A stretch of DNA of 64,000 nucleotides from Syncephalastrum monosporum B8922 (Eukaryota; Mucoromycota; Mucoromycetes; Mucorales; Syncephalastraceae): the NCBI GenBank assembly GCA_000697355.1, contig JNEN01000762.1:62001-126000 (forward strand), read 5' to 3'. The notes under the pieces were generated by a model. The model saw only the letters and a list, made by a program, of their open reading frames with translations, was not told the origin of the DNA and did no database searches. Positions 1-64,000 of this stretch are shown in pieces. Numbering within the stretch: the first letter of the stretch is position 1; each line of letters opens with the position of its first letter. Position numbers and translations under genes: made by a program.

Positions 1-160
1 TATCACAATATGCATAATCTTTTTTTAATATCACCACTGACACGAATGGTTTCTTAGGCGACGGTACGGTCAGGGTAAGCAAGGGGCAAAAAGGAAAAGC
101 AGACTTGATGGTGGCGTAGTCTTACTCATAACATGAAAGGTCTGGAGTACCGAATCCTTG

Positions 161-2992
161 ATGTGCGCGTACCTCATCCAATCATGCCACGATGTGGGTG
201 ATATTTTCTCTGTCGTCTTTTCGGAGCAATCGCACACCATTTTCTTTGGCAGTCAAAACACGAGCATCCAGGTATACACATACACAATGACACGTCGTTT
301 ATCACCGTACCTAACTTGGCTGGACAGTGGTACGACTTTGGTGACCCACAGACGCATGGCATGACAGGTGACTTGCCTTCGGTGCCTGCGCTGAACGACC
401 ATCAAAAATCCAAGTTTTTTGAGTCACCGTCCTATTTGGAGGATCTGGATCGTTTTCCTGGTGAAGAGGATGTGATCCAATGCATTATCCGCGAGAAAAA
501 CGTGTGCCTGAATGCACACGATGGCTACGTTTATTGCTTACTTCATGTCTCCGACATTCCCAACACCGAAGGCGAAGTCTTGATTAGTGGTAAGTTCAAG
601 GCTGCATATCAAATGGGAGGAATCTCATTCGCATCTGCGTTGTAGGATCGGGTGACGGTGATGTCAAGGTAAGGTGTTGTTTGGCATGGCAGAGTAAACA
701 AAGCTAACTGCACAGTAGATTTGGGCTATCGAAGACGGGCGACTCCGACTGCTGAATGTCCTCCATGGAGATTCAGATAAAGGTGTGCTGAGCATTGCAT
801 TATCCGAAGACGGATATCTGTTTTGTGGCGTGCAAGGTGGTGATATCCGAGTAAGTTTCAAAAACGGGTCAAAATACAAAGCAAGACTCATCAACGCCTT
901 TATTTACGTTAGGTCTGGGACCTGGAAACAGTATGTTATTGAATTGCAGCAAGGAGGGTCATGTCACTAAAAGACAAATCTCTAGAACCAATTAATCCGA
1001 TCGGTTATGGCTCATTCGGTAAGTGGCAAAAACTAGTGAACCCTACATGGTTTAACCGCGCTGTAGGACGATGTTCTTGCGGTGGCTGTCAAAGGACCAG
1101 GTCTGATCAGTGCCTCTGCAGATGGCACGATTAAGGTTAGTGAGTGGGCGGGGGAAAGAGACTGTGCTCCATGCTGACGGGTTAGTCAAGTTATGGGGCG
1201 AAGGATTTGAATACAGAGAATGCCTCGATGACCATGATGGCATTGTGCTTTCCATGACTTATACCAACGGTTCCATTGTGACCGGAAGCAGCGATCATAC
1301 TATTAAGGTAAAATGGTGGACACTTTGCGCTGGAAAGACATGCGCTGACACAAGCAACTAGTTCTGGGACATGCCTTACACGAATTCTGAACCCGAGATC
1401 TCACGGAGGAGCAGCATTGTGCACGATGCCCCCTCTTCAGGTACAGCCCAGCGCTACTGATATTAACGAGAAAACGAGAAAACTCATGGTACCAGATATC
1501 ATGATGTATGTCCTGGACAAGTGGATTGCTATGCGCACCATCAGCGGACTACCCAACTATATGGAAGAATGCCGGCGAGGCGCGCGGTTCCTCAAGAATG
1601 TGCTCCAACAACTCGGCGCCGTCAGCCGCATGATACCCGGCGCCACCGGGCGCAACCCGCTCGTCTATGGCCGTTTCTCGGCCAAACGACGCAGCACGAC
1701 CGGCACACCACCGAAAAAGACGCCGACGATCCTCGTCTATGGCCATTATGACGTGATTGCAGCCGACGAAAGCAGCGAGCAATGGAAAACAGACCCATTT
1801 AAGCTCATCGGCATGAACGGCTACCTCTATGGACGCGGTACCAGCGATAACAAGGTAACAAAAGAGTGGAGTATCAGGATGAGCAGGAAGCTCATACCAT
1901 GTAGGGTCCTATTCTTTCGTGCATTTTCGCAGTGTACGAGTTACTCAAAGAGGGTCTCTTGGACGCCAATGTCATTTTTCTGGTCGAAGGCGAAGAAGAG
2001 AGCGGCAGTGTCGGTTTCAATGAGGCCGTCACGAAGAATAGTGTATGTAGACTTTGAGGTTACGTATTCTGTCTGTTAACATATGCCTCAGGAACTCTTT
2101 CAAGGCGTCGATATGATCCTACTCAGCAACTCGTATTGGCTAGGCGAGGATGTTCCTTGCCTAACCTACGGTCTGCGCGGTGTCATCCATGCAAAGATAA
2201 CGGTAAACAGAAAAAAAGCAATGAGGAGCAAGCACACTCACGTGTCCAAATACAGATCTCAAATACGCTAGCGGACATGCATTCCGGCGTGGAAGGCGGA
2301 GCGGTGTCGGAACCCTTGATTGACCTGATCCATGTTACAGGGCAACTTGTCAGCAATGACAAGAAAGTCTTGATCCCAGGTACGAACAAGGAGGGAAAAA
2401 AAGCCACTTGCGACGTCTTGTTCATTCAGTGCCTTAGGCTTTTATGACAAGGTCCGGGCAGTCACACCAGAAGAAGAACGTCTCTACGATCCGATCGTGG
2501 AATGGCTGCAAACGTAAACAAGATTTAGACAGAAACCCCTTTTTCTATCACGTCTCACAAAGCAGAAATGTTTCAGGTCCGAAAGAGCGCTAGCGAGCTC
2601 GCGCACCCAACATTCAGCCATCACCTCGCCGACCCTCTCCAATCAGTCTCGTCACAGCAGCGAGCAGGAACATGACGGTCGCGAAAGTGCGGTCGCGGAG
2701 GAGCTCAAGCAGCAGCTCATGGCGCGCTGGCGGTATCCGACGCTGTCAGTGCACAAAATCGACGTGTCAATTAACAATCCGACCATCATACCTCGATCGG
2801 CGTCGGCCGTCGTCAGCATGCGCGTCGTCCCTGACCAGTGCACCGAGGACATCAGCCACCGTTTCAAAACCTATGTGCGCAGTGTCTTTGATAGCATCCA
2901 TTCCGATAATGATATCTCCGTAAGTTGGGATGAGGGGGGGGGGCGCGGGTAGAAGAGGAAGACAGGGGTATCCATACTAACTGCTGTGCCAT

Positions 2993-3036
<44 letters not shown>

Positions 3037-3434
3037 TTTTGTTTGCTACAGATTCATATTCAAAGCTCAGCCGAATATTGGCTGGGGAACCCCGAGAGCC
3101 AGTTTTTCAAGACGGTTGAAAAAGCAATCGAAAAAGAGTGGAACATGAAGCCTTTGTATATTCGTGAGGGTGGTTCCATCCCTGCTGTGCGCTTCCTCGA
3201 GAAATTCTGCGACGCACCCGCTGTCCATCTACCCATGGGCCAGGTAAAATGATAATTCTACTAACGAGCAGTCCCCTGGATATTTTTTTTTTGCTAAATA
3301 TATTTCTTTCTCCACCACAGGCATCGGATCAAGCCCATTTGCATAATGAGCGCATCTGTTTGCGCAATCTCCATGCCGGACGACGGATTGTACGCAGCTT
3401 ACTACAAGATCTTGCCTCAGAGAAGCTAGAGTGA
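161..3434 (+). CDS. DUG2: Dug2-like peptidase (WD40 repeats + M20 metallopeptidase)
   Basis: Likely the Dug2 subunit of the cytosolic Dug2-Dug3 complex, which degrades glutathione independently of gamma-glutamyl transpeptidase. About 17 coding exons: 161-271, 328-589, 646-668, 719-850, 913-930, 986-1018, 1067-1135, 1191-1307, 1362-1440, 1496-1854, 1905-2042, 2092-2202, 2256-2379, 2438-2513, 2577-2919, 3052-3243, 3321-3434, about 766 aa. The first third carries WD40-type strands (WDLETNQLIRSVMAHS, GTIKLWGEG, GSSDHTIK). The rest is an M20 fold: LVYGHYDVIAAD (metal-binding H and D), GRGTSDNKGPIL, VEGEEESGS, DMHSGVEGG and REGGSIPAV. WD40 joined to M20 is the Dug2 arrangement. The true start is uncertain: an in-frame stop lies at 134-136, so translation begins at ATG 161 or in an unseen upstream exon. 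Confidence 0.85.
2995..3033 (+). repeat. 39-nt poly-T tract in a DUG2 intron
   Basis: An uninterrupted run of T lies 18 nt upstream of the acceptor of the intron at 2920-3051 in the DUG2-like gene. It sits where the polypyrimidine tract belongs and is far longer than splicing needs. Its length may be an assembly estimate. Confidence 0.9.
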
Positions 3435-3824
3435 AAATAAATGTGTGAAAAAGAAAACAAAAAAAAATATAGGGCTCGCGTGATGAAGCTTGAATCTATA
3501 AATGGAACCTGATGCCTTGCACGTCGATCTTTGGTTTTACTCCAATTAGCAAGCCAAGGTGACACAAGGCTGGAGCAGATGGTTCCACGCTTGGGCGGGT
3601 CTGCTGCTCAGGAACCGGCTCATACACAAAACAATACCAAGAAATAATGGAGACCGAGAAAGCGACCGCGGCGATGAAGCTTGGCTTCTGGTCCCGCTTT
3701 TTGCGGATATCCGTTTTCTTTTTGTGCCACCCGGCTCGGTTTTTTCTCTTTCTTCCTTTCCTTTTCCCTGTCCTTTTCTTATCCTTTTTTTTTTTGTTTT
3801 CTTCTTCTTCTCTTATTCTCCATT
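3435..3824 (+). promoter_or_regulatory. Intergenic leader, strongly pyrimidine-rich before the next ATG
   Basis: Between the DUG2-like stop and the next start. The last ~110 nt (about 3712-3820) are almost entirely C and T with long T runs, ending just before ATG 3825. Pyrimidine-rich leaders of this kind are common upstream of well-expressed fungal genes. No gene is seen here. Confidence 0.45.
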
Positions 3825-4944
3825 ATGGCTTACTATTCGCATGAGCCTAACCACGACGTCTATTATGGTGGAGGGCCGCCGGCGCCACCGACACACCAAC
3901 CCTATGCAACACACGGACAGGATTATCCGATGCACGACATGAACAACGAGTACCATGACTACAACGACCTGCACGAGGACAAGCGGGCGACGACGGACCA
4001 AGGCTATCACGGGGGTCGCGGTAATCAGTACTATCCTCTCGGGGATGAACACGCGGTACCGACAGGCGGGGTGGTGTACACGGACAGCCCACGCAAGCGC
4101 TCGTGTCTCGATAAACTGTGCTGCGGTTGCTGTACGTGTTTCCCCCGGTGGATGCGCACGATATGCTGCATCCTGTTCCTGATCATCGTCGCCCTGGCCA
4201 TCGTGATCGGCGTGCTGGCCGCGCTCTTCAAGGTACCCGACGTCAAGTTCAATGGCCTGTCCGGCGAGCCTTCGTTCAATTTGACTGGCACCTCCGCCAA
4301 CTTCATGTTCAATCTCAACATTACCGTCGACAACAAGAATGTCGAGGGCATCACCTTCAACGAGATCACTGCCGAGGTAAAAAGCGAGAGAGAAGCAAAA
4401 AAAGGGACATTGGGAAGCGGAGTCTTCGGTTCTTATTCAGACAATGTGCGCAATCATGGTAGGCATATTATCCTGGTTTCGATAACAAGTCGATTGGCGG
4501 TGGCAAGAAAGACGACGTCCACATCTCGTCGAACGCGGTCACGACCATCATCTTCCCTTTTACAATCAGTGTCGATGCCACAGATAGCACGACGCAGCAG
4601 ATTTTGTTGTCTATCTTGGGCAAATGTGGTCTGACGGGTAACAGTGACAGTTCAGGCCAAATCACCATCAATTACAAAGTCAAGCCGCAGCTTAAAATCA
4701 TCGGCATCACCATTTCTCCCACCATCTCCAATACTGCTAACCTTCCCTGTCCCAGCGACGTACGTTTACAGTTCTTTATGTGTTCTCTCCAGAAACACTC
4801 ACCATCACACTGTTTATTCTATAGTCATCCATGGGTAGTCTGGGTGGCCTCGCCTCACTGATTCCCAGCGGACTCGTGCCAAGCTCAGCCCTCGACGATG
4901 TCAGCAGCGCCGCAGCTGAGGGTGGCATCCCCACCTCCATATAA
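3825..4944 (+). CDS. Single-span membrane protein with LEA2-like extracytosolic domain
   Basis: Three exons, 3825-4376, 4463-4759 and 4825-4944, give 322 aa. The N-terminal ~95 residues are hydrophilic and rich in Y, H, P and G. Next comes a cysteine cluster (LDKLCCGCCTCFPRW) that could be palmitoylated, then a transmembrane helix (CCILFLIIVALAIVIGVLAA, about residues 108-127). The remainder has alternating beta-type hydrophobicity (FNLNITVDNKNVEGITFNEI), the look of fungal LEA2/WHy-type domains. Topology is probably type II. The start is the first ATG after a pyrimidine-rich leader. Fungal homologues of this layout are largely uncharacterised, so no biochemical role is claimed. The gene runs in the same direction as the DUG2-like gene and ends 160 bp from the convergent bHLH gene. 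Confidence 0.75.
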
Positions 4945-5104
4945 ACCTATTCTTGCGCCATTATACAGCCATAGTACATATCACATCTCTGTCTCTGTCT
5001 TTGTCTCTCTTTCATAGATTGTACCATGAACGTTTTTCTTTTCCTTTCTTTCTTTTCCAATTCCATTGTTGCATACTTGATTCCCTTTTCTTTCTGGGCC
5101 TCTT

Positions 5105-6128
5105 TTATTGTTGAGTATCATGATCGACTTCCAGCCGCCGCTTGCGGCCCACTTTGACATCATCCCGCTCTGCTTCGGCTGCTCTCAACAGGGTGGCAGA
5201 CGGATCCCGCAACCGCGCGTTTTCCTCCTTGAGCTTCTCGACCTGCTCCGTCAATTCGTTGATTGCCTGCTCGCAGCACAGTTTTTCGAGCGTCCACTTC
5301 TCAATGACCTTGGCCTCGTTCTCTTTGAGTTGCTGGATATATTCGGCCGCACTGCGCAGGATCTGGCCCTTGTTCTTTTCGCAATTGGGGACGATGGCCG
5401 CGAGTGCGTTGATGCCTTCGTTGATGGTTTCGCGTCGCCGACGCTCGACCTGCTTGTGGTTCTCGCGTCGGATGCGGTGCCATTCGGCAGTGCCTACCAT
5501 GGGCTTATCTGATTTGCTAGGCGACCGTGGGTCTTCGTCGTCGCATGCGCTTTCGCCCGAGGGTTGGGCAGGCGAGACAGAGCTCGCGTGGTCGTCCTCT
5601 CTCGGTTCCTGGTTTTCTGCTTTTAGTGGAGGTGGTGCGACCGCAGCAGAGGCCGAAGAGGAGGAGGTTGAGGCGGGTATCGGCAGTGGTGGTGGGTTCA
5701 TAGAGACCCTGATAGAAGGAGATCAGTCAATCCTTATGCGTCCCTTCCATGAAGTGCTACAGCAAAGCCCTAGAGCAAAACCCTCTAGCACTTACCATTT
5801 GGCAGGCTGTGCCTGAGAAGTTGCTGCTGGTGCTTGTGATGCAGATGCAGGTGGTGCTGTGTTCCCTGCAGTTTGTATTGCTGATGGCTGCTGCTGCGGG
5901 GGCGGCGGTTGCTGTGAGATGTGTGTTGATGGCAGGTCATTGTGGGTGGATTGTGAGACGCTGCCCGAGGACGACAAGGACTGCATATAAATCAAATGTC
6001 AAGGAGAGAAAAGCAAGCCAGAGTGAGTGGGACGTCAAGAACACGTTGACGAGGGGTTTCCTTGCCCTGCTTACCCCCTTCATTGGGTCCAAGTCGTCGT
6101 GCTTTGTTGCAATGGCTTGGCTCATCAT
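5105..6128 (-). CDS. bHLH transcription factor, Cbf1-like
   Basis: Three exons on the minus strand (6128-6075, 5980-5796, 5708-5105) give 280 aa. The N-terminal half is low-complexity (Q/P-rich, then S/A/P-rich). The bHLH region is clear: basic stretch HKQVERRRRETI with the His, Glu and Arg that read E-boxes (CACGTG type), then INALAAIVPNCEKNKGQIL and AAEYIQQLKE, followed by a leucine-rich coiled coil (LTEQVEKLKEENARL). The HKxVERRRR core and the AAEYIQ-LKE second helix match the Cbf1/USF group more closely than the Ino2/Ino4 or Pho4 groups. Yeast Cbf1 acts in sulfur metabolism and centromere binding; which applies here cannot be told. Start is ATG 6128, with a second ATG at 6125. Confidence 0.8.
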
Positions 6129-7228
6129 TGTATGGAATTATGCAAGAGACGGTTGACTTGACTGGCCCTAGCGCCCGCCATGGCAATGGTGAGTTTTGGC
6201 ATCCAAGAGCAGCGTGGTGACTTACGGTGTATATGTGTGTGCGAGAGTGTATAGAGCGAAGGAGGGCGAGGTGTGTTGATTTGGGAACTTCTCAGGCCAA
6301 CCAGATATCCGAAAAGGAAGAAAGCAAAAGCAGAGAAGAAAAGAGAAAAGAAAGAGGAAAAGCAGGGAAGGAGGGGAAAGTGAAGGAAGGTTCGTGTATA
6401 TGTGACTAAGTGCGTGTGTACTTTGAGCAGCCCAGTGCGTTATTCTCTCGAGGTCACCTGTTCAGTTGAAATGGCGCCAGTGGGAGATATCATGTACGCT
6501 CCCCTGCTGAGTTTGGTCATTACCACGTGATACTACAGCGCCATCACTTTCCTGTCCCAGATTCTCACTTCTCCTTATCAAAAATAATAAAAAAAAAAAG
6601 AAAAAAAATAATGTTGTCTTCATTTGAACCAGGTCATACTGCATGACAATAGATACTGCTATGCACACTTGACAACAACTCAGGTTTCTTAAAATACCAA
6701 AACATATTTTATTTACCATCACAGGATATATAAGAAAAAAGTACATCGCTATCATACCTACATGAAAAAAAAAAGAGGACCAGTGTATTATGCCAAATTT
6801 CGTTGGACAGTGAAGAACGCGTATGTGACACAATTTAGGTCAGCATGCCTGTTGCCCAATTTATGGAACCCACCACACTCATTTCAAATAAAGAAGGGAG
6901 ACTGAGCACGATAGGCAGCCATATAACTTTTGTCCATACCCACCATTTTATGTATTATAGCAAAGAGTCCAGTCTGCCACCTAACGAGCACCCTGGGGGG
7001 TGAGTAGGATCATCTCATTATGCAAACCTCACTAGCGAGTCATGTGATGGGTCCACAAATGCATAAGAGGGAAAGCGGAAAAGGTAAACTCAGGTTTATA
7101 CGTAAGTACAATCAGAAGCAGGCAGAGCCAACGCGGTATATATACCCTCTCAAGAAGCAATGCTTGAGAAAGAGATAGAATGGAGGACTATTTACAAGCA
7201 AGAAGGTAGCGCCTTTTTCTTTTTTCTT
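6129..7228. other. Intergenic, no gene seen
   Basis: Lies between the 5' end of the bHLH gene and the 3' end of the F-box gene. It has purine-rich stretches (6310-6390) on the plus strand that read as C/T-rich leader for the minus-strand bHLH gene, and A-rich runs near 6585 and 6765. ORFs here are short, low-complexity and without recognisable motifs. Confidence 0.5.
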
Positions 7229-8485
7229 TCAGATAATGTCGTTCTGGATGGAATACTGGATGGCCGCATAACCGTCTGGCAGCGGATCATCAATCGCCAT
7301 GCCATTGTGGTCAGCAACCTCCTCGACAATGTCCAGCTCGGCTGTCAGGGGCATGTCCTCCCAGGGCTGCTCACCACGACGCAAGCGCACCGTATCAATG
7401 TCGACCTGGTCAAGGCGATCGAGCATGAGATCCTGCAGTGGCAGGCGGATCACTGCATTGGGGTCAAAGCGCTCGCGCGGGCTGGTCGGGTGGATGAGCT
7501 CAGGGAAGTCAGGTTTGGAGACATTGCAGCCCTTGAGGCCGATCATCTGTAGGTGCCGGCAGCGATAGATGAGGTGGCGTATGCAAGGTGCTGTGACTTC
7601 TTCGCAAAATGAAATGTCGAGGAAGACCAGGTCGCGCAAATGGTGTGCCATCGCATGAATGCTGATATCCGTGATCTCACATGCCATGAGCGTCAGCTCC
7701 GTGAGGTGCGGATGCAGCTCGATGAAGCGGTAGACGGCCGGGTCGGTCGGCTGCTGCTTGCGGCCGTCAATGGCAAAGCATGTCAGGCGGGGCAGCACGA
7801 CTTGGCCCGCGTCTGCGTCCCACAACAAGCGTTCCAAGAAGTCGTTCATGGGCATGAAGGCATTGTTGCAGCAGATGAGGTCGAGGTGCTTCAGGCTATC
7901 AAAGGCGCGCAGGTCACGCGCCGTGTCAGTCGCATTGACCCACGCGTTGCCTGTCAAGTCGAGGTACTCGAGCGGGCAGTCGGCGAAGGGCAGCAGCGTG
8001 AGCGGCGACAGGTGTTCGCAGTCCCGTAAAGTCAGGCTCTTCAGCCGCTGGCAACGGCCAAGATAATGCGCAGAGCGATAGGTGATGGCCGCGCCGTGCA
8101 GGAGCAGCTGCTGCAGGCCCGGACAATATCTAGACACATGGATCACACTAGTATCCGATAACAGCTGTGCGTGTGTCAGCTCAAGCACTTCGAGCTGCGG
8201 GAGATGGGGCAGCATGGCCAGTAATTCGTCATCCGACAACATGCTGTCCATAGCAAGATGCCGTACATGGTGTCCATGCTTGGCGGTCGTGCTGCTGTTG
8301 CAGGACAGGCACTGCGAAAAGAGAGCGACTCGCTCATTTTCTTTGAATTCGGGGGCTCGCCAGAGCGAAGGCGTCGCGTGTGACCGGAACCGTTTATCGA
8401 CGAGTGTGCATTGATAGAGGTCGGTCTGCGGTAAAAAGTACAAGACGAGACCGAGTATCTCCGGTGGTAGATGCTCAAATTGCAT
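7229..8485 (-). CDS. F-box / leucine-rich-repeat protein
   Basis: Single exon, 418 aa. It begins with an F-box (FEHLPPEILGLVLYFLPQTD, residues 3-22), the Skp1-binding motif of SCF ubiquitin ligases. Irregular leucine-rich repeats follow to near the C-terminus (LEVLELTHAQLLSD, LKSLTLRDCEHLSPL, LEYLDLTGNAWVN, LTELTLMACEITDISIH, LVFLDISFCEEVTAP, LQMIGLKGCNVS). These are the cysteine-containing LRR type of substrate receptors such as Grr1, Amn1 and Skp2. The open frame extends upstream to 8581, but those residues are hydrophobic and AT-rich; ATG 8485 sits one residue before the F-box and is preferred. The substrate is unknown. It is divergently paired with the SYP1-like gene. Confidence 0.85.
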   Translation of the reverse strand: MQFEHLPPEILGLVLYFLPQTDLYQCTLVDKRFRSHATPSLWRAPEFKENERVALFSQCLSCNSSTTAKHGHHVRHLAMDSMLSDDELLAMLPHLPQLEVLELTHAQLLSDTSVIHVSRYCPGLQQLLLHGAAITYRSAHYLGRCQRLKSLTLRDCEHLSPLTLLPFADCPLEYLDLTGNAWVNATDTARDLRAFDSLKHLDLICCNNAFMPMNDFLERLLWDADAGQVVLPRLTCFAIDGRKQQPTDPAVYRFIELHPHLTELTLMACEITDISIHAMAHHLRDLVFLDISFCEEVTAPCIRHLIYRCRHLQMIGLKGCNVSKPDFPELIHPTSPRERFDPNAVIRLPLQDLMLDRLDQVDIDTVRLRRGEQPWEDMPLTAELDIVEEVADHNGMAIDDPLPDGYAAIQYSIQNDII

Positions 8486-8825
8486 GAGGGTATGGACAAC
8501 AAAGAGAATTAGAAGAATAAAAAAGGTAAAATAAAGATAAAGTGAAGGTATTGAATATGGATTGATTACATAGGAGCGCAAAAGGGTGAGGTTTCAACCG
8601 CGCGCACACACACACAAGAGATTCCCAATATGCCCGTCCGTGCTATCTGTGTGACTTAATCCCCCATTTCTTCTCTGTCTTTCCTTCTACTCTACAACCC
8701 ACCCTCACTCATTCCAACATACATTGCTCTCATTGCACTGTAATACCATTACAAGACGCACAATCTTACTTTAATTCTCTCGTCACCCGTACTTTCCTTC
8801 TCTCTCTCGCACCACGAATGCTGCC
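8486..8825. promoter_or_regulatory. Divergent promoter between F-box gene and SYP1-like gene
   Basis: 340 bp separate the start codons of two genes transcribed away from each other. The half next to SYP1 is C/T-rich (8665-8815), typical of a fungal leader; the half next to the F-box gene is A/T-rich and holds a short CA run near 8608. No specific operator is recognised. Confidence 0.55.
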
Positions 8826-11800
8826 ATGACTGACCACTCGCATGCAATCTCTTACCCAGACACTTTTCTGGTAATACATACATATACATATACATATACA
8901 TAGACATGGACATAGACATGTATATCATATGAACGTCATATCATAATGACCACTCCTTGACAGACTGCGAGACCCAAGGACGGATACGACATTGTGCAGG
9001 ACCACCTCAAGGCGACGCGAACCCTCGACGACGAGCTCTCTCAGTACTTCAAAGAAAGGTCTGAATTCTGCATTTATTATAATTTAGAGTGGTTACTGAC
9101 CCCCCATTGTTTTCTTCATCTTTCTATTATTAATTTAGAGCTCATATCGAGGAGCAATATGCCCAGAGTCTCGTCAAGGCCTCCAAGAAGTTCTTTGTGA
9201 TGGACAAGACGTCGTTGGGGTACGGGTTGCAGTTTATATATAAGCGTTAAAAAGAGCAGTGTGTAACCTGCTTCTCCTGTGTAGCAAATTCGCTCCGACC
9301 TGGGAGCTCCTTTACAATGAACTGACGGAAATATCCACCGCCCATGCCGTGTTGGCCATGAAAATTGCCGAAGAAATTGAAAAGCCCCTCAGGAGCCCTG
9401 CCTCGTCCGACTATGACAGAATTAAACAGGCAAGTCCGTTGGGTCCGCTCCTCGAATGCGCAATAACATGACTGCAGATGGATCCTGCTGTGCACAGAAT
9501 CGTCAAGGATTATGACGACACCGCTAAAAAGGTAAGCCCAAGGAGCGTAGATCCTTCCGACAAACGCAGACGAAAATACTTTTTATTGTTGTTAAAAATA
9601 ACATACTCATAGGGCAAGAAATCCGGCGACAAGGCTGGCACCCTCCTCAAGCGTCTCAAGGATGGCAAGTCGAAAGGCTCTTCGGATGCAGCTCTGGCCA
9701 GATGGGTTCAAGAAGGTCCTGCTTACTTGGAGGTATGGTATTATTGCATTAAGCAGAAATTCAAAAAAAAAAAAAAATTCAGCCCTGCATTTGGTCTCCC
9801 AAATTGAGCACATGTTCACCCTCTTTTTTAATGTAGCACCATCAACACCTCGAGGAAGCCCGTCTCCATCGTCTCAAGAACCTTGTCGAAAAGTTTGAGC
9901 AGGTCCAAACTGATCAGATGCTCAAACGCATGGAGGCAAGTCAGATTAAATTTTGAACCTACCTCTTTGTATCATATTAACTCTCTTCATTTAAACTTTT
10001 TTCTTCATTTTTTAAAACAGATATGCAATGCAACGCTCATGTCGGCCAACGAATTTGAACCGCAGGTCGAGATGCTCGATTTCTGCGAAGCACATGGTAG
10101 AGGCCTTCGCAAACTCACCGATAACCAGCCACGACGCCCCAGCGTGGACAGCGCCATGCGCCCTCAACAGCAGCAGAGCTCCAGCACCCTGTCCTCGGAC
10201 GCACGCGACTCTCAATCTGTCCACTCCACCTCCCAGGAATCCTCCAAACCGTCCTCCAAAGCAAAGAGCTCTCTCAGGTCCTTTTCTCTGAGACGCAAGA
10301 CTCGCAACGGGTCCGCCACACGTTTACCTGAGTAAGTCGCCTATTTTCTTCGTTTTCGCTGCAAGGTCATGGGCTTACTGTTGTGCAGCACCGCGATCGC
10401 TACCATCGACGAAAGCGTGGAAACGCCCAGCTCACCGCCCTTTAGCCAGTCGGCCACGCACTTGCCTGCTACCGAGAATGGTTCATCCGGGCCAGACGTG
10501 GCTGCTGCTGCTACCACGAGCTCGCCGGATTTGACTGCCAACTCCATGCCCAATCTTCAGACCAGCCTCCAAGCGAGCCAGGTAAGCATGGACGCGGTTC
10601 TGCGAGTGTGTTTTTTTAATCAGCTTCTGCTTTAGGCCCCTGCTGTTGACTCTGAAGGCTTCTCCATCCCACCTGCCAATCGACAGTCCTTCATGCCCAT
10701 GGCAGACGCCACTGGCAGCCAATCACTCGATGAATTCGATACCGACAGCTTGCAGGCCGCGCAGCGCATTAAATTTGATATTCGTGACACGGCCGTCAAA
10801 ACCGACGAGGACAAGGAGGCCGATGCGACCATGACGCGCATGGCGACCCTGCTCCGTGCTGTAAGTGTTCTGCAAAGTCTATATCATATATCGCTGGACT
10901 CAATCGTATCAGAAAACACCCTCCGTGTCGAGGCGACCCCGTGGCCGTCGTGAGATGCGCAACAGTATGCAAGTCGACTCAACCGGTCAGTTAAGCCCCA
11001 TCCAGGTGGCAAAGTCAAGTACTACCGAAGACGCGCCCCAGACGGTCTCCTCCGGCTCGGCCTCGCCCACAAACCCCTTCCAAACCTCCATGGACGCCTC
11101 CACACCCACAAGCCTATCATCCAACGCAGCTTCGCGCAGCCCGTCCGTCTCCTCAGCAGCGCTCTTCTCCACCAGTGGCTCACCTGCTTCGCCTGCCCCG
11201 GAGCACGCTCAGTTATATGCCTCCATCGTCGAGACGGCTGAAACAGACGGACAAGGCTGCAAGCTGAAAGGTCAAGTGAAGCTCGTGTACAATGGTCCCA
11301 CCACCCAGGGCCCGCTCCTGTTCAAGCTGAACGGCAACGTTGATCTTGTGCCTGATCTCACCTATGTCGAGCCCTGGGGTGACGCCGAGAGTGCACTGTA
11401 TAACCTCAAGGCGGCAGCGTTTCCGCGCCGTACACCCATCTCCTGTTTTACCTATCAGGTTGACAACGTCCCTCGACCCGTCGAAATGACGCCGGCCTGG
11501 AAGTGCATCGAGGGCGCCAGCTTTTTGATCCTAAAGTACAAGCAGACCCTGGACAGACAAAAGAGTCAGGTAGCGACCTGCGTGAAGGTGGCGGCCGAAC
11601 CCACCATCACCGGTGTGCAGAGCACGCCTCAGGGCGGCTGGGATCCGAGCAAGTGTCAGCTGACCTGGTCTTCGCTCGAGGAAGAACAGGGCCGCTTGCT
11701 TGCCAAATTCATCGTGGAAGGTGTTGGCGAGCCGGGCTTAGTGGCGCTCAAGTTTTATTCAAAAGACACACTGCTCAGCGGCCTCAGTCTTGAGGCCGTC

Positions 11801-11872
11801 CCGGCCCATGGCTCCATTTTGGAACTCAAGCAGGTGCAGATGGTCACTCGCTCAGGGAAATATGTTGTCTAG
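8826..11872 (+). CDS. SYP1: Syp1/FCHo-type endocytic adaptor (F-BAR + mu-homology domain)
   Basis: Eleven exons (8826-8870, 8964-9058, 9139-9219, 9285-9429, 9478-9531, 9613-9732, 9837-9935, 10021-10331, 10389-10581, 10636-10860, 10913-11872) give 775 aa. The N-terminal ~250 residues are an F-BAR domain: YPDTFLTARPKDGYD, LKATRTLDDELSQYFKERA, IEEQYAQSLVKASKK, LEEARLHRLKNLVEKFEQ. A long S/T/P-rich linker follows. The last ~250 residues form a mu-homology domain (YASIVETAETDGQGCKLKG, then LVALKFYSKDTLLSG). This is the Syp1/FCHo layout: the protein bends plasma membrane and recruits cargo at early endocytic sites. Two introns, 9430-9477 and 9936-10020, begin with GC rather than GT (GCAAGT), required by reading frame in both cases. 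Confidence 0.9.
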
Positions 11873-11940
11873 ATATGTGTGTATTTGTATCTATTGTTTT
11901 TAATAAATAGTATAATCCGCTTTCTTTATCAGTTCATAAG

Positions 11941-13738
11941 TTAGAAGGAGTTGCAGGGAGTACTGGGGTCCTGCATGGGCACTGTCTCATTCGCCAGCGT
12001 GAACGCCTTCCAGTAGCCAGGGATAGGCAGGTTGCGCAAGTGAGCTGGGATGTTACCGGTGAGGTCCTCCCGAGTGTAATGGTCGAATTTCTACAGTGGA
12101 AGTGTTAGCTAAACGAAGGATAGACTCCAACTCTTTTTTTTTTTTTACCTTGGGGACCTTGCCACCAAAGCGAGTATAGACACCGCGCTCGTAGCTCTGG
12201 CGCCAGAGCAAGGGCACAACGTTGGCGTCATCCGTCTCAGGCAGCAGTGGGTCATTGACGTAGCAGTTGCTACGGTCTACCATGGCTTCGCGCGGGTCGA
12301 GGTTGCCCAAGCTAATCACATTGGGGTCAAGACCTTGTTTGGCGCCAAACTTGTTGCTGCTGACCACGATGTGCCAGCCCCACGGAGAGACAGGTACAGA
12401 TGAGTTCCAGATCGGTGGCATAATGGTGTAGTTCAACCGCGCTGTGTAAAAGTCAAAGAACGTGACGCCCTCGTAAAGCCAGCCATCCAGCTCCTCCTCG
12501 ACGGGCTGGACATCCTTATCAAGGAAGCGGTAGAAGAAGTTGTTGTACACGACCATGTTACTGACTTGCATAAAGTCAGCATGCGTCGCGGCATACATCA
12601 TAATGGCGTCGTTCGCGAGGTAGTTGGAGATCACGAAGCCGTCTACGGCCGAAGTAAAGCGAGCCGCACCACCGAAATCAGCAAGTTCCCAGCCTGCGAC
12701 AAAGTTCTGATAGATGTAGGTCTGGTTGCTGCCCACAATGCTGATAGCGTGGTCCTGCGAATATTTGACGGTATCTTTGAGGGTCGCGTTCATGATATTT
12801 TCCTTGATCGTAATGTCGTTGGTCGAGTAAAGCTGAACACCCGAGGCCAAGAAGCCCTGTTGGTCGTCGAGAGGCATCTTGAGGCAGCCATGGATGAAAT
12901 CAACTTGTCTCAAGACTGGCACGAGCTGCGGTGGCACGTGCGGTTCCAGATCAGCAATTCTGCGCAGGTCCATACCAAAGATGTTGTTTGAAACCACGCT
13001 GCTCTTTTGGGTCTGGAATACAACGCCGGCATCTATGTACGACACAATAAGTATGATGTATCTCTTCTGCTTCATCCTTCCTTACTGGTAGTGTTATACT
13101 TTGGGAATCGTTCCTGGCTGGCATGTGCAAAGTCACGCAAGAAAATGTTGCCATCTACAAGACACAACAATATTGATTATTAGGAGACACTGGCTTGTAT
13201 AGCACAAGATGGTTACCAATATAGAGATTCTCGCCATAGTCAGAGACAACGCCACCGCGACCGTTGTTCAGAAACACGTTACCGAGAATGCTGGTCTCGT
13301 CGCCGTTGGAGTGGGGCTCGATTTTAACATTCACATTGTTGAATACGATACTTTTGATGGACCAGCCACGGTTGCTGGCAGGCACCTGAATGACCGCCGT
13401 CTTGTTGGCGTCGGCTGAACTGAAGATGACGGGTAAATCATCGCTACCGTGGAGTGACACGCCCGGCCGGAGGATTATCGGCTGTTCGGCGGAGAGTGTG
13501 TACGTTCCAGGTACAACGTTCACCACAGGTTTTCTGTTCAAGTTGTCAGATTATGACATACTTTGGTGCGTCGTACAAACCCTTTAGTGCTTGCGTCGTC
13601 AATGGCGCTTTGGAGCTTTGCGCTGTATTCGATCGGTGGTTTTTCATACGCAGACATATCTGTAGGGCAGTTTGCGGTCAGCACGGGGGATGCCGTTACG
13701 GCAGTCGCAGCGGCAGCCAGCCACCACAGAAACTTCAT
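11941..13738 (-). CDS. Secreted right-handed beta-helix (pectin-lyase fold) protein
   Basis: Five exons (13738-13581, 13533-13217, 13154-13086, 13032-12149, 12090-11941) give 525 aa. It starts with a clear signal peptide (MKFLWWLAAAATAVTASPV). The body alternates short hydrophobic strands with N/G turns (VNVVPGTYTLSAEQPIILRP, GVSLHGSDDLPVIFSS, SNNIFGM, TNDITIKENIMNATL), the pattern of parallel beta-helix proteins such as pectin/pectate lyases and polygalacturonases. Several NxT/NxS sequons fit a secreted glycoprotein. I do not see the galacturonase NTD/DD/HG catalytic signature, so the enzyme class is open: polysaccharide lyase, hydrolase, or non-catalytic. Its 3' end converges on SYP1 with only 68 bp between stops. 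Confidence 0.75.
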
Positions 13739-15490
13739 TGAGTAGATTGTATTGAAAGAAGAGACATTCAATGATAGTCGCTCTATGTATGCTTTTATGG
13801 AAAATTCTCGGTTATGTTCTGTCGCACTGGCATGTCGTCCGAGTTCGGAGCAGTTGTTTAGTGAATGATGTCGCGAATTTTAAGGGATGATGGGTGAGAC
13901 AACACTTCTACATCCTAATTTCATCTACACATGCTTCTGAGCACACGCAGAATATGAGCTTTCCTTGTGACCTTTTAATATTCCCTATCCAACCACTTTT
14001 CTTCAAAGGAGTACAGTCTTCATACGCAAAAAGATTATGATGCTTCTACAGCGCTATCTCTTTTCTTCTCTTGAATGTCTCCTGGTCTGGATGCTGATAC
14101 AATACGTGGAGACTCTAATACATGTGAGTTCCTAAGGGATTCCATTTCTGTTGCACCATACATCATGGGGAGTTCCAATGCTCATATGTGCATACAGCCA
14201 AATATGTGAAGCGACGACAAATGAAAAGGTGGATAGCTATATACAGACAAGCAAGACAACACAAGGATCAGGAATAGTAATAAACAGGAATGCTGCGTAT
14301 TCAAGATTAGCACGCCGGAGAGAATCGCAACAGATGAGCCCCAACAGAACAAGTGAGGGATCAAGAGACGCAGACAGGACTGGAATAGCAGAATTGGCTT
14401 TGTGAGCTAAATTGAGGACAAGACTAAGAAGCCAGAAGGGCTCTACACAGGTGTTTTGGACTCGGGCACACGAGCATGGTGCCAGATGCTGGAGACCTAA
14501 GATAAAAACGACCAACCAGACCAAGTCTTAAGACAGGGACAAGAAGCTTTTGTCAGGAAGAGGCAAAAGTAAGATGGTCAACTATCCCAGTTAAGGAGAT
14601 ACTGTATATGGCCGAATCATATTCTAAAGATGAAGATACTGTACTAAAATGATTTGAATGGTTCCTTTTTCTGAGATAAAAAAGAGAAGTATTTAGCTAG
14701 TTTTACATGATATGCGACCATCTTCCCGGCTCACCACGCGCGGAAGCAAGAGTCAGTAATTATCTGCTCGATAGTTGTTCCTCCCTTGGAACGCCGTAAC
14801 TGACACTAGATACACACTGACTGCTCGATAGGGCGCTCAGGCTGCTATAGATTCATTGCATTATCTACATTTTCATGTTTACAATGGATTCTTTCACATT
14901 TCTTTTTACCCACCCACCACAACACTTGTCGCAGTACTCACCCTCACACACTACATTATCACATCGCTCCTGAGAGTTAAAAAATCTTTTCACAACGCGA
15001 GATATCATTGGCTGCAGGTGTTGAAAACTGTTTGGAAATGTTTGCGTCGCGTTGTCCTTGTCTATTATATAAAGAAATAGGGTTCCGTACCATCCGTAAT
15101 TACACAAGTAGGACGCTGGATACCTGGGTTCAATTCCAGGATGTCTTCATGTCGGATTCCTTTTGGCTGTAGGGACGGGTCCAGTTGGGTAAAGGAATCG
15201 AAAGAACAGTTGGATGGAAATAACAGAGAGAGGCAAATAGAGTCTAGACGTCACGATTTTGCTAATGATTGAACACTGTAACTCTTCTACTATTACGCCA
15301 AAAAGAGCCAAACCAGCCTATAATAACATACTGCTAATATGCGAATATATCTCACGCTGAAGGTGGTGGAAAAGCCTACTGCACGGGTGATAATATTGTA
15401 CCAGCTTTCCGCACACGCGAAGCGTAAATGTGAGTTATAGGGCTGGCCCCCATCATGCGGTGGGAGCGGACTTGGGTGACCGGCGATTAA
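13739..15490. other. Intergenic, no gene seen
   Basis: About 1.75 kb upstream of the beta-helix gene. ORFs are short and lack motifs or convincing splice structure. A 10-nt string, TGCTCGATAG, recurs near 14763 and 14822. Around 15128-15145 there is a B-box-like GGTTCAATTCC flanked by CCTGG/CCAGG, but no tRNA acceptor stem or A box fits around it. Confidence 0.5.
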
Positions 15491-15507
15491 AATTTACGGC
15501 TATGATG

Positions 15508-15607
15508 ACGATGACCCGCAGCCGTAGTCGAAGGGGCTCACTCACCTCCGGAACGCAATCGAAGCGTCGCTCTTGGACGAAGCGTCACTCTTGGACGAAG
15601 CGGAGCG
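15508..15607 (+). repeat. Left arm of a ~90-nt inverted repeat
   Basis: Reads as the reverse complement of 18092-18177 with roughly 80% match by eye. Shared cores include GATGACCCG, CGAAGGGG, TCACTCAC, CCGGAACGCAATCG and TGGACGAAGCG. A 16-nt element (CTTGGACGAAGCG plus flank) is doubled inside this arm. Confidence 0.7.
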
Positions 15608-15614
15608 AGTACCA

Positions 15615-16410
15615 GCACAAAAAGAGAAGAACTTTTGTTGGACTGCGCTGCGGATGGATTGGACCAGCTACTCACGTTTGTCACTGACACCTGCACCACG
15701 GACGATACAGAATGGTCTGATCAAACACGATGCGATGTGCTTTATGTGCTGCACAATCATCGTTGCCACCGATGCTTATTGAAGTGCGGCGACTAGTAAA
15801 CAACGCCTTTTTACGACGTGCCTTCCGGTATGCCATGAACATCAGACAAATATGGCGCACGTCCTGTGCTTGTCATCTGCGTCCAAAGTGTCCAACCTGC
15901 CTCCCTTCGCGATAAATTTATCGGACACCCGACGAAACCTTGGTCTTTAAAATACCCCGATCATGACTTATGGATGAAAGACTTCCTCTTGATGGCTCCT
16001 TCCAACTTGTCGCATTACGATCAAGGCCTGCCTGACCCTGTCGTCTCCATATCCAGCTTCTCTGCCGAGCCGTCAAGTCTCGCCGATCACGAACACAGTA
16101 GCAACAAAACTGTGCAGAAGATGTACGCACTTGCCAACTCTTTCGCTATACACCATGAGGAGTATCAGCAAAACTTCATTCCTCCATGATCGCCTTTTTC
16201 GCAACAAGTGTGATGCTCTGGGAAAGCGCACGGCGTAATGTCAACAACATCTTTAAAAACAAAAGGAAGGCGAGCAAGGCATTCACACAAAAGAACCAAG
16301 TTCGGCGCATCTTTTCCAAGTGTTTCCGGTTGTCGAACCAAGTAGTGACGACGTGGTTTGAAACACGCACGCGCATTCACGCATCGATCCTCACAGTTAA
16401 TGGACAATGA
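15615..16410 (+). pseudogene. Decayed coding debris, family not recognised
   Basis: Protein-like stretches appear in successive plus-strand frames and are broken by stops and frame changes. Examples are DGLDQLLTFVTDTCTTDD near 15650, GHPTKPWSLKYPDHDLW near 15925, a run from about 15900 to 16189 ending HHEEYQQNFIPP, and RRIFSKCFRLSNQVVTTWF to 16410. Composition is more complex than chance ORFs, but no continuous gene can be built and no family is recognised. A relic of a gene or transposon cargo inside the inverted-repeat block is the simplest reading. Confidence 0.4.
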
Positions 16411-16637
16411 ATGACGACAGCAACATTGGCACACCGCCTCCTTTGCCAACCGAGGTTTCCGATCTCTGAAAACTAAATCCAGCGCCAACAGTATGGATGC
16501 AGAACTCCAGGTAAACGTGTATACATCATCAGTCACTGTTCCTTTTTCGTACTTACACTGACCGTGATACCCCACCAGCGACCTCGTCTGCAATTCAATC
16601 ATCATCATCGAAACAAATGCCTTGACCCGAAACATAA

Positions 16638-16980
16638 ATGCTGCCTGTCGCCACAACCGCGCCGATCATGTTAGCGAGCCTTGTCAGCTTGACGGGTAAA
16701 TTAGAAGAGTTCGAAGCACTGGCATTAGCCGAGTCGGCTGCCGAGAGCTTCCCCATGGATGATAGACATCGACAAAATCCTGTAAGTGCAGGCTATTGGT
16801 TACTCGGCATTGTTACAGGATCTTACGTTTTTTTAGGGTCATGTCGCAGAACGGGATGAGTATGGACGCGATATGATCAAGGTCATGGGCTTGCACAATC
16901 TCCAGGCATACCATGACATGCTCTGCAACAATTATGTGGACCTGGAGGGTCTCGTTGATCAAAAACGTTTGACAGTCTGA
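16638..16980 (+). pseudogene. Two-exon coding fragment, unrecognised
   Basis: An open stretch from ATG 16638 (through KLEEFEALALAESAAESFP) ends at a good donor near 16782. After an intron with acceptor near 16837 it resumes in phase as GHVAERDEYGRDMIKVMGL and LQAYHDMLCNNYVDLEG, stopping at 16980. About 100 aa in total. The spliced structure suggests a former gene exon pair. A further plus-strand fragment around 17095-17230 (HDHDAAAIDAFLNSPAATGH) may belong to the same relic. No family assigned. Confidence 0.35.
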
Positions 16981-17150
16981 CTTCCCTTTTTCGCGTAAGG
17001 CCAAATTCAGTTCGTAAAGATTACTCCTTACCTTTTTTAATTACCCACTTAGAATCCCAGGACGACCCGGAAGGATGTCAAAAGATAGCTCAAGGAGCTC
17101 TCCGCCTCTGCCCATGATCATGATGCTGCCGCCATCGATGCCTTCCTCAA

Positions 17151-17187
17151 CTCGCCTGCAGCTACGGGTCATCACAACCTGCACTTG
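17151..17187 (+). repeat. Short direct copy of the inner part of the right inverted-repeat arm
   Basis: About 34 nt (CGCCTGCAGCTACGGGTCAT and onward) match 18157-18191 in the same orientation with three or four differences. Confidence 0.6.
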
Positions 17188-17639
17188 TTCTTCGGATCAT
17201 TCCTGCCCTCGAGTCGAAGGCCAGCCGGGGCTAAGGCCCCAAATCCCTTTGCTGGGATCTTCGTACCTAATCGCCGATAGAAACATTCGTTGGGAATTTT
17301 GTTGTATAATCAAGAGACGCATATTCCTCTTTGACTGCCTTATCATTTTTGTTTCTTTTTTATCCTCGTACACGTTAAACACATATCTTCTGGTTTGACT
17401 GGCGCTCATCATGAATTCTATATCCCCCTATTCCTCTTTTTGAACTTACCTACATATCCAACCCTCACACCGTACCGACTCGTACCATTTACCATTCCCC
17501 TTTTTCAGAACAAAAAAAAAAGGTAGTAAAAATCAATCCTTTTTATTTCTAAATTTGCTAACTTGGACACGAAAGGCTTTCCTAGTTGCTACACTTCATG
17601 AAGAGACCACGCTCGCGTCCGGCTTCAAAGCACGCCTGC

Positions 17640-18055
17640 GCGCTTTTTAATCCCGTATTCAGTCTGATATGACTGTTGGTATGAGCTGACAAAGTCAAGT
17701 TCTTCATTCTTCGTACTGTTGGCCTTGAGGCCCGTTCCGTCTTTGGACAGTAAGCCGAAGGACTGCGTCAGATCGATTTAGGTTCGACTCATCCATGTGT
17801 GGTTCAACATTTGAATAAACAATCTTGAATCTACTTCTATCTAATATGTATACGCGCTTACCTGGAGTTCTTCATTCATTTTTGATGCAGCCACCTGGAT
17901 AGTATTGACCAATGTCTTCGAGCCTTCGGTCATGACCGTCGGATTTTTGCATGGAAGTTGACAGTGGCTCAATTTGCATTCTCGTAATAAACGATCCAAC
18001 TTTTTACGATTGACGTGTTCTTCGCAACGAAATCTGCGAGGGCTGGGTGTTTCGT
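17640..18055 (-). pseudogene. Minus-strand coding debris, unrecognised
   Basis: Reading right to left: LDTTKHPALADFVAKNTSIV in one frame, then after a frame change LLRECKLSHCQLPCKNPTVM and TLVNTIQVAASKMNEELQ ending at a good donor near 17863. A later piece, LSKDGTGLKANSTKNEELDF continuing to IKKRAGVL, lies near 17650-17770. Internal stops and the frame change indicate a decayed gene. Family not recognised. Confidence 0.4.
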
Positions 18056-18091
18056 AGTATCAAGGTAACTTTTAGAAGCTTAACGAGCCGT

Positions 18092-18177
18092 GGGGCTCGC
18101 TTCGCTTCGTCCATGGCTGACACTCCGATTGCGTTCCGGGTGTGAGTGAACCCCTTCGCCTGCGGCTACGGGTCATC
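18092..18177 (-). repeat. Right arm of the ~90-nt inverted repeat
   Basis: Inverted partner of 15508-15607. The pair encloses about 2.5 kb containing the coding debris above. No flanking target-site duplication was evident by eye. Confidence 0.7.
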
Positions 18178-18277
18178 ACAAACCTCCACTTAAAAGCTTA
18201 ATAAAGTCTGTCAATAGACACATAAAATAATAGTTTTTTCTTTCGTTGTCCTTTTTACCACGCGCTATGTCTGGCAT

Positions 18278-19520
18278 TTGGTAGAAGCAGGTACTCTTTT
18301 GTTCACCAAAGGAAAAAGAGGAACAAGAAAAGACAAAAGTCGCGCATTGTCACGGTTTATATCTCCGACGCATTGTCTATTTCTTCCTCTTTCTTTCTTC
18401 CGTAGGTGGGTTCAATTGCATTGGCAAGGGAGTCCTACACAGGCGGCACTCCGGGTGTACTGTGTGTGGTACAAGTGGTCATGGGCAGCTTGGTCCCTAG
18501 TATACTTTACCATTGGCATCCGTGCATATGCCTTTGTGTGGTTTGCGTATGCCGTTCCTGCTCGAGCCATCACATTGGAAAGGTAAGCGTCATATTGCCC
18601 TTTATTTTATTTGGAACCTTGATCATCCAGTGAGACAGGGAAGTAAAAGAAGGGGAAAAGGGTTCTGGGTCAGCTAGAGCTACGTACCAGTCTCACATTT
18701 GCTGATCCTATAGTACCGATAGGAACGTACCCATTGACATAATTCACTTGCTCCTTGTCAAAATCCAAGTGCACCAGACGATTTAGAAACAGTCGGACGT
18801 CCACCTAATACAACTTGACTACAGGGCAGTCGCTACGACCGAACAGTACCTCGGTTTCTCGGGGAATACTTCATGGATCCAAACCGGCAGACCGTCTATG
18901 ATAGCAAAGGTCGTCTCTTTTGTTTGTAATGACATGGGCGTGTCATATCTAGTAGCTGATACAGCGGCTGAGGATATTGATTGACAATGAGATATAAAAT
19001 TAGAGGACATGACCTCACAGACCCGTCATCTGGAGTTGTCCAGCCTATGCAGTACCTGATTCGATCAGTTATGACGGTAAAAATTATTCTGTTGTGCATA
19101 CAGCTGTGATCCATTGTTTCCAACTAATTTCCTAGCACCCATCATATCGCTCGTGTACATGTATATTCATGCATGAGCGTACATGTTTTGGTACGACACA
19201 CATACGTCGGACCTGCGACAACTACGTGGCCTGATGTCCGCCAGATTGGCTTAGTTTGCAAAAACTTTCTCAAGTCATTCGTTGGCGACCAGATAAAGGT
19301 AATACGCCAGTCGATGACAAAACTCCCCGCATACAATGATTACAAAGGAAGGGGAAAGGGGAAAGAAGTACTGGATGGTATTGCAAAGTCGCACAAGGAA
19401 CCCGCCGTCGTCTGCAGCCGAAAAATCACAAGCGCAGATCTGCCAATGGCAGGTGACACTCGCTGCCATTCCCCAGAAGACCATGTGGAGCGACAATGGA
19501 CGCTAAAAAGAAGTATCTGA
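18278..19520 (+). pseudogene. Exon-like fragments of an unrecognised gene
   Basis: Several stretches look like exons with splice signals. One starts near 18404 (VGSIALARESYTGGTPGV) and runs to a donor near 18582. A second lies near 18820-18910 (ATTEQYLGFSGNTSWIQTGR). A third is near 19020-19078 (LTDPSSGVVQPMQYLIRSVM) and a fourth near 19173-19297 (WPDVRQIGLVCKNFLKSFVG). They do not join into one clean reading frame and I do not recognise the family. It could be a real gene whose introns I cannot resolve, or a relic. Confidence 0.3.
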
Positions 19521-19739
19521 CCAGCATGAATTGTTTATCTTATCGTCAAGCGCAAGAGGCGGTACTGTAAGGTTTGATTGAAGAAAAAAAAGGGAAAAGA
19601 TCCCGAAAGAACGAGCTAAAGTCGATTGTTTACGTACACAAAAGAGTGTGTGCTTGTATGCGCTATCAAAGTTCTTTACCAAAAACAGAGGTGCTGGTCC
19701 AACTTTTTATTCCTTCTCTTTTCAGCTGTTTCTTCCACG

Positions 19740-20093
19740 ATGCCCATGGCAACCTACCATCAGGAGCCACAACCACCGTTACTGCCGCCAGGGAACAAAG
19801 ATCCCCCGTCGTATGACTCGCTGTACCTGACCATTTCGCCCCAGCAAGCACTACGCGCCACCCGGCTCGGTTATGGCGCCACAGCATCGTCATCGTACTC
19901 GATCGGGCCCTCGCGTGTATGCTTCCCGGAATCGAACCGCTCACCCTTTCTCCACCGCTTGGCAGCGGCTATTTTTGTGGCAGCGACAATCTCGTCTGCT
20001 GTTATGCTGCTTCTTTGGCAGTTGCAGAACCTCACGGCTCCCGACGAGCCTGACAGACCTTGGTTTGATCCTGACGCCATGGCAACCGCTTGA
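19740..20093 (+). CDS. Small single-span membrane protein, hypothetical
   Basis: 117 aa from ATG 19740 (MPMATYHQEPQPPLL). Residues ~1-65 are hydrophilic and P/S/Y-rich. A hydrophobic helix follows at about 76-97 (AAAIFVAATISSAVMLLLWQ), then a short acidic, tryptophan-containing tail (DEPDRPWFDPDAMATA). This suggests a single-span protein. An intron-like segment ending TTTTCAG lies just upstream, so extra 5' exons are possible. It faces LCB1 tail to tail across about 200 bp. No family recognised. Confidence 0.45.
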   Translation: MPMATYHQEPQPPLLPPGNKDPPSYDSLYLTISPQQALRATRLGYGATASSSYSIGPSRVCFPESNRSPFLHRLAAAIFVAATISSAVMLLLWQLQNLTAPDEPDRPWFDPDAMATA

Positions 20094-20289
20094 TCAAAGG
20101 CAATTGCTACGTTGATATACCCTTCTCATCAAAAAGTTTTACCTTCCTGTATGTGTGTACATAACATATTCCCCCGAACCTTCCATTTTCATATCGCATT
20201 TGTCTCTTCAAAGTTGTCCTTTTTCTTTTTTTTTCAAGAGAGACAGAATACAAAACGATCATTTATTTATTTATAGTAGTATAAGAGTA

Positions 20290-22085
20290 TTACTTTTTCC
20301 ACTTGCCAAAGATCTTGACAATAGCGGATTTGAGGATGCCTGCAGCCTTGTCGTTCTCCTTGCGAGACAGGCCGACGGTCACGTACACCTTGATGCTGGG
20401 TCGCGGGCATGCGCGCTCCTGGTCATACACATACTTGGCCCGCGTGATCAAAACACCTTGGCTAGCGCATTCGTCCACGACATCCTGCAGCAGACGTTCT
20501 TCATCCTCCCGCTTAAACTCTTCGCGACGGCTCTTGAGGAAAACGGGGTTGATACGAATATGGAAGAAGGGCGCGGGTGAGTTGATGTCACTGTCATGCA
20601 GCTCGATGAAGGTCTCGAGTGACTTGTGTGACAGCGTCTGGCGGAAAGTGCGGGCACGTTCACCGAGCACCTTAAGGAGCTGGGGTTCATCCTGGATATA
20701 CTTGAGCGCTTCGGAGGTCGACACAGCCAACATGGCGGGAATCGAAGCCGAGAAGCAGTACGCGCTGCCAGACAGACGCTGATGGTCGACAATCTCCACA
20801 CTACCAGCGCAGAAACCACCGGACGAGCAGAGAGCGGTGGCCATGGAACCGACGATCATGTCTACCTCCTTGGCCTATTCACTCGATGTGAGTCTCATGC
20901 AGTCAAGATAGAAAAGGTCACTCCATACATCAATGTTGAACATGTCGGTCAGACCTGCGCCACGCGAGCCCAAAACGCCAATCGAGTGGGACTCGTCCAG
21001 GATCAGTCTGTACTTGAACTTGCGCTTCAGCTCAATCTAATGTTTTTCAAACGTATGAGTGAAACTCCAATGTTGATTTACAGCGTGGTGATATTACCAG
21101 CTTGGCCAGCGGGGCGATATCGCCCTCATTAGCAAAAAGACCTTCCGTCACGATGAAGCGGCGGGTCAGCTTGCGCTTGTGGACCATATCTTCGACACGG
21201 ATGTCATCCAAAACACGCTCGAGGTCGTTCATGTCATTGTGCTTGAACCAGCGGATATTGGAGCGCGAGATCTGCACACCCTTTTGAACAGCAAAACTGA
21301 CACCCTCGTCACTATAGAAGTGGTCATAAGCTTGGTTGCTGCATACAAGTAAACGACGCTTACACAACGAGAAGATCACCACGCTTGGAGAAGGCAGGAA
21401 TGACAGACGAGATAGTAGAGAAACCTTGTGCATAAATGATGGCCTCCTCTGTACCGAGGAAACGAGCAATGTCACGCTCAAGATCCATATGGACGTCGAT
21501 GGTGCCGTAGAAACCGGGTGGGCCGCAGGAGCCAACGCCATACTTCTTGAGGGTATCAATGGCCTTTTGGCGGATCCGTTCAGACGACTGTAAGTCCAGG
21601 TAGTTGGTCGAGGCGAGGTTCATAAGCGGCTTGGCATGGCCCGCCACACGTGGCTTCACAGACTGTGCGCCGATAATCAGAGGCGCTTTGTCGAGGTTCA
21701 GCTTGTCGAGTGCGCTCAACGAAGGCACGAGTGGCTCAGGCTTCCATTCTTCAACAAGGTCATCGATTTCCTTTGGATTTGTGAAAAACAAAAAAAAGAA
21801 AGAAAACGTTAATCTCTAGCATGCCAAGGACTCGACGCCAATCTTTACCTTCTCTGTCAGCTTGACAGCATTGTCCTGTGGTTTGTACTTTTTGGAGAAC
21901 ATGTATCTGAGGGCAAAGAAGACAAGGAATAGTTCGAGGATGATGCGGAATGGATCGTCTTGGTAAGCATTTTTCAGGTAAGAAAGGACGAGATGAGAGC
22001 CAGGAATAGCCACGATGAGCTCATAAACGGAATTCACCGTAGAATTGATGAAGACCGCATGGTCATCCTCGAGTGGAGCGTTCAT
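20290..22085 (-). CDS. LCB1: Serine palmitoyltransferase subunit 1
   Basis: Five exons (22085-21849, 21770-21364, 21311-21098, 21036-20929, 20874-20290) give 516 aa. This is the Lcb1 subunit of ER serine palmitoyltransferase, which condenses serine and palmitoyl-CoA in the first step of sphingolipid synthesis. A membrane segment near residues 45-65 (RIILELFLVFFALRYMF) precedes the PLP-aminotransferase-like fold: LASTNYLDL, YGVGSCGPPGFYGTIDVHMD, DEGVSFAVQKGVQISRSNI, RLILDESHSIGVLGSRGAG, EVDMIVGSMATALCSSGGFC. The lysine that binds PLP in Lcb2 is absent in this region, as expected for the regulatory Lcb1 subunit. The usual CGPRGFYGT reads CGPPGFYGT here, an Arg-to-Pro change beside the conserved Cys. 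Confidence 0.92.
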
Positions 22086-23862
22086 GGCCGAAACAGAAAA
22101 AGACAAGGCAAGGAAAAAAGACAAGGCCAAGGCCAGATTATTATTATCAACCCACTCGACCGCTACTCCGAAAAAAAAAAGTGTTATCCATTCATATTTG
22201 TCTCACTTTGACCCAAAATTGACTTTTGCCGCGCTCCATTACTGCTTATTCTTTCATGCGTACAACTATCCGGGCTTACGCTCCTTCGAGCATCAAAGAA
22301 TAGGGGATGGCTTTGAGGCAATATATACCATATATGCGAATGAATCGTATAGACAATACCGGACGTCCAATGGCCAGACTCTCTTTTTCATGGGTCGGCG
22401 ATAACGCCATGTTACACGTCTGCCGGACTCACGGACCGACGCCAAACAAACCAACCGAATGAGTAGTCCGCCGTTCATGGTCTCGTGACCCGCAACAAAT
22501 ACATAAGTTGATAGAATAAGAGGCCTGCTTCTATTGCTGTTGTCCTAAAGTGCTATAGATACAGAGATTCTTCCCTAATCGTAGCAAATTTGACTCCCAG
22601 TTACCACTGACGCATTATTATTGTGATGTTTGAGCGCATGTATATGATCAATAACCAATAGTAAAAACACCCCCACTTTCTATTCGCCCCTTTGCTATTC
22701 TCCACAAATTACATAGCAGATGCAATGTACATAACCAATAGTTTCAGTGAGTACAGTGGCCTCCTATGACTCTAATGTTTATATGTATATATCCATTTCA
22801 TGGCCATGGAGAGGATTGTCGCTTATATACCGTCTATGATGCACTTTGCCTTTACTAGACCTTGACTGCAGCTCTGCGTCTCAGCCAGCATCAGGATAGT
22901 CGAGAAGAGACGCTCACCATACGATTTTCATAGCTCGTTATATGCCGTGGACGTGCGATGAGTAGGCACCATAAGGCCTTGAGGCAGGAACTTGTCAAAT
23001 GTGGACGTGGAGGAGTAGATAGTTGGAGAAATTGAGGATGGGCCATTCCGCAACGTTCACCGGCGCCTGAGAACAGGTTAGAAACAAAGCCCCTCACGAC
23101 TCATGCTTAAATCGATACTTGGAGTCGACGTAGCATATCAAAATGACGCGGTGAGTCAAGTATGCTAGTTCTAACAGAAACGCTGGGGGTAGCTTGTCTT
23201 GTAAGTTAAGGGTAAAAATTAGCTGCTTTAACTAAGGTGGCAGGCGAGCTTCTCGGAAAGAGAGTTTCATGGATTTTACGAATCGACAAGAGAGGATACC
23301 GATATTTATATGTTAAAATAAGGCCATAAAAGGTACAAGGCATCATAAGCAGGCACTGCGCTGCCATCGTCATTGTCATACTCTTATTTTTCAAGTCAGA
23401 GTGGTATTCTGCGACACAGCAGTGGAAGCAGTTGGAAGTCATGTGATCTGGGTCTTCCAAGATCGACGTTTCGATTTTTGCAATCTTATTCACAACAGCC
23501 AAAGAGGTGAAGAATTGGGAGCGCTAACTTCGTGTAACAGCACTGCCTACATAATGAATGGACTTATTGTCCTTGTTTCCATATAGAATATGAAGCGACT
23601 TCGCATTAGAATCATTCAGCGTCTGGAGTCCATCAGCACGCAGCGAGCTATTGGATATCGATTAAATTTAGCCATATCCACATACGAGTGACAAAGAGAG
23701 GAGTCACCGACTGCCAGGTGGCAGGCAACACGACGGTATGCAACAGTCCAAAGCGTAAGAACAGATACAAAGGATAAAACCACCTTTAAAGCGAAACCAG
23801 GCTCCTATTTATTTTCGAGCAAGAGAAGAGAATAAAAAATAAATGGGTCGGCATCATCTTTT
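22086..23862. other. Intergenic, no gene seen
   Basis: Upstream of LCB1 and downstream of RPS6. AT-rich with no ORF showing motif content or splicing. The string ATAACCAATAG (a CCAAT-type core) occurs twice, near 22651 and 22731. Nothing else is supportable. Confidence 0.5.
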
Positions 23863-24903
23863 TTACTGGGCAGCCTCAGCCTTGGCCTTGGCCTTGGCCT
23901 CCTTGACGGAAGAGGTGCGGCGACGCTCGGCCTTGTGCTTAGCCTGGGCCTGCTTAGCCTCCTTGGCGCGCTTGGCAAGGATCTGCTTGTACTCGGCCTC
24001 GGCCTCGCGGGAAGCCTCAGCGCGTCTGCGCTTGATGGCAACACGCTGGCGTCTGTGCTGGAGGGTGCGGGGAGTGACAAGACGCTGGATCTTGGGGGCC
24101 TTGGTGTAGGGCTTGGCGCCCTCCTTCTTGGGCTGAACCTCGCGGCGGATGACGTACTTGCGGACGTCGTCCTCCTTGGAGAGGTTGAAGAAGCGGCGGA
24201 TCTTGGAGGCACGCTTGGGACCAAGACGCTTGGGGACGGTCTTGTCGGTCAAGCCGGGAATGTCCTGCTCACCCTTCTTGACAACAACAAGGGACATGAC
24301 AGCGAGATCGGACGAGACGATGCAGCCGCGGACCGACTTTCTCTTGCGCTCACCCGTGCGGCGGGGGCGGTAGCACGAGTGGCCCTTGCCCATCAACAGA
24401 CGGACACGGTGGGGCACAAGGACACCCTGCTTCATCGGGAAACCCTGCTTGTCGTTACCGCCCGAAATGCGGAAAACGTAGCCCTTGAACTCGTCGCCAA
24501 GCGAATCGCCAGCAACCTGCTGGGACATGCGCTTGTCCATGAAAGCGCGGCTAATGGGAGGGAAGTCAAGTCAATATAATATGCTCGTGGTGTCCCGTTT
24601 CGTGCTCTATTCTCTATATCGTTCATGACACTCACAGGCGGCGCTCGTCCTCGATTTCAATCAGCTTCTGGCAGCCAGTGGCTGGGTTCGCAATGTTAAG
24701 CTACAAGTGGCAATGGAGAATGAGTACTGCATGTCATGTCAAGGATACAAAATTTTTGTATCCTCCCTCCCCCTTTGCATCTCGACGATCTTGGATGCAT
24801 CCATCCATCCAGAATGCCGTTCATCCATTGTCTTCGTGGTGCGTCGAGTCGTGTATCACGGGAGGGAGGGGTGTCTTTCGTGTGGTTGGGGCCATACCTT
24901 CAT
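23863..24903 (-). CDS. RPS6: 40S ribosomal protein S6 (eS6)
   Basis: Three exons: 24903-24898 (only ATGAAG), 24700-24636, 24550-23863; 252 aa. A small-subunit ribosomal protein and a classical target of S6-type kinases. Diagnostic stretches are [72 protein letters not shown] and [15 protein letters not shown]. The basic C-terminus ends with an RRRTSS kinase-type site and an A/K-rich tail. The two-codon first exon was deduced because exon 2 begins at LNI and the only in-phase start with a good donor is ATGAAG|gtatgg, 197 nt upstream. Codon use is strongly biased to C/G-ending codons, as expected for high expression. Confidence 0.95.
24743..24763. repeat. Perfect 10-bp inverted repeat in the first RPS6 intron
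   Basis: GGATACAAAA and its complement are separated by a single T, giving a 21-nt palindrome inside the RPS6 intron at 24701-24897. It could form a tight hairpin in the pre-mRNA or serve as a two-fold symmetric protein site. Confidence 0.8.
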
Positions 24904-25778
24904 GATGAGCCGGTGGAAAAGAGGGAGAACTGGTCTTCACACCGCACCTGCAAAAGTACCGCTCAGAGCGCCCACCCAAATCAAAACGCCGCACTTTTTT
25001 CACCCAAAACCACCAAATTGTTCATTACTTCACAATCAATATCAGTGTACTTCGTAACATTTCTTTTTGTCATGTAAGAAAATATACTATGGCATTCTGC
25101 CATTTTTTTGCCCCCATGTTAGTCAAACAGTTCCTGAATGAAATACAGCGGGAAAGTAGAAATGGAATTATACGAAAAAAGCCATGATATACCAATCGCA
25201 TAGGCTCTCAATATACACGGTGAAAGGATATAAAAAACGTTCTCCAAGAGCGTAGGTACTCCTCCACCGTCCAATGCCAGCTAGTGAGCAGCCTTCAGCA
25301 TTATCCTTACATCATATGCTGGTTTGTGGTAGATCCACTCACTGCCATGGTTTTGGTTAAAATAAGTTCACAAATGACCCAGGACCTACAGGTTTTTTTT
25401 TTTATTTTAGTCTAGACATCCATTATCTTTCAACTCCTTGATAAATATCTGCGCGTTCGTACAAGGTATACTTGAAATTACTTGATTGAAGGGAAGATAT
25501 ATGTACCGGTGTGAGCTTTTTGCTCAGTTTATACTGTTTGCAATGGCCTAGTAGTTCTAGTCGTCATTCCTCCATCGATGTTTGAGCAGGTACTTGGAAC
25601 CGAATTCTAGAGCCCTTCACACCAGTCGCCTGCAGTCAAATCGAGGTGGGTCGGATGCTTGCCCAATGCGTGTCTACTTATGAAGCCGCAGTCGTTACGA
25701 CCATCAACTATCGGTGAAAAGAACAAGGAATAAAAATTAGGCTGCTTGTTGAAGAGAAAGGCATAATAATCAGAGACG
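24904..25778. other. Intergenic, no gene seen
   Basis: RPS6 upstream region followed by AT-rich sequence. Short ORFs only. An A/T-rich run occurs near 25395. No repeat shared with copy A or B was seen before about 25850. Confidence 0.45.
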
Positions 25779-26282
25779 TCACACTAAGGATAATCGTACC
25801 AGAGTTCGTTCGCTAGACGTCCAAAAAGCACACGAATACTGGCAGCCAAGCTCTCTTCGGTTTGGCTCCACGTACTCCCCGCCTTTCTCGAATAGCTCAG
25901 ACATGGACGACTTGCGGACAGAGCTTTCCATGAAGGGGCGCATCCCAAGGAGAGCTATTGGTCGGATCAGGCGGAGGTCGAGCAGTTCAGCGAGCTGCTT
26001 GCGTAATTCATCGAGCTCCAAAAGACTCATCGCGAAGGGAGGCCGGTTTATGGGCACAGCGTCGCCGGTGTCGATCATGGCATCGCTGGGATCTGCAACG
26101 CCCATATCACCTTCAACGGGGCAAGCATCCCACTGGAGTCGGACACTGCAGTTCAAAGGGTCTGATAAGGATTCCGCGTCGGGCGGTACCTTTGCTTGCA
26201 TGACTTTGATGACATCGATATGGAATAGCCCATGCATGCTGGAACCCGTTTTCCAATCGTAGCGAACAGGACCAGAAACCAT
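25779..26282 (-). pseudogene. Chimeric ORF with Ty3/gypsy reverse-transcriptase fragment
   Basis: A 167-aa minus-strand ORF. The middle reads PINRPPFAMSLLELDELRKQ then LAELLDLRLIRP, a good match to the start of the reverse-transcriptase domain of Ty3/gypsy elements (PxxRPPxRMSPxELxELRKQ...LLDxGxIRPS). Downstream the catalytic core is missing: the frame passes straight into MESSVRKSSMSELFEKG, which is shared with copy B. Upstream it contains MHGLFHIDVIKVMQAKVPPD, related to 43085-43160. It is therefore a mosaic of element pieces rather than an intact polyprotein. Confidence 0.6.
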
Positions 26283-27260
26283 AAATCACTGTCCCGTTGA
26301 TGTAATACGACTTTGATAAGTCGCTGAAGCAGACTCCATAAGGAAGCGAACATTCCTCATCCCATTTTGCAATGCTGATCTAAAGTATGCACAAATAAGC
26401 TAAATGAACATAAATTGCATGATTTTCCTTACCGAACCTAGTACGGCAAGCTTGGGGAATCTTTCCGAGAAGACGATGCCTTCATTCCAAGCATAGTTAC
26501 TGACAATATCAGAAGTGTGATGCTGACGTAAAGAACACAGGGCTTCCGCACAAAAGTCGTGGTCGTATAATGAAAGACAACTTGCTTTTGTCCAAGATTC
26601 TGAGATGTGACTCCTGTGCGTGTTCTCGTCTTATGACTACGAAACGCTGACTGAGTAAAACTTATGCCGCAGGATCAAGTTGTGAGTCCGACTTACAGCT
26701 CTCTTGAAAGTGCACACCAGTCCGTACCAGATCTATTGCCGTCGCCACGCCTTGTATTCGATGCGCAAAGCTGCCAAGCAGGCCTTTGCATCCATATGCA
26801 AACCGGTACAAGGAGTGTGCCGCAGCCGCCAACGTCAAGGAGGTCGGTCAGTGGAAGCGCGCCTTCGCTCTCCACAGGTGTGAGCAGAAGGCTGCCACCA
26901 GAAAATGGCTGCTTGTTTCTGTCTGTTCCTATTCGCGGCCTGACGATCATAGCCTGTTCGAAAGGATTGCAGTCATTGACACCAGCAACTGTTGGAATGT
27001 ATAGAACGACATCAAGACACAACAAATGCAGCTTTCATTAGGTCAAAGACGAAGTAGAAACAAAGAGACAGATAGAAATAAAAGGGAACAAAGAAATAAA
27101 GACGGGTCGTGAGTAAATAAATTTCACACGATTGGTTCCGAACGGCAGCATAAGACTGTATCTCAGTCTGTGTACAGCATTCGAACTTACACTGGCCTGA
27201 AAACATCAGCCGTCAGGAAGAAGCTCATCGGGTGTGAGCCTGAGACCGCTACAGACAATA
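25857..27260 (-). repeat. Repeat family copy A
   Basis: Matches copy B (41396-42260) at about 90% through 26265-26960, with weaker matches at both ends. On the minus strand the conserved part has gene structure: an exon ending RTGVHFQES-type or related frame near 26693, an exon through DHDFCAEALCSLRQHH, NYAWNEGIVFSERFPKLAVL with a donor near 26433, and an exon ISIAKWDEECSLPYGVCFSD then YYINGTVIYGFW. Copy A holds about 330 bp (25936-26263, with the gypsy fragment) and about 200 bp (around 27000-27215) that copy B lacks. Family not recognised; probably a decayed multi-copy gene or non-autonomous element. Confidence 0.65.
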
Positions 27261-27468
27261 CAGCAAATTCTACACAGGCAAAGTTTATACGGTGTATATC
27301 ATCTTTTGCCGAACCTGTTCCCAATTCAATCATTTGATGTTTAGGTTACTTTCGCGCCTTGGGGTACATTGTTCAGGGCAACACAGCTTTTCTTTTGTTT
27401 CCTTCTTTTTTTTGTCAGGTGTATGATATTTATTCGTATGTTTGTCTCAACGACTCCTGTTACTGCTA

Positions 27469-28642
27469 CTACTGCTTCGTGTCCTTGGTCTCCTTGGAAG
27501 ACCCACTCTCGTCCTTCTCAGCCGTCTCTTTGTCCTTGTCCTTATCTTCTGCAGACGCGCTTGAGGGCGCCAACACGCCTTCCTCTCCCTTTAGGTTGTC
27601 GATCTTGTTGTTGATCAGGTTGTGTAGCGCAATGACGGCTCGGACTAAGCTCGACAGATAGATCATGAGAAGTTGGTCGTTCGTCTTTGTGCTGAAGGCA
27701 GACACCATGTCTTGTGCCTCGAGGTTGGGCAGCAAGTTGAAGATATCTTGCAGGTTGTAGATGATTTGGTGGTTGATCGGCAGCTTGTTGGCCACCACCT
27801 TCTGGAGGTAATCGCGGATCTCTTCGAGGCGGCCTTGCAGACCGGTCAACGAGCCGAGTTGATTGCTGATCCGAGTGGAAAGGGTGCCGACTGCATTGTC
27901 CTTGATGTCGCGCAGCAAGTGCTCGACACCGATCTCTTCTGCTTCTTCCGCCACGATTTCTGATGGGACGTGCATGAACGTTTTCGTCGTAGCCGTACCG
28001 TCCTATCGTAGAATGAGTCCATGTCCCGCCTTCTTCCATCCATACAAACTTTACATCTTTGATCTCCTCAATGGCAAGGTAGGCGTCGGTGGGTATTTCG
28101 ACTTCTTTGGGTTTGACGTCCACAATGACCAGAACCGGGTTGGGCGTGTATCGTTTAAAGAGCTCGTTAATCTCCAAGTCGGACGACCGCAGCTTTGGGC
28201 CGCTGTGGTACCAGCCGATCAGCTTCTCCTTGGCTATAATGGGGGAAGGGCGGTGTCGCGATGAGTGAATTGACACCATTACATGTGTTGCATGTATACA
28301 GTATATTGTATGAGAGATTACCATTCACTTTTTTGAACATGTCGTTCATGGCTTCAATGTAATTATGATCCAGGAACCAGACGGAAGGATCCTTTTCATC
28401 TTCCTCGAATGGCACTAGCGGGATGGAATGAGATGGCCCGTCCGTTGGTTGACAGTGCTGAACTCACCTGCGAAACTGTTTGAGACGTTGACGTACTTGC
28501 CCTTGTTCTGGCCCAGGAGGACACCGACGACACGTTTCTTTGTATCTCTTGCGACACGGTTGTAGTGATCTGTCGCGGAGAGAAGGACCAACGGGTGGAC
28601 CTGCACGGTCGTCAGCTGTGAAACAGTGGATGTAGTCGGCAT
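27469..28642 (-). CDS. RPN8: 26S proteasome regulatory subunit Rpn8 (PSMD7)
   Basis: Four exons (28642-28468, 28414-28322, 28233-28055, 28002-27469) give 326 aa. This is the MPN-domain partner of the deubiquitinase Rpn11 in the proteasome lid. Key stretches are [71 protein letters not shown] and [19 protein letters not shown]. The GWYHSGP loop has the MPN shape but lacks the full JAMM zinc ligand set (HxH...D), as in known Rpn8. A helical region follows ([19 protein letters not shown]) and a charged K/E/D tail. An antisense-frame ORF across exons 3-4 is ignored. Divergent from RAB2. Confidence 0.95.
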
Positions 28643-29384
28643 CGCAAGTGATAAAAAGGGTGAGGTACGCGTAAGTACTTGGGAACTCGCCTCACCTCAG
28701 CTCGGCCGCGCTCAACTTTCCTAATTCCGCTCTCACTTCTCATAATCCGTGACATCACATTTGGTCGGACTTTTTCAGCGAAGGATGGCTGTGCTCCTCG
28801 ACTTTATCATGCACTTGGAAGGCAAGCCATCCATAATGGATAAGGCGCGCTAGGATAATGTACCCTGACATACGCTCAAGTAGCTATCACATCCGGTGGT
28901 GGTGATAACCGCTCTGCTAATATTGTTTACTTGTTTGGCATTCAATAGAAATCGACGCCAGCAGGTGGTGGTGAATTAACCCGTGACCGTCTTCATGTCC
29001 TCTGCGAATAATTTGAAACTTGAGGCTCCTCAATTGTAGAAGCACTTGCATTGGCTATAGTACTACGTAATATGGATCAAAGATAGCCACCAAGGGACGG
29101 CTTGTCAATGTCAAAGTCTTTTTTTCTCGATAGTATAGCAGTGTGTTTTGTATTCTTCAGTTCATCCATCTCCATTGAACAGGGTTTCGATTTTTTGCCT
29201 TATGTATGCTTATGCATTCGAGAGGATGGGAGGAACAGCAGGGTGTAGGATGTTGTCCAGATTTGGGAGAGCGTGCTGCAGTGCTGGAATTCAATTTGAA
29301 GGGGAAGAACGAGAGAGTTGAGAAGGTGCTGCTTTTGTGCCACTGGGCGCTTTTTCCCTTTACACACTTTTTTTTTCGCTTCCC
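28643..29384. promoter_or_regulatory. Divergent intergenic region between RPN8 and RAB2
   Basis: 742 bp between start codons. No gene seen. The last ~35 nt before RAB2 are C/T-rich. The region should hold both promoters; no specific site is called. A GGTGGTGATAACC / GGTGGTGGTGAATTAACC pair occurs near 28894 and 28964. Confidence 0.45.
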
Positions 29385-30903
<1,519 letters not shown>

Positions 30904-31243
30904 GCTCAGTCCACTGTGCGATTAGAACCAAGGAGAAGCGATCTACGCAAACTTTCTATTTTATATCTATTCCCTCCCGCTTTTCGTCTACAAGGTCTAG
31001 CTAGGAAACAAAAAAGAGAGCTTAAGACAACAAGAAAAGACTACACCTTGTAGCAGTCCACCATCCACCCTTTGCTTCTTTACACTTTCTCATAACCTAC
31101 GCCAATACTATATATCCTGTAAGCAACACTTGTGTTCACGTTATGGGTGTATGTCTACGTCTCTTTTTATTGTATTGATGATAGAGAACGTGATAGTAGA
31201 AAGGAAGCTTAAATTACATGAATGGCTACAGATGTCACTTTTT
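30904..31243. other. Convergent 3' flanks of RAB2 and GH51 gene
   Basis: 340 bp between two stop codons. AT-rich, with the two 3' UTRs and presumably both poly(A) sites. No ORF of interest. Confidence 0.5.
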
Positions 31244-33581
31244 CTAGTTCTTGAGGTCCAGCACCAAGACAGTAGCCGAGTAAGGCTTGAAGGTGTACTG
31301 CAGCGAGTTGGGGTCAGCAATCTCAAACGTGCTCTTCTTGGACGTGATCTTGTCGGGCGCGTCCAGCGTGTTCTCGTCGTCGAGACTGTCACCCGCAACA
31401 ACGACAGCTGTGCCTTGCTTGGCGCTGACACCCTTCAGATTAATCGTGACCGCCTGCTCATCCTTTTCGCGGTTGATCACCTTGACGTAGATCTGGTTCT
31501 TTTCCTTGTTCGAACCGGCGACCCAATACAGGGGCTCATAGTCAATATTATCGGCGTCGACCTGGAGGATGGTGTCGGCGCGGTACTCGCTGTACATCTG
31601 GAAGACATAGTAGAAGGGTCCGCCGTACACAGTCTCGGTGTTGAAGTGAATCATGTCTATTGAACCGAAAGGAAAGAGATATCAGTACATGCGCCATCAT
31701 TATCATGCTCGTATAGGTCAGCTTACCAGGATCCCACTGCTCCTGGTCCAGACGTTTCATAGTAGGCGCATAGGCAATCATCTTGACAAAGTCCGAGTTA
31801 CGCTCCAGACCGGTGATAAACACACCGTCGGCCAAGGCAGCCTCGAGGTTGGCGGGCGAGGTACCGCAGCAACCGGCGGTGTTGGTCGCAAATTCGCCGA
31901 CAAAAATGCCCGAGCCATTGCCATGACGGGCATAGTTGTCGTAGTAGTTGAAGTTATTGACCATCTCTTCCGTAGTCATGTAGAAGTGATCATCGATGTA
32001 GTCGTAGGGTCTAGAGCGTATGTGGTGTGAGTTGCCCAGTGTTTGATATTTGATAGATGTGCTTACCGACTGGTTTGCTTGGCAGTTTCAATGATGATGA
32101 GATCAGGGTATTTCTCGGTGATAGCATCATAAAACTTGGCATAACGGTAGTCGTAGGTCGTACTGAAAAAGTCCTCGTTGCCAATCTCAATCATAGGGAT
32201 CTTGAAGGGCTCCTTACGTCCATGCTTGGCACGGAGCTTGCCATAGGTCGTGGAAGCATCGCCCATGAGGTACTCAAGCTCGTTCATGACTTCCTCGACA
32301 TAGGGCTCTAGGTCCTCCTCAGCCACGCTCGACTTGTCAAGACTGTAGCCGGCGTACACGTCGAGGATGGGAATCATGTTCATATCTTCGCACTAATAGC
32401 ACAAAAAAAAAGTTAAGATTACGTAAGGCCCATAGGACTTCTCCTTTTCCTTTGTCCTACGTACCATGTACATGTAGTCGAGTAGACCCTGGCCGTTTGT
32501 GTTCCAGTAGGTCCAGTCACCAAAGCGGCCGACACGGTCCTCAAGTGGGCCTAACGACAAACAGCTGAGAATGAGAACGATACCTTCGTCCCTGTGTTTA
32601 TCGCTTACCGATCGTCTCATTCCACTTCCAGCGCTGGGGAATGGATTGACCCTCCAAGTTGTTGCCACCCGGGAAACGGAAAAAGTTGGGCTTGAGGCCC
32701 TCGAGTTTTTCAGCCAAGTCGACACGCAGACCATTCTCGCGACCCTTGTACGTCTCGCCAAACAGCGAGAACGCCTGGAAATAGATCGAGGCGTCGGCCG
32801 CCTTGCCTGCGTCCACGGACACGACGAATCGGTTGTCAACCGAGACGGCATCCACGTCGGGCTTAAGGGTCACCGTGTATTTCTTGAAGTTCTTGTTGAT
32901 GCCGTGCACGACCGACGAGGCCAGCACCTCGCCCTTGGACGACTCGAGTGTGACATTGAGACTGCCGTTATAATCGTCCGATTTGGCAAAGAACGTCGCG
33001 GTGTAGGCCTCGTCAGGCTGGACGCGCAGACCCCACCAGCCCTCGTTGGCGATACCGACACGACCCGAGCCAGACTTCACGTCCAGGCGGAGCGAGTTCT
33101 TGTTGGCATCGTTCAAGCCCACAGAGGTATCAATGGCGATCGAACCCGAATTGCCGTCGTCCTTGACGACGCTCCAGAATTCGGTGCTGGCAGGTCCGCC
33201 AGTATCGTTGGCCTGGAAGTTCCAATTGCGCAGCATCTGGGCATAGATACCTAGAAGACAAGGGGGTTCGAATAAGCCTAAGGAAAGGCAAGAGGTCATC
33301 CTCAAACACATACCGCTGTCACCGCATCGGTTGATATCTTCGTACATAAGACCATACAGGATGGGCGAGCTCGAGTTGCCGGGCACGTCGTTGCGGATCG
33401 TCAAGGTCTGGCCGGTGGCATTGGCCGCGGCCTGGACAAAGGTGCTGCCCACCATCAAAAGGGCGGCCGCCATGGAGATACCAGGAGTGAACTGGACATG
33501 TCCAGAAAATAAATTGTGTCAGTAACACACACATACACATATTTAGGCTCAGAATGGGATCTGATGAATGTGTACCTTCAT
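31244..33581 (-). CDS. Secreted alpha-L-arabinofuranosidase, GH51
   Basis: Seven exons (33581-33576, 33491-33314, 33250-32609, 32550-32465, 32392-32067, 32010-31727, 31656-31244) give 644 aa. It removes terminal arabinofuranosyl groups from arabinan or arabinoxylan. The signal peptide comes from joining the ATGAAG first exon to exon 2 (MKFTPGISMAAALLMVGSTF). Features in order: SSPILYGLMYEDINRCGDSG, IYAQMLRNWNFQ, a carbohydrate-binding-like beta region (~55-250), LKPNFFRFPGGNNLEG, the acid/base Glu in IPMIEIGNEDFF, the nucleophile Glu in IFVGEFAT, and a C-terminal beta domain (YTFKPYSATVLVLDL). Family and catalytic motifs are unambiguous; substrate preference is not visible. A TATA-like sequence lies about 60 nt upstream. 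Confidence 0.92.
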
Positions 33582-35146
33582 CGAGACAGTGGTCTGGAGG
33601 AGTAATCGTGAAGCAAGAAAAAAGGAAGATTAACGCGCCCTCTTATATATTACAGACAGACAAAATATCACGCTCATATCAATCGATGCCCATCTTCTAA
33701 TTTCCCCGGTGGAGATGCACAAGAACAAGGTTAAGAAGATGCGTATAGGTAGAACAAGATATTAGGCGCGCAATATACCTGAGCGTGGGTATTAAGGGCA
33801 GAAAAAAAGTGAAAAGGATGAGCATGAAATCGGGGGATTGCACTAAAGGGGTATTCTGAGCTATTTCCCCGGAAAGATTCAACATGCAAGAAAAAAAAAA
33901 AGGGAAGGGAAATGAGTGATGGGCGCGGGGTGCGTGGTGCGGGGAAGGTGTGAATCGTAGAAAGGTATGAAGGATGATGACGCGCGCGGGGAAAATGGTA
34001 CTTTTACTGTTCGGAAATGTGCAACCATTGAACACTGGCGGGGTTACATGTGAATAAGATACTTGACCAAAACAAGGGCGCTGTACATCATTTGCTCTTA
34101 TTATTAACGTTCGTCAGTCTTTCTAGCCGACTTTCGGTGCTTGCCGAGATCTATGATAAATGGTACCATCATCATGGGCTTTAGACTATCAAGCCCAACT
34201 TGTCCATGTGTCCTACCTTGATCCAAAGAACTGCGTCGCTTCACACCAATAGATTGGTCGCTACAACGCATTATAGAAGGGTGGGGTTAGCAAACATAAT
34301 GGAAGCTATACTATACACGTCTCGCTGACGATCGCTAGGAGCACATCGTGTGTGACTTACTTTCTTTATTCATCCTGTATCGATTAGAAACGAACCTCGG
34401 GTGACATGTTTTTATTTTGTAATTCGTTGCTGACTAACTTCCGTCTTGTGTGATATTATCCGGTATCCTCACACCCTGCTATCCCTCGCATTATTAGTAT
34501 CGATTCTATGCTATGTTGTAGCGACTGTTTGCATTTATTCAAATACCTCTCGGCCATCTACTTTAACTTTTTTACATAAATCCCTCGCGACTCCATTTGT
34601 TTGTCTGATGGTTTGTGTCACAGAACGCACGCGCGCCTGCAATTGGATGTACCTGCAGCAACACTTGGGCCAACCGCCATTATCAGTGCACACATACACA
34701 CGCCCAGGGGTTGTACCATGATTTTGGCTTGCTTGGATTCATATTGTCTCCTACACTGGCTACATGTGCTTCTCTCTCCTTATAATATGGCGAGTGCGCT
34801 CCAAGGTCTTGCTCACTTGTATGTGTACTATTAATCTTTGTAAAGTAAACGTAAATTGAAACAAATAAGAACGCTCTTATTATGCTTCTGTGGATCCTTT
34901 TTAGGTTCCGCAGCATCCATATTTGTCAAGAGATTGTTGCTTTTATTTTTGTTGTTGTTCTTGTGGTGATGGCTGTTTGGTTCATACTCTTGCCGTCTGC
35001 ATGCTCTTGCATACAATAATAAAGTCTCACCCCGTTAGTACCTTTTTTCCCCCTTCTTCTTTCTCGTTTACATAAATCTTCAGTTCATTTCTACACAACG
35101 ACGGCTCTACAGCCCACTATCAACAGCTGCGACTCTACTTACCAAG
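33582..35146. other. Intergenic, GH51 upstream region; no gene seen
   Basis: About 1.5 kb. Minus-strand ORFs near 33700-34035 are low-complexity. The long upstream region may hold regulatory sites for the arabinofuranosidase gene, but none is recognised. The end is C/T-rich before ATG 35147. Confidence 0.45.
33643..33650 (-). promoter_or_regulatory. TATA-like element of the GH51 gene
   Basis: ATATATAA on the minus strand, about 62 nt upstream of the start codon at 33581. Position and sequence fit a TATA box; a TATA-dependent promoter would suit an inducible secreted enzyme. Confidence 0.4.
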
Positions 35147-35595
35147 ATGATCCACGACCCCTCCAACAAGGCCATCCTTGGTGGTGCTCTCAGCTTAACA
35201 GCCGGTCTTGTATTTGGGACAGCCGGGTTTCTCCGGTAAGCGAAATGAAACGAAGAAGAGGAAAAGACAGGCAAATCCGACTCACTGGCTTGTCACTACT
35301 AGCATGGATGCTTCCAAGATATTGTCTCGCTATGTTGAGTCATCTGCGTCCTCACTGGTCTCATGGATGGGTAAACAACGATACGATAAAACAATGTTTG
35401 TACTCATTATGCATATAATCAAAAGGACGCCGTTACTCTGTAAACAACAAGAATACAAACAAGTTGCTCACAGCCTCGTCTTCAAGCCCCCTAGAGCAAC
35501 TGCGAAGGCTGAATCATAATGCGTCGTTCTCACTCTCGCTCGCGCCACCCACCACCGCCTCCGTACCTGCTCTTGTATATACCCAGCGACGATAA
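35147..35595 (+). CDS. Small protein with N-terminal membrane helix, hypothetical
   Basis: Three exons (35147-35235, 35303-35370, 35474-35595) join in phase to 92 aa. The N-terminus MIHDPSNKAILGGALSLTAG continues LVFGTAGFL, a glycine-rich hydrophobic helix (about residues 9-29). An amphipathic stretch follows (MDASKILSRYVESSASSLVS), then an S/L/P-rich tail ending VYTQRR. Two good donor/acceptor pairs and a C/T-rich leader support a real gene; the last exon is less certain. The shape resembles small mitochondrial or ER membrane proteins, but no family is recognised. Confidence 0.5.
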
Positions 35596-36219
35596 CAGTC
35601 ATCCGCGGAGCATCGACGCAATGGACCGGAACGTTACGGCACAAACGCAGCATGCACCCCTTTACATCATGTCCTACTTTTCTTTTTTTTTTATCGCAGA
35701 TGAGCCTCCTGGTTTGGCTCCATGTTGGCCGGCTTCTCTGTATTCGTCGATGCATGACAGTCACCTTCCCCCCCCCTTCCTTTTCTCCTTCGTACCCCGT
35801 CTATTATCTTGGCTCGAGCTCGGCAGTTAGAAAGAAAAACAACAAGGAGGCGTAGGTGGCTGCTTTCTCTCAGCCAGGGCGCTTAAACAGGACCCGACAT
35901 GATGGAGAAGGGAAAAAAAGGGGGGGTATGTACAGGTGGATGCATCGCGTACATAGAAAATAGATAGAGACACACATTGATATGAGTATCAGCATGAGCA
36001 TCCATTATTTCATATGTCATATTTCATATATTAGTGTAAAACGTGTACAAATACAATATACATGTGCCATGGGTGGGCAGATAAGGTACATACATTGTAT
36101 GGAGTGTGTGTATGGGTGTATGATTGCGGTGATTTCTTTATGGGAGTGGGGGCCCAGGGGGTGATCAAACTCAAAGCCACTCCACCTGCGAAATTGACAC
36201 CTTTGCTTTGTCTCTGCTC
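35596..36219. other. Intergenic, no gene seen
   Basis: Contains C-run (35769-35777) and G-run (35920-35926) tracts and AT-rich sequence. A plus-strand ORF continues to 35830 but is low-complexity. Nothing supportable. Confidence 0.45.
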
Positions 36220-36820
36220 ATGTTCTTGACTGCACTCAAGGGTCTCGGTGCCTTGTCCTCCACAGCAGCACGAGGTACTACTCCATACTCTTTATTAAAC
36301 CCTACGTCTACGTTTCTTCTGTTACTGACTCTCTGTTTCATTCAGTTGCTACGTCCATTCCTCAAAGTAATGCTTGTTATTCTACATTAATAATGGTTGG
36401 TTGCGAAAGGTACTCATTCTTGAAACAGATCTCAGCCGAGGTGTCCACACCGATGCGTCACTGTTACAAAAACTGCGAGAACAGATTCGGTACTATGCCG
36501 TGGCAGAGATTGCCGGTCGGCCTTTCCTGGTGACCAAGAATGACAAGGTGATTGTCAACCGGTTAAACGATGTCAAGGTGGGCGACGTGCTCAAGTTGAA
36601 TCGGGTGCGCGAACTGGGCAGCAAAGACTACACGATCAAGGGCAGCCCCTACGTGAGCGAGCAGTACTACAACATTACGGCGACCGTGATTGAGCAGCCC
36701 AAGAGCAAATTGATCCGGATCGTCAAAAAGAAGAGAAGAAAGAACTACAAGCGCACCATCGAGCATAAGCAGACCCACACTGTTTTGCGCATCTCGGACG
36801 TCGACGTCAACGCCCTGTAA
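36220..36820 (+). CDS. MRPL21: Mitochondrial large-subunit ribosomal protein bL21m
   Basis: Three exons (36220-36274, 36346-36366, 36429-36820) give 155 aa; the middle one is a 21-nt microexon. The N-terminus (MFLTALKGLGALSSTAARVA) has the basic, Ser/Ala-rich look of a mitochondrial presequence. The body is L21: YYAVAEIAGRPFLVTKNDKV, VGDVLKLNRVRELGSKDYTI, YYNITATVIEQPKSKLI, VKKKRRKNYKRTIEHKQTHT and VLRISDV. The (R/K)-rich KKKRRKNYKRTxGHRQ-type stretch is the RNA-binding signature of the family. Bacterial origin of the fold plus the presequence places it in the mitochondrial ribosome. Convergent with the dehydrogenase gene, 83 bp between stops. Confidence 0.88.
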
Positions 36821-36903
36821 AATATAATACACATACACACACACACACGTAACAACGCACACACACATACACGCACATATTCTCGTTTGATATTGTACTG
36901 TAT

Positions 36904-38068
36904 TTATTCTTTCTTGCGGTATGAGGTACGCGCATCGGCTTGTGCGGGCGGGGATACTAGAGAGACAGGGGACACGTGAGACGGTCAGTCTTATTTAAAC
37001 GTTATACAATCGGGTTTACCTAGCATGTCGCAAATATTGACATGGGGTGGACGGGACGCGGTAAAGGTGACCAATTCAGCTGTTTATAGTACTACAGGAT
37101 TAGCCAAGAAAGAAAGAAAAAAGCACGTCTTCTTTAAAACGATTACCGATATCCTGTCCGACGAGAGGCTCGAGGCCCTTGTAGACGTCATCTGCCTTGG
37201 CCTTATCGCCACGGAAACGGACGGTGGAGAACTCGGTGTTGACCAGGCCCGGGTTAATTTGGCTCACCCGGATGGGCGTGTCCATCAACTCATACGTCAG
37301 CGCTTTGGTGATGGCATCCACCGCGTGCTTTGAGGCTAACATGCGGCGACGTAGACATGATGAGACGCTGTCTTTTTGGCATCCCCGTTGTCCTTGTCAA
37401 TTCTTACCGCAGTAGATGCTGCCGCCCGGATAGCTCTGTTTTCCAGCGACCGAGCCAATGTTGATGATATGGCCTTGTTTGCGCTGGATCATGGCTGGTA
37501 AAAGTGCTTGGGTCAAGAAGACGAGGCCCTTGACGTTGGTGTCAAACATCGTATCGTACGCGTCCTCGGATACGTCCTTCAGGTGCTCCATGCCTATGAC
37601 GAGGCCTGCATTATTCACGAGCACGTCAATATCTTTGATGGGCAGATCCGCGAGTGACGCGTCAATGGCCTTTTTAGTGCGCACGTCGAGGGAAAGCGTG
37701 TGGATATCGACCGGGTGATCGCGGTGGATCTCGTTCTTGAGCTCCTGCAGCCGGTCCAGCCGCCGGGCGGCGAGGATCTGTTTTTGACAGAGAAAGAGAA
37801 CAGGGTGAGTGCTTGATCCGCAATGAAGACCAGGAAGAGACACGTACGAGGTTGGATCCTTCCTTGGCGAACTCGCGTGCACACGCAGCACCGATACCCG
37901 ACGACGCGCCTGTGCTGGTGAATACGAGAGGGGTCAGTACAGACGCATGGTGGGGTGCTTCGCAGCATGTTTTAAGTACATGAAGACGTTTTTGTTTTGT
38001 AGACGTGTGGAATAGAAACGGGCGAGAGGAACGCGAGCCAGGCGCGGTGCGAGGGAGCGGATGAACAT
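36904..38068 (-). CDS. Short-chain dehydrogenase/reductase (YdfG/Ymr226c-like)
   Basis: Six exons (38068-37980, 37914-37848, 37777-37408, 37335-37147, 37079-37020, 36956-36904) give 275 aa. Classical SDR motifs: VFITGASSGIGAACAREFAK (TGxxxGIG cofactor loop), ILAARRLDRLQELK (the Arg after the second strand favours NADP), DVLVNNAGLVIG (NNAG), INIGSVAGK with the catalytic Ser, YCASKHAVDAI (YxxxK) and INPGLVNTEFS. The C-terminal FTASRPPHVNICDML is typical of the YdfG/Ymr226c group, NADP-dependent 3-hydroxy acid dehydrogenases. Unlike those enzymes it begins with an Arg-rich, acid-poor extension (MFIRSLAPRLARVPLARFYS), a likely mitochondrial presequence. Substrate unknown. Head to head with PEX14. 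Confidence 0.85.
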
Positions 38069-38306
38069 GCTGAGTGGACTGTGTGTTGTAGGCGCGGGAA
38101 AAGAAAAAAGAAAAAAAAAAAGACAGAGTGTGGGACAATTTAGGGTTGTCGAATATAGCGTAGATACCGCATTTGGGATCATGTGTGTTTTGTCATGGAG
38201 TGAATGCGGGGTTTGGGTCGTTTGTCATCGCCAATCTCGTCGTTTCTGCTGACTTAAATTATCCACTCTCTCTCCACTCGCCTCTGCTCTTCTTCACAAA
38301 TACCCC
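38069..38306. promoter_or_regulatory. Divergent promoter shared by the SDR gene and PEX14
   Basis: 238 bp between the two start codons. It has A-rich runs on the plus strand near 38100-38120 (C/T-rich leader for the SDR gene) and a C/T-rich stretch at 38268-38300 leading into PEX14. Co-regulation is possible but not shown. Confidence 0.5.
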
Positions 38307-39611
38307 ATGCGTGAGGATCTCATCCAATCTGCCGTGTCCTTCTTGGCCGACCCCAAGGTCCAGTCTGCCCCGCTTGCCAAGAAGGTCTCCTTTCTGGAAT
38401 CCAAAGGCATGACCTCCGAGGAGATCAACGAGGCCATGTCTCGTGCCAACGGTACGTCCTCTTCGTCTGCCACCGCCACAACCGCTGCCGCACCCGGTCT
38501 GGCTCCTCAGGCCGCGCCAGGAGGTCAAATGGTTGTACAGCCTCCTCCCGTCCCGCAGAGACCCTCCTATGACTGGCGTGATATCTTCATTGCCGCTGTC
38601 CTGGCCGGTGGTGTGGGTTATGGCGTCTGGACATTGGCCAAGGTAAGACCCAGAGACACTTCACAGGAAGAAAAGGGAAAAGAAAGTACTCATTCTCATA
38701 TGATACATAGCGGGTCTTTGGTCCATGGTTCAAGGTGCCTACTTCGCAAGAACTCGAGGAAGACAAGGAAAAGCTCGATGCCCAATTCCAAGCAGGTGAA
38801 GTCTTGCATTTTTTAATTGACGTCTCAGACATGTGAATGTCTAACATTTTTCGTTAGTGGAGGACTCACTCAAGGAAATAAAGGACCAGACAAACGATGC
38901 ACTGGCCAAGGTTTCCTCTCAATCTGACAAGGTCGACGAGTCCCTCGCCAGTCTCGAAGGCGTCCTCAAGGACCTCAGACAGGGCGATGCTCTTCGTGAT
39001 GACGAATTCAAAAATGTCAAGGCTGATGTGGATTCGCTCAAAGAACTCGTACCCAAGGTTAGTGCATGGGAAGTGGGGAAAAGAGGGTCCGTCGCTCATG
39101 ATGGGATCAATAGATGTTGGACCGTAACAAGGAAAGCCAGAGTGCTGTCCTGAATGATCTGCAGAACGAGATCAAGTCGCTCAAGTCGCTCTTGCTCGCC
39201 CGCCGTCCCACCACGCCCGGCTCGTCCCTGCTTGATCAACCTCAGCAGCAACAGCAGCAGCAGTCGGCTTCTACGGATGCGGCTACTGCTACTCCTGCTG
39301 GCGCCTCCGCTTCCTTCTCGCCCGCTACGCCTGCTGGTATGTCTCCCCGGTTAGCCTCGGCTCTCAACTCGAACAACCGCGCCGGCATTCCTGCTTGGCA
39401 GATGGCGGCAGCCAACAAGCCCTCTCCTGCCAGCGGCTCTTCTACCTCTGCTACTAATAATGCTGCCACTACTACTGCTACTACGTCCTCCTCGTCCTCC
39501 TCGTCTTCATCCTCGCCCTCCACCGCCGCCGCACCTGCTTCTTCCTCCGCCCCTGCCACCAACGGCAACTCCACTACTACTACCCCCGCCGAAGAGTCTT
39601 CTGCCAAATAA
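38307..39611 (+). CDS. PEX14: Peroxin 14, peroxisomal import docking protein
   Basis: Four exons (38307-38642, 38711-38795, 38858-39057, 39114-39611) give 372 aa. Pex14 docks the cargo receptors Pex5/Pex7 at the peroxisomal membrane and forms the import pore with Pex5. The N-terminal domain that binds WxxxF motifs is evident (MREDLIQSAVSFLADPKVQS, then KKVSFLESKGMTSEEINEAM). Next are an A/P/Q-rich linker, a membrane helix (DIFIAAVLAGGVGYGVWTLA, ~92-111), a coiled coil (~128-225) and a Q-, A-, S/T-rich tail. The tail is encoded by short trinucleotide runs (CAG, ACT, TCC) and probably varies in length between strains. Confidence 0.92.
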
Positions 39612-39831
39612 AAGCATTACGCTGTCTGTATGTACAATACTTCTCGACTGTATGCATATCTGAGTGGGATATACATATATGTGTGTGTGCGTGTGGCTTA
39701 CCTTTTCCGTGCATATCATGCGAATTTGTGACCTACGCCTATCTGTCTACCCTCTTTTTTTTTAACAAGTTATAGTACCATGCCAAAGTAAGCGAGCGAG
39801 TCTTTGCATGTTCAGCTCTTTTTTGACAGGA

Positions 39832-40478
39832 ATGACTAGATTACGGTGTCAAGGCTGCTCAGAAAAGGTGAAGCGAAGCGACACGGAGAGTCACGGGAAG
39901 AAGTGCCGTGCCTCGTTCACTTGCCTGGGCTGCAAGGAAACTGTCACTGCTGGACACAAGCACTGCTCAATGAAGAATGAAAAGGTGAGTGCCACGGAAT
40001 GCGTCTCTCGAGCCATGGCAAATAAACGACTGATCGTGAATGGTAGGCGCCTCATGAAGATACCGCACCCGTACAGAAACCATTGTCTATCGTGGACCAG
40101 CTGCAGCAACAGCAAAAGACCAAGGATAAAAACCCATCGCCATCCTCTGATAACAAACCGCTATCTATTATCGACCAACTTAAACAGAAAAAAGAGGCGG
40201 GCCAAGACACTTCTAGCAAGCCATTGTCCATTATAGATCAGCTCAAACAAAAGGAAAGCACGAGTCAGAGCACGCCCTCCAGACCGTTGTCCGTTGTCGA
40301 ACAGCTCGAACAAAAGAAAAAGCAGCCGCTGCACAAAGCAGCTCCTTTGATCGATACCCCGTCTCCTGACACCACGCCGGAGAAGCACCTGGAAAAGAAG
40401 CACAGTAAGCGGAAGCACGACCGGACTGAGAAGCACGAGGAATCCCGATCCACCGCTTCCAAACGCACACGCCGATAG
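39832..40478 (+). CDS. LYAR-type C2HC zinc-finger protein with four PLSIxxQL repeats
   Basis: Two exons (39832-39984, 40047-40478) give 194 aa. The first zinc finger is C-x2-C-x11-H-x3-C (CQGCSEKVKRSDTESHGKKC), the exact spacing of LYAR-family nucleolar proteins; a second, shorter cluster follows (CLGCKETVTAGHKHC). The rest is disordered and carries four near-identical motifs: KPLSIVDQL (residues ~62-70), KPLSIIDQL (~88-96), KPLSIIDQL (~109-117) and RPLSVVEQL (~130-138). A basic K/R/H-rich tail (KKHSKRKHDRTEKH ... KRTRR) looks like a nuclear or nucleolar signal. LYAR proteins act in ribosome biogenesis; whether this one does is inference. ATG 39832 was chosen because a possible ATG at 39780 does not splice in frame. 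Confidence 0.7.
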
Positions 40479-41116
40479 ACCTTATGCAAACATTGTAACA
40501 AGTATAAAGAAAAAAGTACACGCTTCTCAGCTGATACCCTGCCAGTGTCTTCATCTTCATCAGAGGCCTACATTTCATGCTCCATCATAGCTTCTCGTGT
40601 GTACAGTATCTAGTAACATCTGATAACCAAGGCATCAGGACGAAGAATAAGAGCATTCCGCTTAATATGCATCCCAAAGCTCTGCTATAGTAGACATCGA
40701 AAACCGTCAACTTTGCCCTTTTCCTAATTTCATTGTCTCCTTCTCTATCTCTTTCTCTGTTGTTTTGAGCCCTTGTGTGATAAACTGGAGATGATGGCTC
40801 ATTTCAGAGGCGGTTCCCGTGAAACCAACCGTACCTGGAACTAGCTGACACGCAAACCAAATCAAAGCAAACAATGCGAGGATGCAATAAATTTACTTAT
40901 AGCTATATACAATTATACAGAGAGAAGCAACATGCTCCTCAAGCGCTGGGGTCTCAGTGACGACGAGCGCCAAACAAATCATGCAGTCGTCCCAAGACGT
41001 GCTCTCGCACTCGCTGGTTGCTTGTTGCAATGCTTTGCCCAGCCAAGGACGCCAACTCGCCGAAATCCAAACTTGTTCCGAGGACATCTGACCTTGTTAC
41101 CAGAACGTTCATTGTC
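40479..41116. other. Intergenic, no gene seen
   Basis: Downstream of the LYAR-type gene and leading into repeat copy B. Short ORFs only; no motif, RNA or repeat boundary is clear. Confidence 0.45.
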
Positions 41117-41500
41117 TTACTTCCAATTTTCAGCTTGGCGCTTCATGCCGCTGCCGTCGGATTCCTCGTGGACTCCTACCGAGAGGGCCTTGTAGACGGA
41201 GTGGGACGGCGTGGGCAAAGACTTGAGGTTGGTCTCGCCGTGGAGGTCGATGGACTTTGACCGTCCATACGGCTCTGCCACCAGCACCAGTACCACCTGG
41301 TCGTCGACGATCAAGGACCCCGTGTGTAGCCTCGCAACCGCATGGAGGAGAGACGGGTGGGCACAGAACTCGGAGTTCATGGCAGCCAAGACCTCTTCGG
41401 TTGGCTCCACATACCTCCTGCCTTTCTCCAACAGCGCAGGCATGCACGACTTGCCGATGGAGCTTTCCATGAAGCGTCCGACGAACAGGACCAGAAACCA
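41117..41500 (-). pseudogene. Degenerate ORFs at the left end of repeat copy B
   Basis: A minus-strand ORF starts MESSIGKSCMPALLEKGRRY followed by VEPTEEVLAAMNSEF. It aligns with the end of the copy A ORF (MESSVRKSSMSELFEKGGEY, VEPNRRE). Beyond that shared block the two diverge; copy B continues VVLVLVAEPYGRSKSIDLHG to a stop at 41117. The reverse-transcriptase scrap of copy A is absent, and the shared block is joined directly to the conserved exon instead. Function not recognised. Confidence 0.5.
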
Positions 41501-42260
41501 TAAATCATTGCTCCGTTAACGTAATACGACTTCCGTAAGTCGCTGAAGCAGACTCCATAAGGGAGCGAACATTTCTCATCCCATCTTGCAATGCTGATCT
41601 AAGGTATGCACAAATAAGCTAAATGAACATAAATGGCATGATTTTCCTTACCGAACCTAGCACGGCAAGCTCGGGAATCTTACCGAGAAGACGATGCCTT
41701 CATTCCAAGCATAGTTACTGACAATATCACAAGTGCGATGCTGACGTAAGGAACACAGGGCTTCCGCACAAAAGTCATGGTCGGTAATGAAAGATAACTT
41801 GCTTTTTGAATAAGATTCTGAGATGTGACTCCTGTGCTGTGCGTGTTCTCGTCTTTTATGACTACGAAACGTTGACTGAGTAAAACTTATGCCGCAGGAT
41901 CAAGTTGTGAGTCCGACTTACAGCTTTCTTGAAAGTGCACACCAGTCCGTACCAGTATCTATTGCCGTCGCCACGCCTTGTATTCGATGCGCAAGACTAC
42001 CAAGCAGGCCTTTGCATCCATATGCAAACCGATACAAGGAGTGTGCCGCAGCCGCCAACGTCAAGGAGGTCGGTCAGTGGAAGCGCGCCTTCGCTCTCCA
42101 CAGGCATGAGCAGGAGTCTGCAATGAGACAATGTGTTTGTTCTTGTTGCTCGAGAGGATTGCAGTCTTTTGGCATTGACAACAACAGCCGCCCGGAAGAC
42201 ACTTCGGCTGGTGTGAACCTGAGACTACTACAGACAATGCAGCAATTTCTACGGGTGGTG
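41396..42260 (-). repeat. Repeat family copy B
   Basis: Matches copy A from about 25857-25935 plus 26265-27000 and again near 27215-27250. On the minus strand the same exons can be read: DHDFCAEALCSLRQHRT and NYAWNEGIVFS, then (after the intron) ISIARWDEKCSLPYGVCFSD with YYVNGAMIYGFW. A one-base loss near 41675 shifts the frame just after EGIVFS relative to copy A, so copy B is broken. The intron between the two exons is conserved in both, meaning duplication happened at DNA level and not through a spliced RNA. Confidence 0.65.
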
Positions 42261-42664
42261 GCTTCTAGACTGGCCCGTCCCGCCCACAACCAGCAGCACC
42301 AGTTCCATGGTCCGCGCTCGAGCGCGGTCGCTCCGGACTCCGTCACCACTCTCAAGTATGCAGAGAACGAGCATGATTACTGAGGCCGTTTAAAGCGGAA
42401 GGCGATGGCGACCGGTTATAGGTAGCTTTGGAAAGAAATTCATGATTTGAGAAAGTATATTTGACCTGATGAATTTTTTTTCTTTGGCAGGGTTACTCCT
42501 TTGAAGACTCCAGACAAGGTGGAACAACTCTCCTGGACCGCACGCCGCCCGAAACCACCATCATGAGCGCCGAAGACCTGGCGCTTTCTAGGCAAGCCGC
42601 AAAGGCCAGATGAGTTGGACGATATGTTACGCCTCCGGATCCGCCGAAGGATGCTTTCAAAGCT

Positions 42665-43486
42665 ATGCCAACAACAGCAGCTTGGAAAATCCCTAGAACC
42701 ACGACGTATGTGCGAAAGCCTTGTATTTCTTACACATCAGTATACTTTGCATCAGTGCCCCTGTCAATCTTGAGATTGGAGGACAGATTCCGGTGTCCCA
42801 TTGTGGGCTGTTTAGGCAGCTACTCTTCTGTGCAAACTTTCAAGAAGCATGCGGAACAGCACAAAGAGATAACTGGCATCACCATTGCTGAGGTGCAGGC
42901 GGAACCCAAGTCTACCACCAAAAGACAGGCAGACCATGTGCAAGAGTTCACATTCATGCAAGGTTGCCAGAAAGCGTTGAAGCTCGATAACTCGAGACGC
43001 GCATCACAGGCAGCCTCTCTGTTCGACTGCGAACCTCTTGCCCTGAGCCTGTCTCACAGGTCGATGGACAGTCCGCAGAGCATACACGGGCTATTGCATG
43101 TCGATGACATTAAAAACATGCAAGCAAAGGTACCGCTCGACGCAGAAACCTTCGACAAGGTCGCTCCTCGGCGACACGAACTTTTTTTCCTGGTGCAAGA
43201 AGTGCAAGTTTTCTTGGATGCAATGCACCGTATGCCCCTCCACGCACAATGTCATCCTCGAGACACTTGGTGTCAGGCTTCGGCGAAAGCCAGCACTTTT
43301 TTGCCTTCCCGTGCCGGACACGAGGAGTTCGTCTCCGAGCTGATGATGCCGACCACAGTGTTCACGCTTTGCAACACGCCGCACCATGAAGGATACGGTG
43401 CATCCGCACGAAAAAAGAAAAGAAGATTAAATAGACGAATATATTGGTATGTTTTTGTGAAGACAAACATTTACAGGATATTGTAA
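42665..43486 (+). pseudogene. Zinc-finger ORF in the repeat block (possible gene or relic)
   Basis: A 273-aa plus-strand ORF, with an upstream exon-like piece at 42490-42613 (SAEDLALSRQAAKAR). It contains one C2H2 finger, C-x4-C-x12-H-x3-H (CPIVGCLGSYSSVQTFKKHA), a basic/charged linker, then SIHGLLHVDDIKNMQAKVPL. The last piece is related to a stretch in copy A that is encoded on the opposite strand. After ~43180 an alternative frame (SWCKKCKFSWMQCTVC) looks as plausible as the ORF frame, suggesting a frameshift or unrecognised intron. Possibly the DNA-binding protein of the repeat family. Confidence 0.4.
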
Positions 43487-44385
43487 CTCTACCGCGACCA
43501 AATTGGTTTCCTTGTTCCAATAAACTCTTTTGGTCTTGTCGTGTGAGCGGTCGACTCATATCGCTATGAACTCTGAGGATCTTGAATGCCGCCGCTTGAG
43601 AATGGTTTCTCCCAAGAGTTTAAAGCGTTCATCAGAAGGAGTCAAGACGTTGCTCCACAAAACTAGAGTGTTGTATACTTCATTGAACAACTGCAATGAC
43701 GCAGACTTTTCATCTATATTTTGAGCCTAAATCATACCCAACAAAGACTTCATACATGGTTTTTTTCAGGACACGCATACTACATGTGTAGTTTTTGATA
43801 AACAGCGAGTTACTAGCATTACACGCCATAATGCGCGTGTAGCTGTACATACATACACAGCAAATGCAATCAAAGCAGACGCATACTACTGGGAAACCAT
43901 CCCCGGTACGAGTGAGCCATATAGCCTTGCACATCAATTCCCCTACAAGAAATGACGAAGAACGAGCAGTGTTAAAAGTGTATGTAACCGCTCTATAGCC
44001 GCGGTCTTATGTAGCTGCAGTAGTAGTAGGATGACGCGGGGATGAGGACGGCCCACAAATCAATAAGCTCAGCAACGACATCTTTTTCTTTGACAATCCC
44101 AGCCAAAATACAGCCAAGGTGATGAAAACATAACAAAGGCCAAAAAGAAAGAAATACAGAAAGAGTTTCTCCCCTGTGTATAACAAAATGTAAATAAAAA
44201 ATATGGGGGAAACGCGTGTTCGCATTTTGGGGGCCGGGTTGTGGTGGTTGTGACTGGAGGCTTCATTGATTTCAGTCAGTCATTACATTGGAGCGCCGCT
44301 TGAGAGCGAGAGAAACAGTTCGATTTCTGCTTCTACCAAAGTGCAAACAAAAACCCTCCTTCTTTTCTCTTGCAACTTTCACATC
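43487..44385. other. Intergenic, no gene seen
   Basis: Short ORFs only. From about 44280 the sequence looks like promoter and leader for the 4E-T-like gene, with a C/T-rich stretch at 44353-44380. Confidence 0.45.
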
Positions 44386-45469
44386 ATGTCTGATCGCGAC
44401 AACAAAGAAGACAATGCGCCATCGCCACCACAGTCACCTAAAAACAATAACTCATCACCTGTCACTCGCTACTCTGCAGAGACTCTCTTGCGCCTGCGGG
44501 ACAGTCCTCTCGTAGAAAAACCGCCATCCATGCCTCCTCTTGCCACTTGGTTTGGGTAATTGAACACTCTCAATCGACACACCATCCTCCCGCCCGGTTC
44601 ATTCCTGAAGAATGCCGGGGACCGTGGCTGTCAATCCGTTACAACCAAGGCTAAACAGACTTTATTATGCATCCTAGGGATGATTCGGATACGCCTATCC
44701 CGAACAGTATATTAAACGGCTCTAGGTCCATAGGTAAGTGCCATAGAACCGCACGGGTGCCTGTTCGCCAAACTCATGTTGCCATAGAACCGCCCGTAGA
44801 TAAGAGTCACATCCTCCTTGCCCCGAACAAGTCCATCTTTTCCAATCCAGCCTTCAAACGAGATAACGACTCGAAATCTTCCATGCGTCACCGTCATGTA
44901 AACAGTGCTCCATTTCCTTCATTCTCTACTTTTTTACCCACGCACTCGTCTAACAAGGCCTCTTTTTCTCCTTCTCGACAGAACGACGACCGGACGCGAG
45001 ACTACCGCATGAAAACATCCCTGAATGGCGACAAGGGCATGCGAGACCGCAACAATGACCGCCGGCATACCAACAGCAATAACAGCAGCAACACGACCAT
45101 GACGGGCTCAAGGCACCGCAGCTCTTCACCCAACATGACGCGAGAACGCATCCACGAAAAGCGACGCGAGAGTATGGGTCTCGAGAAGGCGTATGCTTTT
45201 GAGCTGACTTTTCCTTTCGTTCAGACCTTCGCGACCGATCTAACCACCATCAGAGATACGATCGGTCACCGGAGAAGATCCCCGAATGGATGGACTACTC
45301 CCCCGAGGACGCAAAGCCTGCCAAGGAACAGCCCCTCGATGCCAATGATCTTGAAGCTTGGAAGTCCGGCTTGAAACAAAAAGAAAAGGAAAATGCAAAA
45401 GGTCTGATAAGAACAAAACGGCGGGAGGAAGAAAAGGAGAAAAAAGAAAACAGAGAAACTCATATGCGA

Positions 45470-45501
<32 letters not shown>

Positions 45502-47125
45502 GTAGATAATATCAAGACCGACCTCGACCAGCTCCTCGGCATCAAGTCAATGGACATCCAAGATCGCACAAGCAAACCTTCCACGGCCGAAAAGCCGACG
45601 GCGGCAGTACCAGGGGGAGGTGTCGACCTGTTTTCGACGCCCCTTTTCCCTTCGACGGCGTCGCCGAGCACGCGACGCGAGCAGCAAGGCTCCCGCTTTG
45701 CCAAATTCTTTTCCCAGCGGGACGAGGACGCGCGGAAACAGGAGCCCCCGTCCGAGTCGCAGCCGCGCTCGATCAGCGTCAACGACTTGTTTGGTAACAA
45801 GCGGATGATGGCGCCACCCACCACCAGCGATCATTCCATGCAACGACCCGAGAGTTCGCCGAGCGTGCACATGCTGTCCGAAGAAGAGGTGCTCAAGTCG
45901 CTCGGAGCCAAGCCATCCGAGCGCGGCCCGGAAGCGACGCCGCAGGATGCGGTTGGCTTTGACAAGGTGCTGCAGATCCTGTCGCAGCCCAAACCGGCCT
46001 CACCCTACCCGATGCGGATGGACGTCAAGGATCTGCCCGGGGAGCAGAACGCTCCGCCCGGTGTGGTGAGGGAAGGCAAGGATCTTGAAGCTCTCTTGAC
46101 GGGTCAGATCCAGCCCAGACCCGAAGCAGCAGGAACGACAGCTGTGACAGACCAGCCAGACCACCGGCACCACCCGCACTATCCGCATTATCCGCACCAG
46201 CACCCACACCAGCATCTCGTGTCCCAGCCGTCGCCTGTCGAAAAGGAAGCGCCCAAGGAGGAGAAACCCGAGACGCCATCGCAGAAGCCCAAGCTTGCGC
46301 ACAGCCGCTTCGCAGGCAACCTGCCGACGTCGGTGTTGCGCCAGATGAGCGCCAAGCAGTCGGGCAGCAAGTCGCCTTCGCTCGCGTCGACCAAATCCTT
46401 GGGCGCGCGGTCGCTCGGCAGCGGCTCCTCACCTGTTGCGTCCGCGCACGCGTCGCCTTCGAGCAGTGTCACCAAGACACCGACCGGCGGACACACTCCT
46501 CAGCAACAGCAGCAGCAGCCACCTCCGCCTGGGCCTCAGCAGCCGCAACAGCCTTCGCCGGGGTATCCGTTCCCACCCAACTTCCCGCAACACTCGCCCT
46601 CTTCCTCCCAGCAGCACCAGCAGCAACAGCAACAGCATCGCCTGCCTGGCTCATCGCCTTCGTACCCGCTGCACCCAAACCCGCACCTATCACCGATGGA
46701 TATGCGTGCTGCTCCGATGCCGATGGCGATGCATACCCCGATGGCGGGCGGTTCGGCCGCAGCGGCGGGGATGCCTATGATACCACCTGGAATGTCGTAC
46801 CGAAACCAACAGGACTTCCTTCCGCCGCATATGATGCAGCCCATGCCGCCCCCGATGCCTGGACCCGGCGGCATGATGCCACCTCCGCCCGGAGCGATGC
46901 CGCACCCGCACCCGCACCATCCGATGCAGGGCCAGGCCATGCAGTACCCGCCCGTCCGCGACATGATGCCCCCGCAAGAACCGTTTCTGCCGCCACACAT
47001 GATGGGCAATGGTAAACAAAAAGAAGAAAAGATGGTTTCTCAGGGCGTGCGCTAACAAGGGAGAATGATTGGTAGGCATGCCGCCTCACGTGTTTGCAAA
47101 GAACCAAGGTTGGGACCGTCGCTAA
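44386..47125 (+). CDS. eIF4E-binding protein, 4E-T-like
   Basis: About six exons (44386-44555, 44678-44733, 44788-45171, 45225-~45394, ~45454-47011, 47076-47125), near 795 aa. Residues 28-38 (RYSAETLLRLR) hold the canonical eIF4E-binding motif Y-x4-L-hydrophobic. Next comes an S/N/R-rich region, then RYDRSPEKIPEWM with DLEAWKSGLKQKE, resembling conserved blocks of metazoan 4E-T. The long tail is Q/P/H/M-rich (repeated MP, PPPG and HP runs) and ends MPPHVFAKNQGWDRR. 4E-T-type proteins repress translation and link eIF4E to mRNA decay in P-bodies. The junction near 45395-45453 is the weakest: phase demands a change of frame there, and a GC-AG intron is the best fit. Retaining the 54-nt intron 44734-44787 would keep the frame open. 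Confidence 0.7.
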
Positions 47126-47316
47126 ATATGTGTGCGTACGCGCGCGCGCGTGTAGGATCCATGGCGTGTATGTGCGTAAGCGGAATAAATAAAAGAAAAA
47201 GAAACAGAAACAGAAACAGAGAAAAGAAAGAAAAGAGAAAGAGGACATGGTAAAGAAGTGTCAATATGAGTGTATGTATGTACGCATGTGTATCTGTGTA
47301 TGTGTGTGGCATGTCA
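47126..47316. other. Convergent 3' flanks with (CG)n and (TG)n stretches
   Basis: Between the 4E-T-like stop and the EFM4 stop. Holds ACGCGCGCGCG at about 47139-47150 and TGTATG-type repeats at 47265-47310. Alternating purine-pyrimidine runs of this sort can adopt Z-DNA; no gene. Confidence 0.5.
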
Positions 47317-48174
47317 TTAGAGTAGCTGGAAGGCAACCGTACATGTCTGGGCGCCCTTTTGTCCTCCAAACGAAAAGACGGGTGCGTCTACTTGTGAGTG
47401 ATAGCGGAAATCTACACGGAAGAAGACAAAGAGAGAGAGAAAGAGAGAGAGTGTGTGTGTGTATTTAGTACCCATGTCCGAACGTTTGATAAGCAGGACT
47501 TACAAGGAGCAAAATGCTGCTTAAGCTCTTCCACGGTCCAATTACAGCTGGTGATCAGAAAGAAACTGCCAATCGGTTTCATCATCTGGCTGACGCTGGC
47601 GAGATAGTTGCGGCGGGCCTGGAGCTTATCTGCGCTCAGCGAGATGGCGTCGTAGGTGCCCTTGTCCAAGATGACATCAAAACGATGCTTCTGCACAAAA
47701 GAACCGTTGGGGTCGAGGATGTCGACGGTATCGAACTCGACGGGTATGTCGTTGTCTTTGGACAGCTTGCGGGCGAGGCGCGTGGCGATAGAGGAGTAGT
47801 CGACGCCGGTCAGCTCGGAGTAGCCCGACTTGCCAATCTCGAGCAGCAAGTGGCCGTTGCCGCAGCCCAGGTCGAGGAAGCTCTTGCGCTGGTCCACGAC
47901 ATGCGTCCGAATCCACTGCAGCATGCGCTGCTCTGCCTGATGTCCAAACCTGTGAACGGTTGAGTTCAGTCTGTGGCGCGATGGTCAAATAGAAAGAATT
48001 ACCAGATCTCGCCTTCGTCGCCATGATCGGTGTAATTCTCATATTCAGCCTCGTAAAAGTTATCCCAGCTAGGGGTAGAGCGGGTCAATACAAGAGCACC
48101 GCTTGGCTCTGTCTCACTTACTGGTCCTTGGTGCCCAGCTTGGAGGGAGCAAAGTCACCGTCGTCTTCGGCCAT
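47317..48174 (-). CDS. EFM4: eEF1A lysine methyltransferase Efm4 (METTL10-like)
   Basis: Four exons (48174-48122, 48068-48003, 47949-47504, 47387-47317) give 211 aa. A seven-beta-strand SAM-dependent methyltransferase: SFLDLGCGNGHLLLEIGKSG (motif I), LTGVDYSSIA (acidic end of strand 2), FDTVDILD, and DVILDKGTYDAISL, whose DKGTxDAI sequence marks the Efm4/METTL10 group that methylates a lysine of eEF1A. The N-terminus (MAEDDGDFAPSKLGTKDHWD) and ENYTDHGDEGEIWFG fit the family, as does the terminal FSFGGQKGAQTCTVAFQLL. The last exon was placed from phase and this conserved ending. Divergent from the membrane bZIP gene; 215 bp between start codons. Confidence 0.88.
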
Positions 48175-48389
48175 GGCAAAAATCAGTTAATACTTTTTTT
48201 TATATATTTGGCGGTGGAAGCTGTGACACAAATGCAGCCGCGCGCGCGCGCGCAGTTTCCCCTTGATTTCCCTTTCCCTCATTTTCTCTTTTTTTTTTGG
48301 TTCTGTTTCTGGTTCTTTCCATTTCCTCGTTCCTCCCTTTTCCCCTCCCTTCTTTCTCCACCAGCTACCAGCGGCCTCAGCACTCGACT
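48175..48389. promoter_or_regulatory. Divergent promoter between EFM4 and the bZIP gene
   Basis: 215 bp. Contains a T-rich run near 48200, a (CG) tract GCGCGCGCGCGC at about 48240-48251, and a strongly C/T-rich leader at 48256-48360 before the bZIP start. Confidence 0.55.
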
Positions 48390-50525
48390 ATGGCACAACC
48401 ACCAGCCCACACGGTGAAACCCGATCCAGCAGCCCAGGAAGAACAGGATGATCTCCTCATGTCGTATCTGAATGCAGACTGTCTCGACACTGACACCACC
48501 ACAACCACAACCACACAATGGAGTCCGTCCGACCAACCACTCTCGCCGCCCTACTCCACCGACGGCAAACCACTGGCAAACGACCCGCCGGACGTCCATG
48601 CTGCAGTGGCGGCGATGGACCAGACCCTGGATGTCAACAGCCTCTTGCACGAATTCCCTCAGTGGCTGCAGCAGCACCCGCAGGCACACCCGCAATACCC
48701 GCTCATGGCCCCCGATCTCTTCCTCAACTTCCCCATGCAAGCCGCATTCCTCCAGCCACCGTTCCCCGCCCAGCCAGGCCATGCGCTCTCGCCCGGCACC
48801 TGCTCTGCCGCCTCCTTTTCGTCCTCGTCGTCGTCCTCGTCTGGCTCCCATTCCGGCTCGGATTCCGAACAACCCAAAAAGAAACGCGGCCGCAAGAAGC
48901 GAGAGCCTCAAACGCAGCCTGCGCTTCCATTCCAGCACACTCCCCAACACGCGATACCCCCTACGTTGCTTCCACGTATCCTGCCCGCCGAAATGAAAGC
49001 GGAAGCTACACAAAACAACAACATTTGTAACAGCAACAGCAATAGCAGCAGCAACCATCACACTCATACCTCCTCATCCCCTTCTTCCACGTCCTCTTCC
49101 ACCTCACCGTCCGCCTCAAACACCTCAACCTCAACGCCAAAGACATCCATTTCGCCCGCGCGCCCTGACCAGCAGCACGTTCGGTCCTCACCCCCTGTCG
49201 TCGTCAAAACGGAAGAGCCTCACCCACTCCTCTGCAACGAAGACCAGCAAAAGGTCTCGGCCCTCGCCAAGCGCCAAGAACGACTCATCAAGAACCGTGC
49301 GGCAGCGCTCCTGTCGCGCAAGCGCAAGCGAGAGCACTTGACTGCGCTCGAAGAAGACAAGCGCAACCTGACCCAGGAAAACGAGCAGCTCAAGACACGT
49401 GTTGCTGCGCTGGAGGCCCAGGTGGGCCACCTACAAAAGGAGAACAACGACCTCTGGCGACGGGTCAACTCTCAAACCGACCCTGACTCGCATTCGCGTG
49501 CGCTTTCCACCACAACGAAAAACGCCACGACCAAGGCCACCGGCATGGTCTTCATGGTAAGTAAAATCCCCTACCACCCGTCCCCCCCCCCCCCCCCCCC
49601 CAATTCACTGTACTCTAATTAAACTTTTCCGCTTGTACTCACTTTTTTTTATTTTTTCACAGATAATCTTGTTTTCCTTTGCATTGTTTTCCCTCCCCGG
49701 GAGCACCATCACCCGCTTGACCGTCGGCGGTGCACCCAAGCCATTGACCCTTGCAGGAGCCGGAGCCGACCAAGCGTAAGTGACCCTCAGATTTTAGAGA
49801 TGGCCCAATCGCTCTAACCTGGGGGATGTATATTTAGATCGTTTGCTAGGGAGAGCGGGGAATTTGTTCGGCCAACGTTGGACAGTGGCGTGCCTGTGCG
49901 CTCAAAGTCCGCGGAGTCCACCACGACTGATTTGGTGCTTATTGATCCTGTGCGACCGCTCGCCCTCCGAAGCTGGATTGAAGGCAAGCTCAACAACACC
50001 CACGAGACCGGCCTCGTCCGCTGGTCCTCTGTGTCGTCCGACCCGCAACTGCAGGATGAGGATGGCGCCACCGGCAACAGCCACACGAAGCCCTCGCAGA
50101 TCTACCTCTACGCCCCCGAGTTCTCGCAGGTCGCGCCTTTCAACACCTCCATGGCCACGCCGATGGCGGGCGGCGGCGGAGACGTGCACCCTATCTTATC
50201 GCTCATATCGCCCTTGTCATCTCAAAAAGCGGCCCAATCGAACGATACCGCACCCAGAGATGCCCAGGAATACCTTCAGATCGACGTCCAAGTCCTCGCC
50301 TCACGTGTCATTGACGGTCAGCTGATGGCCCTCAATCAGTGCCCGCACGCGACCTCGCTCCTTGACCGGCTCAAGGACGATCTCGTTGGCTCCCCGGCTG
50401 CAGCCTGCCAGACCCCTCCACTGGTCAAGGAACCGGTCGGGAACGAGCGGCGGCTCAACAAGGACATGCGACGGAAAATGGTCGGCGAGGACAGGGCTCG
50501 CAAGGTGGCCCGCGTCATGATGTAG
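48390..50525 (+). CDS. bZIP transcription factor with C-terminal transmembrane segment (ATF6/CREB3-like layout)
   Basis: Three exons (48390-49556, 49663-49775, 49838-50525) give 655 aa. The N-terminal ~290 residues are acidic and S/T/Q/P-rich, as in activation domains, with a KKKRGRKKR basic cluster. The bZIP (about 293-350) reads KRQERLIKNRAAALLSRKRK then REHLTALEEDKRNLTQENEQ, followed by leucine heptads. About 40 residues later, spanning the exon 1/2 junction, is a hydrophobic helix (MVFMIILFSFALFSLPGS, ~386-403), then TRLTVGGAP and a ~250-residue C-terminal part. Basic domain, zipper, single span and luminal tail is the ATF6/CREB3 layout: ER-anchored factors released by Site-1/Site-2 proteolysis. 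That mechanism is inferred from layout only. ATG 48390 follows a C/T-rich leader. Confidence 0.78.
49582..49601 (+). repeat. 20-nt poly-C tract in a bZIP-gene intron
   Basis: An uninterrupted C run within the intron 49557-49662, near the donor end. Its exact length may be affected by sequencing. Confidence 0.9.
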
Positions 50526-53400
50526 ATATAGCTCTTGTTTCATGTTACATGTATGAACTTTGAACTGAAAACGCAACACATAGCACACAACACGAAAAAT
50601 GAAAATAAAATTGGAATAAAAACAGGTTGAAACAGTACATACAGACATGGCTGTCCCTTCCCACCATTCGAACTGTGAAGGAAATTTTTAGGGTAGAATT
50701 TGCCAAATAGGTACGCCCGCCAGGGCTTTTGCTGATTGGTGAGCAACACAGACGCACCACCGCAAAACTTCGTGAGACGATACTCGAATTGACTTGCGCA
50801 CACATTCGTCAGGTTGCGCACATCCATGCATCCTGCGCGTTATGTCAAGAAGGGAAATCGAAATAACTGTACCCATTCGCTTCCCCCCCCCCCAGGATGA
50901 ATAACGGATTTTTGAAAAGATGACTTTATTTGCTTTGCGAATCGCACCCTACTTAGGCCATGGCCAATGGGAGAAGGGTACCCTGACACGTGACCCACTC
51001 TGTCTGTTTGGAGAGCCCGAGTTGGCATTGAACCTTTTTATTTCTGACATACCAATCCATAGAACCGGCAAGAAAGCTATGACGAGCAAGATATCGAATA
51101 AAACTTAGAAGACAGTTCTCAGTTAGAACTGTGCAAAAACAAAAATCATAATCAAAACGCCCAAATTGTACGCCCAGGTATGAATTACGCAACTGTTCAC
51201 ATATACCGAGCTCTTAATACTGCTCCGTAAACTTTGGCTAAAAAGTGGCTTGCCTATAGCATGCAATGAGAAAAACAAAAGGGCGAAAATCACTGAAAAT
51301 CCAGGTAACAGCCATGTACAATGGCCACGTATTTGTTATTAGGACTAGAAGCTGTGGAGACATAAGATGTAGGACAAAAAATCCGCTCAAAGACGGACAT
51401 CGCCGCTGATAGTGAATAGCACTGGCCAAAGTTGTCGTTACTGGTCAGGCATTTGCTCTGTACCAGCTTTGGAAGACAGATCACGCGTGACCGAGAAGGA
51501 ACACCACGGGTGGCGAGAAAGCGGGCGTTCAAAAATGGCTGGTCTACTTTCATGCTGCTCAGGGCACGGCATATATCCTCTTTGCACCCACTTCTCCCTC
51601 GACTTCCAAGGAAAAAATTTAAACACATTAAAAGCACGACATGTAGTGTATAACTTATATAATTTCAAATGTATATCAAAGGGCTATGGAAAGAAACAGG
51701 TTGCAAAGTGAAAGACAACACCATAAGTTTAAATTTTCTCTCCCTATGAGCATGTACACAATTGCCTAACTTTCTTGTGGTGAAACTGACGCTTTCTAAT
51801 ATCGAATGGCCTGAATGGTCCATCAGCTTCTAACTGGATTAGACGAAGAGAAATTCATCCGCGTACGCAATCTACGTCTTACACCGCTGTATCCTCTCTT
51901 CCATGCTTCTCTTCAGCACTTGGCAGGATTCGTTCAATGAAAAAACGTAAAGATCTTATTAATCACTTTGCTAGCACATAATCCGGGACTGACCCATGTA
52001 TGGAGCAAGACCATCCTTTCACTTCTTGTTTGTAGTATGGTTTATGTTTCGCAGCATGGTTCGGCCAAAGTTACTCATCATACAAAAGGTTTGCAGCTTA
52101 TGTTGCATACCATGGATGGGTCTCGCGACTGACAATGTGTGCCCACCAAAGTCGCCAACCTGGTCCTTTGATTCAGTATCCCGAGTCGATGGAGATCAAA
52201 AAATCTATGATCAGCGCCTGCTCGAATTCAACCTATCAAGCTGTTCTGTGCATACGGGTGAGACGATGTGAAGAAAGCAAAGTACCAAGATTAGATAGAC
52301 TTTAAATTTCCATCAAAACCGCGTATACACATTGAACTTTGTCAATGTTATACCTATATTACTCTGGGGAGGTTTTGGCCAAAGCGTGCAGATATCAAGA
52401 GAAACCTTAATACTGACATTGTATCACGTGATCAGTCGACGAAGGAAGCGCCTCTTAGCGACCAGGTATATGTTCCACCAGTCACAATCGATCCATCTTT
52501 GACCAACCGTGCATCTCTGACAAATGCATACGACAGTAAAGGTCTCGGATGCGACCCCACATTTTTAAGACAAAAAAGGCATGTCCTATTTTCACGTGCT
52601 TGGGGAAGGGCCATGTGCTCTCCATGTCGATGACGAAATGTCAGTCCTACTTTCGGATGGTTAAATGCAAAAAAAAAAAAAGTGCATATGAATGCCAGAC
52701 GGAAGTTTAGGCACGTAGAACAGTCCTTAAGCAAGCCCATCCCAACTATTTTATGCCATAGGACCTGGAAATAGGGCATATCATCTAATGTGACGGATAT
52801 GGGAATTCTGATTTGAAAGCAGCTTTTCTAACTCGTCGACCTCGTCTGTCTGGGCGTCGGGACCTGGTGTCAAAATCAAAACGTTCATGCTGCCATTTTA
52901 TAAATTACAGTATACGGTATTAGGTCAACTTTTTTTCTTTTTCGAGAGTCCGTCTTGAGTTAAACATGCGGAGGCTGCTGTCGTATGCACTCCTCCTGTA
53001 GGCTTTGCATCTCGAGTGTGGACCATCACATAACGCGGACAAGGCAAAGAAAAAATGAAGATATATAAAAAAAGGCCAACCGGAATTGGATTTTGTATTG
53101 CTCAAACATAAATCTAACTTATATGGATCTGGATCTGATGGATCATCGGCTATAGGAGGAAGAATACCGTACATAGAACAACGTGAAGAGAGAGAGAGAA
53201 ACAGAGTTTTAGGTGGAGTGAGTGGGATTCATGTGATTATGAAAATGAAATTTACGCTTACGGGCGGTCCATTTTCCCCAGACAATTCGGCGGGCGCTCT
53301 TTAGTCATCTTAAATCCTATAAGAGAAGGAAGTATAAAGGGCAGTTGACACGCCAACCCGCTTCTTCTTTTCTCCACACCCACACACTCTTCTATTCAGA
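50526..53400. other. Intergenic, 2.9 kb, no gene supported
   Basis: Several ORFs of 60-115 codons exist on both strands (for example 51290-51637 minus, 51996-52271 plus, 52432-52779 minus), but none shows motifs, splice partners or coding-like composition. A C-run lies at 50883-50894. The last 60 bp before the thiolase gene contain TATA-like and C/T-rich sequence. Confidence 0.5.
53333..53338 (+). promoter_or_regulatory. TATA-like element of the thiolase gene
   Basis: TATAAA about 63-68 nt upstream of ATG 53401, followed by a C/T-rich leader. Confidence 0.45.
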
Positions 53401-54788
53401 ATGGCCTCCCGTATCCAGCAAGTCTCTTCCCACCTGTCTCCCTCTGACAACGTCGCCAACAAGGTTGGTGTCAAGTCGCCTGAGGATGTTGTCATCGTCT
53501 CCGCCCTCCGATCGGCCATCACCCGTGCTCGCAAGGGTGGTTTCGCCGGCTCCCTTCCTGAGGGTATGTCATACAATTTAATTGTGTATCGCAGTGTCAC
53601 TCATATTATGGCATATCATGTACAGAGATCCTGTCGGGTGTCTTCAAGGGTGTCCTTGAGCAGACCAAGATCGACCCTGCTCTTGTCAACGACATTGCTG
53701 TTGGCAATGTTCTGCCCGCTGGCGGTGGAGCCACCAACGCCCGTATGGCCGCCCTCCACGCTGGCTTCCCCGAGAGCACCTCGGTCAACACCGTCAACCG
53801 TCAGTGCTCGTCTGGTCTCCAGGCTGTTGTCCAGATCGCCACTGCCATCCAGACCGGTATCATCGAGGTCGGCATTGGCGCTGGTGTCGAGTCCATGACC
53901 CACAACTACGGCCCCCAGTCGCTTGCTCCCTCCTCGGACAAGATTGCTGAGAGCTGCCCCGCTGCTGCTGACTGCTTGGTTCCCATGGGGTAAGTAACAA
54001 GCAAACACACACGATTAGCATGAAAAAGCGTGGTGACTAATGCGAATTCTAAATTTCTTTTAATCAGTATCACCTCCGAGAACGTCGCTGCCGAGTTCAA
54101 GATCTCCCGTGAGAAGCAGGATGCCTTCGCCGCTTCGTCGCACACCAAGGCCGTCGAGGCCCAGAAGAACGGCTGGTTCAAGGAGGAGATCGTCCCTCTT
54201 GAGGCCGTTGTCACCGACAAGGACGGTAACGAGAAGACCGTCATCGTCGACCGTGACGATGGTGTCCGCCCTGGCACCACCGCCGAGAAGCTCGGCAAGC
54301 TGCGCCCCGCTTTCGATGATGAGGGCTCCACCACCGCCGGTAACGCCTCCCAGGTCTCGGACGGTGCTGCTGCCGTCCTGCTCATGAAGCGCAAGACCGC
54401 CGAGAAGCTCGGCCTCAAGATCCTCGGCAAATACATCACCTCCGCCGTCGTCGGTGTGCCCCCTCGCGTCATGGGTATCGGCCCGGCCTTCGCCATCCCC
54501 GTCGCCGTCGAGCGCGCCGGCCTGACCATCAACGATGTTGACATCTTTGAGATCAACGAGGCCTTCGCCTCCCAGGCCGTCTACTCCGTCGAGAAGATCG
54601 GTGCCCCCATCGAGAAGGTCAACCCCAAGGGTGGTGCCATCGCCTTCGGTCACCCTCTCGGCTGCACCGGTGCCCGCCAGATCGCTACCCTCCTCCCCGA
54701 GCTCAAGCGCCAGGGTAAGAAGATCGGTGTCACCTCCATGTGCATTGGTACTGGTATGGGTATGGCTGCTGTCTTTGAGAGCGAGTAA
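53401..54788 (+). CDS. POT1: Peroxisomal 3-ketoacyl-CoA thiolase
   Basis: Three exons (53401-53563, 53626-53989, 54068-54788) give 415 aa. It catalyses the last step of peroxisomal beta-oxidation, cleaving 3-ketoacyl-CoA to acetyl-CoA and a shortened acyl-CoA. Residues 4-12 (RIQQVSSHL) are a perfect PTS2 signal (R-I-x5-H-L), so import is expected through Pex7 and the Pex14 docking complex encoded at 38.3 kb. Catalytic residues: Cys115 in VNRQCSSGLQ, the NEAF loop, His in AFGHPLGCTGARQ and Cys in SMCIGTGMG. Codon use is strongly biased to C-ending codons, implying high expression. That bias also produces a long antisense ORF, not a gene. Confidence 0.96.
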
Positions 54789-56601
54789 ATGCTTTCCTCC
54801 ATTTTCCACCTTGAAACCCCATCTTTTTATTCCATGTAAATAAAATAATGACCACCTATGTCTATTACAAGTATATATCAGATTCAGTGAGTTTTGAAAT
54901 GCATTCGGTGTAGTCGATCATACAACAAGCGTAGTTATTGAGGGAAAAAAACCATACAGGGGAACTTGCCTTTTTGCACGTACTCGTATTGCCTTACTGC
55001 TGTTTGGCCTTTCGGTTCGTGAGACTTATACGAGCAGCGTTGCTTTGCATGCTCCCCTGCTTGATAGGACCCGCGTTTCCTCACCTCGTACCGGTCTCGC
55101 TATCCGCCTGCTGTCTTGAGATGCCTGAAAAAGAATAAAAGCGTGCCCAATAGATCTCCACCGACAAAGAAGGGGAAGGCCACCGATATCGCATACATGA
55201 TTGCATCAATCGCGTCTCCGTCCTTGCTGGATTCCATACGCATTTAGACCCACGTATGAATCAAAAAATGCGTTATCAAAACCCGATAAGCATAGGCAGT
55301 GTATAGCATTCAGGACTCTGGCAGCCAGTCTCACTTTTACGTGGTTGTTTATCCCACCCACCAACGACGTACGACTGGCTACATTCGTCCTGGGCTGTAT
55401 CGGCTGGGACTTTCCTTTTTTCTATATTTACTTGCTTGCTTATTGCCATGGGGTGGACTACTTTCGATGGTCAATTATGATACTGTCAGTCTCGTTCATG
55501 CAGCTAAGCTAGCTTAAAGTCTTAACATCCATACGAAATATTGAGGTAAATAAAGAAGGCAAAGTTGGAATACATCAAATTGAAGTGTGACACAGGAATT
55601 AGCATGCTATTCATAGCGCCAATGGTCCTCAAATGATACTACAGGGACTATCTCGTCGAACTGCCTCGTGTGTATTAAGTTCTACTACAATCATTCAATA
55701 AACGGAAGGTAAGGTTTCAATGACAGAGTGTAACCGTGTCAATGCAGCTGTGTGTTGCAAATCCTATGGTTGTGGTACAATGTCTCGCCTACTGTATTAA
55801 GCAACCGCTTGTATCAATGGGTATGATTGGCAATCAATAGTGTGACAATGAGAACAGGGTTCCGCGCGTTTATAATCAGTCTCTTTGGAATCTATCGCTT
55901 ACTGACTGCACACGGACGAATGCGCTGGACGTACCTGTCAGTGCTCTCGTCGTCCTGACAAGAAAAGACAGGAAAGAACTCATTGCGATCAGCCATACTT
56001 TCGTTATGTTGTGTATGACAATCGACGATCAATATGACGTCTTATACAGAAATCATATCCGGCATCGTAATCTCTGTAGATATTGAGATACACCAAATCC
56101 CTTCTTTATAAACGATGCCTGATTTCAAAAGACACCTACATACGCGTTACTAATATATTTTTCCGTGGCTCACTTTCCTTTTGGCAACTTTCTTTTTTCG
56201 CAGAATACATATTATATTTTTTCATTTTTGATCGCCGCCCATCATATGACATGCTTCTTGTAGGTTGCGTCAATAGGACTCTTTCAGGCTCTGTTCTGCA
56301 TACTGTCATGCTAACTTGCGCCTTTCTTTTGCTCAAGACGCTGGTTTATTTTTAAAGCACGTATATACATGTGACACGGACCAGCTCACGTCAGCTGGCC
56401 ATGTCGCAAAAATCTTCTCAACAAAACACCGAGTTAGATCGTGACACCGTCTTATTGTTAAAAGAACGACGTGGGGCCGACATGAGTTGCTCAAAGAACC
56501 CCAAATTGAAAGAAAGAAAAGTCAGAAGCCACTCTCTATAAGTAATATAAAGTTCAGGTCTGAGAGAAAGATAGAGAGGCGCTCTTTTCTTTCCAGACAC
56601 C
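54789..56601. other. Intergenic, 1.8 kb, no gene supported
   Basis: Two hydrophobic ORFs (55201-55512 and 56083-56355, plus strand) have no motifs and AT-driven composition. The end (56500-56600) is the promoter of the aldehyde dehydrogenase gene. Confidence 0.45.
56546..56551 (+). promoter_or_regulatory. TATA-like element of the aldehyde dehydrogenase gene
   Basis: TATAAA about 51-56 nt upstream of ATG 56602, preceded by a second A/T-rich TATAAG. Confidence 0.4.
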
Positions 56602-58514
56602 ATGGCACCCATCCTCCATCAAAAGGCACTCCTTCCTACGGGAGAAGAACTCGAGCGTATGTTCCGCTTTGCAGGGAGCCAACGAGGGTACTCTATATAC
56701 TCATATGAAAACAATCCCTGTAGTCAACGTTGGTCTGTTCATAAACAACGAATTCGTTCCAGGCGCTTTCACGATTGACACCGCGGACCCGTATACTGGG
56801 AAAGTGATTGCTTCCGTCCACGCAGGTACTATCCTTGACATATAAGACACACACGCATCGGAATTCACACATGAGAAAAGCTGGAGTCGAAGAAGTGAAC
56901 CAAGCCGTGGAAGCGGCTGAGAAGGCGTATAGAGGCGCTTGGGGGAAGACGACGCCTCGGGAGCGCAGTCGACTTTTGAATAAACTCGCTGACTTGGTGG
57001 AGCGCGACCGGGAAGAAATCGCCCGAATCGAGACACTCAACAATGGCAAGCCCCTCACTGCGTCTCGCAAGATTGATACCGCCGGTGTCATTGAGCTGCT
57101 GTAAGTCTGTCTCTGTCGTATGCACCTGTACTAAACAGGACATGATGCAGACGCTATTTCGCCGGCTGGACAGATAAGAACCACGGCAAAGTGATTGATA
57201 CCCAGGGGACACTCGCGTACACCCGCCATGGTAAGTAATATCATGTGCCCCACTATGAAAGTAACACCTTGTAGAACCTCTTGGTGTTATTGCCAGTGTG
57301 CTCCCGTGGAATTACCCGCTGCTCATGATGGCCATGAAGCTCGCACCCGCGCTGAGCATGGGTAACACCATCGTGTTCAAGACGTCTGAGCTGACTCCAT
57401 TGTCCGCTCTCAAGATTGCCGCGCTGATCAGGGAAGCTGGCTTTCCTGCTGGTGTGGTCAATGTCCTGACAGGGTACGGCCATGAGACAGGTGAGATGCT
57501 GTCTCGGCACATGGGCGTACACATGGTCACCTTCACGGGCAGCACCGCCGTGGGCCGCAAGATAATGATAGCGTCGGCTGAATCCAATCTAAAGCGCTAT
57601 ATCCTCGAACTTGGTGGCAAGTCCCCCAATATCGTCTTTGACGACGTTGAAGACCTCGACCAAGTCGTCGAGTGGTCTCATTTTGGCATGTTCCTGAACG
57701 CTGGCCAGATATGCTATGCCGGTACGCGTATCCTTGTCCAAGATACCATCTACGATCAGTTTGTCGAAAAGTTTTGTGCCCGTGCTCGCCAAGCCAAACT
57801 CGGGGATCCTTTTGATCCGACTACTACGCAGGGTCCTCAGATATCTTCCTTGCAATGCGAGCGGATTGTGTCCTACATCGAATCGGGCAAAAGCCAAGGT
57901 GCCACTCTCGCTCTCGGTGGAAATCGTTTTGGCACTGCAAAGTCTTTTGTCGAGCCGACTATCTTTACAGGTATGTCCTACCGGTTCAAACTGAATCGAT
58001 GCTTATGCACTGAATTTTTTTCCTCTTAAACATAGATACCGACGTCTCTATGAAGATCATGCAAGAAGAAATTTTCGGCCCTGTCGTTTGTATCACCAAA
58101 TTTACTGACGAAGACGATGCCATCCGAAAAGCCAACTCGACCCACTATGGTCTCGCGGGTGCTGTGCATACCTCCAGCATCGCACGTGCCATCAAGATCT
58201 CGGACAGAATTGAATCAGGCACTGTTTGTAAGTAAACATGGAAGGAGCTAGCACCACAATGATGCTTGGCTTGTACTCACTCGAGACACTTGCATACTCA
58301 GGGGTCAACGCATATGGCATGATGGAGGATGTCTCAATGCCATTTGGTGGCTATCACCAGAGCGGCTCTGGTCGAGAACTTGGGGAGGACTGTCTCAAGC
58401 ATTATACTCAGGTATGGAATGCCTACAGCTCTTAATGTATATCTGCGTATGCTTAAACATATCACGTTGCAGGTCAAGTCGGTCAAGATCAACATTGGCA
58501 AACCGGCATATTAA
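56602..58514 (+). CDS. NAD(P)-dependent aldehyde dehydrogenase
   Basis: Eight exons (56602-56656, 56724-56825, 56881-57100, 57151-57230, 57275-57970, 58036-58227, 58302-58411, 58473-58514) give 498 aa, the usual length of ALDH1/2-type enzymes. It oxidises aldehydes to acids. Motifs in order: LFINNEFVPG, NNGKPLTASR, VLPWNYPLLM, TFTGSTAVGRKIM (cofactor), LELGGKSPNIVF (catalytic Glu), NAGQICYAGTR (catalytic Cys at the position of Cys302), IMQEEIFGPVV and PFGGYHQSGSGREL. No presequence or peroxisomal C-terminal tripeptide is evident (ends GKPAY), so it is probably cytosolic. The residue after the catalytic Cys is Tyr. Substrate preference cannot be read from sequence. Confidence 0.93.
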
Positions 58515-58981
58515 ACAAGATATCTGTAAATCTATGAAGCTTTAGTGATGTATACGCAATAATATATATACTATCCATGACTCACTGTCTGTACATGGTC
58601 GATGTTTAATTACTTTCTTTCAGTCTGTAAACTTTGTGCTTTCAAGAGTGTAAGTATCAGCATTTCATATATCGTTGGTGAGTGTTCGTTAGATCAAAAT
58701 CAAAGCATGGTACTATGCACAGCTGGACCAGAAACCAAAGGAAGGTACTCTAGTGGTATTAAGTAATACTGCAGAGATAAGCTGTAATCATTCTTTCTAC
58801 GACGACTCGTATATAGCATAGGTTGGTAGGTTCTACGATATAGAACGAATCAAAATGCCGCAGCATTGATTTTTGATTCTGTGTGAAAGTGGGGTGGGAG
58901 GGTAAATTGCATCTCAGATTGGACCACAAATCTCCACTTTGAGTTCGCCCATAGAGCACCCTCTTTTATTACCAATCTATC
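58515..58981. other. Intergenic, upstream of eS30; no gene seen
   Basis: 3' flank of the aldehyde dehydrogenase gene then the promoter of the ribosomal protein gene. AT-rich, no ORF of interest. Confidence 0.5.
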
Positions 58982-59319
58982 ATGGTGCGTACTATAACAA
59001 TGCCATCCATCCATCCATCCATCTAACCCATCCATCCGTCCTACAGGGTAAAGTTCACGGTTCTTTGGCCCGTGCCGGTAAGGTCAAGTCGCAGACCCCC
59101 AAGGTTGCCAAGCAGGAGAAGAAGAAGGCCAAGACTGGCCGCGCCAAGAAGAGACAGGTCTACAAGTAAGCAAGCCATTCCTCATCCCATTCGAATGCAG
59201 TGACTCATCATCCTCTTTTGCTTTTTCTTCGCCTTTCCTTCAGCCGCCGTTTCGTCAACGTCACGACCTCCTTCGGTGGCAAGCGCAGAATGAACCCGGC
59301 ACCCACCCAGGGTCCTTAA
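58982..59319 (+). CDS. RPS30: 40S ribosomal protein S30 (eS30)
   Basis: Three exons: 58982-58984 (only the ATG), 59047-59165, 59244-59319; 65 aa. A small, highly basic protein of the 40S subunit. The sequence [35 protein letters not shown] and [13 protein letters not shown] is diagnostic. As in yeast it is not fused to a ubiquitin-like domain (FUBI), unlike animal versions. The first coding exon is just the start codon, immediately followed by the donor gtgcgt. The 62-nt first intron contains a (CCAT)n run. Confidence 0.95.
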
Positions 59320-59596
59320 ATCATCTACGGTCCCCAATAAAAAACATCGATCCTCCGAAAAGAACCTTCCAACCCCTCTTATCTAATGACGACAATGTGC
59401 TTCGCCTTTACTCCTGCATATATATATGTATATATATATTTATATATACATGTGCATCTGTGTATATATAATATGCCTATTGGAAATGTGTGCGTGGTGC
59501 GTGCTATTGAGATGCATATATGAGAGAACCAAATCTGTGATAATCTAACAAAGGAGGAGGAGGAAGAGGGGGGGATAAAATAATATACAATATAGG
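59320..59596. other. Convergent 3' flanks with an AT microsatellite
   Basis: Between eS30 and the minus-strand 636-aa gene. Positions 59417-59475 are mostly TA dinucleotide repeats, capable of cruciform or hairpin formation. Confidence 0.6.
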
Positions 59597-60159
59597 TTAT
59601 GCGTGCATCGTTGAGGATGGGCGTTCGGTAATACTAGTAGCGGTGGTAGATGAAACGGCGGCGGCCGTGGCCGCTTCAGGAGGAGAATGAGCAGGAGAAG
59701 GTGTAGAAGGAGATTGTGGTGGAGCAGCAACACTGTCTGTAGTATCAGGCTCGTGAAGAGGCGGGGGGTCTGACGCAGAACGAGGCCGGTGGGAGTGGGG
59801 TCGGTGCTGCGAAGGTGGAGCACTCGACTGGTGTGGGACAAATGAAGACGAGAATCCGGGGTCCATGATAGCCAGCTGCTCGACCAAAGCAAGAACACGA
59901 TGCATGGACGTTCGCGAACTTTCGAGCTGCAGGCTCATGTAGATCTGCACGAGGTCTTGTCCGATACCCTGAAGCACCCGGCTGTCCTGGTGGTACCGAA
60001 ACTGCGCATTGTTCAATACGTCTTGATAGAACTGGTGGCCAATGCGGCACAGATGCGAACACAGACTGGTGACCGAAACAGTCGCAAACGGCCAAGTGTG
60101 CTGGTCAAAGTTCTCCTCGAAATCCTCGTCCTTGGTATCGCCAAGAGTTTCCGCGGAGG

Positions 60160-60200
<41 letters not shown>

Positions 60201-61507
60201 TGATGTGCTGCATTGTTGTGAGGTGCTGCAGCAGACGTGGCTGTGGTGTGTGTGCCTGGATCGACCGCCAAAGACGAAGGTGGCTCAGCCGTTTCGTCGG
60301 TCGTATCGTCATCGTTTGCATTGGCTCCTGCCGAGTGCAAGAACCGAGTGCCGAGGGAGTTACTGCTGCTGGTGTTGGACCTTGACTGCCTGCGTCGTTT
60401 GAAGAGTCCAAATAAGAGTGGGTGGTACGGCCTGCGTGGTTTGAGGAGGTCGGCCCATTGCCAGGGGGCGGGCACAAAAACGGGTGTTGGCATGGAGACA
60501 ATAGGGAATTCGTTGGCACTACGTGTCGGATACCATATTAAGGATGGTGTTGTGGTGGCCGTCGTGAGCCTGAACGGCCGCGGGCCTTGGCTGATCTTAC
60601 GCCGCCGTACGACAATATGATTATCGCCACTGCTAAGATGGGCGTCTTGGTCAATACTCAGCCTACGATGACGATGATAGTTATCCGCATCGTCGTCGTC
60701 ATCGTTGCTGCTGCTACCGCTGCTATCGACCTCGACTTCCACGGTGAAGACACGTTCGTACAGACGGCGAAGGAGCCGGGCGAGGAGGGTGGGACGAGCG
60801 AGACGGGCCTGGCCATCGATCTGAGATAGATTGTGGTGTGCGTTCTGCATAAAGACGGAGGCGAAACGGTGGCAAAGTTCGGCGATGGCGTCAATCTGCT
60901 GCGAGCGGCTAAGACGGCTGCATTCAAAGACGATTTGCCGGGAGCCCAGCGCCCTTCGTTTCAGGCCGAGCTGAGCGTAATTTTGGCGGTCCACCGTCAC
61001 CACGTACGTTCCTGGGCGCGTTCCGTACGAGGCAAGAATAGAGGACATTATGTTCTCGACTTGCTCGGGTCGCTTCCATGCTTTCCGCAGAAACGTGCAG
61101 TCGTCCAGCAGTCGAGTCAGGACCGCATGTTCTCTGCTCTTGTCGTCGTACTGCTGACTCAACTCATGCCAACTGCCGATCAGCTCATGGATCTGCTCCT
61201 CGCTAAGGTTGGCCCGAATCCGCCGCTGTCGACAGGCGATCTCGTAATACTCGGCCATTTCGAGGGCGGTGCGTTCGAGCGTGGTGCGGAGGCTCTGGCC
61301 GTTTGGGCCACCTAAAAGACCGACCACAGGCACAAAGCGCTGCACTTGTTGCATCGTTTGCCGGATACGCTGCAGCTGTGGCGCACTGCAAACTTGTTGC
61401 TCTGCGCAAAACCGCTGTTGAGCCTCCGAGCAAAAGACGTCCAGCAGATCGTTCAGCTCTTGGTACACTTCTCCTGCCGTCTGACGTCCTGCTGCCGAGT
61501 CACTCAT
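59597..61507 (-). CDS. Hypothetical 636-aa protein with alanine tract
   Basis: Single exon, 636 aa. Residues ~1-245 look folded and alpha-helical with conserved-type composition (VYQELNDLLDVFCSEAQQRF, TALEMAEYYEIACRQRRIRA, LIGSWHELSQQYDDKSREHA). A segment with beta character follows (GTYVVTVDRQNYAQLGLKRR, QIVFECSRLSR). The middle is disordered: a D/N-rich run, basic KRRRQSRS, and a 13-residue alanine tract from GCA repeats. Around 480-560 a second helical block occurs (VSVTSLCSHLCRIGHQFYQD ... IYMSLQLESSR). The tail is S/T/P/H-rich. I do not recognise any domain. The long intronless frame, coherent composition and C/T-rich leader on the minus strand support a real gene. Start ATG 61507 (MSDSAAGRQ). 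Confidence 0.7.
60164..60199. repeat. (CTG)n trinucleotide run encoding poly-Ala
   Basis: About 12 CTG units on the plus strand, read as GCA (Ala) codons by the minus-strand gene. Confidence 0.9.
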
Positions 61508-64000
61508 TGAGCGGGTTACTGCTATTCTTTGTGATAATGTGCTGCTGCTCTGATGGATGCTACTCGTTGCTGTCGATACGTGATTGTCGATGCTCTCCCC
61601 AATGATGGCCGCCGGTCTGTTTGTAGATCACACGCGAGCCAGATATATAAAAAAAGAAAAAAAAAAAAGAGAGGGAAAGGGGGAAGTCAGAATCAACCGC
61701 TTGCAATAGGAGAAAATATCTCAAGCGATCAAGCGATTCAAGAGGAGGGGGAGAAAAGAAGAGAAGAAGGGAACCGAGAAGAGTAGTAGAAAAAAGAAAA
61801 AGAAAATCCTCTGCTGAGGTTGCGTAAACAAGTACGAGAATATAAAAAGAAAAACTCGGTCTGCGCTTTATCCAAATGTGGCTCTACAGAATCGTGAACG
61901 CGCGCACGTATGCAAGTGAAAGTAATAGCAAAAGAGAAGAAAAAAAACCAGGTACAATCCGCAGAAAGGGAGGGGGGAAGGAAATACACCCTGTCACTAA
62001 GCATCAACACATTATTTATGGCAAAACAAAAGAAAATCCATGTTGCTGTCCATTATCTTCATGCTTACCTCAGGGCAATTCTTGCTTCATTCGCGAGACT
62101 TGGATATTCGAATCTTTTTTTTTCCAAACCTTGGACGCCCGCAGTGTTGCACAAGCCATCTTTTTGCGGCACGGGTACATGAGCCGTCAGGGCGAAAATG
62201 AACAATGGGCGAGGCAAGCCCTTCGTAATTTCTCGTGTTACACAGAACAATGGTTCGGTCTCTCGTTTTATCATCATTTCTTGCTCTTTGTACTATGCTA
62301 CTGGCTATGGGGTCGAGATCTTCCGTTCCTTTTTCTCACACATACACACGCACACCCCGGGGGCGCGCGATGTCCAATGCACGGGAACGTTCGCCAGCTT
62401 CGTAAGCGAACTTGTTTCTTGTCGAACCCAAAAACGCCCTAATTTTTGCTCCCTCCTACGCTTGGCCCAAATCCAGACCTTTGTTATTGTTGCTGCGTGC
62501 TGAGACTGTACTTTATCCGTCTTCTCTGTGCGTTTCGGCCCGTGTTTGTGTACTATGGCGTTAAGTGTACGTGGTTGTACGCCGCTCTTTCCTTTATCTA
62601 CTTGCTTTGCACAGCACTGACACGCGGTTCATCCCATCACCAACGTGTACACGGTTTCGCAAACAGGTGCCATCAGGAGTTTCTCGTTGAGCAACAAAAA
62701 AAAAAGACGAATAAATAATAACCAAGACGCAGCTCGCCCCCGAGATTTTCACCATGCTGTTATATACCTAGGCGGTCTCTCCTAAAACTTAAAATCTGTT
62801 TTCATAAATAATGCCCATTTTGTCAAGTGATCAAAACAATGCTGCAATTCGTCGCCCTGTTCAAAATGCATATCCAGAACCCTACATCCACGTTGTATGT
62901 AGATCGACATGAAATAGCACTGAAGCGCCCATACACATGTGAGCTATTGTAAGCTGTTCATGTCGTACTGTACATGTATCTTGCAATTACATCGTTTATT
63001 GATTATTGTCAATGACGCGATATGTTTTCGTGCAACGCCAATTCTATTCATGTCCGACATGCCCAATGCGTCTTTCACTGGGCATTTAATGCGGCACAAG
63101 TTCCAATGAGAGCGAAGCTCTTTAGGGTGGTATCTCGCGCACCAAACATTTTTTGATGTGGCGGGCGTATAGGAATATGTTGCCGCTCTGGCAAATGTCA
63201 TATGTGCTCTTTAGACGCTCTAGCTCTAGTAGAAAAGCTATAAAGCTTCAGCCCCGGCTGAGTAATACTTCGCGAAAGGATAAACAGGGCAAGTTCGCTG
63301 GTTCTCAATCGCTTGCAAGAAGCTCGGTCAGCTTCCGAGGCTTCTTTTCTTTTTCTTGAATAGGATGTTCGCCTCGTGGTCTATCGTGCTGCTGTTGCTG
63401 GTCGTTACATTCTTGCAAGTAGCCGACAAAGCGCCTCCTACAACGCGCGAAATGGCCCTTGCAAAAAGTAGAAGTACGCATCCAGTCTTCCAGTGAATTA
63501 TCTCAAACGTTCTGTTAATGCAAACCGAAAGCGTGTACGGATAAACCAATTTTACATTAAAATATAATTTATCATTCCTTATTGGATGGTATTTCGACCT
63601 ACACGCGTCAGGAAAAGGGCAAACATTTTTGCCAAGCCTTCCAGTTGACTTTTAGTGTTTTGACTACCGGTTGCATGTAACAGTATTTTTGGCCATTTTT
63701 TAACTGATCCGGTATATCTGTTGAATGAACTTGCTACCCCGACATCTAACTTCTGGTTGTTGCGCATTTACAAAAGCTCACTCTGCAGTTGCGAACTTTG
63801 AACATTTATGCTGATAATCTTACTTTGCCCGCGATGCTCTTCTCCTCTTTCTCCCCATGAGCATATCGTTATTAGCCACCACTAAGGTCATTTAAACAAG
63901 AGGGTCGTGACTCACTTCCTGATGAAATTTTGCTCTCGTCCCACGAAGCTAATCATAAAAATTGAAAAAGGTCAAATAATACAGCGGCTGTATCGATTGT
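61508..64000. other. Terminal 2.5 kb, no gene supported
   Basis: Starts with a purine-rich (plus-strand) leader of the 636-aa gene, 61640-61820. Beyond that only short ORFs. Two fragments look slightly protein-like. One is on the minus strand at about 63010-63150 (WCARYHPKELRSHWNLCRIK, with spaced Cys/His). The other is on the plus strand at 63240-63355. Neither has splice partners or a recognised family. Confidence 0.45.

Follow-up and report, generated by a model that had tools for sequence, protein, structure and literature searches.

An unfolded protein response run by IRE1 is attributed to fungi or yeast, and ATF6 to animals, with bZIP28 as its counterpart in plants, in the available parts of PMC10512342 and PMC3935401. 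A bZIP gene of Syncephalastrum monosporum B8922 raised the question of whether some fungi hold a membrane-anchored sensor of the ATF6 kind as well. The gene lies in the window, by which we mean the whole stretch of 64,000 nucleotides that was analysed (contig JNEN01000762.1, positions 62,001 to 126,000, forward strand). The predicted splice model placed it at 48390-50525 on the plus strand, running from ATG to TAG through three exons (1968 nt including the stop) and encoding 655 residues. In a 26-row family alignment (A1), junction 1 of this model matched the database protein P0001 of Syncephalastrum racemosum without a gap, and P0001 carried two additional residues beside junction 2. The features of the gene up to and including its exons are as follows.

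48390..49556, plus strand: exon 1, carrying the N-terminal low-complexity region, the bZIP and GMVFM, the first five residues of the span (splice model, in agreement with P0001 in A1)
48867..48905, plus strand: basic stretch EQPKKKRGRKKRE, with the A1 consensus EQPKKKRGRKKR
49266..49445, plus strand: bZIP domain, residues 293-352, basic region KRQERLIKNRAAALLSRKRKREH (PF00170, PF07716)
49542..49556, plus strand: first part of the span, GMVFM, stopping exactly at intron 1
49557..49662, plus strand: intron 1, 106 bases, GTAAGT...CAG, within the codons of the span
49663..49701, plus strand: second part of the span, IILFSFALFSLPG (splice model, A1)
49663..49775, plus strand: exon 2 (splice model)
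49711..49731, plus strand: TRLTVGG stretch, just past the span
49838..50525, plus strand: exon 3, the bulk of the ATF6-like tail through the stop codon (splice model, A1, tail comparison)

Intron 2, 62 bases between exons 2 and 3 (49775/49838), ends in GTAAGT...TAG. The first-pass annotation had drawn the gene with two exons; its frame, coordinates and order of parts held, and its "exon 2" turned out to be exons 2 and 3. The layout that it had read from the letters, a bZIP, then one hydrophobic helix, then about 250 residues, was recovered with the span about 30 residues past the zipper and a tail of 253 residues. The basic stretch at 48867..48905 is a possible nuclear localisation or AT-hook-like signal. 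Within the 246 bases at 48165-48410, no ERSE, UPRE, CCACG, CCAAT or ACGT element was found.

Upstream of the bZIP gene, a methyltransferase gene occupies 47412-48174 on the minus strand (PF13847, 60.5 bits on 47415-47984); its start, placed by eye, lies about 215 bases away, and the two genes are apparently transcribed divergently. Elsewhere in the window, Pfam matches were obtained for a thiolase (54024-54785, plus), an aldehyde dehydrogenase (57265-58026, plus), ribosomal protein S6e (23866-24570, minus), a muniscin mu-homology domain (10865-11869, plus) and an F-box/LRR protein (7232-8593, minus). Two long open frames, 45355-47055 (plus, 566 residues) and 59600-61627 (minus, 676 residues), had no Pfam match at 0.001.

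Relatives of the window protein were collected in two protein searches, which gave the best 120 of 181 and the best 120 of 183 matches and scored only 7995 or 7996 word-sharing candidates. The closest relative among the matches listed was P0001, 85% identical over the searched part, and the named relatives among them included Mucor, Rhizopus, Absidia, Umbelopsis, Endogone, Mortierella and Calcarisporiella, as well as Basidiobolus, Entomophthora, Massospora, Thamnocephalis, Spiromyces and Coemansia. The layout of bZIP, span and tail recurred in the Mucorales, Umbelopsis, Endogone, Mortierella, Basidiobolus, Entomophthora and Coemansia. When this layout was defined as a bZIP, a span and a tail of more than 150 residues with a [QRK]xD motif, 96 of 161 sequences (160 listed relatives and the window protein) passed, and 88 members were left once near-copies had been removed. 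No yeast, mushroom (Dikarya) or chytrid name stood among the matches listed, in searches that scored word-sharing candidates only. A Mucor circinelloides entry, P0108, is titled 'positive regulation of ATF6-mediated unfolded protein response' and is without the tail motif.

To which bZIP proteins the window gene is closest was examined with Pfam, with profiles and with a tree. PF00170 matched its bZIP at 36.0 bits (cut-off 27.6) and PF07716 at 27.2 bits. Searches of the same genome covered 27.5 Mb on 198 contigs and returned 31 bZIP matches; among the 29 loci examined from these, an ATF6 bZIP profile ranked the window gene first with 42.7 bits, followed by 29.5 and 25.7 bits. When whole shark ATF6 was searched against the genome, a paralogue on contig C112 came first (E 2.2e-6), then the window gene (5.6e-6; 47% identity over query residues 218-283) and, in third place, another bZIP (4.2e-5). 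An unrooted bZIP tree of 26 rows and 56 columns (midpoint-root drawing), whose sampling does not tell ATF6 from CREB3, joined the fungal family, the C112 paralogue and ATF6 against six other bZIPs of the genome, the HacA-like one included, with support of 90/87, below the star threshold of the tool. One fungal row of this tree grouped with ATF6 at 88/64, and long branches were flagged. The basic regions differ, ATF6 having NRESAxxSR where the window protein has NRAAALLSR.

The C112 paralogue (C112:5600-7750; L053, L034) is a second bZIP whose basic region is identical to that of the window gene. It likewise breaks inside the span, between GVMLM and V, followed by LLLFSFVAYLP, and its tail is apparently very short; from these features it may be an anchored bZIP lacking a sensor domain.

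The hydropathy of the window protein placed its span at residues 385-402, with a peak mean Kyte-Doolittle value of 2.28 over 17 residues. When the region past the zipper was shuffled 5000 times, 59 shuffles gave a peak this high; taken alone, the peak goes only modestly beyond chance. We took the span as real on account of its conservation in the family, hydropathy alone being too weak: the A1 columns G385, M389, F393, S394, F395, F398, L400 and P401 are at least 90% invariant, and the motif (K/R)(A/T)TG(V/M)VFMIILFSFALF(S/T)LP belongs to the most strongly conserved stretches apart from the bZIP. With hydropathy and family conservation together, the protein is predicted to have one span shortly past the zipper, as ATF6 has, and the fungal span is of matching strength, since ATF6 spans gave 1.9-2.45 by the same measure (11 rows). 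The net charge of the 15 residues before the span exceeded that of the 15 residues after it in 80 of 88 members, which fits a cytosolic N-terminal bZIP and a luminal tail.

The interruption of the span by intron 1 could offer another way to a soluble factor. If intron 1 were retained, the predicted product would be a read-through protein of 410 residues without the full span. In 25 of the 160 listed relatives, likeness to the family stops directly past the same M, as in frames entering an unspliced intron, and the position of the intron within the span is therefore probably widely shared. Of these 25, 23 came from sources listed as lgn or jgi, as would be expected of unspliced genomic frames; the other two are database entries for named species, P0103 from Mycotypha africana, which stops 7 residues past the M, and P0148 from Chlamydoabsidia padenii, which stops 16 residues past it. 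Intron 1 also contains a run of 20 C. Retention could thus give a soluble bZIP and splicing the anchored form, with regulation through RNA and not proteolysis, on the pattern of plant bZIP60 or fungal HAC1. The read-through isoform predicted from the window, the common breakpoint, shared also by the two database proteins P0103 and P0148, and the similar break in the C112 paralogue are consistent with such a switch. However, the intron ends are ordinary GT...AG, an ancient intron requires no regulatory role, models that read into introns are a frequent annotation error, and the deeply conserved tail would be left with little purpose; we consider a splicing switch improbable. Introns 1 and 2 both read GTAAGT...AG, and a non-spliceosomal intron of the HAC1/XBP1 type cut by IRE1 was not found in them.

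The tail was then set against the luminal domain of ATF6, with bZIP and span removed on both sides. The ATF6 set started from the best 120 of 564 proteins (E up to 0.01), of which a hydropathy rule kept 107, the other 13 being dropped because 7 lacked the bZIP pattern and 6 had short tails; redundancy removal then left 72 tails. A profile of the 88 fungal tails scored these at best 25.4 bits (Xenopus), with a median of 13.2. Of 4392 decoys made by shuffling or reversal, 4240 were scored, the best of them at 9.2 bits, so that 59 of the 72 ATF6 tails stood above every scored decoy and 13 did not. Comparison of the two profiles gave a score of 30.8, against a maximum of 25.5 in 500 column-shuffled controls and 15.1 for the reversed profile. 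With hhalign, the probability was only 16.6-16.8% (pairwise P 0.0015), and the global mode returned a score of 2.8 and no useful alignment, from which we conclude that the signal is local and short. A stricter span pattern, which left 10 ATF6 tails (2 non-redundant), gave 6.5% and P 0.0056. The tail appears to contain a luminal-type domain related to that of ATF6, clear against decoys and weak by hhalign (16.6%). The landmarks of the window protein are as follows.

49962..49979, plus strand: ALRSWI, collinear with ATF6 ELRGWV; the W-motif is in 87 of 88 members
50097..50138, plus strand: QIYLYAPEFSQVAP, its partner unsettled between ATF6 LQVYYASPRSYQDFF (profile methods) and the later TFYVVSFRRDH (MAFFT)
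50193..50213, plus strand: ILSLISP, collinear with ATF6 KMSIVLP; in 87 of 88 members
50271..50309, plus strand: YLQIDVQVLASRV, collinear with ATF6 MMQIDCQVMDTRI; in all 88 members, by selection

The order of the W, LSxxxP and QID landmarks was kept between fungal and ATF6 tails in every alignment. In the two best Xenopus tails, ELRGWIHRH, VYYYSPRSYQ, RPKMSIILP and MMQIDCEVMDTRIL aligned in order with the fungal stretches dLqtWi, ayLYskelsq, rprLSLlSP and YLqiDVeVlgSrvv. When 12 fungal sequences were aligned with 7 of ATF6 in MAFFT, W, LSxxxP and QID were matched in the same way and the fungal YLY was paired differently. Conservation is poor in the half of the tail nearest the membrane. An invariant cysteine upstream of the W in ATF6 is absent from the window protein, and a similarly placed one occurs in Basidiobolus (P0094). 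Fifty of the 88 members have an N-glycosylation sequon upstream of the W landmark, in one column in 41 and in a neighbouring one in 9, close to the place of INRTES or INTTES in ATF6; the window protein is without it. Tail sequons numbered 210 against 176.8 expected, a weak enrichment by a test that fails to separate the two sides of ATF6 itself. No Pfam model covered the tail of the window protein or that of Xenopus ATF6 (P0258). Among solved structures, the best match of the family profile to overlap the tail was a sulfate-binding protein at E 0.046, which was not significant and was set aside; shark ATF6 matched only two chains, both in the bZIP region.

Could this likeness have arisen without common descent? 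A soluble bZIP might independently have gained a hydrophobic segment and a tail, the resemblance to ATF6 being convergence or chance, and the shuffle result for the hydrophobic peak and the low hhalign probability would agree with that. It would leave unaccounted for, however, the decoy and shuffle controls exceeded by the tail, the landmark order shared with ATF6, the bZIP ranking closest to ATF6 and a layout conserved over many fungal genera, and we hold it to be very improbable. Because the tail scores beyond decoys, the landmarks keep their order and the bZIP ranks closest to ATF6, the window gene is probably related to ATF6 by descent and more than a look-alike. The relationship of the tail to the ATF6 luminal domain appears to be the new result of this study.

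Candidate machinery for release was sought in the same genome. A Site-2 protease gene was found as a single M50 match (PF02163, 37.9 bits, contig C104), in which HEAGH, PGAFVNI...QLRIICAGVWHN (also read PGAFVNI...LQLLGPKSQLRIICAGVWHN) and LNILPVFQLDG could be read; we take these pieces to be the Site-2 protease signature. The genome also carries an IRE1-type RNase domain and Dsc3. The partners that the first-pass annotation had pointed to, S1P and S2P or the Dsc complex, were thus present in part, S2P and Dsc3 being found and S1P not. The S1P result, from three models for parts of that protease (PF23090 and PF23094, each at E up to 0.001, and PF23001, at E up to 1) run with no eukaryotic positive control, is suggestive. 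Subtilases were represented by 24 matches to PF00082 at 20 loci; the Ser or His motif was readable in 17, which by eye look to be of the kexin or ordinary subtilase type. At C154:46400-48600 (L046) lies a further bZIP, RILRNRAAAQESRDKKRRYV, presumably HacA-like from its resemblance, and the classical IRE1 target is therefore probably present too.

The TRLTV just past the span had been put forward as the point where a Site-1-type protease would act, and as a conserved site it did not hold up. The surrounding [LIVMA][TAM][VI]GG is found in 72 of 88 members, and just ahead of (L)TVGG only 28 of the 88 have R, 25 having T, 17 Q, 1 L and 1 P, the motif being absent in 16. S1P-like patterns are R..L, R..[LV], R.L[IL] and R.[LVIF][LVIKT], and these were counted within 60 residues of the span in the 88 members and in 200 shuffles. 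R..L (33 of 88; shuffle mean 27.1, maximum 43) and R.[LVIF][LVIKT] (17; mean 19.6, maximum 30) were not enriched. R..[LV] (56 of 88; mean 39.6, maximum 52) and R.L[IL] (15; mean 4.5, maximum 9) exceeded all 200 shuffles, with kinship among the rows inflating the figures. The window protein has RLTV (407-410) and RPTL (438-441) and no R.L[IL]. An S1P-like cut may occur, but among the 88 members no S1P-type site was found at one fixed, conserved place.

Taken from sequence comparison, the reading that we favour and regard as likely is that the gene product is a relative of ATF6 in fungi, anchored in the ER, whose bZIP would be freed under stress in an S2P-dependent manner alongside IRE1. The membrane-tethered and possibly proteolysis-gated factor of ATF6/CREB3 order proposed in the first-pass annotation is strengthened by the ATF6-like tail and the S2P gene. 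The protein would cross the ER membrane, its bZIP facing the cytosol and the ATF6-type tail facing the lumen. Luminal stress would lead to a cut in or beside the span; the first cut might fall to a rhomboid, to the Dsc route used for fungal SREBP or to some other protease of the secretory pathway, and the last cut would be made by the Site-2 protease of the genome. The freed N-terminal bZIP part would then enter the nucleus and switch on secretory-pathway genes beside IRE1. The proposed release follows what is known for ATF6, for which the available part of PMC8616143 provides the precedent.

A tethered bZIP of this build might instead answer a signal other than unfolded protein, for example a lipid, a sterol or stress in the Golgi, as SREBP or CREB3 proteins do. 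Divergence of the tail is strong except at a few landmarks, and S2P and Dsc3 would be common to SREBP-type signalling, yet the landmarks that are kept are those of ATF6 (CREB3 being known here by description only), and we think this unlikely.

Previous reports touch on this at several points. A survey of bZIP proteins that had Mucor circinelloides among its species grouped ATF6 and HAC1 by the bZIP, and the domains beside the bZIP, an ATF6-specific one included, were undetected in fungal orthologues according to its available text (PMC4736632). That negative may not bear on the luminal tail, as the ATF6 domain there is apparently the transactivation domain. PERK-like kinases have been reported in anaerobic fungi (PMC10512342, in part). 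In the excerpts of a vertebrate screen of membrane-bound regulators, the fungal candidate is of the NDT80 type and not a bZIP (PMC13294678). The word ATF6 is absent from PMC10608004 and occurs only in the references of PMC4891664. Among the papers listed in text searches of the open-licence literature, no title or opening of an abstract announced a fungal ATF6.

On a broader scale, there is a proposal to which we give slightly less than an even chance: an ATF6-type sensor with a luminal domain would already have been present in the ancestor that animals and fungi share, would still serve as a second branch of the unfolded protein response beside IRE1 in Mucoromycota and Zoopagomycota, and would have been lost toward yeasts and mushrooms, with release by S2P, no canonical S1P and possibly a soluble form made by retention of the intron in the span. 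A tail akin to the luminal domain of ATF6 in many fungi outside the Dikarya would shift the origin of the sensor back to the opisthokont ancestor and make fungi usable for the study of ATF6-type sensing; it suggests that some fungi have a second protein-folding alarm, which textbooks credit to animals and plants only. It could also bear on secretion and lipid production, for which Mortierella and Mucor are used.

Among known systems, CREB3/OASIS proteins consist of a bZIP, one span and a tail, an order that the window protein shares, the likeness being by description only. Plant bZIP28 and bZIP60 are likewise membrane-anchored bZIPs in ER stress, likened by description; for bZIP28, release takes both the Site-1 and the Site-2 protease (PMC3935401, in part). 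HAC1/HacA is also a bZIP that may serve the same stress, and the genome holds an IRE1-type RNase and the HacA-like L046; HAC1 is controlled through Ire1 splicing of its mRNA (PMC10608004, in part), whereas the introns of the window gene have ordinary GT...AG ends. Fungal SREBP, with its Dsc complex and a rhomboid or S2P (Stp1), is a membrane-bound factor freed by proteolysis, and S2P and Dsc3 occur in this genome, but SREBP is a basic helix-loop-helix protein and not a bZIP (PMC3894159; for both points, the available parts of the sources). From ATF6 the window gene differs in that the S1P models had no match here and no S1P-type site is conserved at one place; for these reasons, and because the basic region differs, we did not file it as a plain ATF6 member. 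In other respects it resembles ATF6: both have a bZIP followed by one span and by a tail in which the landmarks W, LSxxxP/MSxxxP and QIDxxV keep their order, ATF6 was the closest to its bZIP among those tested, and there is an S2P in the genome.
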